DNA of 39,306 bases, taken from Candidatus Kaiserbacteria bacterium RIFCSPHIGHO2_02_FULL_49_16. Its GTDB lineage: Bacteria; Patescibacteriota; Minisyncoccia; Phycocordibacterales; UBA2100. The stretch covers positions 15,816-55,121 of the forward strand of contig MFLD01000036.1 of assembly GCA_001781465.1 (NCBI GenBank). The letters run 5' to 3'. Positions 1 to 39,306 of this stretch are shown here, one piece after another. Numbering within the stretch: position 1 is the stretch's first letter; every line of letters begins with the position of its first letter. Under the pieces are notes generated by a model. That model saw nothing but the letters and a program-made list of their open reading frames with translations, had not been told where the DNA came from and searched no databases. The position numbers and the translations under genes were made by a program.

Positions 1-1488
1 ATGGAAGAAACGAATCCGAAAGACACCACAGCAAACCCCGCCACAGGAACTAATACCGCGCCGGCCGCGTCTCAAGACGTGTCAGTTGATAATGCCGACG
101 TCAACAAGGCGGCTAGTACTATAGAAGAGCACGTGGTGCTTTCTGCCTCGATAGTTCCTGTCCCGCCCGCCCGCAAAATCCAGCCTATTTCTGTTATTCA
201 TTCTGCTCAGACTCCCATTAAAATTCCTGATCCGCATCAACCAATACAATCGACCCCAGCGCCGATACCTGCGATACAAAACGTTCATGATGAAGCGAAG
301 ATAACGCCACCAGTTAGCGATACACCCGCTCCAACCGCAACAACACCGCCAGCGCCAAAAACTCTTCGAGCGGATATAGCGAATATCATCGGCAAGATAA
401 AACTGCCAGAACGAATAACGGTCAAACTGAGTGCGGGGAAAGCAAAACCTCCGGCGCCGCCTTCGCCTCCACCAACAATTCCCCCTGTCCCAGAAAAAGA
501 AATAAAGAATATTGGAACGGTGTCCGCGGGTGACGCGCCCGCGCAAGCGGCGCTCCAGAGTGAAAACGTAAAAAGGGAAGAAAAGGAGCCCGCGTCTTCC
601 ATCGTTTCAGTGCACACGCTAAAAGACGATCTGCAAACCGTCGTGCGCGATAAGAAAATGTCGATTGTGCGGGCTGTCGCGCTTGAAACAGAAAAAAAGA
701 GGGGGCAGGAACACCTGGCAGATACTAATCCCGCGTCTGAGAGAGCGCGTTCTCGCAAAGCGATCGGAATCGCGTTTGTTGTTGTGATTCTGCTTACGCT
801 CTCTACCATCGCATTTGTCGGAGTGAGGTTCGTCTTAGAACAAAGCGCCGGAAACGCAGTGCCTGCCGCCGCTCCCGCTCTCATCTTCTCCGAAAAAACG
901 GTCGTATTACCGCGGGAAACAAAAACAGGGGCTGATTTAAAACAAACATTGCTTGCTGGAGAGCGCAACTTAGAAAACATACAGCTTGGAGCGATTATCC
1001 GCATAGTTCCCACGTTTTCGCAGACAGAACCGGATGGTACCGAGACTCAACGGGCCGATAGCATAGGAGATTTTCTTACTGCAATTGAGGCGCGGGCATC
1101 TGCGGAGTTGGCCCGTTCTTTCCGCGGCGATTTTTTCCTTGGACTTCATCAGACTGTTGATAAGCTTTCTCCGGTCATCATTATTCCAGTGACTTCTTAC
1201 GAGCGCGCGTTTGCCGGCATGCTTGCATGGGAACCGACAATGAATAGCGACCTCTCTCCGATATTTACTCCCATCTCGCCTCAAATCGTGAACGAACAAG
1301 GGGTATTGGTTGAAAGACACTTCCAGGATTCACTCATAAACAACTATGACGTGCGCGTGCTGAAAGATGACGCGGGCGCCACGAAGCTTCTGTACTCGTT
1401 TCCTACTCGCGCGATACTAATCATTTCGGAAAGCCAATATTCTTTCACAGAGGCATTAAGCCGCCTGCGCGCGAGCCGGCAACTTTAG
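1..1488 (+). CDS. Hypothetical membrane protein: Pro/Ala-rich N-terminal half, one TM helix, extracytoplasmic C-terminal domain
   Basis: Long ORF; hydrophobic segment IGIAFVVVILLTLSTIAFVGVRFVL; low-complexity Pro-rich N-terminus. Starts at base 1, so the true start may lie upstream. Confidence 0.75.
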   Translation: MEETNPKDTTANPATGTNTAPAASQDVSVDNADVNKAASTIEEHVVLSASIVPVPPARKIQPISVIHSAQTPIKIPDPHQPIQSTPAPIPAIQNVHDEAKITPPVSDTPAPTATTPPAPKTLRADIANIIGKIKLPERITVKLSAGKAKPPAPPSPPPTIPPVPEKEIKNIGTVSAGDAPAQAALQSENVKREEKEPASSIVSVHTLKDDLQTVVRDKKMSIVRAVALETEKKRGQEHLADTNPASERARSRKAIGIAFVVVILLTLSTIAFVGVRFVLEQSAGNAVPAAAPALIFSEKTVVLPRETKTGADLKQTLLAGERNLENIQLGAIIRIVPTFSQTEPDGTETQRADSIGDFLTAIEARASAELARSFRGDFFLGLHQTVDKLSPVIIIPVTSYERAFAGMLAWEPTMNSDLSPIFTPISPQIVNEQGVLVERHFQDSLINNYDVRVLKDDAGATKLLYSFPTRAILIISESQYSFTEALSRLRASRQL

Positions 1489-1538
1489 ACGCTGAAATTG
1501 CCTAGCCACTTTCTGCCCTTTCATGTATTATTGCAAGC

Positions 1539-1907
1539 ATGAAACACATAAAATCGGAGGAATTGGTTGAACTGCGCGCGCAATTGGATGCTGAATTAGA
1601 TGCTCTTCAGGAGGAACTTGCTTCACACGGCAAAGCGGCTCCGGAAAGCGGAGACTGGCAGGGAACGACTGGCGGTCTTGTCGGCGAAGAAGCTGATCCA
1701 AACGACGCGGCAGACCAGATGGAAGAACTGGCCACGAATGTGCCTCTCGTTGAAGAACTCGAGAAAAGATACAAGGATGTCGCATCGGCGCTCCAAAATA
1801 TGGAGAAGGGAACCTATGGAATTTGCGAGGACTGCGAGGATGCGATTCCAATGGACAGATTGCGGGCTAACCCTGCGGCGCGAACTTGCATAACGCATAG
1901 CAAATAA
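1539..1907 (+). CDS. DksA/TraR family zinc-finger protein
   Basis: C-terminal motif YGICEDCEDAIPMDRLRANPAARTCITH resembles the DksA/TraR zinc finger (C-x2-C...C-x2-H form). Confidence 0.85.
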   Translation: MKHIKSEELVELRAQLDAELDALQEELASHGKAAPESGDWQGTTGGLVGEEADPNDAADQMEELATNVPLVEELEKRYKDVASALQNMEKGTYGICEDCEDAIPMDRLRANPAARTCITHSK

Positions 1908-1942
1908 TGCATAGTAAGTGGTGCGTAGTTAGTAGTCAGTAG
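1894..1942 (-). repeat. Heptad array overlapping the dksA-like stop codon
   Basis: CTACTGA CTACTAA CTACGCA CCACTTA CTATGCA TTATTTG CTATGCG, 7 units without indel; TAA stop at 1905-1907 lies inside. Confidence 0.85.
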
Positions 1943-1984
1943 TGGAGGAGTAGCATCCAAGCCTGTAATGGGTATTAAAGTAAG

Positions 1985-2141
1985 TCGGCTCAGAAGAAAT
2001 CTTCTGAGCCGAAATACATTTAAAAATTAAATATTTCAATATCTAATTCTTAAATGTACTCAAGGAGCAATGCGAATCGCAAGATTCGCGTTAGGATAGC
2101 TCTCGCTATCCTTTCTTTTTTTCAGATCGAATTTCGATCTG
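1985..2141. other. Run of five consecutive stem-loops in an intergenic region
   Basis: Inverted repeats read by eye: 1985-2012 (12-bp stem, AAAT loop), about 2014-2057 (tacatttaa/ttaaatgta), 2072-2089 (gcgaatc-GCAA-gattcgc), 2093-2112 (aggatagc-tctc-gctatcct then T-run), 2123-2141 (cagatcga-att-tcgatctg). Confidence 0.75.
2093..2122 (+). terminator. Candidate Rho-independent terminator
   Basis: Perfect 8-bp stem aggatagc/gctatcct with 4-nt loop followed by ttcttttttt. Confidence 0.65.
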
Positions 2142-2248
2142 CTGTATACATTATCCGACGATTCCTTGAAATTAGTCTGATATTATGTATTATTAGTATG
2201 ACAAATCGAATAAATGGCTCTATACAGGGTTATTAAAGGATTAGATAA

Positions 2249-3013
2249 TTGTCGGAAAATATGTACAAAAAGGAACTTATGGGCGCGGGGCTTACGCACA
2301 AGCAAGCGCAGGTGTATGTCGCTTGCTTGGAAGCTGGCCCATCCAAGATTCCGCAAATCGCCAGCTTGTCTCAAATAAAAAGAACTACGGTCTACGGGAT
2401 AGTGGAAGAATTGGAGGCATTAGACCTCGTCAAAAGCAGTTACAATGGAAAACAGAAGCTCTATGAGGCGCAAGACCCGGCACTTATCCTCTCGATGCTG
2501 GAGGAGAGGAAGAGGCGAATGACTGAAATCCTGCCTGGGCTCACTAATTTGTTCATCACGCATCGCGTGCGCCCGAAAATCTCTTTTTTCGAAGGGCGGG
2601 AAGGAGTAAGAAAAATTTATGACGATGTTCTCGAATGTAAATCAAAAGAGGTCAAACAGGTCGTACGCGTACGGCAGCATAACGAGGCTGTGGGCGATGC
2701 ATTTATTAAGGAGTTTATTAGAAAGAGAGTCGCGCGCGGTATTGTCACGCACAATCTTCATCCAAAGCATGGGGACCTTTATACAAATGAGCGGGGAATG
2801 GAGGACCTGAAGCGCAAGCGATTCGTGCGCTATCTTCCCCCGTCCGTTTTTTATGCGGCCATAATCATGATTTACGACCACAAAGTGGCAATGGTCTCGA
2901 CTAAGGAAGAAAATTTCGGTTTCATAATTGAAAGCAAGGAATTCTCGAACACGATAAGCGCATACTTCGATTTCATGTGGGGACTTGGGTCAAAAGAACC
3001 GGACCTTTCGTGA
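2249..3013 (+). CDS. TrmB-like HTH transcriptional regulator
   Basis: N-terminal wHTH (LTHKQAQVYVACLEAGPSKIPQIASLSQIKRTTVYGIVEELEALDLV) plus C-terminal effector-like domain; TTG start with upstream aaagga. Confidence 0.8.
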   Translation: MSENMYKKELMGAGLTHKQAQVYVACLEAGPSKIPQIASLSQIKRTTVYGIVEELEALDLVKSSYNGKQKLYEAQDPALILSMLEERKRRMTEILPGLTNLFITHRVRPKISFFEGREGVRKIYDDVLECKSKEVKQVVRVRQHNEAVGDAFIKEFIRKRVARGIVTHNLHPKHGDLYTNERGMEDLKRKRFVRYLPPSVFYAAIIMIYDHKVAMVSTKEENFGFIIESKEFSNTISAYFDFMWGLGSKEPDLS

Positions 3014-3038
3014 TTTTAATCCATAGTACAATATCTCC

Positions 3039-4592
3039 GTGGCAGAAAAACAGAAAATTGCTTCCGGTTTCGCACGACTTTTTGGGGCACAGCCCGCGCT
3101 TCCGCGCGCACATGTTGTTTCCGTTGAAACTGACATCACAAAAGGACTTCACGCGTTCACGATAGTCGGGCTTCCAGATAAATCAGTGGAGGAGGCGAAA
3201 GACAGAATCGCATCGGCGATAAAAAACAGCGGGTTTGAGTCGCCGAAGAGAAGCAACAAGAAAATCGTCATTTCGCTAGCCCCTGCCACTTTGAAAAAAG
3301 AGGGTGGGGCTTTTGATTTGCCAATGGCGCTCTCGTTTATGCTTGCATCGGAACAAGTGAAATTTAATCCCGCCGGCAAATTATTTGCCGGAGAACTGGC
3401 GCTAGACGGAGAAGTGCGCGGAATATTGGGCGCGCTTTCAATTGCAATATCTGTTCGCGATAAAGGTTTGAAAGAACTTTTCCTGCCAGAAGAAAATCTG
3501 GAGGAAGCATCTTTGGTTTCCGGCATAACACTCTTCGGCGTAAGCAGTCTCAAAGAGTTGATGGAGCATTTAAATGGCAAAAAGGCCATTGCGCCTTACA
3601 TAAAAAAAGAGCGCTCTCGAGTAGGTGAACAAGAGATTGAAGGGCCGATATTTGACGACATACGAGAACAGAACAGTGCAAAACGAGGCTTGGAAATCGC
3701 GGTTGCTGGACGCCATAACATCGCGCTCTATGGCCCGCCGGGAACAGGCAAAACAATGCTCGCGCGAGCGGCAACCGCGCTTTTGCCGGAATTATCTTTG
3801 GAAGAAGTAATCGAGGTGACGATGATTCACTCACTCGCAGGAACATCGGAAGGCCGCGCGATTGTCCGCGCGCCGTTTCGAAGCCCTCACCACACTTCTT
3901 CGTATGCATCTTTAATCGGTGGCGGTTCATCAAGCCCTCGTCCCGGAGAAGTTACTCTCGCGCACAGGGGCGTATTGTTTTTGGACGAATTTCCTGAATT
4001 TCACCGCGATGTCGTGCAGGCATTGCGAGAACCACTGGAAGACAAGGTGGTTTCAATCTCGCGCGCAAAGGGCTCGGCGATATTTCCGGCGAACTTCATG
4101 CTGATTGCGGCGCTGAACCCTTGCCCCTGCGGATTTTGGGGGACCGCGCGATGCGAATGTATGCCTCACATCGTAGAAAAATATCGCCGTAAAATTTCCG
4201 GCCCCGTTGCCGACAGAATAGACATGTGGGTTTCTGTTGGGGATATCGCGCCCGAAGCTATGGCAATGCGCAAAAGAAAACCGACCGGCGAAACGGAGGC
4301 CGTGCGAGAAAGAATATTGAAAGCCCGCGCAAAACAAAATGAACGATTCGCAGATACGAAAGGCGTCTCTACAAATGCCGATATGAAAGCAAGACAACTA
4401 GATACGCTCGCAAAACTGACACAGAAAGCGGAAGAAACTTTAATCGGCGCGGCTCGCTCTCTAAAACTCTCGCCACGCGGATACCACCGCACCATCAAAC
4501 TCGCCCGCACCGTCGCCGACCTCTCCGGAAGCGACACAATCGAACCAGCGCATATGTTGGAGGCCCTGCAGTACAGAGCGCGTGAATTATGA
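3039..4592 (+). CDS. comM: YifB/ComM family Mg-chelatase-like AAA+ ATPase
   Basis: Walker A GPPGTGKTMLARA, RSPHHTSS motif, NPCPCGFWG; full-length family architecture; GTG start. Confidence 0.92.
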   Translation: MAEKQKIASGFARLFGAQPALPRAHVVSVETDITKGLHAFTIVGLPDKSVEEAKDRIASAIKNSGFESPKRSNKKIVISLAPATLKKEGGAFDLPMALSFMLASEQVKFNPAGKLFAGELALDGEVRGILGALSIAISVRDKGLKELFLPEENLEEASLVSGITLFGVSSLKELMEHLNGKKAIAPYIKKERSRVGEQEIEGPIFDDIREQNSAKRGLEIAVAGRHNIALYGPPGTGKTMLARAATALLPELSLEEVIEVTMIHSLAGTSEGRAIVRAPFRSPHHTSSYASLIGGGSSSPRPGEVTLAHRGVLFLDEFPEFHRDVVQALREPLEDKVVSISRAKGSAIFPANFMLIAALNPCPCGFWGTARCECMPHIVEKYRRKISGPVADRIDMWVSVGDIAPEAMAMRKRKPTGETEAVRERILKARAKQNERFADTKGVSTNADMKARQLDTLAKLTQKAEETLIGAARSLKLSPRGYHRTIKLARTVADLSGSDTIEPAHMLEALQYRAREL

Positions 4593-4906
4593 TCAAACCA
4601 AGAAATAAAGTTAAGGACATTCTTAAACGCGTATGCACGGCGTGTGGCGTGAAAATGCAGATTTTGACTTTCGATAATCGCACCTATACAGGTGGTCACT
4701 TTTTCGGAAAAGTTCCGCTCTTCAGAAAAAAAGAGTGGGATAAATCGTTGAAAGCTGGAGTACGCAAACAACGCATGGGAAGTATACTGATTAATGTTTT
4801 GAAGAAAGACCCCAAGCCGTACAAGTTCGCAGAAAACTGGGAGTGTGAAAAATGCTATCAGCGCGGGTGGATAGTAGAGAAAAGGTACGCGAATCGTAGG
4901 ACTTAA
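4589..4906 (+). CDS. Small protein with CxxC pairs (possible zinc ribbon)
   Basis: ORF overlaps the comM stop (ATGA); CTACG and CEKC motifs. Confidence 0.65.
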   Translation: MIKPRNKVKDILKRVCTACGVKMQILTFDNRTYTGGHFFGKVPLFRKKEWDKSLKAGVRKQRMGSILINVLKKDPKPYKFAENWECEKCYQRGWIVEKRYANRRT

Positions 4907-4920
4907 AGCATTTTCTCAAG

Positions 4921-4966
4921 TTATAAACCATTCTAGTATTTTGCAAAATACTAGAATGGTTTATAA
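4921..4966. promoter_or_regulatory. Perfect 46-bp palindrome over the promoter of the HTH gene (candidate operator)
   Basis: ttataaaccattctagtattttgcaaaatactagaatggtttataa equals its reverse complement; TATAAT at 4962-4967, 6 nt before the ATG at 4974. Confidence 0.8.
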
Positions 4967-4973
4967 TCATCCT

Positions 4974-5270
4974 ATGACAGATAATCCTAACCATATACAT
5001 ACGGGCAACTTCCGAAGACTTGAGCGCGTGGTGAAAGGTTTCGCAAATCATCGACGATTGGAAATACTCCACTTGTTACATAAGGAACCAGAACTTTCCG
5101 TTGAGGATATTTCAGAGCGGCTGAACATCGGGTATGAAAACGCATCCGATCATCTGCGAAAGATGGCAATCGCGGGCCTCATTCTGAAACGCAATGAGGG
5201 TAATAATGTGAGACACAAACTCACGCCTCGCGCGGAATCTATTCTAGTGTTTTGCAAAATACTAGAATAG
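4974..5270 (+). CDS. ArsR-like winged-helix transcriptional regulator
   Basis: FANHRRLEILHLLHKEPELSVEDISERLNIGYENASDHLRKMAIAGLILKRNEGNNVRHKLT. Start at 4974 preferred because the ORF-track start lies inside the palindrome. Confidence 0.82.
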   Translation: MTDNPNHIHTGNFRRLERVVKGFANHRRLEILHLLHKEPELSVEDISERLNIGYENASDHLRKMAIAGLILKRNEGNNVRHKLTPRAESILVFCKILE

Positions 5271-5272
5271 AT
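5237..5272. repeat. Second copy of the ATTCTAGTRTTTTGCAAAATACTAGAAT palindrome, overlapping the HTH gene stop codon
   Basis: atctattctagtgttttgcaaaatactagaatagat, 36 nt with a single mismatch; contains the TAG stop. Confidence 0.8.
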
Positions 5273-5437
5273 AGGACGGGAAATTGAATGGGGAGCGGAG
5301 CGAGGGGTGTAGAGATAATTATCGTTCTCGCGTTAGTCACCAAGCGTGAAAACAAAACCAGTTTCACCCCGCTAATTCCATCAAAAAGTCCCCGAGCACA
5401 AACCCCCGCCTTTCGGCGGGGTGATATTGTATATGTC

Positions 5438-5971
5438 ATGAAACTTGTTTTGCCATCGGTGGAATATAAAGACTCATTCATCGAGGCAGTGAAAGAATTT
5501 CAAGAGGATACTGATTATTCGGACCGAAACAAGCGGTATCGCAGACTTTCGATTTCGGAACTCGAGGGAGATTTTGATTCATTCGTTCAGAAAGAACTGA
5601 GCCATGCGCGCGGTGAAAATATTCGGGAAAGACATGTTCCTTATACGACTTGTTGGCTTGTCGATAATGGTGAATTTGTCGGGCAGGCAAATATTCGTCA
5701 TCGTCTTACCGATAGCCTGCGTCAAATTGGCGGACACATCGGCTATGACATCCGTCCGAGCAAGCGCGGACAAGGGTACGGCAATAAAATCCTCGAGCTC
5801 GCACTCCAGAAAGCGAAGGGGCTCGGGATAAAATGTGCATTGATTACATCCGACATAAGAAACGAGGCCTCTCGCAAGATTATTGAGAAGAACGGCGGCA
5901 TTTTGGAAAATCAAATTCCAAATCCCGAAACGGGGTTCGACACTCTCCGCTATTGGATCGACCTCGAATAA
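5438..5971 (+). CDS. GNAT family N-acetyltransferase
   Basis: IGYDIRPSKRGQGYGNKILELALQKAKGLG...ITSDIRNEASRKIIEKNGG (acetyl-CoA binding motif); start at MKLVLPS. Confidence 0.88.
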   Translation: MKLVLPSVEYKDSFIEAVKEFQEDTDYSDRNKRYRRLSISELEGDFDSFVQKELSHARGENIRERHVPYTTCWLVDNGEFVGQANIRHRLTDSLRQIGGHIGYDIRPSKRGQGYGNKILELALQKAKGLGIKCALITSDIRNEASRKIIEKNGGILENQIPNPETGFDTLRYWIDLE

Positions 5972-5991
5972 TCTTTTCCAACTCCAGCGAA

Positions 5992-6049
5992 AAGACCTGC
6001 TGTTTTTTAACGGTTTGAGTGATTCCTCCGTTAAAAAATAGCAGGTCTT
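5992..6049. terminator. Bidirectional terminator-like hairpin between the convergent GNAT gene and purA
   Basis: aagacctgctgttttttaacgg ... ccgttaaaaaatagcaggtctt, 22-bp stem with one mismatch. Confidence 0.75.
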
Positions 6050-6059
6050 GGAGCGTCCT

Positions 6060-7091
6060 CTATATCCTCTCCTTGCTCTCCGAAAAATAAACCCTGTTTT
6101 TTGAAATGCCGAGTGTTTTCAATCGCTTCACGACAAAATCATTCATCGCTTTTTCAGTTTTGAATTTCAGAACTTTGTTCTTGTCTATCACAGCCCACTG
6201 TTTGACGGCCCGCAGGACATCCACTTTGTTGAAGACGATGTGCGTGACGCCGTTCATTCGAATCGCGCGCTCGAGCGTCTGCATATTCATCCAGTTGCAC
6301 TGACGGCGACGGCCTGTCGTTGAGCCGAATTCCTCGCCGATATCGCCGATTTTGTCGAAGACCTCTCCCTTGGGCTGGAATTTTTTGCTTCCAACATAGG
6401 TCTCATAGATTTTTGCAACACCCCAGACATCGCGGATTGCCGTCGCGGGCAGACCGTTGAGTAACGCCCCCGCCGTCGTGCAGTGAGAAGAAGTTACGAA
6501 CGGGTAATCGCCCCAATCAATATCTAACCCGAATCCCTGCGCGCCCTCGGCGAGGATTTTTACATCTTTTTCCCTCGCACCCCTCGACCCTGCTCGGGGT
6601 AAATACCACTCTTTATATAAATCAACGAGATAGGGTTTTAGAGAGGACACCTTCTCCGCGCGCACGCCGGTGCGTCCGTACTTATCGCGATATGCCGGTC
6701 CGTTTCCGCGGCCGGTCGTGCCGATTTTACCTCCGCCTTTTTTATCTTCTGCTTTATGCGCGTTCGTAATCACATGCGCGTTCCGCGCGATGAATATTTT
6801 GCCCGCGGTTTTGACTCCGCCGTCTTCCAGCATTTTAATTTCGCGAAAAAATTGTGCCGGGTCTACCACGCAACCGGAGCCGATGACGCTCCGCACTCCG
6901 AAAAAAACTCCCGCCGGAATGTGGTGGGTGATAAATTTCTTTCCCTTATGAAAAATCGTGTGCCCCGCGTTGCACCCGCCGTTGTAGCGGAGCACATGAG
7001 TATATTTTTTATTCTTGCACAAAAAGTGGGCGACCTTGCCCTTCCCGCAATCCCCGTATTGGAGATCGACTATGACATCGGTTGTAACCAC
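6060..7091 (-). CDS. purA: Adenylosuccinate synthetase (short form, about 343 aa)
   Basis: VDLQYGDCGKGKVAHFL, YNGGCNAGHTI, GTTGRGNGPAYRDK, EGAQGFGLDIDWGDYPFVTSS. Confidence 0.92.
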   Translation of the reverse strand: MVTTDVIVDLQYGDCGKGKVAHFLCKNKKYTHVLRYNGGCNAGHTIFHKGKKFITHHIPAGVFFGVRSVIGSGCVVDPAQFFREIKMLEDGGVKTAGKIFIARNAHVITNAHKAEDKKGGGKIGTTGRGNGPAYRDKYGRTGVRAEKVSSLKPYLVDLYKEWYLPRAGSRGAREKDVKILAEGAQGFGLDIDWGDYPFVTSSHCTTAGALLNGLPATAIRDVWGVAKIYETYVGSKKFQPKGEVFDKIGDIGEEFGSTTGRRRQCNWMNMQTLERAIRMNGVTHIVFNKVDVLRAVKQWAVIDKNKVLKFKTEKAMNDFVVKRLKTLGISKNRVYFSESKERI

Positions 7092-7143
7092 AGCTGACTC
7101 ATAGTAACACTAATATAAATATTCTCAAAATAAGATGGAATTG

Positions 7144-7196
7144 GAAAGCCCTGTCCAGAAAGCCGCATAGGTGTTTGGCTCGGACAGGGCTTTTTC
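7144..7196 (+). terminator. Terminator-like hairpin
   Basis: ggaaagccctgtcc ... ggacagggctttttc inverted repeat with T-run. Confidence 0.6.
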
Positions 7197-7257
7197 CCGC
7201 ATCTTTGGCGGTGCCTCCTTTCAAAAAAGAATGAACTTGGCTGACTTGCTCGCGGCG

Positions 7258-7476
7258 CTATCCCTTGCCACCAGGACCGACTTTAAAGCCAGGCGTTCCT
7301 GCTTTTGCCCCGCGACCCATGTCGTTTGGGGACATGTGACCGACACGAACCTGGCCTGCAACATATCGCCCTTCCCTCAAGTCTTTTTGCACCAGGGAAA
7401 GGCCCGCAAAGCCCGTGCCGGTGTAACTTGAAGGCGGTGGCGATGCGATGTCTCGTTGTTGCCATTTGTTGCTCAT
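7258..7476 (-). CDS. Small Gly-rich protein of unknown function (72 aa)
   Basis: ORF with GGAGG just upstream of the ATG (ggaggcatcatg on the minus strand). No recognised domain. Confidence 0.4.
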   Translation of the reverse strand: MSNKWQQRDIASPPPSSYTGTGFAGLSLVQKDLREGRYVAGQVRVGHMSPNDMGRGAKAGTPGFKVGPGGKG

Positions 7477-7644
7477 GATGCCTCCACTCAGGTTGTCCCG
7501 CTCATGACGACTTAGTCACCAAAAAGGGCGGGCTGTCGCTAGACTAACCAAAAACTGTCCTTTTGTACAGCGATAAACCTTGGGACATGTAAATAATCGG
7601 CGTTAATCCGCGTGTTTTTCTATCTGCGTAAATCTGCGCTTGAA

Positions 7645-8655
7645 TTAAAACGGATTCCGAATACCATTCCTAATCTCAAAATGCAAATGCGCCCCGGTTG
7701 CTTTGCCGGTCGCGCCGACATAGCCGATGACCTGTCCTCGCACTACGCGCTCGCCGGCATAAACGATGATATCGGAAGCGTGACTATAGAGAGTTTGCGA
7801 GCCGTTGTCGTGCTGGATGACCGTATAGTTTCCGTATCCGCCGTTCCATCCGCCCTCTCTTGCGACAATTACATCGCCGGTTGCCGAAGCGAGAATCGGG
7901 GTGCCCCTCGGCGCGGCGATGTCAACTCCATTGTAGCCGTGAATGCCCTGGCTCTTACGGCCGCCCAAAATAGGACGCAGGTAAAAGCCGTTCTGTTCCT
8001 CGGTTCCTCTCGGCCCGACATTGTATGCGGGCGCCGTCACGCCTGGCTTGCCGGAGCTCGAAGCGGCGGCCGCTATCTCCCCATCGGGGATTATGATTTC
8101 CGCCCCGACCGCAAGGGGTCCCTCGATGCCGTTGTAATTTGCGATTTCCTCCGCATTCCCTCCGTACTTCTTCGCGACGGAAGCAAGCGTGTCGCCTTTC
8201 TTAATCGTGTACTTGATTCCTGTCACTGGCAGAATCGTAAGAATCTGACCCACCTTAAGCGACGACGCCCGCGAAATGTCGTTCGCCCAAAGAATCGTGT
8301 TCGGAGAGACATCAAAAAGCTTGGCAATGCCACTTAAGGTATCACCATTGCGCACCACATAGACGCTTACCGTGCCATTTTTGGGCTTTTCGATGTCGGC
8401 AATGGTTCCCGATGGGCCTTCTTCAGGCATCAAAGCGGAGCCATCTACTATCGTGATATCGCCTCCGCCTCGCCCTGAAGCGGGGTCTATGTTCATCGCG
8501 GGCTTCAAAAGCGCCATATTCTGGACGTTCCCAGTTACTGGCGCTATCTCGTCTTTGGAAATCATTTTGCTAAATGAAGCAAAAAAATCGCTGAAAACGC
8601 CGGCCTTTGCGGTATTTGGGAGAAGAGTACCAACCATAAGAATTAGCGAAATCAA
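7645..8655 (-). CDS. M23 family peptidoglycan DD-metallopeptidase with two LysM domains
   Basis: LysM repeats (YVVRNGDTLSGIAKLFDVS, YTIKKGDTLASVAKKYG); M23 motifs GIHGYNGVDIAAPRGTPI and GATGKATGAHLHFEIR. Confidence 0.9.
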   Translation of the reverse strand: MISLILMVGTLLPNTAKAGVFSDFFASFSKMISKDEIAPVTGNVQNMALLKPAMNIDPASGRGGGDITIVDGSALMPEEGPSGTIADIEKPKNGTVSVYVVRNGDTLSGIAKLFDVSPNTILWANDISRASSLKVGQILTILPVTGIKYTIKKGDTLASVAKKYGGNAEEIANYNGIEGPLAVGAEIIIPDGEIAAAASSSGKPGVTAPAYNVGPRGTEEQNGFYLRPILGGRKSQGIHGYNGVDIAAPRGTPILASATGDVIVAREGGWNGGYGNYTVIQHDNGSQTLYSHASDIIVYAGERVVRGQVIGYVGATGKATGAHLHFEIRNGIRNPF

Positions 8656-8976
8656 AGAAACTGCCGCGGGAACGGTCCGTGTCGTCCGGTATGTCCTCCT
8701 ATGCGCGGACCGTCGTTCCGAGCCAGAGTCCTTTATTGGGGTTGTTATATGCGTTTTTGGCAGGCGGCACGAACAGGGGGTTCAGTCGAAATATGGCTTT
8801 ATATCTTGCTTTTCTAGAAGATAGACCACAAAGGAAAAACGGTAATGCCACCGTGCCCCACAACTGTACCTGTATCCCCCTCGGAGTCAACAGTGTTTGT
8901 ATTTGGCGAGGGGATAACGATTCTGTCAAATTTCAGAGTCGGGCGTGTTATAGTTCGTCGGTTATAGAAAATTTAT

Positions 8977-11900
8977 ATGACTTCTCCCGGCGCAAAATAT
9001 CTTGAAGGCCTGAACGAAGTCCAAAAACAGGCTGTTTTGCACAAAGACGGGCCGCTTTTAATCGTCGCGGGGGCTGGCGCGGGAAAGACTAAAACCATAA
9101 CTCACCGAATCGCACATCTCATAGAGAGCGGGGTGCCATCTAGGAGCATTCTTGCCGTCACATTCACCAACAAGGCGGCGGGGGAAATGCGCGAGAGGGT
9201 GAGCCGGCTTCTTCCTGGGGCGCGAGGCGGACTGCCGCTCATTGCGACATTCCATTCGCTCGGAGTCCGTCTCCTGCGGGAATTCCACAAAGAGGCGAAA
9301 ATCCCCCGCGGGTTCTCGATTTGGGACCAAGACGATAGCTCACGAGCGGTCAAAGCCATTTTGAAACAACTCGGCACCGATGAATGGACGCCGAGGCAGA
9401 TACTTTCGGCAATTTCGCGCGAAAAGGGAGCGGGGAAGGCGATGCGCGACTATCGCGAAAAAGCGGGAAACCGCCGTGAACAGATGGTGGCGCTCGTATG
9501 GGAGCGATACGAAAAAGTTCTGAACGAAGAAGGCGGACTCGACTTTGACGACCTTCTGTTTCGTACTCTCACACTTTTCCGCGACTCGCCAAAAACACTT
9601 TCGCTTCTGCAAAATCGCTGGCACTATCTAACGATTGATGAGTATCAGGACACAAGCGCTGTGCAATATGAAATGATGAAGCTTCTTTGCGGGGATCGGA
9701 GCAATATTTGCGTAGTGGGCGACTTGGACCAGTGTCTCGTTGCAGGAACACAGATAACCATGGCTGACGGTACGACAAAATCGATTGAGTCCGTACATGC
9801 TGGGGATTTCGTTCTGTCCAATCACGGAAGCGGACACCTAAAACCCACAAGAGTGACTCGTTCTCGCTCGCGCAAATTCACGGGCGACCTCGTTGAGCTC
9901 ACATTCAAGTCGGGCAAAAAACTCGCGAGTACTCCGGAGCATATCCATTTCGCCGGATATAGATTGGGAATCGTTCCGCAATCATATTTCACATATCTTA
10001 TGCATAAGCGAGGCATCGGGTGGCGTATCGGCGTTTCGCAAGTGTATACAAACGGGCAGCGGATGCCGATGATTGGATTTCGGCTTCGCTACAATCAAGA
10101 ACATGCTGACAAGGTGTGGATTGTTGGCACGCACACGACACCAAATGAAGCCCGTGTTTTTGAGTACATCACTTCGCTCGAGTACAAAATACCAACCATT
10201 CCCTTCGTGGCCCGCAAAGGCCTAAGTCTAAAGGGTTATGTGCATGACCAACGGGCAATAGAAAGTGTGTTTGAACATTTTGATACCGACAGCGCGGCGC
10301 GCAAACTCCTGAAAGCGCGCGGACTAACTTATGAATATCCTCATCATCGCGCGCAGGCAACGACAGGCGAGCGGCGGAACATCGTCGTTACACTTTGCGG
10401 AAGCCAAAGAAAGATGACGCCGATGCATCGCATTGCTATTGCCGCAAGCGACCCAAAAGACAAGCGGGCACTCGAATCAATAGGCCTCTCGATACGACCG
10501 GCAAAAAAAGGTTCGGCCAATTGGCGATTCGAAAGCGCGTACAAAGATTATGGGGCTTTGTGTGAAATCGTGAAAAAAATACAGGCCGTATTGCCACACG
10601 CAGAAGTTGTCGAGATGGCGCGCCTCGGTGGCAACAAAAAGAAACCGAAAGACGGCAATTCTCTCCCATATCTACCGGCCAGCTCCGTTTTGCCTGGCAT
10701 GGCAGTGTTCGACGGCAAAAATAACTACGATATTGTGGAGCGGGTTAAGCGTGTCCCCGCAAAACAATCTTTGGTTTACGACTTGGACATCGAAAATACC
10801 CATAACTTCATAGCAAATGGCATTGTGACCCACAATTGCATCTACACATGGAGACAGGCGGAGATTGAGAATTTGCTTTCGTTCGAGCGCATTTTTTCCA
10901 AAGCGAAAGTCGTTCGGCTCGAACAAAACTACCGCTCGACGCGGACAATTCTTGCCGCGGCAAATTCTGTGATTGAAAAAAATTCAAATCGCATTCCAAA
11001 AACGCTTTTCAGCGAAGGCGCGACAGGCGAGCCGATAACAACCTACGATGCGATGAATGAGCGGGACGAATCGTGGTTTGTCGTTGAGCAATCGGCGCTG
11101 TTGATGGATAAAAAAGTGCCCGCGAATGAAATCGCGGTTCTTTATCGGGAAAATTCACAGTCGCGAGTGCTGGAGGAAGCTTTTTTGCACGCGGGCTTGC
11201 CGTATCGCGTGCTCGGCACGCGATTTTTCGAGCGCAAGGAGGTGAAAGATGTGCTTTCATATCTGCGGGCTGGGCTGAATCCCAAAAGTAAAAGTGATGT
11301 GGTGCGAATAGTCGGAGTGCCTCCTCGTGGAATCGGGAAGGTAACGCTTGAGAAAATGTTTGCGGGCGAAGTATTGGGTGGAGCCGGGGCAAAGGTGACG
11401 GCGTTTCAAAGCACGCTCGCAAAAATCAGAGAGGCCATAAAAGTTTTACCCGCATCTGAAGCCGTTCGTTTCTGTATTGAAGCAAGCGGGATACAAAAGA
11501 TGTTTGATGGAAAAACAGAAGAAGGCCGTGAACGGCTCGGCAACATCCGTGAGTTGGCAAACCTCGCGGCAAAATACGAGAACGAAGAACCGCCGTCGGG
11601 AATTGAGAAACTTCTGGAAGAAGCCGCTCTCCAGAGCGAGCAGGACCAGCTTGACGTGGACAAAGACAAGGGGGGCGTCACTCTTATGACGGTGCACGCT
11701 TCCAAAGGACTGGAGTTTGATGCGGTCTTTATAGTGGGAATGGAACAGGGGCTGTTTCCATCTATGAGGAACGATGCGGAGCGAGACCCGGAAGAAGAAC
11801 GACGGCTGTTTTATGTTGCTCTCACGCGCGCACGAAAGCATTTGTTCCTTTCTTACGCGCACGAGCGCACAAAGTACGGTTCGCGGGAAGGAGCAGTGCC

Positions 11901-11982
11901 ATCAGAATTTTTATCCGATATTGACTCCCGATTGATGAAACATGCGACGAATACTGAGGAAAAGGAGGATATTATTGATTGA
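8977..11982 (+). CDS. UvrD/PcrA-type superfamily I DNA helicase interrupted by an intein
   Basis: Helicase motifs: AGAGAGKTKTITHRI, FTNKAAGEM, LDFDDLL, DEYQDT, VGDLDQ|CIYTWRQA, QNYRST, VTLMTVHASKGLEFDAVF, ALTRAR. Confidence 0.93.
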   Translation: MTSPGAKYLEGLNEVQKQAVLHKDGPLLIVAGAGAGKTKTITHRIAHLIESGVPSRSILAVTFTNKAAGEMRERVSRLLPGARGGLPLIATFHSLGVRLLREFHKEAKIPRGFSIWDQDDSSRAVKAILKQLGTDEWTPRQILSAISREKGAGKAMRDYREKAGNRREQMVALVWERYEKVLNEEGGLDFDDLLFRTLTLFRDSPKTLSLLQNRWHYLTIDEYQDTSAVQYEMMKLLCGDRSNICVVGDLDQCLVAGTQITMADGTTKSIESVHAGDFVLSNHGSGHLKPTRVTRSRSRKFTGDLVELTFKSGKKLASTPEHIHFAGYRLGIVPQSYFTYLMHKRGIGWRIGVSQVYTNGQRMPMIGFRLRYNQEHADKVWIVGTHTTPNEARVFEYITSLEYKIPTIPFVARKGLSLKGYVHDQRAIESVFEHFDTDSAARKLLKARGLTYEYPHHRAQATTGERRNIVVTLCGSQRKMTPMHRIAIAASDPKDKRALESIGLSIRPAKKGSANWRFESAYKDYGALCEIVKKIQAVLPHAEVVEMARLGGNKKKPKDGNSLPYLPASSVLPGMAVFDGKNNYDIVERVKRVPAKQSLVYDLDIENTHNFIANGIVTHNCIYTWRQAEIENLLSFERIFSKAKVVRLEQNYRSTRTILAAANSVIEKNSNRIPKTLFSEGATGEPITTYDAMNERDESWFVVEQSALLMDKKVPANEIAVLYRENSQSRVLEEAFLHAGLPYRVLGTRFFERKEVKDVLSYLRAGLNPKSKSDVVRIVGVPPRGIGKVTLEKMFAGEVLGGAGAKVTAFQSTLAKIREAIKVLPASEAVRFCIEASGIQKMFDGKTEEGRERLGNIRELANLAAKYENEEPPSGIEKLLEEAALQSEQDQLDVDKDKGGVTLMTVHASKGLEFDAVFIVGMEQGLFPSMRNDAERDPEEERRLFYVALTRARKHLFLSYAHERTKYGSREGAVPSEFLSDIDSRLMKHATNTEEKEDIID
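9733..10836 (+). other. Intein coding segment (368 aa) within the UvrD-like helicase
   Basis: Begins CLVAGTQITMADGTTKSIESV (block A) with TPEH (block B); ends VYDLDIENTHNFIANGIVTHN followed by C+1 (blocks F/G); inserted between GDLDQ and CIYTWR. Confidence 0.93.
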
Positions 11983-11983
11983 T

Positions 11984-12796
11984 ATGAAGAAGGGCGCTCG
12001 GTTAGGACAGCATTTTTTGAAATCACCTTGGGCCGCGCGCGCTTTAGCGCGCGCGGCAAACATTACAAGCGAGGATACTGTCCTCGAAATCGGTCCGGGG
12101 AAAGGAGCTCTCACGCGCGAACTCCTCTCGGCGTCAAAAAAAGTAGTCGCGATTGAAAAAGACGAGGCACTGGTGGAAAAATTGCGCGAAAAATTCGCAC
12201 GGGAAATCTTCACCGGCGCGCTTACAATCATTTCCGGCGACATACGAGACATAACTCCTGAAAAACTGGGGCTCGCTTCCGGAAAATACATAGTGGCCGC
12301 GAATATTCCGTATTACATCACAGGGGAAATCATCCGTCAGTTTTTGACGGCGGAGGAACAACCTCGCGCGATGGCGCTTCTTGTGCAGAAAGAGGTCGCG
12401 CAAAGAATCATCAGTAAGAAGGAGAGTTTGCTTTCGCTTTCGGTCAAAGTGTACGGGATTCCAAAGATCGTTGCAAAGGTCCCGCGAGGAAATTTCACCC
12501 CTGCGCCAAATGTTGACTCGGCGATTCTTCTCATCGGTAACATTTCTCGGCAATTTTTCGCAGACCCCGTTAGAAGCGATGCTTATAACGGGGCAGGTGT
12601 AAATGAAAACTTATTTTTTAAAGTTATTCGCGCAGGATTTAAATCTAAAAGAAAATATCTCCTTAACAATCTCGCCCACTTATTCGGGAAAGAATCTGCG
12701 ACTCGCGCGTTTGCCAGTTGCGGAATCAATATGAAAGCGCGGGCAGAAGATGTTACGCTTGAGGCATGGAAATGTCTTGTTCTTAAATTAACTTAG
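11984..12796 (+). CDS. rsmA/ksgA: 16S rRNA (adenine1518/1519-N6)-dimethyltransferase
   Basis: GQHFLKS, VLEIGPGKGALTREL, AANIPYYITGEII, FTPAPNVDSAIL. A TTG start at 11975, closer to aaaggagga, is an alternative. Confidence 0.92.
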   Translation: MKKGARLGQHFLKSPWAARALARAANITSEDTVLEIGPGKGALTRELLSASKKVVAIEKDEALVEKLREKFAREIFTGALTIISGDIRDITPEKLGLASGKYIVAANIPYYITGEIIRQFLTAEEQPRAMALLVQKEVAQRIISKKESLLSLSVKVYGIPKIVAKVPRGNFTPAPNVDSAILLIGNISRQFFADPVRSDAYNGAGVNENLFFKVIRAGFKSKRKYLLNNLAHLFGKESATRAFASCGINMKARAEDVTLEAWKCLVLKLT

Positions 12797-13200
12797 AATT
12801 GTCCGCTGGTTCCACCGCCGCCACTAGTGCCACCACTGCCTACGAATGGGGGTGGCACATAAGCAGGGGCCGGAGCACCGCTCGACCCCATCATCTCAAT
12901 TGCTACCCCGGGGATAACAACCGGGCCTATCGGCAATATGACACAGATATAGGGAATGCTCGTGAGACCTAGTAGCCACTTACCAGGAGCAGGAGGACCA
13001 TTTGAATAGGTACGAGTGATTGGCGTCCATAGATAAATTCCTGGGTTTGGAGGACCAATCAGGGCAAGGATACTTCCGCTAAAAAAGCAAGGAAGAGCAA
13101 TCTTTGTTTGGCCGCCGAAAGGATAAGCAAGCGCGACGTTGGGCGCGCTAAAAAGAAGCATCGCGCACAACATTAGAACCGATATGTGGCGTCGAAACAT
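12793..13200 (-). CDS. Small exported protein with signal peptide and Gly/Ser/Pro-rich C-terminus
   Basis: Signal peptide HISVLMLCAMLLFSAPNVALA; convergent with ksgA. Confidence 0.6.
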   Translation of the reverse strand: MFRRHISVLMLCAMLLFSAPNVALAYPFGGQTKIALPCFFSGSILALIGPPNPGIYLWTPITRTYSNGPPAPGKWLLGLTSIPYICVILPIGPVVIPGVAIEMMGSSGAPAPAYVPPPFVGSGGTSGGGGTSGQF

Positions 13201-13279
13201 AAGTTATATTCTAACACTACTAGTGCGGGTATCTGGAATATCAACGATAATCAACGGCCGTATAGAATCGTTGATATGT

Positions 13280-13314
13280 TCACATGCAGTGAGGCGACGC
13301 CTCACTGCATGTGA
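13280..13314. repeat. 35-nt palindrome upstream of the 13367 gene
   Basis: tcacatgcagtgaggcg-a-cgcctcactgcatgtga, 17-bp perfect arms. Confidence 0.8.
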
Positions 13315-13336
13315 GGAGTTTCGTGTGCTGTTGCTA

Positions 13337-13371
13337 CTCAACGCTATACGCTATACGCTATACTCTATGAA
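13337..13371 (+). repeat. Heptad array running into a start codon
   Basis: CTCAACG CTATACG CTATACG CTATACT CTATGAA (ATG at 13367). Confidence 0.85.
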
Positions 13372-14290
13372 CTGGCTTCGCGCTCACAGATATACAGCCA
13401 CGCTAATCGCGGCGGCCGTTTTCGTTGTCGTTGGCGGAATACTGGCAAAAAATAAAGAGGGAACAGTTGTACTAATAAGCGGAGATACGCGAAATGTTTC
13501 GGTGGGATATCCATATTACGCTCCGCCTGCTATATCTCCGGAGGTTAAACCTCCGGAGATTGCAGACAACGCGTCTCCGCGCGCGCTATTTTTTGGCCAA
13601 AAAGTAAAGTTGGAAGAAACTCCGGCCATATCTCCGGAGGTTAAACCTCCGGAGGTTCTGGCGGTAACTCGAAATAATTCTCTCGACAATCAATACGCAC
13701 TTTTCTTTAAAGCACTTTCAAATATTCTCTCGCCCGTTGATAAACGTACTCCGGAGCAAAAGGTGCTTTTTGATTATGGAAATCAAGTTGGACTGGCAAT
13801 ACGAAATTTTGAAGATACGCACGGCAACGTTACTCAAGTATTAAGAGACTTCTTTGATAGCCGTACCGACTTCGCTAAAATAGCGAGCATCCCTGAAGCC
13901 GCGGATAAATACGCGCAACTAACCGCGTTGATTGGAGGCAAGAATCAATCAGTTTCCAAGGAATCCGCAATGGCAAATGTTCAAGGAGTCGTGAATGACT
14001 ACGCGCAATTGAGTGTCGCGATACGGAACGTACCTAATGTTCCTCCGCAAGTAGAATCAGCGAATGCGAAACTCTCAAGGGGATACTCCGATGTAGCACA
14101 GGGTCTTTCTCTCCTTACAAAAACAGAAAACGAAGCCCAGTTGCTTGAAGCCATCAAAGCGTACAACGCTGATGCGGATGAATTTATAGAAAATTACGTG
14201 TATCTCATACAGCTTTTCTCCGCGTATGGAGTAAAATTCTCCGCAAACGACCCGGGCTCCGTTTTTTCTTTCAGTTTTGGGGGTCTCTAG
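13367..14290 (+). CDS. Hypothetical membrane-anchored exported protein (secretion cluster)
   Basis: N-terminal TM ATLIAAAVFVVVGGILA after MNWLRAHRY; the upstream extension in the ORF track runs through repeats and is rejected. Confidence 0.7.
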   Translation: MNWLRAHRYTATLIAAAVFVVVGGILAKNKEGTVVLISGDTRNVSVGYPYYAPPAISPEVKPPEIADNASPRALFFGQKVKLEETPAISPEVKPPEVLAVTRNNSLDNQYALFFKALSNILSPVDKRTPEQKVLFDYGNQVGLAIRNFEDTHGNVTQVLRDFFDSRTDFAKIASIPEAADKYAQLTALIGGKNQSVSKESAMANVQGVVNDYAQLSVAIRNVPNVPPQVESANAKLSRGYSDVAQGLSLLTKTENEAQLLEAIKAYNADADEFIENYVYLIQLFSAYGVKFSANDPGSVFSFSFGGL

Positions 14291-14342
14291 AGACTCCACA
14301 CGTCAAATCAAGGGGAGTCCTTGATTCGCTTCTCACGCCAAG

Positions 14343-14365
14343 TGTCAAACACCGAGTGTTTGACA
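14343..14365. repeat. TGTCAAACAC palindromic repeat, copy 1
   Basis: tgtcaaacaccgagtgtttgaca. Confidence 0.8.
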
Positions 14366-14581
14366 TTTCAGAGAAATACCCAGGGTCTCAAATACTCCAA
14401 TTCTCGAGGAGACACCTTGCAAATGCCAAGAAGTCACCTCGAGATTCAAAATCCGCGAGGAGGGGCCTTTGGTGTTTCCACTATTTTCTCCGCTAGCTGG
14501 CGGGTGCCAGCTTCATGGGTGTTATAATTTCTATGTGGAAGACAAACGCGCCCCGTTAGAAGCGTGGAAGTTTTGAGTGTT

Positions 14582-15475
14582 ATGGATATACAAAACCGCA
14601 ATAAGAAATCACCTTGGCTTCTAACGGGGCAGGCGAACGATGCGGGGCGTTTTTTGCTGTGGCGGCCTACCATGGGAATAAAATTCTCTCCAATGGCGTT
14701 CGCCGCGGTATTCTCCGTCGTAATATTTCTAGCGGCACTCGGCTGGCGCGCGACTAGAACAATAGAAACCCTTAATCCAAACTCTTTCTCTGATACAAGC
14801 GGGATTAACGGGCTTAGAAACAACGATGGCCGTGTGATTACTGCTGGGGCTACTGTTGGCGCGCAAGCCAGGGCATACGCGACATCATCAGACCCGAACA
14901 ACTTCTCGAATGTGCAATACGATGTGTTCGGACAGCTACTCGGCGCTTATGTGGAGCTTAAAAACTCCGGCACATACACAGAGGGAAAAGGGGTAGACCT
15001 CGCGAATCGTATTGCCGAGACGACTATGGCGCCTGTCGCGTATGCCGAAATCACGAGAGACAAAATAAAAACCGACGCGGATGTATCGCGCGAGCGAGTG
15101 ATTGCTTACAGGAGCGATTTGCAAACAGCGCTCGCGCAGCTTCTCTTGAATACCGAGTCCGAATTGGGGATTTTCAACAGGTACGCGCAAACCCAAGACA
15201 AACATCATCTCGAAACCTTGAGGGAGGTCGCGGGAAGGTATCACAAAACTGTTTCTCTGCTCTCTGCGATGACTGTTCCGAAGGACGCGCTTGATTACCA
15301 TCTCGGCATCACCAACTCCCTTTTGGAATTCGCGACAACACTCGACGCGATGATGAGAAACGCGGATGACCCGATGGCGACTTTGGCGCTTCTGCGCACA
15401 TACAACATGGCTGAAGAGAATGTGTACGCATCTTTCAACTCTCTCGCCTCGTACGAAAAGCGGAAAATTCTATGA
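14582..15475 (+). CDS. Hypothetical membrane-anchored protein (secretion cluster)
   Basis: TM segment FSPMAFAAVFSVVIFLAALGW; ORF ends overlapping the next start. GTG at 14564 is an alternative start. Confidence 0.7.
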   Translation: MDIQNRNKKSPWLLTGQANDAGRFLLWRPTMGIKFSPMAFAAVFSVVIFLAALGWRATRTIETLNPNSFSDTSGINGLRNNDGRVITAGATVGAQARAYATSSDPNNFSNVQYDVFGQLLGAYVELKNSGTYTEGKGVDLANRIAETTMAPVAYAEITRDKIKTDADVSRERVIAYRSDLQTALAQLLLNTESELGIFNRYAQTQDKHHLETLREVAGRYHKTVSLLSAMTVPKDALDYHLGITNSLLEFATTLDAMMRNADDPMATLALLRTYNMAEENVYASFNSLASYEKRKIL

Positions 15476-17061
15476 ACACGAAAATTTCATTCATCCTTCT
15501 TATTTTTGCATTAGCTGTATTCGCTTTGCCCAGTGGTACCAACGCTCTAGATGTCACCGCCCCGGTAATTGATTGTCGGAATGCCCCGTCATCAAGCGTG
15601 GGGCGCACAGCGGCAATGGGAGGGTCATTCGTCCCAGTGAGCGATGCGGCTGTCACGCTAAATACCGGCATTTTGGTCTACAAAGAATGTGTTTTGAACG
15701 AGCTGATAAGCAAGCAGGTACAATTTCAGACTTCCAAGCTGCTAAAATCAACTCTTGAGGATTTCGTGGGAGGCAGAGAAGTGTGCAACTGGGTTGACGA
15801 CCAGTACATTTGCGAAAATAGGTCGTACTACCCTACAAATCTTCCGAAAGAATTGGCGGAAGTTGCGCAAAACACAGTGACAGAGGGCTTGAATGGCGAT
15901 CTGTACAATCAAATCCCTGATTCATATCAAGGCCTAGTTAAGCAGGCAGTTTATCGCACGAATGCCCAACAAACCAAAAATCCGGGCGCGTCGTTCGCAT
16001 GTTCGTACGAGGGAACGCCAGCGGAGCTCATCGCTGTTCAGAACGGTTCATACAACGGACCGCGAGACCTTTTTGCTGTTGCTGATTCAAACTGCAATCC
16101 GCTTCTAAGTTACTACAATGTGAAAAGCGACATCATGGGCAGAGCGAGTGCGGCAACGCAAAACACGCTTACCGAGCTCTCCATGAATAACAACGTGTAC
16201 AGCAAGACAGAGATAGATGAAAACGGCCTGCGGCGCGTTACCGTTCCCGGATTTATTTTGGCCAATAACTTGGGAGAGAAACTTGGTTCTGGTTTCCGCC
16301 AGCTTGAAAACCAGCGAGAGACTGGACAGCTTGTTGACAAATTTTTCTCAGGAATAGGAAATCAGCTCATCTCCGCGGGCATTGGCGGGCTCAAAGGCCT
16401 TCTCAGTTCGTCGCCCGGGCAACCATCATACATCGACCAAGTGGTCGCCAATACCAGCGCGGCGGCGCAAAACACGCAAACAGCCTTCACGACGGACGCC
16501 GTCTTGGTGGCACTCGGGAATGAACAGGAATTTCTGAGGGCAAAACAAGCAACGGCCGGCATCCTCAGGCAAAAAGATGCGCAGTTGCACGCGGCAGAAG
16601 ATAGATGCTGGAGCGACTTTGTGCTCCCTACCGTAAACCAATTTGCCCAGACAGAAAATATTACGTTTACTCGCAAAGCAACATCAACGGAGCGTTTCGC
16701 GCAAACGGTCATAGACGCAAACATTATTCCTCTCTTGAGTTCAATCAATGCCGAGATTACCGTTTCCAGTACAACGCTTAACGCGGTAAATACCATAGCT
16801 ATCGGGGTTGCCAACCGCACCGTAGACCAAGTTGATGCCTACAATCAGATAAACGCGCTCCGTACGAGCGGAGCGCTTCATACTTCCGACCAGAAATATG
16901 CCGCTGTCCAAGAAACAGAAAATGTACAGGCCGCGATAACAAGCGTCGTTACAGACATTATAAAGAAATGGGGCGATAGCATGAGCCTGCCTGAAGGATG
17001 GTGCAACACCCTCAACAATAAAGACGCTGTAACTCAATACTGGGTGAACAAGTGGAGATAA
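15472..17061 (+). CDS. Hypothetical exported protein (secretion cluster)
   Basis: Signal peptide MNTKISFILLIFALAVFALPSGTNA; start overlaps the preceding stop (ATGA). Confidence 0.75.
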   Translation: MNTKISFILLIFALAVFALPSGTNALDVTAPVIDCRNAPSSSVGRTAAMGGSFVPVSDAAVTLNTGILVYKECVLNELISKQVQFQTSKLLKSTLEDFVGGREVCNWVDDQYICENRSYYPTNLPKELAEVAQNTVTEGLNGDLYNQIPDSYQGLVKQAVYRTNAQQTKNPGASFACSYEGTPAELIAVQNGSYNGPRDLFAVADSNCNPLLSYYNVKSDIMGRASAATQNTLTELSMNNNVYSKTEIDENGLRRVTVPGFILANNLGEKLGSGFRQLENQRETGQLVDKFFSGIGNQLISAGIGGLKGLLSSSPGQPSYIDQVVANTSAAAQNTQTAFTTDAVLVALGNEQEFLRAKQATAGILRQKDAQLHAAEDRCWSDFVLPTVNQFAQTENITFTRKATSTERFAQTVIDANIIPLLSSINAEITVSSTTLNAVNTIAIGVANRTVDQVDAYNQINALRTSGALHTSDQKYAAVQETENVQAAITSVVTDIIKKWGDSMSLPEGWCNTLNNKDAVTQYWVNKWR

Positions 17062-17064
17062 GGT

Positions 17065-19845
17065 ATGAAAAAATATTTAGCAAATAATTTTTTCGTTGGA
17101 ATAATTCCGGCGCTTCTGGCGTGTGTTCTTGCCGCCATCGTGGTTCTTTTCCCCGCCCGCATTCAATTGCAAAAAGATTTCGTGGCTGTAAATGTTGCTT
17201 ATGGTCTTTTTGATCTTGATAGCGGCCTTTGCCGAAAAGGTTTTGATCTGCATGGATGCACCGAAGCTGACTTATCTATCGGGTGTACCATCAATAATCC
17301 GCAACTATGTAGTAATAATGACCATGTGGTTTTGAAGGCCATAAGTCTATGCAAAAATCGTGGCACAAACACAAACAGCGTGATTGGTGTTTTGTCTGTC
17401 ATGTGGAATGGCGGGACACTTTATTGCTCCAAGACTGCAAAAGATCAAGCTGACAAGGCTGCTAAGACTCTCGCTTTGACTAACCCCTCGTGCGAGGGGC
17501 TCGAGAACTTTTGGGCGAAACCCGGTGTCTGTACCGCGCGCTTAGTGGCTGTCGGATTGGGTGGCCTTCTCATTTCCATAGGCGCGTGGCTGCTCGCGCT
17601 CGCGGACATGATATTCAACTGGACGGTAGATAATACGATTCTTTTATTTTCTACCGCACTGTTCAATAAGGTTTCGCCAGCAATAAATATCGGTTGGACG
17701 GCGATGCGCGATATCGCGAATATAGTGATAATAGGAATGTTTACGTTCATCGCGGTTTCAACAATTCTCGGAATAAAGGAGTACGGGGCGGAGAAGATGA
17801 TTGCGCGGGTACTCGTGGTAGCAGTTCTTATAAATTTCAGCTTGCTTTTTACGAAAATAATTGTTGATGCTTCCAATTTTACCGCCGCGCAATTCTATGC
17901 TCCTCTTAATGGATACCCATCTTTAAGCGTCGCTCGCGCTGAAGCAGAAAGACTTTCTAAAGGGAGTCCTGGTAGGGCAGTCTTCTCTACCGCCGAAGAT
18001 TCCCTCGAAGCTCTGAATCAGCTCCCGAGCAAAGGAATTGCCGGGCAATTCATCGGATTTTTGAAAGTTACCAGTATTAGCAGTACTTTCAAGTCATTAA
18101 ATACCGTAGCCGAAAAGAATAGCGGCGGGGGATGGACGGTCCTTGGTCTAGGAATTCTGGGGTTCACGCTTCTCGGCGGAGTTGCAGTCGTACTGTTCTA
18201 TGGAGCGTATCTTCTCATCAGCCGAGCGGTACTTTTCATATTTCTTATGGTAACGGCCGCGGGAGCATTCGCGACTCATCTGATACCAAAAATGAACGAA
18301 AGCAAATACGGTTGGAACGGCTGGTGGTCTTCGCTTCTGCACAATGCCGCCCTCGCGCCGCTCCTGATGTTTTTTCTCTGGATAACTCTTCAGGTTTCTC
18401 AGGCAATACAAGCAAACAGCGGTTCGCTCGGCGACCTGGTCTCTAAAGATGCCTCGAGCGCCGACATAAACATGCTATTTTCCTATTGTATTATTCTCGG
18501 CCTGCTCTGGGGCTCATTCGCTCTGGCTAAGGAATGGGCAGGCCAGGTCGGCGGGCTAGGATTCACCGGCTCTTGGCTGAGTATGGCTCTCGCGGCGCCT
18601 CTCGCCCTCGGTTCCAGATTCATTGCCGCGCCGATCGCACGCAAGGTTCTTGGCTCAGGGGCAGCTGCAAGATCAATGATGCTTGAAAGTGATCTAAAGA
18701 AGGAGGCTGGCAAGGCCTCTAGGATAAAAGATAAAACTGGCTCTGAGTACAAGGCGGCTCTGGATAAGGTTACTGGGCTGATGAAAGCAAAAGAAAGGGC
18801 CGACAAATTTGCCCACGGCTCATTTAATGCGGCGAATCTCGCGCCAGTGAAGGCGGGGATGGGGTATCTTGGCGTTCCTGGCTTCTTGACTGGAGCAGGA
18901 AAAACAGAAGGATTTGCTGATGCCGCCAAGGCGCGCGCCGACGCGGCAATAAAGGCGGCAGAAGGGCTGGTGATTAAGGCAACCGATATCGGCAGAGAAG
19001 AACTGGCTGCAATCCGCGGCAAGCTTGATAACGACCCCGGACGTCACGAGGATTTGAGACTTAAAAAACAATCGGCGAGAGATTTGAGGCGCCTCGCAGA
19101 CAGCGCTCAAGCCACTCAAGAAATGCAGGTGCAGGACATGAATAATAGGCTAGACAAAGCGAGAGACGGTAAAGCACAGGGTGAGGGGACGCTTGCGTCG
19201 GTAAACCGGCAGAGAGAAGTTGAGGTGCCCGTGCTAGTCAAGTTCAGGACTGATCAAGCAAATGCTGAAGCCACCTTGCGACAGGAGACGGCGAATCAGA
19301 CTGGAACTTACGCAGAACAAACAGCAAGAATCAAGGCTGCGCAAGAAAAAGCGACCATAGTAGGAAAAATGGTTGAGGCACAACAGTCGAAGGTTGAGGG
19401 GCTTAATCTACAGGCGCAAGAAGCATCAACCGCGGTAACTAACTCAACTCAAACAATCAGTGAAACAGCGGCCGCTATCGCGGGAATTAAGAGAGACGTT
19501 GCAGATAAAGTGGCGGCAGCCGAACAAGCGGAGAAAGGCGCGGTGACTGCACTGAACGAGGCGACGCAGGATGAGGTTCAGGAGATAATTGACAACAGTC
19601 TTTCTCTCGCAACGGATGCCGCTGTGAGTAAGGTCTACAACCGAATCACAAACTTAGCAGTAGATGACACGATGTCGAATATGACTAGAAAAATCGCGGG
19701 CAAGCATTTTGATAAACAGGGTTACAGAGTGAGGCAACGCATTAGAGAAGAGAAAGCGGCGTTGCAAGGTCTTGCGGATACGGTGGCAGCAAACACCGCC
19801 GCCCAACAACAGGGAGGAGCCACAAATACGGGAGGGAACGCATAG
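17065..19845 (+). CDS. VirB6/TrbL-like polytopic membrane protein with long coiled-coil C-terminal extension
   Basis: Multiple TM segments in the first ~500 aa, then ~400 aa of charged/Ala-rich coiled-coil-like sequence; position in T4SS-like cluster. Confidence 0.65.
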   Translation: MKKYLANNFFVGIIPALLACVLAAIVVLFPARIQLQKDFVAVNVAYGLFDLDSGLCRKGFDLHGCTEADLSIGCTINNPQLCSNNDHVVLKAISLCKNRGTNTNSVIGVLSVMWNGGTLYCSKTAKDQADKAAKTLALTNPSCEGLENFWAKPGVCTARLVAVGLGGLLISIGAWLLALADMIFNWTVDNTILLFSTALFNKVSPAINIGWTAMRDIANIVIIGMFTFIAVSTILGIKEYGAEKMIARVLVVAVLINFSLLFTKIIVDASNFTAAQFYAPLNGYPSLSVARAEAERLSKGSPGRAVFSTAEDSLEALNQLPSKGIAGQFIGFLKVTSISSTFKSLNTVAEKNSGGGWTVLGLGILGFTLLGGVAVVLFYGAYLLISRAVLFIFLMVTAAGAFATHLIPKMNESKYGWNGWWSSLLHNAALAPLLMFFLWITLQVSQAIQANSGSLGDLVSKDASSADINMLFSYCIILGLLWGSFALAKEWAGQVGGLGFTGSWLSMALAAPLALGSRFIAAPIARKVLGSGAAARSMMLESDLKKEAGKASRIKDKTGSEYKAALDKVTGLMKAKERADKFAHGSFNAANLAPVKAGMGYLGVPGFLTGAGKTEGFADAAKARADAAIKAAEGLVIKATDIGREELAAIRGKLDNDPGRHEDLRLKKQSARDLRRLADSAQATQEMQVQDMNNRLDKARDGKAQGEGTLASVNRQREVEVPVLVKFRTDQANAEATLRQETANQTGTYAEQTARIKAAQEKATIVGKMVEAQQSKVEGLNLQAQEASTAVTNSTQTISETAAAIAGIKRDVADKVAAAEQAEKGAVTALNEATQDEVQEIIDNSLSLATDAAVSKVYNRITNLAVDDTMSNMTRKIAGKHFDKQGYRVRQRIREEKAALQGLADTVAANTAAQQQGGATNTGGNA

Positions 19846-19857
19846 CTACTAATATAT

Positions 19858-20403
19858 ATGGAACCTGACAATGAAGAGAAGATACTAGATGAGAAAATAC
19901 AGGAGCGCTTCAAAGCATTACCGAAGGCGCTCCAAAACGCCATCACATCGGCAGATGTTGAAAAAAAACTGCGCGACCTATCAGATGTTCATAAACTGCA
20001 CCTCGACCAGTGGCAGAAACTTGAAAATGAAGTGATGCTCGCGCTCTTGGGTTTCCAGCCGGTGGAAAAGCTGGTAGCGAACATCAAAAACGAAGTCGGC
20101 CTTACCGATGAAATCGCGGAGGCGCTTGCGGGAGACATAGCGGATACAATCTTTCAGCCAATCCGCGCGGAGTTGGAACGCGAATTGGGAAAACCGGAAG
20201 ATGAGCCAGTAGCCAGTAGCTTGCAGCCGGTAGCAGAAAAGCCCGTAGCTAGTAGCCAGCAGCCAGTAGCATCTACTCCGCCGCCCGCTCCGCCAATGGC
20301 AAAATCGGTGCGAGCGACTCTGTCGCCCGCGTATGCGTCGGATACGAAAAGCCATGAGCGCAAGACCGTTGACGACGACCCATATCGCGAAGCGATAGGG
20401 TAG
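19858..20403 (+). CDS. Hypothetical protein with PVASSxQ repeat linker
   Basis: ORF in cluster; EPVASSLQPVAEKPVASSQQPVAS encoded by a heptad array. Confidence 0.6.
   Translation: MEPDNEEKILDEKIQERFKALPKALQNAITSADVEKKLRDLSDVHKLHLDQWQKLENEVMLALLGFQPVEKLVANIKNEVGLTDEIAEALAGDIADTIFQPIRAELERELGKPEDEPVASSLQPVAEKPVASSQQPVASTPPPAPPMAKSVRATLSPAYASDTKSHERKTVDDDPYREAIG
20206..20269 (-). repeat. Heptad array inside a coding sequence
   Basis: Minus strand: CTACTGG CTGCTGG CTACTAG CTACGGG (8-mer) CTACCGG CTGCAAG CTACTGG CTACTGG. Confidence 0.85.
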
Positions 20404-20428
20404 TCGTCGCAAAGCTTCTAGCCAGAAT

Positions 20429-20460
20429 GTCTTTGCGAGCGTAGCGAAGCAATCTAGTAC
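20429..20460 (+). repeat. Left inverted repeat flanking the GIY-YIG gene
   Basis: gtctttgcgagcgtagcgaagcaatctagtac; matches the reverse complements of 20821-20857 and (more diverged) 20770-20811. Confidence 0.75.
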
Positions 20461-20471
20461 ATCGTCGCATA

Positions 20472-20762
20472 ATGTCGCTTATGATTCCCTGCGTATACAT
20501 TCTTGCGAGCAAGAGAAATGGCACATTGTATACAGGAGTAACGTCGCATCTGGAAAAACGGCTACAGGAACATCAATCGGGGACACTGGAGGGATTCACT
20601 AAGAAATACCACGTACACATGCTGGTATATTACGAAGTACACGAGACGATTGCTGATGCCATATCACGTGAGAAACAGATCAAAGGCGGTTCTCGAAAAA
20701 AGAAGTTAGCCCTCATTGAAAGCGTAAATCCAGCGTGGCGGGACTTGTCGGGGGAATTGTAA
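20472..20762 (+). CDS. Small GIY-YIG nuclease family protein (YhbQ/UPF0213-like)
   Basis: CVYILASKRNGTLYTGVTSHLEKRLQEH...AISREKQIKGGSRKKKLALIESVNPAWRDL. Confidence 0.9.
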   Translation: MSLMIPCVYILASKRNGTLYTGVTSHLEKRLQEHQSGTLEGFTKKYHVHMLVYYEVHETIADAISREKQIKGGSRKKKLALIESVNPAWRDLSGEL

Positions 20763-20769
20763 ATACACT

Positions 20770-20857
20770 CTGGATTGCTTCCCGCCACGCTGCGCTCGCG
20801 GTCGCAAAGACAATGCGCTTACTGGATTGCTTCGCTATGCTCGCAATGACACAGTAC
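20770..20857 (-). repeat. Two right-hand inverted repeat copies flanking the GIY-YIG gene
   Basis: ctggattgcttcccgccacgctgcgctcgcggtcgcaaagac (20770-20811) and actggattgcttcgctatgctcgcaatgacacagtac (20821-20857). Confidence 0.72.
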
Positions 20858-20924
20858 ACGTCATCCTGAAGAAACGAATTCGCTGCTGTCCGAAGTGAGC
20901 AGGATGTTGCGTGTTATGATAGAG

Positions 20925-20991
20925 AAACTAGAGGCAAGCAACTAGCCGTCATTTATGTTTTGCCTAGAAGCTAGTCCCTAGCAGCTAATTC
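20925..20991. repeat. Intergenic heptad array, inverted arms
   Basis: Minus arm CTAGTTG CTTGCCT CTAGTTT (20925-20945); plus arm CTAGAAG CTAGTCC CTAGCAG CTAATTC (20964-20991), then AT-ATG of prgI. Confidence 0.85.
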
Positions 20992-20993
20992 AT

Positions 20994-21458
20994 ATGCAAT
21001 TCCAAGTACCGCAATTCATAGAGGTTGAGGATAAAATCTTCGGACCGCTTACGTTCAAGCAGTTCGTATATGTTGCCGGCGGAGCGGGCACGTGCTATCT
21101 CTTCTGGAAAATCCTGCCCGTACTTGTCTCTGTGCCGCTTATCGCTGTTACCGCTGGGCTCGCCGCCGTTCTCGCATTTTTCCAATTCAACGGGAGGCCT
21201 TTCATCGCCGCGCTCGAGCATGGTTTTTATTTTCTTATCAGAAGCAAGCTCTACTTATGGAGAAACGAGAGCGGCAGAGAACATGCTACGACAAAAAAGC
21301 AGATGCTCGATAAGCACTCGCAGGAAACGACTCTCGTTCATGTCCCAATCCTTTCCAACAGCAAGCTACATGATCTCGCGTGGAGCTTGGACATAAAAGA
21401 GCGCATCACAGAGAGCGAGAATGAAGACGAGAGTAAACAGTTGACAGTTTACAGATAA
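20994..21458 (+). CDS. PrgI family protein (type IV secretion-associated)
   Basis: MQFQVPQFIEVEDKIFGPLTFKQFVYVAGG plus two TM segments, typical of the PrgI family. Confidence 0.85.
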   Translation: MQFQVPQFIEVEDKIFGPLTFKQFVYVAGGAGTCYLFWKILPVLVSVPLIAVTAGLAAVLAFFQFNGRPFIAALEHGFYFLIRSKLYLWRNESGREHATTKKQMLDKHSQETTLVHVPILSNSKLHDLAWSLDIKERITESENEDESKQLTVYR

Positions 21459-21527
21459 CAGCACAATGCAAAAATACAAACCCACAAACTTTCTGTCGAC
21501 TGTAAACTGTAAACTGTAAACTATTCC
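21434..21527. repeat. 94-bp intergenic heptad hairpin, copy 1
   Basis: Minus arm CTGTTAT CTGTAAA CTGTCAA CTGTTTA; plus arm CTGTCGA CTGTAAA x3 CTATTCC; near-identical to 22177-22270. Confidence 0.92.
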
Positions 21528-21528
21528 T

Positions 21529-22179
21529 ATGCCCCAAGCGCTCGCAAGCAAAAAATCAACACAGGATTTCGTACCGGTGCGCGAGGTGCGCGATGGAATT
21601 ATTGTCCTAAAAGACGGCGGCCTGCGCGCGGTTCTCTTGGCGTCATCAATAAACTTCGCCTTGAAATCCGATGACGAGCAGACGGCTTTCATAACTCAAT
21701 TTCAGAGCTTCCTGAACTCTCTGGATTTTTCCGTGCAAATATTCATAGAATCTCGCATGTTGGACATCCGGCCATATGTAGACACGCTAGAGGTCGCATA
21801 CAAAGAACAACTAAACGACTTGATGCGCGTCCAGATACGCGAGTACATAGAGTTCATCAAAAGTTTCACCGAGACTGCCAGCATAATGACTAAAAATTTC
21901 TTCGTGGTGGTGCCGTACGCGTCTTCAGGATTGAGCACGGGTACTTCAGGCCCGTCTTCATTTCTCCCATGGAACAGAAAAAAGGTCTCCGCCGAGCAGG
22001 AAGATAAATCGTTCGGAGAAAAGGTGTCGCAGTTGGAACAGCGCATTGGAATCGTTCAGCAAGGGCTCGTGCGCACCGGCGTCCGAACAGTACAATTGGG
22101 AACCGAGGAGGCGATAGAACTTCTGTACAAATTATTCAACCCCGGCGAGGAAGGGAAGCCGATGACGCTTGAGCAGTAA
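21529..22179 (+). CDS. TraC/VirB4 N-terminal-domain-like protein (secretion cluster)
   Basis: FVPVREVRDGIIVLKDGGLRAVLLASSINFALKSDDEQ; lies directly upstream of the VirB4-like ATPase. Confidence 0.6.
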   Translation: MPQALASKKSTQDFVPVREVRDGIIVLKDGGLRAVLLASSINFALKSDDEQTAFITQFQSFLNSLDFSVQIFIESRMLDIRPYVDTLEVAYKEQLNDLMRVQIREYIEFIKSFTETASIMTKNFFVVVPYASSGLSTGTSGPSSFLPWNRKKVSAEQEDKSFGEKVSQLEQRIGIVQQGLVRTGVRTVQLGTEEAIELLYKLFNPGEEGKPMTLEQ

Positions 22180-22270
22180 ACAGTTGACAGTTTACAGATA
22201 ACAGCACAATGCAAAAATACAAACTCACAAACTTTCTGTCGACTGTAAACTGTAAACTGTAAACTATTCT
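22177..22270. repeat. 94-bp intergenic heptad hairpin, copy 2
   Basis: Same as 21434-21527 with two differences noted by eye; first three bases are the TAA stop of the upstream gene, ATG follows 1 nt after the last heptad. Confidence 0.92.
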
Positions 22271-22271
22271 T

Positions 22272-24167
22272 ATGTCTCTCCTCGACCTATTCAGAAGTAA
22301 AAAATCGGAAGCGGAAACATCCGCTCTGCCGATACTCCCGCAGGATATATACTCGGCCGGCGTTCTTGATCTGCAGGACGTAATCGCCCCGCACGCGCTT
22401 CGGATAAGTTCGCGCGAGCTGGATTTAGGCGAGCGCATCGCGCGCACCTTTTTCGTAATCTCGTATCCGCGTTTTCTCACTACGGGATGGTTCGCGCCTA
22501 TTATCAACATGGACAAAGTTCTGGACATTTCCATATTCATTCATCCGATGGACACGAGCGAGATGCTCAGGAAATTCCAAAAGAAAGTCGCCGAGGTTCA
22601 GAGCCAGATATCCACGCGCGAGCAAAAGGGAATGGTGCGCGACCCTATGCTCGACACGGCATATTCCGACCTTGAGGGACTGCGTGATTCTCTCCAACAG
22701 GCGCAGGAGCGAATTTTTGAGGTCGGCCTGTATCTCACAATTTACGGCAACACGCGGGACGCGATAGATAAGACAGAGTCCGAGATACGTTCCGTTTTGG
22801 AATCGCGCCTCGTATATATACGACCGGCGCTCTTTCAGCAAGAGCAGGGGTTCCGAAGCGTCCTTCCTCTCGGCAATGATGAACTTGATGTGCACACGAA
22901 ACTCAATTCCGCCCCGCTCTCGTCAATATTCCCATTTATTTCGTTCGACCTCACTTCGAACCGAGGTATTTTGTACGGAATCAACAGGCATAATTCCTCG
23001 CTCATACTCTTTGACCGATTTTCTTTGGAAAACTACAACTCGGTCACTTTCGCAAAAAGCGGTTCTGGAAAGAGTTATTGCACAAAATTGGAAATCCTGC
23101 GCTCGCTCATGTTCGACACGGAGGTTATCGTCATAGACCCAGAACGAGAATATGAGTATCTGGCGTCTACTGTCGGAGGCCGTTACTTCAATATATCTCT
23201 CTCATCGGAACATCATATCAACCCATTCGACCTCGCCATTCCGCGCGAAGACGAGAATCCAGCGGACATTTTGCGCTCCAACATCATCACTCTTGTCGGA
23301 CTTTTCCGCATCATGCTGGGCGGACTCTCTCCTGAAGAAGACGCGATTGTCGATAGAGCGATAACCGAAACGTACGCGCTGAAGGACATTACCCCGGAAG
23401 CAAATTTTGCGGCAATAGAGCCGCCGCTTCTCTCCGACTTCGAACTCGTTCTTTCTGGAATGGAGGGAAGCGAGTCGCTAGTTCAGCGACTTTCCAAATA
23501 CACCAAGGGTACGTGGGCTGGTTTTATGAACAGGCCTACGAATGTCGACATGAACAAGAAACTTATCGTCTTTTCCGTACGCGACATGGAGGATGATTTG
23601 AAACCGATAGCGATGTACATTATTACGCACCACATTTGGAACGTGGTGCGCAAAGAACTTCGCAAACGATTACTCGTCATAGACGAAGCGTGGTGGATGA
23701 TGCGCTCCGCGGACACGGCATCGTTCCTATTTTCCATCGCAAAGAGAGGAAGAAAATATTTCCTGGGCATTTCCACCATCACCCAGGATGTCTCGGACTT
23801 TCTCAACTCCCCATATGGAATGCCGATGATTACTAACTCGTCCATACAATTGCTCTTGCGGCAATCTCCGACTTCGGTGGACTTGGTACAGCAAACTTTC
23901 AAACTGTCAGATGAAGAAAAATATCTTCTGCTGGAATCGGATGTCGGCGAAGGGATATTTTTCGCCGGCCTCAAACATGTCGCGATTAAGATTATCGCGT
24001 CGTATACGGAAGATCAGATTATTACCTCTGACCCGTCGCAAATTCTCGCAATCCGCAAGGCAAAACAAGACCTCGCAGACACGAATAGCGCTAACGCAGG
24101 AGCAGCTATAGCGGGTATCACTCCGGCGCAAAGCACTGCTTCAAATCAGAGAAGCGCCGTCGGATGA
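22272..24167 (+). CDS. virB4: VirB4/TraC-like conjugation/secretion ATPase
   Basis: Walker A FAKSGSGKSYCTKLEILRSL, Walker B LLVIDEAWWMM, VIDPEREYEYL. Confidence 0.9.
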   Translation: MSLLDLFRSKKSEAETSALPILPQDIYSAGVLDLQDVIAPHALRISSRELDLGERIARTFFVISYPRFLTTGWFAPIINMDKVLDISIFIHPMDTSEMLRKFQKKVAEVQSQISTREQKGMVRDPMLDTAYSDLEGLRDSLQQAQERIFEVGLYLTIYGNTRDAIDKTESEIRSVLESRLVYIRPALFQQEQGFRSVLPLGNDELDVHTKLNSAPLSSIFPFISFDLTSNRGILYGINRHNSSLILFDRFSLENYNSVTFAKSGSGKSYCTKLEILRSLMFDTEVIVIDPEREYEYLASTVGGRYFNISLSSEHHINPFDLAIPREDENPADILRSNIITLVGLFRIMLGGLSPEEDAIVDRAITETYALKDITPEANFAAIEPPLLSDFELVLSGMEGSESLVQRLSKYTKGTWAGFMNRPTNVDMNKKLIVFSVRDMEDDLKPIAMYIITHHIWNVVRKELRKRLLVIDEAWWMMRSADTASFLFSIAKRGRKYFLGISTITQDVSDFLNSPYGMPMITNSSIQLLLRQSPTSVDLVQQTFKLSDEEKYLLLESDVGEGIFFAGLKHVAIKIIASYTEDQIITSDPSQILAIRKAKQDLADTNSANAGAAIAGITPAQSTASNQRSAVG

Positions 24168-24242
24168 ACGCGGATGGGGGTGCGCGCGCGTTATCGTTGC
24201 CGCATGTGTGGTAACCCTACATTGCCGAGATATAATTAACGT

Positions 24243-25298
24243 ATGTATTCAAGACGAAAAACTGTTTTCCTGCTCCTCTTCTTCTCGTCTTTGTTTTCTT
24301 TTCCCGTTGCTCCCGCTCACGCGCAGTTTGATTCTTCGAACGAAACTGACAGAGTTATAGTTTCAATGACACCGAGGAATCCGGCGCCTGGGGAATATGT
24401 CCTCCTTTCTGCCGCAAGTCCTTTCGTGGATCTTGAGCAGAGCGACATCACTTGGTACGCGAACCAAAAAGTAATCTCGGAAGGCAAAGGATTGTTGGAA
24501 TCGAGTGTTATCGCCGGGCCCGCGGGGTCAGGGATTGATGTGGTTGTGATAGCGCGGTCCGGCAATACGAGCGCGACAGGAGAAGCGTTCATCCGTCCCA
24601 CTGAGGTCGACCTTGTGTGGGAATCTGATTCTTACACGCCCCCATTCTATAAAGGGGGCGCCCTGCCATCCGCGGGAACAAAACTTAAAATGCATGCGCT
24701 GGCGCGACTTATTCTTCCGGATGGAAGCAGCGTGCCGGAAAACGAAATTAAATACACATGGAAGCGAAATGGGTTTGTCGTTCCAGCTGTATCGGGAATA
24801 GGACGTTCGTTCGCGGTATTTCCTTCTCCCACGCTTTTCTCCACGGATTCCGTAGAGGTGGAGGCCGTTACCGCGGACGGCCAGCTCGCGGGCGGCGCGA
24901 GAGTGAACATCTCATCAATCGAGCCACTGCTTAAGCTATATGAAAATCATCCTCTTTTTGGAATCCTGTACAATAAAGCTTTCGGCCAAACTACACCCGT
25001 GAAAGAGTCAGAAATGACATTCGCCGCTGTCCCATATTTCGCGCAAGCCGGCAGTCCGGATGACGCCGAGCTCGCGTACAAATGGCAGATAAACGGGAGG
25101 AATATTCCCGCGGATTACGCGCGGCCGAGCGAAGTTACCATAAATTCTAACAATTCGAGCGGTGAAGCGTTTATCTCGCTTTCTCTTACCCGCGCGCGCA
25201 GTTGGAGCATGAGGGCGAACGGGGCGTGGAGTATTTTGTTCCCATCCGGAAGAGCGGGCGCTTCCGGAGAGAACTCGCTCACCCCGGCTCAACAATAG
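24243..25298 (+). CDS. Hypothetical exported protein (secretion cluster)
   Basis: Signal peptide TVFLLLFFSSLFSFPVAPAHA; Ig-like/beta-rich sequence. Confidence 0.7.
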   Translation: MYSRRKTVFLLLFFSSLFSFPVAPAHAQFDSSNETDRVIVSMTPRNPAPGEYVLLSAASPFVDLEQSDITWYANQKVISEGKGLLESSVIAGPAGSGIDVVVIARSGNTSATGEAFIRPTEVDLVWESDSYTPPFYKGGALPSAGTKLKMHALARLILPDGSSVPENEIKYTWKRNGFVVPAVSGIGRSFAVFPSPTLFSTDSVEVEAVTADGQLAGGARVNISSIEPLLKLYENHPLFGILYNKAFGQTTPVKESEMTFAAVPYFAQAGSPDDAELAYKWQINGRNIPADYARPSEVTINSNNSSGEAFISLSLTRARSWSMRANGAWSILFPSGRAGASGENSLTPAQQ

Positions 25299-25313
25299 TT
25301 TTTATATTTATTT

Positions 25314-26645
25314 ATGACAACTCCAAAGACTTTTCTTAATTACGCCATAACAATCACCATACTCCTTCTCATTGGAGGCCTGGCTGGCTGGTATTACTTT
25401 CTTAATAAGCAGAAACAGGATATCGCGGAAAGGGATGCCGGGCGCGGATTGGGTTCGCCTCCGCCTTCCTTTGGCGGCGATGTGGGGAGTACATACAGCA
25501 ATGTCTCTGGAGTTGAGGGCGGCGCGGCCGGCAAAGAGGGGAAAGCTCCGCCCCGTTTGTGGCATGTGACAAAAACCCCAGTCGCGGGAATGGGATTTGT
25601 GAATACGGAGAAAAAAACAGCCGGTTCTTCCGCCACGTTGTCTCCGCAACTGTATTTCGCCGAACGCGGAACTGGATATATCCTACGCGCCGATACCGCA
25701 ACAAGCATTCTCACTCGGCTCACAAACAAACTCTTCCCTAAAACGTACGAAGCGCTGTTTGATTCTAATGGCTCCGTCATTCTTCGCTCCGTAGACGACG
25801 CGGGACGCATAACGAGCTTTGCCGGAGTTTCGGGACAAGGCGCGTCTTCAACACCAGCATCGGAAAAAAGAGCGTCTGATTCGGCCGAGGCGGCAAGTTC
25901 TCTCTTTGGAAAGTATCTGGACAGCGATATCCGCGCGGTCGCGGTTACGCCCGATACTCGCGAACTGCTTTTGCTCGCGCCGGATGGAAGCGGCGGTTCA
26001 CACGTTGTCCTTTCATCGTGGGACGGGAAAAAGCAGAAAACTATTTTCACATCGCCGCTTTCCGGTTGGAAGCCCTTCGCTCTCTCGGATGGGAAAGTGT
26101 TTTTGTCTCTTTTGCCCTCGGATAATGCCGCCGGATATGCTTTTGAAGTGAAGAGCGGCGTACTCATTCCCCGCCTGCGAAATGTTTCTGGGCTAGGTTT
26201 CCTGCCTCGGTCGTCCGATGCCGTTCTTTTCAGCCAATCTAGCGGAGGAGATGTCTCTCTTTTCTCGAGCCCTAAAAAGGACAGCGCGCCGATACTGCTT
26301 CCGCTAAAAACCGTGGCCGACAAGTGTGTTTGGGCTCCGACCCCACTGGCAAAAGGGAAGAAGGTACCGGTTGGCGAGCAGGGTCCGCTTATCGCATATT
26401 GCGCCGTTCCGGATTATTTCGCCACCAAGACTTTTCTAACGGACTGGTATACCGGGGCTTTGCACGCGTCAGACACATGGTGGCGTATAGATACAATTTC
26501 GGGAGAGGTTTCCCCCCTGCTTGAATCTGGAGACTCAGACGAGAAATTTGACGTGGAAAATCCGATTATTGATGATGCGGGCGAACAAATAGCGTTTATG
26601 GATGCAAAAGATAAATCGCTTTGGCTTTTGCGGATACAAAAATAA
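25314..26645 (+). CDS. Hypothetical membrane-anchored protein, possible beta-propeller-like extracytoplasmic domain
   Basis: TM anchor ITILLLIGGLAGWYYFL; repetitive beta-rich sequence (propeller is inference). Confidence 0.65.
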   Translation: MTTPKTFLNYAITITILLLIGGLAGWYYFLNKQKQDIAERDAGRGLGSPPPSFGGDVGSTYSNVSGVEGGAAGKEGKAPPRLWHVTKTPVAGMGFVNTEKKTAGSSATLSPQLYFAERGTGYILRADTATSILTRLTNKLFPKTYEALFDSNGSVILRSVDDAGRITSFAGVSGQGASSTPASEKRASDSAEAASSLFGKYLDSDIRAVAVTPDTRELLLLAPDGSGGSHVVLSSWDGKKQKTIFTSPLSGWKPFALSDGKVFLSLLPSDNAAGYAFEVKSGVLIPRLRNVSGLGFLPRSSDAVLFSQSSGGDVSLFSSPKKDSAPILLPLKTVADKCVWAPTPLAKGKKVPVGEQGPLIAYCAVPDYFATKTFLTDWYTGALHASDTWWRIDTISGEVSPLLESGDSDEKFDVENPIIDDAGEQIAFMDAKDKSLWLLRIQK

Positions 26646-26646
26646 T

Positions 26647-27588
26647 ATGAAAAGGAATCTGTCGTTCGCACTGTCATACATACTTCTTCCGGCCTTACTG
26701 CTCGCCTTTTTTGCCATACTTATCGCTCCGCATTTTGCGCGCGCCGATGATGCCGTTCCAGTTCCCGTTCCATGCGAAGCGTCTTTTTGCCCGCTAGCGG
26801 ACTACAGCGAGTCCAAAAAATTAAAAGTCCTTTTTAATAATGATGCTGGTTTGGTCCAGTATCTAAATACCCTTTTCAAGATAGCTATCTCGGTCGGAGC
26901 CATTTCTGCGGTCTTGCGTCTCTTTTACGCCGGTTACGTCTACATGGCGAGCGATGTATGGACGAGCAAAGAAACCGCAAAGGCCATATTCCGCGAAGTT
27001 TTCCTCGGTCTTTTCCTTCTTCTCTCAATATTTATAATTCTCAATCAAATAAATCCAAACCTGCTCAACCTGAAACCGAAAATTGATCCTTACATGCCCT
27101 CGACTCCAACCACGCCAGGCGGCGTGCCTCCTACTGCCGGGGCCAGGTGCGCGGGCTGTGTAACGCTCAACAGTCTCGGAATACCACATAAACCCCCAGG
27201 GCCTGCTGGTGGAACCGGCGGCTGTCTCAACACTGTGCAGGAGTGTCAAGTTAACAGCGACATGGGTGCGAGACTTCAACAATTCAAGGGGGCGTTTGGC
27301 ACAGGCGTTACATGGGTAGTGAGCGAGTCATGGCCCCCCACTAGAAATCACGCGGATCCATGTCACCAAGCTGGCACATGTGTTGATGTCAGCGTCCCCG
27401 GATATCAAGGAAATGTCACAGTCATAAATAAAGTCTATGATGCGGCAGGCGGCTCCGGAATCTCCGCTCAATATGAAGTCGCCACAGCAGAAAGAGCCGC
27501 GCAACTACGAAGTGCTGGCGCTAGATTGGTCGTATTAGTTGCTGGTATTACGGGTGAGCACTTTTCAATGTACAACAGGATGCGCTGA
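26647..27588 (+). CDS. VirB2-like pilin/TM domain fused to a C-terminal domain resembling M15-type peptidases
   Basis: Signal peptide plus two TM helices; C-terminus NHADPCHQAGTCVDVS ... ITGEHFSMYNRMR resembles HxxGxxxD / H zinc-ligand motifs. Confidence 0.55.
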   Translation: MKRNLSFALSYILLPALLLAFFAILIAPHFARADDAVPVPVPCEASFCPLADYSESKKLKVLFNNDAGLVQYLNTLFKIAISVGAISAVLRLFYAGYVYMASDVWTSKETAKAIFREVFLGLFLLLSIFIILNQINPNLLNLKPKIDPYMPSTPTTPGGVPPTAGARCAGCVTLNSLGIPHKPPGPAGGTGGCLNTVQECQVNSDMGARLQQFKGAFGTGVTWVVSESWPPTRNHADPCHQAGTCVDVSVPGYQGNVTVINKVYDAAGGSGISAQYEVATAERAAQLRSAGARLVVLVAGITGEHFSMYNRMR

Positions 27589-27605
27589 AATTATATTCAG
27601 ATTCC

Positions 27606-28097
27606 TTACGCGGCGTATTTAATCACCACCCGTCGATTTCTTCCCTCTCCTGATGATTCTGTTTTTACGTTCGGCGAGCCGGCTAGCACAGTGTGTATGA
27701 TAAGGCGTTCGTAGGCATTCATGGGCGTAAGCTCCACATCGTATTGAAATGAACGCGCGCGCTCGGCCATCATAAGCGCCTTGGTTTCCAGTTCCTTTAT
27801 CTGCTTCGCGCGATAGTCGTTTACATCCACCAAGAATTGTAGATACTCGCCGGCTTCCGCGGCCGCGTCTGCATTGCGAGCGACTTCTCCCGCCGAATTG
27901 CGCTTCTCCGCGATTTTCTTCACTAGATGGTCAATGGCCTGCACCGTATCACCGTGAATTCCGATAAGTTGCCGCGCGTCTTGCATTTGGATGGCGAAAA
28001 TCGTTTGTCCCGCAAGCTGTTGTTTAAGAATTCCCGAATGAGTTATGCCGACTGCGTCGAGTAATTCAGTGAGAATGTTTTCAATCATTTTTTCCAT
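27606..28097 (-). CDS. jag: Jag (KH/R3H domain RNA-binding protein)
   Basis: LIGIHGDTVQAIDHLVKKI (KH) and MNAYERLIIHTVLAGSPNVKTESSGEGRNRRVVIKY (R3H); downstream of yidC. Confidence 0.9.
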   Translation of the reverse strand: MEKMIENILTELLDAVGITHSGILKQQLAGQTIFAIQMQDARQLIGIHGDTVQAIDHLVKKIAEKRNSAGEVARNADAAAEAGEYLQFLVDVNDYRAKQIKELETKALMMAERARSFQYDVELTPMNAYERLIIHTVLAGSPNVKTESSGEGRNRRVVIKYAA

Positions 28098-28227
28098 GAG
28101 GATACTATACCCCGTGAGATAATAAAATCAAAATTATGCACTAAAAGTCGGCCGCGGTATCGCACGGGGCGGGCGCGTGACACAGCTCTCGGCAAATCCT
28201 GTCCTTATGATCGAAGCGCTCGCGCTG

Positions 28228-28269
28228 CCTGTTCCTTATCCAATCCGGCCGGATTGGATAAGGAACAGG
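28228..28269. repeat. Perfect 42-bp palindrome between yidC and jag
   Basis: cctgttccttatccaatccggccggattggataaggaacagg equals its reverse complement. Confidence 0.85.
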
Positions 28270-28292
28270 AGTATCTTGAATGACAAACAAAA

Positions 28293-28317
28293 TTGTCAAA
28301 CACTCGGTGTTTGACAA
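28293..28317. repeat. TGTCAAACAC palindromic repeat, copy 2
   Basis: ttgtcaaacactcggtgtttgacaa; reverse complement of the copy at 14343-14365. Confidence 0.8.
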
Positions 28318-28325
28318 GCGGCGCG

Positions 28326-29075
28326 TTATTCGCGGAATCTCCGTCCCATCAACAATTCTTGCGCGATCATCGCGGTATTGCTCGTCACCCAGTAGAGCGC
28401 CGCGGCGGAAGGCACCACGTAGGCAAAACCGCCTACCATAATTGGTAATACATACCGCATCTGCAAGTCAAAACCTCGCGCCATGTCTCCCGAGAATGAG
28501 CTCGCCGGTTGTGGCGAGACCTGTAGACGGCCTGTCGCGGCGCTCTTCTTCCGTGGCCCCATGGAGAGGCGCGTGTAAATGATTTGCGTTACCCCGGCAA
28601 GAATGGCGAGGATAAAACTTTTGCCGGCCATATTTACAAGCCCGATGAATTCCATGTTGACTCCCTCCGGGTGCGGCACAAAAGCATAGAGACGGGCGAG
28701 GTTTATTTCCGGCAGTCCGCCCAGCGCGAAAATCCAATACAGCGCGAAAAGAATGGGCAGTTGGATAAGTATCAGCCCGAAACTCGCGAACGGATGTACA
28801 TCGTTCTCCTTGTAGAGAGCGAACATTGCTTTTCCTTGCTGTTCGCGGTTATTTTTATATTTCTCTTTCAGTGCTTCCAGTTCCGGCGCGATTTTTTTCA
28901 TTTTTTGCTGCGTAACAATCGCTCGCTTGGCGAGAGGGAACAGGACAATGCGCACGATTATCGTAAGAATGACGATGGCAATGCCCACGTCATGCGACGG
29001 AAGCACTCCAACTATAGAAACAAGCCCGTTGTAGAGCGGGTTGTAGACGGCTGCATTAAACATGGATGAAATCAT
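28326..29075 (-). CDS. yidC: YidC/Oxa1 family membrane insertase
   Basis: IVILTIIVRIVLFPLAKRAIVTQQKMKKIAPELEALKEKYKNNREQQGKAMFALYKENDVHP. Confidence 0.93.
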   Translation of the reverse strand: MISSMFNAAVYNPLYNGLVSIVGVLPSHDVGIAIVILTIIVRIVLFPLAKRAIVTQQKMKKIAPELEALKEKYKNNREQQGKAMFALYKENDVHPFASFGLILIQLPILFALYWIFALGGLPEINLARLYAFVPHPEGVNMEFIGLVNMAGKSFILAILAGVTQIIYTRLSMGPRKKSAATGRLQVSPQPASSFSGDMARGFDLQMRYVLPIMVGGFAYVVPSAAALYWVTSNTAMIAQELLMGRRFRE

Positions 29076-29096
29076 TGCGATAGTATAGCGTACGAA

Positions 29097-29453
29097 TTAA
29101 GAAGCACGAAGTTTCGCGCGCGAGAGGGAAACAAGCGCTGCGACATCCTTCTTTATGTCTTTGTACGACGCATTATTCGCAGGACGCATCGCGTAAAAAA
29201 TCAGAGTAGCGGGGGCGGAAAGGAAAGGAAGGCATTCTCGCATCGCCTCGCGCCATCGCCGTTTTATCAAGTTTCTGTCAACAGCACGGGGCGCGGTTTT
29301 CTTGGAAACAACGCAAGAGGCCTTAATTCCCAGGGTTTTTTGGCCATATAGAATACCAAACGATAGTATGAAGTAAGAGCCGCGCTCGCGCCGGAATTTT
29401 GCCATATCAATGCGGACAAAGTCCGCATGTGACAAACTGTTTTTGCGTGGCAT
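29097..29453 (-). CDS. rnpA: Ribonuclease P protein component
   Basis: MPRKNSLSHADFVRIDMAKFRRERGSYFILSFG...CVVSKKTAPRAVDRNLIKRRWREAMRE; the 203-aa ORF-track version is over-extended across rpmH. Confidence 0.88.
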   Translation of the reverse strand: MPRKNSLSHADFVRIDMAKFRRERGSYFILSFGILYGQKTLGIKASCVVSKKTAPRAVDRNLIKRRWREAMRECLPFLSAPATLIFYAMRPANNASYKDIKKDVAALVSLSRAKLRAS

Positions 29454-29464
29454 TTGGAGAAATC

Positions 29465-29599
29465 CTACACCGAAAGCTTCGCTCTGCCCTTTCTGCGCCG
29501 GCGCAACAAGACCGCTCGGCCGCTGGTCGTGGCGGATCGCTTGCGAAATCCGTGTGTTCTTGATCGCTTTCTCTTTTTCGGCTGATATGTGCGTTTCAT
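29465..29599 (-). CDS. rpmH: 50S ribosomal protein L34 (44 aa; absent from the supplied ORF track)
   Basis: Translated by hand: [44 protein letters not shown]; directly upstream of rnpA in a different frame. Confidence 0.95.
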
Positions 29600-29676
29600 A
29601 TGCCCACACTGTACCTGCCGTAGGGAAAAAATCAACCGTGCTATACTTTTTTCTCAGTTTCATGGCTTCCGACGAG

Positions 29677-29767
29677 CCAGTAGCTGGTAGCCCGTAGCTT
29701 GCAACCACTCAAAAATTCTGAATTTCTTCTGGCTACTGGCTACGAGCTACAGGCCACGAACTATGCA
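29677..29767. repeat. Intergenic heptad array, inverted arms, between rpmH and dnaA
   Basis: Minus arm CTACGGG CTACCAG CTACTGG; plus arm CTACTGG CTACGAG CTACAGG CCACGAA CTATGCA. Confidence 0.88.
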
Positions 29768-29912
29768 CACAATATCCACACCTTATAAACACTGGCGGGA
29801 AAAAGCGCGAGACTATACCTTCCGAACGGGGCGCGTATAATGATCGCTCTATGCAAGATAGAACAATCTCGAGAAATCTTGCGTGGACAATTAACTAAAC
29901 AAGTCACCGGAT

Positions 29913-31298
29913 ATGCAAACTGCCCCAATTATGACCGCTCCCCCCATGATGAATCGGGAGCTTTGGCAAAACGCCCTTGTCCAAATAGAGCTTGGAACAT
30001 CCGAGGCTAGTTTTCGCACATGGTTTAGGAATACTGACATCTCCAGCCGGGACGGAAGCACGGTACACGTATCTGTTCCTAGCAAAATTGTCAAAGAATG
30101 GCTGGTGGAGAAGCATCATAAGCTCATATTAAAAGCGCTACGCGCCCTGGACAGCACGATTCGAACGGTTGAGTACACAGTACACCGCTCCGCGACCCCA
30201 GTGGCCGCGGAAAGAAAGCTGGGGAAGACACCTTCGCCTGAAAACGCTTCTTTTGATTTGCAATCTCTTTACATAGACAAGCGCGATAATCTTAATCCGC
30301 GTTACACTTTCGAAACTTTTGTCGTAGGTCCCTTCAATCAGCTCGCGCACGCGGCCGCAAAAGCCATCCTCGAACGCCCCGGGCAAACATACAATCCGCT
30401 TTTTATCTACGGCTCTACCGGCCACGGTAAAACTCATCTAATACAAGCTGTCGGCAACTATTTCAAGAAGGCTCATGCCAATAAAAAGGTACTTTATGTT
30501 ACGTCTGAACGCTTCGCTGTGGATTACATCAATGCGGTGCGCGCGGGGCGAGCAAACGGATTCAAAGACCAATACCGGCAGTACGATGTTTTAATAATGG
30601 ACGATGTCCAGTTCATCGCAAACACAGAGAAAACGCAGGAGGAGCTGTTTCACTTGTTCAACGCGCTCCACGACAACAACAAGCAGATAGTTTTTTCTTC
30701 CGATAAGCATCCGAATTTTCTCCCAGGTTTCGAGGAAAGACTCCGGGGACGTTTTTCCGCTGGCATGATAGCCGAGATTCCGGAACCTGATATAGAGTCT
30801 AGAACGGCTATAATCAAGGCTAAAATCGAGCAACATGGTTTTAATATTCCTGACGACATCATCCAATACATAGCTGAGAGCGTGCGTGGAAACATTAGAG
30901 AACTTGAGGGGGTTCTTAACATGATCGTCTGCAAATCCCAATTAAAAGGCAAGGCGGTATCGCACGCGGATGTGAGGGCGCTGGTAAAACACAACATAAA
31001 ACCAAATAAGGGGGTTTCGATTGAGGAAGTCGTGCGCAGAATATCAATGTATTACGAAATTCCAGAGAAAAGCATCTATGAAAAAACCCGCAAGAAAGAA
31101 GTGGTGAAGCCCAGGCAGATAATAATGTACATGTTGCGCGAGGAATTTAATGTATCGTACCCCTCAATAGGGGAAAAGCTTGGGGGGCGCGACCACACCA
31201 CGGTAATTCATTCGTGCGAAAAAATAAAACACGAGATGAAGACTAATACCTCCCTCGAACAAGAGATTGAACACATAAGATCACTTATCCATTCATAA
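29913..31298 (+). CDS. dnaA: Chromosomal replication initiator protein DnaA
   Basis: NPRYTFETFVVGPFNQLAHAAA, GSTGHGKTHLIQAVGN, LIMDDVQFIANTEKTQEELFHLFN, GGRDHTTVIHSCEKI. Confidence 0.97.
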   Translation: MQTAPIMTAPPMMNRELWQNALVQIELGTSEASFRTWFRNTDISSRDGSTVHVSVPSKIVKEWLVEKHHKLILKALRALDSTIRTVEYTVHRSATPVAAERKLGKTPSPENASFDLQSLYIDKRDNLNPRYTFETFVVGPFNQLAHAAAKAILERPGQTYNPLFIYGSTGHGKTHLIQAVGNYFKKAHANKKVLYVTSERFAVDYINAVRAGRANGFKDQYRQYDVLIMDDVQFIANTEKTQEELFHLFNALHDNNKQIVFSSDKHPNFLPGFEERLRGRFSAGMIAEIPEPDIESRTAIIKAKIEQHGFNIPDDIIQYIAESVRGNIRELEGVLNMIVCKSQLKGKAVSHADVRALVKHNIKPNKGVSIEEVVRRISMYYEIPEKSIYEKTRKKEVVKPRQIIMYMLREEFNVSYPSIGEKLGGRDHTTVIHSCEKIKHEMKTNTSLEQEIEHIRSLIHS

Positions 31299-31512
31299 CA
31301 TGTTTATATTATGTTAATACATCCCGTACAACATCCGTATATCTTATACAAAATAAATTAAAATCAAAATTAAATCTAATAACATAAAATTTGTCAACAA
31401 ATATTCCCCAGCAACAAATCTTAAATTCCCCGCACTATTCCTTATAAAAATATCTTATACACACAATACACATCTATAATAGTAATAGTATTTAATATAT
31501 ATAAATAGTTTT
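31299..31512. other. Candidate oriC: AT-rich dnaA-dnaN spacer with DnaA-box-like 9-mers
   Basis: Very AT-rich; TTATACAAA (31344-31352) and TTATACACA (31455-31463); canonical dnaA-dnaN location. Confidence 0.65.
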
Positions 31513-32616
31513 ATGAATCTAACAACAACTAAAGAAAAAATTCTTTCGGCATCTGTTATAGCGGAACGAGTGGTTGGAAAAAAAGAATCACTACCAATAC
31601 TTTCCTGTGTTCTTTTGGATGCAGGAAGTACTTTGTACGTCCGTTCAACAAATTTAGAATCAGCGATTGATATTAGCGTAGTATCTGAAATTAAAGAGAA
31701 AGGAACAATAGCGGTTCCTGCCACTATATTTTCACAAACAATAAAGTCTATAAATAGTGACAAAATTTCTCTTAAATCAGAATCTGGAAACCTACTGGTT
31801 GAATCTCGCGGCGCGCGAACTCTTATCAAATCCATTCCTAACGAGGAATTTCCTATACTATCGCGCGGTGATGATAGCAAGAAAAGTAGTTCGATATTAA
31901 GACTAACCCTATTAAAGGGGATTCAATCGGTCTTATATTCGGCATCCCGCTCGATGATAAGGCCGGAACTTGGAAGTATTTATATATCAATAAAAAAAGA
32001 ACAAGTTATCTTTGCGGCCACGGACTCATTTCGATTAGCGGAAAGAATTGTGACGGGAAAAAATTCCTCCGGAGAGGAGGGGGAATTTTTAGTCCCGCTA
32101 AAACACGCGGCGGAGCTTGTGTATTTATTAGACCGCAGCCTTGGCGAGAGTGTGAAAATACATTCATCAGACTCGCAATTTATCGTTGAAGCGGATAGCG
32201 CCAGATTCGCCGCGCGTGTTGTCGAGGGCGTCTTCCCAAACTACTCCGAAATCGTCCCAAAACAATTCACAACCGAAGCGACTGTCCTAAAAAATGATTT
32301 CGCGGAGATGTTGCGCAAGGCGCGCGTGTTTTCCGGAAACGACCAGCATGTTGGACTGCATGTGTATCCAAAAAAGAAGATTTTCTCCGCTACCGCGCAG
32401 AGCCCAGATGTGGGAGAGACGTCTGACTCGATTGACGCGGCTGTTTCGGGCGAAGATATCGATATAAAATTCCACATCGGCTATATCTCAGACTGTATGC
32501 CCGTTATAGATTCCGACAGCATTACGCTTGGGTTTTCGGGACCCAACAGACCGCTCGTAATCCGCGGAGTATCAGACGCCGATTTTATGTATCTGGTGAT
32601 GCCGCTTAACCGCTAG
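31513..32616 (+). CDS. dnaN: DNA polymerase III beta subunit (sliding clamp)
   Basis: Full-length DnaN-like sequence downstream of dnaA; C-terminal DADFMYLVMPLNR. Confidence 0.95.
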   Translation: MNLTTTKEKILSASVIAERVVGKKESLPILSCVLLDAGSTLYVRSTNLESAIDISVVSEIKEKGTIAVPATIFSQTIKSINSDKISLKSESGNLLVESRGARTLIKSIPNEEFPILSRGDDSKKSSSILRLTLLKGIQSVLYSASRSMIRPELGSIYISIKKEQVIFAATDSFRLAERIVTGKNSSGEEGEFLVPLKHAAELVYLLDRSLGESVKIHSSDSQFIVEADSARFAARVVEGVFPNYSEIVPKQFTTEATVLKNDFAEMLRKARVFSGNDQHVGLHVYPKKKIFSATAQSPDVGETSDSIDAAVSGEDIDIKFHIGYISDCMPVIDSDSITLGFSGPNRPLVIRGVSDADFMYLVMPLNR

Positions 32617-32695
32617 CCGGTAGCAAACTCAAAAAACTCTCTGCATTCGGATTTCTCTGGCTGCTGGCTACAAGCTACGGGCTACCAGCTTATTA
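32610..32695. repeat. Heptad array spanning from the dnaN stop to the PBP stop
   Basis: Minus arm CTACCGG CTAGCGG (contains dnaN TAG); plus arm CTGCTGG CTACAAG CTACGGG CTACCAG CTTATTA (contains PBP stop). Confidence 0.88.
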
Positions 32696-35128
32696 CTGAA
32701 TTGTGAACGAAATAGTTTGCTCCCGGTTTCCAAGAGAGCTTTCTGCCACGGCGCGCAATGAGGCGGGGCCATGCGACTGCGGCATCACAGCAATGGCGTA
32801 CGGAGTATCAATTGAACTTCCGACAAATTGTCCGTTCAGGTAATACGCCACGCGCGTTACGGTCTCCGGACGCGAATGAGAAGCCGAAACATACAAAGGA
32901 GCAAATCCGGGAACATGCGAGCCCTTCTTTGGGGATGTGATGGAAAACTGCAATAGCGCGGACGCGGGTAGCGCCGGTTTTACAGTTGTGAGCTTTTGCG
33001 GATTGGCCGTTGCCCACATTTGAACCGGATATTCCCAGTGAGGGAATTGCGGGTCGCCCGAGGGGTTTGCCGGAGGACCGGAGCGCGGGTTGTCTTTATC
33101 CACCCAATACAAGATATCGTGCAGTCCTTTCGAGGGATCCGTATTCCAATTTCCGCGCAGTACCTGCGGAAGAGAATCGAGTTCCGATTCTGGCGCGGGG
33201 GGTACGAATGGCGCGGACTGATACTTAGTAAGAGCATAAGCAAGAACCTCGTGCCACATTGGCGCTACGATGAAAGCCGCGATCTTTTTCTCCATCGGAC
33301 TATTGTCGTTATTCCCCGCCCACGCCCCCATCGCGATCCCTGGCGTGTAGCCGATTATCCATGCGTCGTGAAAATCATTCGTGGTGCCTGTTTTATCAGC
33401 GACTTGAAACCCAGAGAAATTCAGAGGAGAGTCCGCGCCGAACTCAGGCGTTCGAGCGGTATTATCGGACAAAACATCATTCATTAGTCGAGCGATTTGG
33501 CTGTCGATAACGCGCCCGCCCTTCTCAACAAAGCTCTCGAGTATGTTTCCCGCGCTATCCTCCACCTTAATTATCGGAGTCGGCGGGTTGCGGACCCCAT
33601 CGTTCGCAAAAACTCCGTACGCCCCGGTCATTTCAAGCAGATTCACCTCGCCGCCCCCCAGCACTAATGTGAGTCCGTACTGATTTTTGTCCCCTAGGGT
33701 GGTAATGCCCATATCGCTCGCGGTTTTCAATGAATCTGTGATGCCGGCAAGATAAAGAGTCTTTACCGAAGGCACGTTCACTGACTGTGCGAGTGCCTCG
33801 CGCAAGGTCATGGGACCGCGAAATTTTTCGTCGTAATTACCCGGGGAATAGCATGGCGGCGTGCTACTCGCGGTGTCTGATGGCTCGCAGAATGTGGAAA
33901 ATTGAGTCTGCAAATCAAACACGACAGTGTCCGGGATGTACCCCTTTTCGAACGCGGTCGCGTATACGAATGGCTTGAAAGAGGAGCCCGGCTGGCGGTT
34001 CGCGAGAGTAACATTCACCATACCGTCAATCTCTTTGTCAAAATATCCGCGCGAGCCGACCATCGCGAGGATTTGGCCGGACTTTGGCTCTATCGCGACC
34101 AATCCCGCGTTTGAGGCGTTGAAATTTTTTTCATTTAGAGGCGCGGCTGTCCTGATAACATCCTCCGCCTTTTTCTGAAGGTCGTAATCCAGAGTAGTAA
34201 TCACACGCAGGCCGTCGTTTGCAACCGCGTCGGCGCCATATTTCTCTTCCAAATATTCACGCACATAAAATACGAAGTGCGGGGCTTTTATTCCAGCATC
34301 TTTCTCATCCTTGAACTCTATCTTTTCATTTTTTGCCGTTTGGTATTCGGCATCGCTGATAAAGCCGTTTTCTTTCATCTTTAGAAGCACTAGATTTTTA
34401 CGAGCCTCCAACTCATCGCGGTGACTGCCATATGGGGAGTAGCGAGTAGGCGCCTGCGGAAGCGCCGCTAGATATGCCGCTTGCGCGAGCGTAACATCCT
34501 TCGCGTCAATGCCGTAAAAATATTGGCTCGCCTCCTCAACCCCGTAGATTGTTCCGCCGTAGGATGTTTCATTCAGATAGGTCGCGAGTATCTGGTCCTT
34601 CGAATAAATGCGTTCGAGTTTGATAGCAAGGATTATCTCTTTGAGCTTGCGGATAATGGTTTTGTCACGCGTAAGAATCGTATTTTTGACTACTTGTTGC
34701 GTGATTGTAGAACCGCCCTGCACGAATCTTCCCGAGAAAATATTCACAAGCATGGCGCGCCCAAACGAAAGCGGGCGAAAGCCGAGGTGCTGGTAAAACT
34801 CCGTATCCTCAATCGCGACTGTCGCGTTCCTGATATTAATAGATATGGAGTCGAACGGTACCGTGGTGCGGCGCATGGTTCCGTGAACGTCGTAAAGGAG
34901 CACGTTTCCGGTGCGGTCGAAGATTTTTGTGGACTCGGCGACCATTCGATTTTGGAAATTATCAAGCGAGGGAATTGAGATTACCGCTCCCCATGCGACA
35001 ATTACTCCGGCGGAGAGCATGCCGAGAAAGAAAATCGCCAGTGCCACGGCCTTTATTACTCGGAACATATGAACGCGCGCGGCCGCTTTCCTGGGCCATC
35101 TGCTATAAGGAGAGTGTCTCGGAGGCAT
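32693..35128 (-). CDS. Penicillin-binding protein 1A-type transglycosylase/transpeptidase
   Basis: EDTEFYQHLGFRPLSFGRA, GGSTITQQVVKN, NRQPGSSFKPFVYATA, DKTGTTNDFHDAWIIGYTP. Confidence 0.94.
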   Translation of the reverse strand: MPPRHSPYSRWPRKAAARVHMFRVIKAVALAIFFLGMLSAGVIVAWGAVISIPSLDNFQNRMVAESTKIFDRTGNVLLYDVHGTMRRTTVPFDSISINIRNATVAIEDTEFYQHLGFRPLSFGRAMLVNIFSGRFVQGGSTITQQVVKNTILTRDKTIIRKLKEIILAIKLERIYSKDQILATYLNETSYGGTIYGVEEASQYFYGIDAKDVTLAQAAYLAALPQAPTRYSPYGSHRDELEARKNLVLLKMKENGFISDAEYQTAKNEKIEFKDEKDAGIKAPHFVFYVREYLEEKYGADAVANDGLRVITTLDYDLQKKAEDVIRTAAPLNEKNFNASNAGLVAIEPKSGQILAMVGSRGYFDKEIDGMVNVTLANRQPGSSFKPFVYATAFEKGYIPDTVVFDLQTQFSTFCEPSDTASSTPPCYSPGNYDEKFRGPMTLREALAQSVNVPSVKTLYLAGITDSLKTASDMGITTLGDKNQYGLTLVLGGGEVNLLEMTGAYGVFANDGVRNPPTPIIKVEDSAGNILESFVEKGGRVIDSQIARLMNDVLSDNTARTPEFGADSPLNFSGFQVADKTGTTNDFHDAWIIGYTPGIAMGAWAGNNDNSPMEKKIAAFIVAPMWHEVLAYALTKYQSAPFVPPAPESELDSLPQVLRGNWNTDPSKGLHDILYWVDKDNPRSGPPANPSGDPQFPHWEYPVQMWATANPQKLTTVKPALPASALLQFSITSPKKGSHVPGFAPLYVSASHSRPETVTRVAYYLNGQFVGSSIDTPYAIAVMPQSHGPASLRAVAESSLGNREQTISFTIQ

Positions 35129-35209
35129 GTGAACTGAATTGTACAATGAACATTGCGTTGCAAACAGCGGCAATTTGTGGCATCTTCAGGTATTCAATCC
35201 TCTCTCTTC

Positions 35210-36235
35210 ATGAAAACAAAACTCAAATACGGAGAGAATCCACACCAAAAAGCCGCCGCGACACGGAGAGCGACAACGGACGCTCTCGCTGTCGCGAAAT
35301 TCAGGCGGGAAGATGGGAGTCCGTTTGTATACGAGAACACAAGCTGGATTTCAATAACTGACCTCGGACGGCTAATTCAGGTTGTTGAAAGATTCGCGGC
35401 GGCGTACCGGAGAAATGTTAGCGCGGCCATTCCTCATTTTGCGGCAATAGTTAAACACGGCAGCCCATGTGGCGCCGCGTTTGGAGAAAATCCGGAGCAG
35501 GTCGTGCGCGAAACATGGGCAGGCGACTCGCAGGCGGCATTCGGAGGATTCCTCGCTGTCACGTTTCCATTTACCGGAAAAATTGTAGTGGCGCTTACAG
35601 AAGCAAACAGAGGAAAGATGCCGTTTTTGAGCGGAGTCGCGGCGCCTTCGTTTGAGGAAGGGGTAACGGAAAAAATTGGCGCGAAGAGCAAAGGAACGCA
35701 TTTCATTTCAAACAAAGCGCTTGCAAAGATTCCGGCGAAAATTTTCTCGTTGCCGGAAATTAAATCCGTGCGGGATTTTATTCTCGAGCAAACATCTATG
35801 CAATTTATCCCGGAGTTTGTGAATATGGAGTATCACGGACCAGCGTTTTCGGAAAAAGAGAAAAAACAAATCTTTGCCGACCTCTCGCTTGCGTACGCAG
35901 TGTGTTCCTCGAGCACCAGCAATACGATTTCTCTGGCGAAAGACGGAATCTTGATAGGAAATGCGGTAGGACAGCAAAAACGAGTTGGAGGCGCGAAGCT
36001 TGCGCTCCGACTTGCGAGCGAAAGCAATCATGATGCAAGGGGAGCCGTGGCAGTTTCGGATAGTTACTTCCCATTCCCAGACGGGGTTGAAGCATTAGCC
36101 GAAGGAGGAGTTCGAGTGATTTTTGCGACTTCCGGTTCCATTCGCGACAATGTGGTTTTTGCTCGGGCGACGGAATTAAAAGTAGGAATATTTACAGTCC
36201 CAGATAAGATTGGGCGAATGTTCGCGGGGCATTAA
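35210..36235 (+). CDS. AICAR transformylase (PurH C-terminal domain) as a stand-alone protein
   Basis: KYGENPHQKA, VKHGSPCGAA, DSQAAFGG, ESNHDARGAVAVSDSYFPFPDGVEALAEGGVRVI; no IMP cyclohydrolase (MGS-like) domain. Confidence 0.88.
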   Translation: MKTKLKYGENPHQKAAATRRATTDALAVAKFRREDGSPFVYENTSWISITDLGRLIQVVERFAAAYRRNVSAAIPHFAAIVKHGSPCGAAFGENPEQVVRETWAGDSQAAFGGFLAVTFPFTGKIVVALTEANRGKMPFLSGVAAPSFEEGVTEKIGAKSKGTHFISNKALAKIPAKIFSLPEIKSVRDFILEQTSMQFIPEFVNMEYHGPAFSEKEKKQIFADLSLAYAVCSSSTSNTISLAKDGILIGNAVGQQKRVGGAKLALRLASESNHDARGAVAVSDSYFPFPDGVEALAEGGVRVIFATSGSIRDNVVFARATELKVGIFTVPDKIGRMFAGH

Positions 36236-36326
36236 AATTTCTTCGGACACGGAAACACTTTTGCACCTCCGCTGGCTAGCAGATGTTTGAACGCGTTTGA
36301 TAGAAGCGGACGACAATTCCGGAGCC

Positions 36327-36986
36327 TTATAATTTATGAATCGTCACAATCGGGGCCTTAATGACCATGTTGAACCACTCCTTGCTCGCACCATAATCGA
36401 CCCTATAACCATTCCCCTGTAGTTCTTGCAGAAATTGTTCAAGCTTCTTCGCTCCCTCGACTCTCTTTTCAGCCCGAAACGTGTCTTCCGTTCTCGTCCT
36501 GCGAGGCAGTCGTTTTAGATCCGTTGCCGAACTATCTGGAGTTGCAATAGTTCCTAATATTTTCCCTCCCTTTTTTAACACACGAAGAGCTTCGCCTATT
36601 GCCTGCCGCATTTCCTTTTCTTCGCTTTCAACTAACATTGTAAAATATTGTCTTGCAGTAACGATATCAAAAGTCTCATTCCCGAACGGGAGATGGAGGC
36701 CATTTCCCACCACAATTCCTTCTTGACATGGACGGACTATTCCTATCCTGTTTTCAACACCGTATGCCCGTGTGTTCTTTAGAACTTTCCTCAAGTATCC
36801 AATAAAAGATCCATCGCCAGCCCCAATGTCCAGCAACGGTTTTTGCACGTCATCATTTGTCAAAGAAAAGTGCTTCGTATATGTACGAAAAGCGCTCTCA
36901 AGTGCTCTGCGGTTTTGCACGTTTTCCTGAGCAGGTTTCCCCGCGTTATTTTGCGATATGTGGCGCAGCCTTTCAAGGAATTTCAT
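36327..36986 (-). CDS. Class I SAM-dependent methyltransferase
   Basis: PLLDIGAGDGSFIGYLRKVL, LPFGNETFDIVTARQYFTML, ALRVLKKGGKILGTIA. Confidence 0.85.
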   Translation of the reverse strand: MKFLERLRHISQNNAGKPAQENVQNRRALESAFRTYTKHFSLTNDDVQKPLLDIGAGDGSFIGYLRKVLKNTRAYGVENRIGIVRPCQEGIVVGNGLHLPFGNETFDIVTARQYFTMLVESEEKEMRQAIGEALRVLKKGGKILGTIATPDSSATDLKRLPRRTRTEDTFRAEKRVEGAKKLEQFLQELQGNGYRVDYGASKEWFNMVIKAPIVTIHKL

Positions 36987-37140
36987 ACAAATAGTCTATC
37001 ATGCAGAATAAATTGCCATTTGACTCGCTGGACACTAACCATGCACAAGAATTTGTAAAAACAAAGATCAATTTGCAAAGAAATCCCAAATCGCAATAAT
37101 CAAACAATTGATTTTGGAAATTCGCATTGGAATTTAATTT

Positions 37141-37168
37141 GCAAATTGCAAATTGGAGTTTGCAAATT
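37141..37168. repeat. AT-rich heptad array overlapping the ruvC stop
   Basis: GCAAATT GCAAATT GGAGTTT GCAAATT; ruvC stop (tta at 37167-37169) overlaps its end. Confidence 0.7.
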
Positions 37169-37643
37169 AGTGCCGGTGTCTCGCCCAGTGCGTCACTCCC
37201 ACGGCTATCGCGTCGTACTCATCATCATATTTTATTTCTTTTTCGATTTTCACGAGAGCGTGAAGCATCTTTGCGATTTGCTGTTTGTCTGCTCGGCCGG
37301 AGCCGCCCGCCGCGCTCTTGATTTCGCCGGGAGTGTATTCAAAAACCGGAATACCGAGGCTTGTTGCGAGTTGGATAAGAGCTCCGCGCACTTCGGCGAC
37401 GCGCATGACGGTTTTCTGGTTCGTACTGAAGTAAAGCTTTTCCATCGCGAGCGCATCCGGCTTGTATTTTTTTGCGAGTCGCGTGCATTCGTCTGCGACA
37501 ATTCCAAGCCGAGCGGTAAACTCGGTATCTTTAGACGTTTGTATGCAAGCGGAATAGAGTAGGGTTTCTTTTTTCCCGTTTTCGCGTTCTAGTACGGCGA
37601 CTCCGCATCTGCCGTAGCCGGGGTCGATAGCCAAGACGCGCAT
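37167..37643 (-). CDS. ruvC: Holliday junction resolvase RuvC
   Basis: MRVLAIDPGYGRCGVAVLE, MEKLYFSTNQKTVMRVAEVRGAL, YTPGEIKSAAGGSGRADKQQIAKML, DDEYDAIAVGVTH. Confidence 0.95.
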   Translation of the reverse strand: MRVLAIDPGYGRCGVAVLERENGKKETLLYSACIQTSKDTEFTARLGIVADECTRLAKKYKPDALAMEKLYFSTNQKTVMRVAEVRGALIQLATSLGIPVFEYTPGEIKSAAGGSGRADKQQIAKMLHALVKIEKEIKYDDEYDAIAVGVTHWARHRH

Positions 37644-37717
37644 AGTTTACAGTTTACAGTCTACAGTTTACAGAACCAGAGGTGAGTTCGCATTTGCTGT
37701 CAACTGTTTACTCTGCA
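37639..37717. repeat. Heptad array, inverted arms, filling the yebC-ruvC gap
   Basis: Minus arm CTGTAAA CTGTAGA CTGTAAA CTGTAAA CTATGCG (contains ruvC ATG); plus arm CTGTCAA CTGTTTA CTCTGCA (contains yebC stop). Confidence 0.88.
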
Positions 37718-38238
37718 TTTGTATACACATCCTCCACGTCGTCGTGCGAGTCAATCTCGTCCAGGATTTTGTGGAGCTTCTCGCTGTCAGATTCGGAAAG
37801 TTTCACCGCGGTCTTGGGGGCGTAGTCCGTGCCTGTTTTTTCAAACGCCCACATCGCGCTTCCGGGAGAGGCGAGCGCCAAGCCATTCTCCGACAGAAGA
37901 TGTTTTATTTCTTGCGAGGTTCGATTGTGGCTGTCGGTGAGCGCGACAATCAGAATCGCGACGCCTCCCGGGCCGTAAGTTTCATAAACAACAGTTTCAA
38001 GTGAGCCGGAGTCAGTGGATATTCCTTTCGCGACTGCGCGGTCAATGTTTTCTTTTGGCATATTCGCTTCACGCGCTTTTTCAATGACGGCGCGAAGGTG
38101 GGCCGCATTGACGTCCCCATTCGCCTTTTTGGATTCAACAGAAATTCGCTTAGAGAGTTTGCCCCACACATCTGCTTTCACGGCATCCGCCGCGCCCTTG
38201 CGGTGTTTGATTTGCGACCATTTGTTGTGTCCGGACAT
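37708..38238 (-). CDS. yebC: YebC/PmpR family protein (short form)
   Basis: MSGHNKWSQIKHRKGAADA, NMPKENIDRA, YETYGPGGVAILIVALTDSHNRTSQEIKHLL; 176 aa. Confidence 0.92.
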   Translation of the reverse strand: MSGHNKWSQIKHRKGAADAVKADVWGKLSKRISVESKKANGDVNAAHLRAVIEKAREANMPKENIDRAVAKGISTDSGSLETVVYETYGPGGVAILIVALTDSHNRTSQEIKHLLSENGLALASPGSAMWAFEKTGTDYAPKTAVKLSESDSEKLHKILDEIDSHDDVEDVYTNAE

Positions 38239-38240
38239 GG

Positions 38241-38275
38241 TGAACAGGGTATAGGTACTAGGTTATAGGGAATAG
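38241..38275 (-). repeat. Heptad array upstream of yebC
   Basis: CTATTCC CTATAAC CTAGTAC CTATACC CTGTTCA then CC-ATG. Confidence 0.87.
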
Positions 38276-38299
38276 TGAGAAATGCAAAGAGGGGCGCAA

Positions 38300-38644
38300 T
38301 CATTTCCCATCCTCCCACACCACTTTCTTTCCTCGACTTATTCTTTGCAATTGCGATTGCTTGCGTTCATATTGCCCAATGGCTCGTATATGTTTCCTAG
38401 AGGCTATCTTGAATGTCTCCCAGTCATTCTTTATTTGTGTAGCAAGCTCGCTTCTATAAGTATCAGTGCCCTCGCTCTCTTCTTGCAGTCTTTTTAATTC
38501 TTCCTCGTTCACTACAATTTTCCTCCGCAGTTCAACAAGCGCTAGTCTCATAGCTTCAATTTTATCCCCCAATGCCCCAAGCGTGACATGTATTTTTTCA
38601 CTCGGCTTTTGTTTACTCGGATTGTCTAATCTGAATCTGGACAT
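38300..38644 (-). CDS. Small coiled-coil protein of unknown function
   Basis: ORF 114 aa, heptad-like Leu/Lys/Glu pattern; colinear with neighbours. Confidence 0.6.
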   Translation of the reverse strand: MSRFRLDNPSKQKPSEKIHVTLGALGDKIEAMRLALVELRRKIVVNEEELKRLQEESEGTDTYRSELATQIKNDWETFKIASRKHIRAIGQYERKQSQLQRISRGKKVVWEDGK

Positions 38645-38645
38645 A

Positions 38646-38666
38646 CGAATAGGGTATAGGGAATAA
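38646..38666 (-). repeat. Heptad array upstream of the 38300-38644 gene
   Basis: TTATTCC CTATACC CTATTCG then T-ATG. Confidence 0.75.
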
Positions 38667-38717
38667 TGGAAAATGCAAAAGAACTTATAATTTCTGTTAC
38701 TTTATTCTGGCGGGTGG

Positions 38718-39056
38718 TTAAAAAACGGACCTCAATTTACGCAATTGATGGTTAAGTTCTAAGATTTCATCTGCCAATTTCAATACCCCGTATCTTTTTC
38801 TGGCAATGTCAGGGTTTTGAAATGTCGGCTCGAGCATATCATCAAGTTCAAATATTCTTTTGTTGGTATTGTCGCCTGACGCGTTTACGCTGCCCTTATC
38901 AGTTTTATGCATAACCTCCAATCTTTTTAACTCTTTACGCACGTTTTTTAACTGCGCCATAGCGAGCGTAATCTTTTGCAGGAGCATGTTTTCCGATTCT
39001 TTAAATGAGCGAGGATCGTTTCTTTGTGCCGGTACATTTTTAAGTTTTTCGACCAT
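38718..39056 (-). CDS. Small coiled-coil protein of unknown function
   Basis: ORF 112 aa with KITLAMAQLKNVRKELKRLE. Confidence 0.6.
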   Translation of the reverse strand: MVEKLKNVPAQRNDPRSFKESENMLLQKITLAMAQLKNVRKELKRLEVMHKTDKGSVNASGDNTNKRIFELDDMLEPTFQNPDIARKRYGVLKLADEILELNHQLRKLRSVF

Positions 39057-39127
39057 ATATCAACCAATATACACTCCAACGGCGTTAAACGCACAGGTTA
39101 CGAGCATATGCAAGACTCCATCGGGGG

Positions 39128-39159
39128 TTATTCACACCTCTATCCACAGGGTATCCACG
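39128..39159. promoter_or_regulatory. Cluster of three DnaA-box-like 9-mers
   Basis: TTATTCACA (39128), CTATCCACA (39140), GTATCCACG (39151), start-to-start spacing 12 and 11 bp. Confidence 0.5.
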
Positions 39160-39306
39160 ATTTCGGGCTTTTTGTATCAGTTTGATGCTGAAAAACATTC
39201 TTTATAATCTTCTTATCGATGTGCTTAACCGTGCGTCGGTCGTTGCCAAGGGGATGTGCAGTAATGCAAATCAGTCCGGGCAACTGCTCCTTGAATCTAT
39301 TCCTGG

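Follow-up and report, generated by a model that had tools for sequence, protein, structure and literature searches.

In the window, the 39,306 nucleotides of contig MFLD01000036.1 analysed here (Candidatus Kaiserbacteria bacterium RIFCSPHIGHO2_02_FULL_49_16), a palindrome lies inside the reading frame of ksgA and one of its arms recurs as an inverted pair around the start codon of a gene further downstream, which raises the question of what these repeats are and how the genes that carry them are still translated. An earlier note, made from the sequence alone, had described both features and likened them to Rickettsia palindromic elements (RPEs). When the sequence was checked all its coordinates proved correct; the ksgA palindrome is 29 bp long with arms at 12565-12577 (CCCCGTTAGAAGC) and 12581-12593 (reverse strand, CCCCGTTATAAGC) that differ by one mismatch, and the ATG at 14582 is enclosed by 14551-14563 and 14617-14629, two 13-mers that are exact inverted copies of each other (14 bp if the neighbouring base is counted).

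The window contains four arm matches at ≤2 mismatches against 0.79 expected, a number reached in 0 of 100 shuffles. A genome-wide search, as the earlier note had proposed for the 13-mer pair, uncovered a dispersed family, with HCCCGTTAGA occurring 29+27 times in the window's genome (G000; 905 kb, 46 contigs, ~91% complete) and the reversed control 2+3 times. The counts in the window and in the genome therefore exclude chance. The ksgA hairpin and the 14551-14629 pair are two copies of one dispersed element, and the latter is a single 79-bp element inserted into the 5' end of its gene; the start codon is not flanked by separate repeats that came there by chance (Table 1).

Table 1. Positions in the window of the two element copies, their target duplications and the genes and signals around them
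Feature	Position	Strand	Evidence
ksgA, 16S rRNA adenine dimethyltransferase, 270 aa, in-frame 11-residue insert PVRSDAYNGAG	11984..12796	+	PF00398 (1.1e-48); alignment of relatives
4-bp target duplication, left copy CAGA	12561..12564	+	sequence; same in G022
Compact 29-bp palindromic element, arms CCCCGTTAGAAGC / GCTTATAACGGGG, loop GAT	12565..12593	.	33-bp gap in ksgA of relatives; copy in G022
4-bp target duplication, right copy CAGG, one change	12594..12597	+	sequence; same in G022
TATAAT, probable -10 element	14523..14528	+	similar distance conserved in G013, G041, G022
Putative native GTG start (14535-14537) and short ORF, peptide MEDKRAPLEAWKF	14535..14576	+	element-free relatives G041 and G022; same arrangement in G013
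Left target duplication CGCG	14547..14550	+	CGCG on both sides in G013
79-bp element, 13-bp terminal inverted repeats CCCCGTTAGAAGC	14551..14629	+	filled in G013, empty in G041 and G022
Downstream gene, 297 aa	14582..15475	+	comparison of relatives, Pfam search
Right target duplication, now CAGG	14630..14633	+	CGCG in G013
Empty start-codon site ATGAA of the next gene	15472..15476	+	comparison with orthologues in G013 and G041

The two copies in related genomes

The ksgA insertion comprises 33 bp (the 29-bp element and a 4-bp duplication, the latter imperfect with one mismatch, CAGA/CAGG) and accounts for 11 residues, KsgA 195-205. At the empty sites of relatives exactly 33 bp (29 + 4) are missing, and in the protein alignment that the earlier note had called for the relatives that were read correctly and have no insert lack exactly 11 residues. 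The survey covered the best KsgA matches of 29 same-genus genomes, leaving out two that were wrong ORFs (L067, whose true KsgA has no insert, and L080), and the insert was found only in G022 and G014; orthologues of the same length without the palindrome, which the note had named as evidence against an insertion, did not appear. The G022 copy is a perfect palindrome, identical in insertion point, loop and flanks, and at this site G014 retains a decayed copy that still reads DPSRSGALSGAG. A KsgA tree grouped G013 with G041 (99/93) within a clade with G000 and placed G022 outside, the branching of these three being not firm. Since the insert is present in G000, G022 and G014 and absent from G013 and G041, at least two changes on the tree are required, and a precise loss, an exchange or a repeated insertion must be assumed from this pattern.

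In an AlphaFold model of KsgA (mean pLDDT 88.9) the only internal segment below 50 is residues 196-203, as was expected if the insert forms a surface loop; it follows a strand/helix pair and precedes the next helix, and solved KsgA structures are gapped at this position and have a length-variable loop there. The ksgA copy would be a tolerated loop, probably unstructured.

The site of the 79-bp copy is filled in G013, with flanks CGCG/CGCG, and uninterrupted in G041 and G022, and from these element-free relatives the GTG at 14535 is judged to be the native start. The short ORF that begins there enters the element and ends at a TGA (14574-14576), so that the element brings its own stop and restart (TGA, 5 nt, ATG at 14582), and the first 16 codons of the 14582 gene (MDIQNRNKKSPWLLTG) are element DNA. 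G013 retains this layout of native GTG, short ORF, TGA and new ATG. The TATAAT upstream is probably a -10 element, from which the downstream gene would be transcribed without a leader or nearly so; a Pfam search with the product of this gene returned no family. The next gene has a plain start at 15472 in the window (ATGAACACG); its start codon is occupied by a 119-bp copy in G013 and by a decayed copy in G041.

Anatomy and mobility of the element

Copies were collected from the window's own genome, its relatives, a sample of the phylum and 119 public contigs, and 287 were chosen blind to their flanks. The element has the form BCCCGTTAGANNN...N'N'N'TCTAACGGGB', with arms B CCCGTTAGA NNN ... N'N'N' TCTAACGGG B', in which the 9-bp core of the arms is invariant across the collected copies and B is C or T, rarely A or G. 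B and the inner bases differ between copies and are complementary within each; the inner triplets match in 210 of the 287 copies against a shuffled mean of 26, a number partly helped by the arm-match filter. The commonest lengths are 29, 120 and 53 bp, with 29 bp at the top.

An exact 4-bp target duplication flanks 166/287 copies, where 5000 shuffles gave 18.7 on average and never more than 35, and it reads YNNR in all but one of these (165/166). The first and fourth bases of the duplication are each other's complement in 106/118, with a preference for R..Y in the adjoining bases, which makes a dyad-symmetric target as would be typical of a cut-and-paste transposase dimer. The remaining 42% have no exact duplication; 86 copies have clearly unequal flanks, 47 of them with a YNNR target on both sides, and different YNNR flanks on one copy suggest recombination between copies or decay. 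One copy was found within another, each with its own duplication (TGAG[..TGAA[..]TGAA..]TGAG). With its exact duplications, its filled and empty sites and this nested insertion the element behaves as a transposable element, and three features by which MITEs, as non-autonomous DDE-type elements, are recognised were found: terminal inverted repeats (BCCCGTTAGANNN, in 287 copies), a target duplication of fixed length (4 bp) and filled/empty site polymorphism (ksgA, 14551-14629 and the start of the 15472 gene).

A search for the mobilising enzyme covered few families and genomes and found, at the loci examined, no transposase partner with matching terminal repeats, nor any linkage of PF01609, PF13701 or PF01797 to element copies. 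The IS4/IS5-type PF01609 was rejected as mobiliser, being absent from 14/14 genomes tested, and so was IS1380 (PF13701), for which most element-rich genomes have no match. An autonomous long copy was sought among repeat pairs 0.15-4.5 kb apart, which turned out to be two separate or short compound copies, the ORFs between them being ordinary genes. In two element-rich genomes, arms that seemed to stand alone mostly had a diverged mate nearby, and inspection by eye revealed no transposase there. To our knowledge the 29-bp unit is below the size of any known transposon substrate.

Insertions in reading frames and start codons

The surviving copies sit where the gene stays translatable. Among intragenic copies the length plus 4 is divisible by three in 19/19, against 51/112 elsewhere, a result partly built in since a copy was called intragenic only if the frame was open across it; in three genomes the count was 9/9. 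On either strand two of the three frames run through the palindrome without a stop, reading PVR...SNG or PLE...LTG. In-frame copies are also present in UvrD of G013 and G017, the UvrD of the window's genome having none, and that of G017 carries PVRGRASNGAG, a peptide as in the KsgA insert. At seven places in public loci an element arm meets the prepilin cleavage motif (...LTG/FTLIEL), the Gly being encoded by element DNA, and the same junction occurs in 4/145 genomes of the phylum. The only gene families that recur near copies are housekeeping genes and prepilins.

When the copies with exact duplications in G000 and G013 were placed relative to genes, 27 of the 48 lay exactly within a start codon. 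The insertion converts A^TGNR to ATGNR-element-TGNR, and the last base of the element restores ATG or GTG. Counted in the window, 0.16% of all YNNR sites are start codons, or 1.8% if only non-coding and start sites are considered, and set against the latter value the simple loss of harmful insertions fails to explain the excess, for which targeting or positive retention is needed. The distant genome G326 has 27 copies with exact duplications, just one of them at a start codon, and the habit is therefore lineage-specific; start-codon insertion was also found among the copies from Omnitrophota. The genes hit at their start, named by eye from the N-terminal sequence, are those for bL35, bL31, uS2, L17, SMC, LepB (signal peptidase), AroA, DapB, MetF and ThrRS. 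Start-codon insertion with re-initiation was not part of the earlier note's reading.

All start-codon copies of the 120-bp subfamily share one orientation relative to the gene. The frame of the native start crosses the element with 39 codons (MNPVRSxGSS...SEAQASYF) and stops at a TAA four bases ahead of the regenerated ATG, TAA-CGGG-ATG (TAACGGGATG). This frame is open in 16/18 copies (null mean 2.36; 0/2000 shuffles reach 16, in a test that is not fully independent as the copies share ancestry at their ends), with 3 stops in frame 0 and 23 and 31 in the other frames, and the median identity of the middles is 38%. The same 4-nt gap is kept in one 96-bp and two 228-bp copies, and 119-bp and 131-bp copies give in-frame fusions. 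Reasoning from sequence, the element end TTCTAACGGGATGAA is compatible with expression in all three frames, giving a TAA 4 nt before the start, an in-frame fusion or an ATGA overlap, and we infer coupled re-initiation at the start-codon copies.

The mechanism proposed is that a transposase acting in trans would make a 4-bp staggered cut at the dyad-symmetric RYNNRY and paste the element in. The tolerated sites are in-frame positions (29+4 = 33 bp), the prepilin cleavage motif and, most prominently in this genus, the start codon A^TGNR. At start codons the copies would act as translational relays, with ribosomes beginning at the native start and translating the short ORF across the element, after which the gene could be reached by re-initiation at a regenerated start beside the stop (TAA-CGGG-ATG), by read-through as an N-terminal fusion or from a start codon within the element, as would apply to the new ATG at 14582 in the 79-bp copy of the window.

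Alternative explanations, range and relation to known repeats

If selection maintained the palindrome as a conserved regulatory RNA hairpin, be it a terminator, an attenuator or a leader, its covariation would reflect RNA function and not mobility. The perfect covarying stems (the 210 inner triplets above), the stable folds (z -3.5 to -5.9), the many copies adjoining start codons and the likeness of some same-core palindromes on viral contigs to intrinsic terminators would all fit, but target duplications, empty sites, nested copies and copies within coding frames and prepilin signal sequences make this improbable, and an Rfam search gave no family above the gathering score. Hairpin function could be a secondary effect at some loci. 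We regard as quite improbable a REP/REPIN-type repeat moved by RAYT (a Y1 tyrosine transposase), although like REPs and REPINs the element consists of small palindromes (20-40 bp in REPs) at high copy number in several phyla (PMC3733652) and five Y1_Tnp matches occur in the window's genome. The tag GTAG was found in 0/118 copies and CGTC in 4/118, with ~7 expected by chance for each, and there is no link to a RAYT gene; G101, G326, G309 and G168 all have elements and no Y1_Tnp match, and none of 20 Y1_Tnp loci is flanked by arms, the one copy ~1 kb off, near L235, being incidental. The exact 4-bp target duplications also argue against it, and we know of no case in which single-strand Y1 insertion yields such duplications.

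A DNA-uptake-signal-like 10-mer of competent bacteria, paired as hairpins, would account for a short conserved core that is common within a genome and largely found as inverted pairs; it is very improbable in view of copies that form insertions with defined ends, target duplications and empty sites, of the pair-by-pair covariation of the arms outside the core and of an arm number per strand of anything between 0 and about 60 in a single genus. A reading in which the KsgA segment reflects normal variation in protein length, with a palindrome that arose by chance from codon usage, agrees with the position of the segment in a length-variable loop, and is scarcely credible beside the exact 33-bp gap, the perfect DNA palindrome in G022, the dozens of copies genome-wide and the occurrence of PVRGRASNGAG in other genes, e.g. 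UvrD of G017. As a whole, the features of the window are best explained by a non-autonomous, MITE-like transposable palindrome with gene-compatible insertions and a relay at start codons, to which we assign a probability of about 0.8.

Within the genus the number of arms varies widely, being 63+59 in G013, 32+35 in G041, 29+27 in G000, 4+7 in G014 and 0 in G002, and several element-rich genomes have ~100 arms per strand. Going by contig labels, which derive from metagenome bins in which single contigs may be misassigned, copies with a duplication occur in Omnitrophota, many groups of Patescibacteria, Nitrospirota, Planctomycetota, Pseudomonadota, Thermodesulfobacteriota, Nitrospinota, Elusimicrobiota, Cloacimonadota, Riflebacteria and one archaeal bin (Aenigmatarchaeota). 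As ~116 chance matches were estimated for the 257-Gb pattern scan, taxa were counted only with a target duplication. About nine viral contigs have exact duplications, some redundant (apparently one site twice); most viral matches were set aside as terminator-like palindromes with the same core and A-tract / T-tract flanks.

RPEs are 105-146 bp long, fall into about 10 families, have no known target duplication and occur in Rickettsia and Wolbachia (PMC2229807, PMC3767692, PMC10969869). The likeness drawn by the earlier note holds for a dispersed mobile palindrome that inserts in frame into essential ORFs and encodes a short peptide at surface-exposed sites. It does not extend to membership of the RPE family, which is not supported: by the descriptions of RPEs the element is set apart through its conserved 9-bp core, its size (members of 27-29 bp, the commonest length being 29 bp, with 120 and 53 bp also frequent), its 4-bp YNNR duplication, its entry into start codons and its range across many phyla. 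The prokaryotic MITEs that have been reviewed (Correia/NEMIS, RUP, ERIC, YPAL) are ~100-200 bp with mostly TA at the ends (PMC2229807); like them the element is short, non-coding or with a short ORF, has terminal inverted repeats and target duplications and is presumably moved in trans, and unlike them it goes down to ~29 bp, uses 4-bp YNNR targets and has an ORF read from the host start codon. In the literature searched, which excluded bioRxiv and most subscription journals, neither the core sequence nor the peptides turned up in such a context. We therefore regard the element as a new family, called MITE-like since the general features of MITEs are present with the exception of the partner, and the new points are its size, YNNR target, range, start-codon habit and relay.

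The broader proposal, that a transposable palindrome as short as ~29 bp is moved by an enzyme across many phyla, that one lineage actively prefers start codons and that a translated relay ORF enables residence in essential genes, is put forward tentatively, at slightly less than even odds. Insertion into a start codon should ruin the gene, yet housekeeping genes in a reduced genome have undergone it again and again, and given the compatibility of TTCTAACGGGATGAA with expression, coupled translation after transposon insertion becomes testable from existing sequence. For annotation, N-termini of the type MNPVR..SNG and prepilins with LTGFTLIEL in candidate-phyla genomes would be footprints of mobile DNA. 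An enzyme that moves 29-bp hairpins is a target for discovery. In subsurface communities the family is common to bacteria, viruses and an archaeal bin, which suggests a route of exchange that has not been described.

Palindromes and an intein in the window

Besides the main element, the window holds a second family of palindromes, (T)TCTAGTATTTTG/CAAAATACTAGAA; its copies are near-perfect, loopless inverted repeats, and a variant of it is found elsewhere in the genome. A third palindrome, ATCTCCGGAGGTTAAACCTCCGGAGAT, occurs twice within the ORF at 13139-14290, in both cases in a similar peptide context (AISPEVKPPE). At 8977-11982 the UvrD/Rep helicase is split by an intein with Hint and intein-splicing domains, and the UvrD fragment of the compared genome G017 (locus L067) likewise displays the C-terminal end of an intein.

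Coordinates and loci of palindromic features
Feature	Location	Detail
(T)TCTAGTATTTTG/CAAAATACTAGAA	window 4921-4966, 5237-5272; L047 about 310-340
ATCTCCGGAGGTTAAACCTCCGGAGAT	window 13534-13560, 13630-13656
Long inverted repeat, perfect or near-perfect	window 5992-6049	arms 22 bp
Same	window 13280-13314	arms 17 bp
Same	window 28228-28269	arms 21 bp
Prepilin genes with element or arm at LTG|FTLIEL	L141, L159, L181, L194, L208, L213	public contigs
CCCGTTAGA-core palindromes, A-tract/T-tract flanks	L240, L246, L252, L261, L272, L288, L290, L298, L301, L308	viral contigs
Arms ending in CGTTAGAGGAC or variant	L343 326, 1356, 2235, 3189

Main element, arms and core in other contigs

In prepilin genes of public contigs the main element or its arm is located at the leader-peptidase site, and L159 carries two adjacent prepilin genes with one element or arm each. 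Locus L343, from a Deltaproteobacteria genome, contains four similarly oriented arms spaced about 0.9-1 kb apart, with no ORF of at least 120 codons between them. The viral palindromes share the CCCGTTAGA core of the main element and lack a target duplication; they represent a recurrent intrinsic-terminator-like hairpin, apparently unrelated in function to the main element.

Length of start-codon copies

The same insertion in the start codon of the SMC gene measures 228 bp in the window's own genome (L016) but 120 bp in the compared genome G013 (L438), and in a second pair (L035 and L430) one such insertion likewise differs between the genomes, with lengths of 120 bp and 228 bp, indicating that copies lengthen or shorten in place by about 108 bp.
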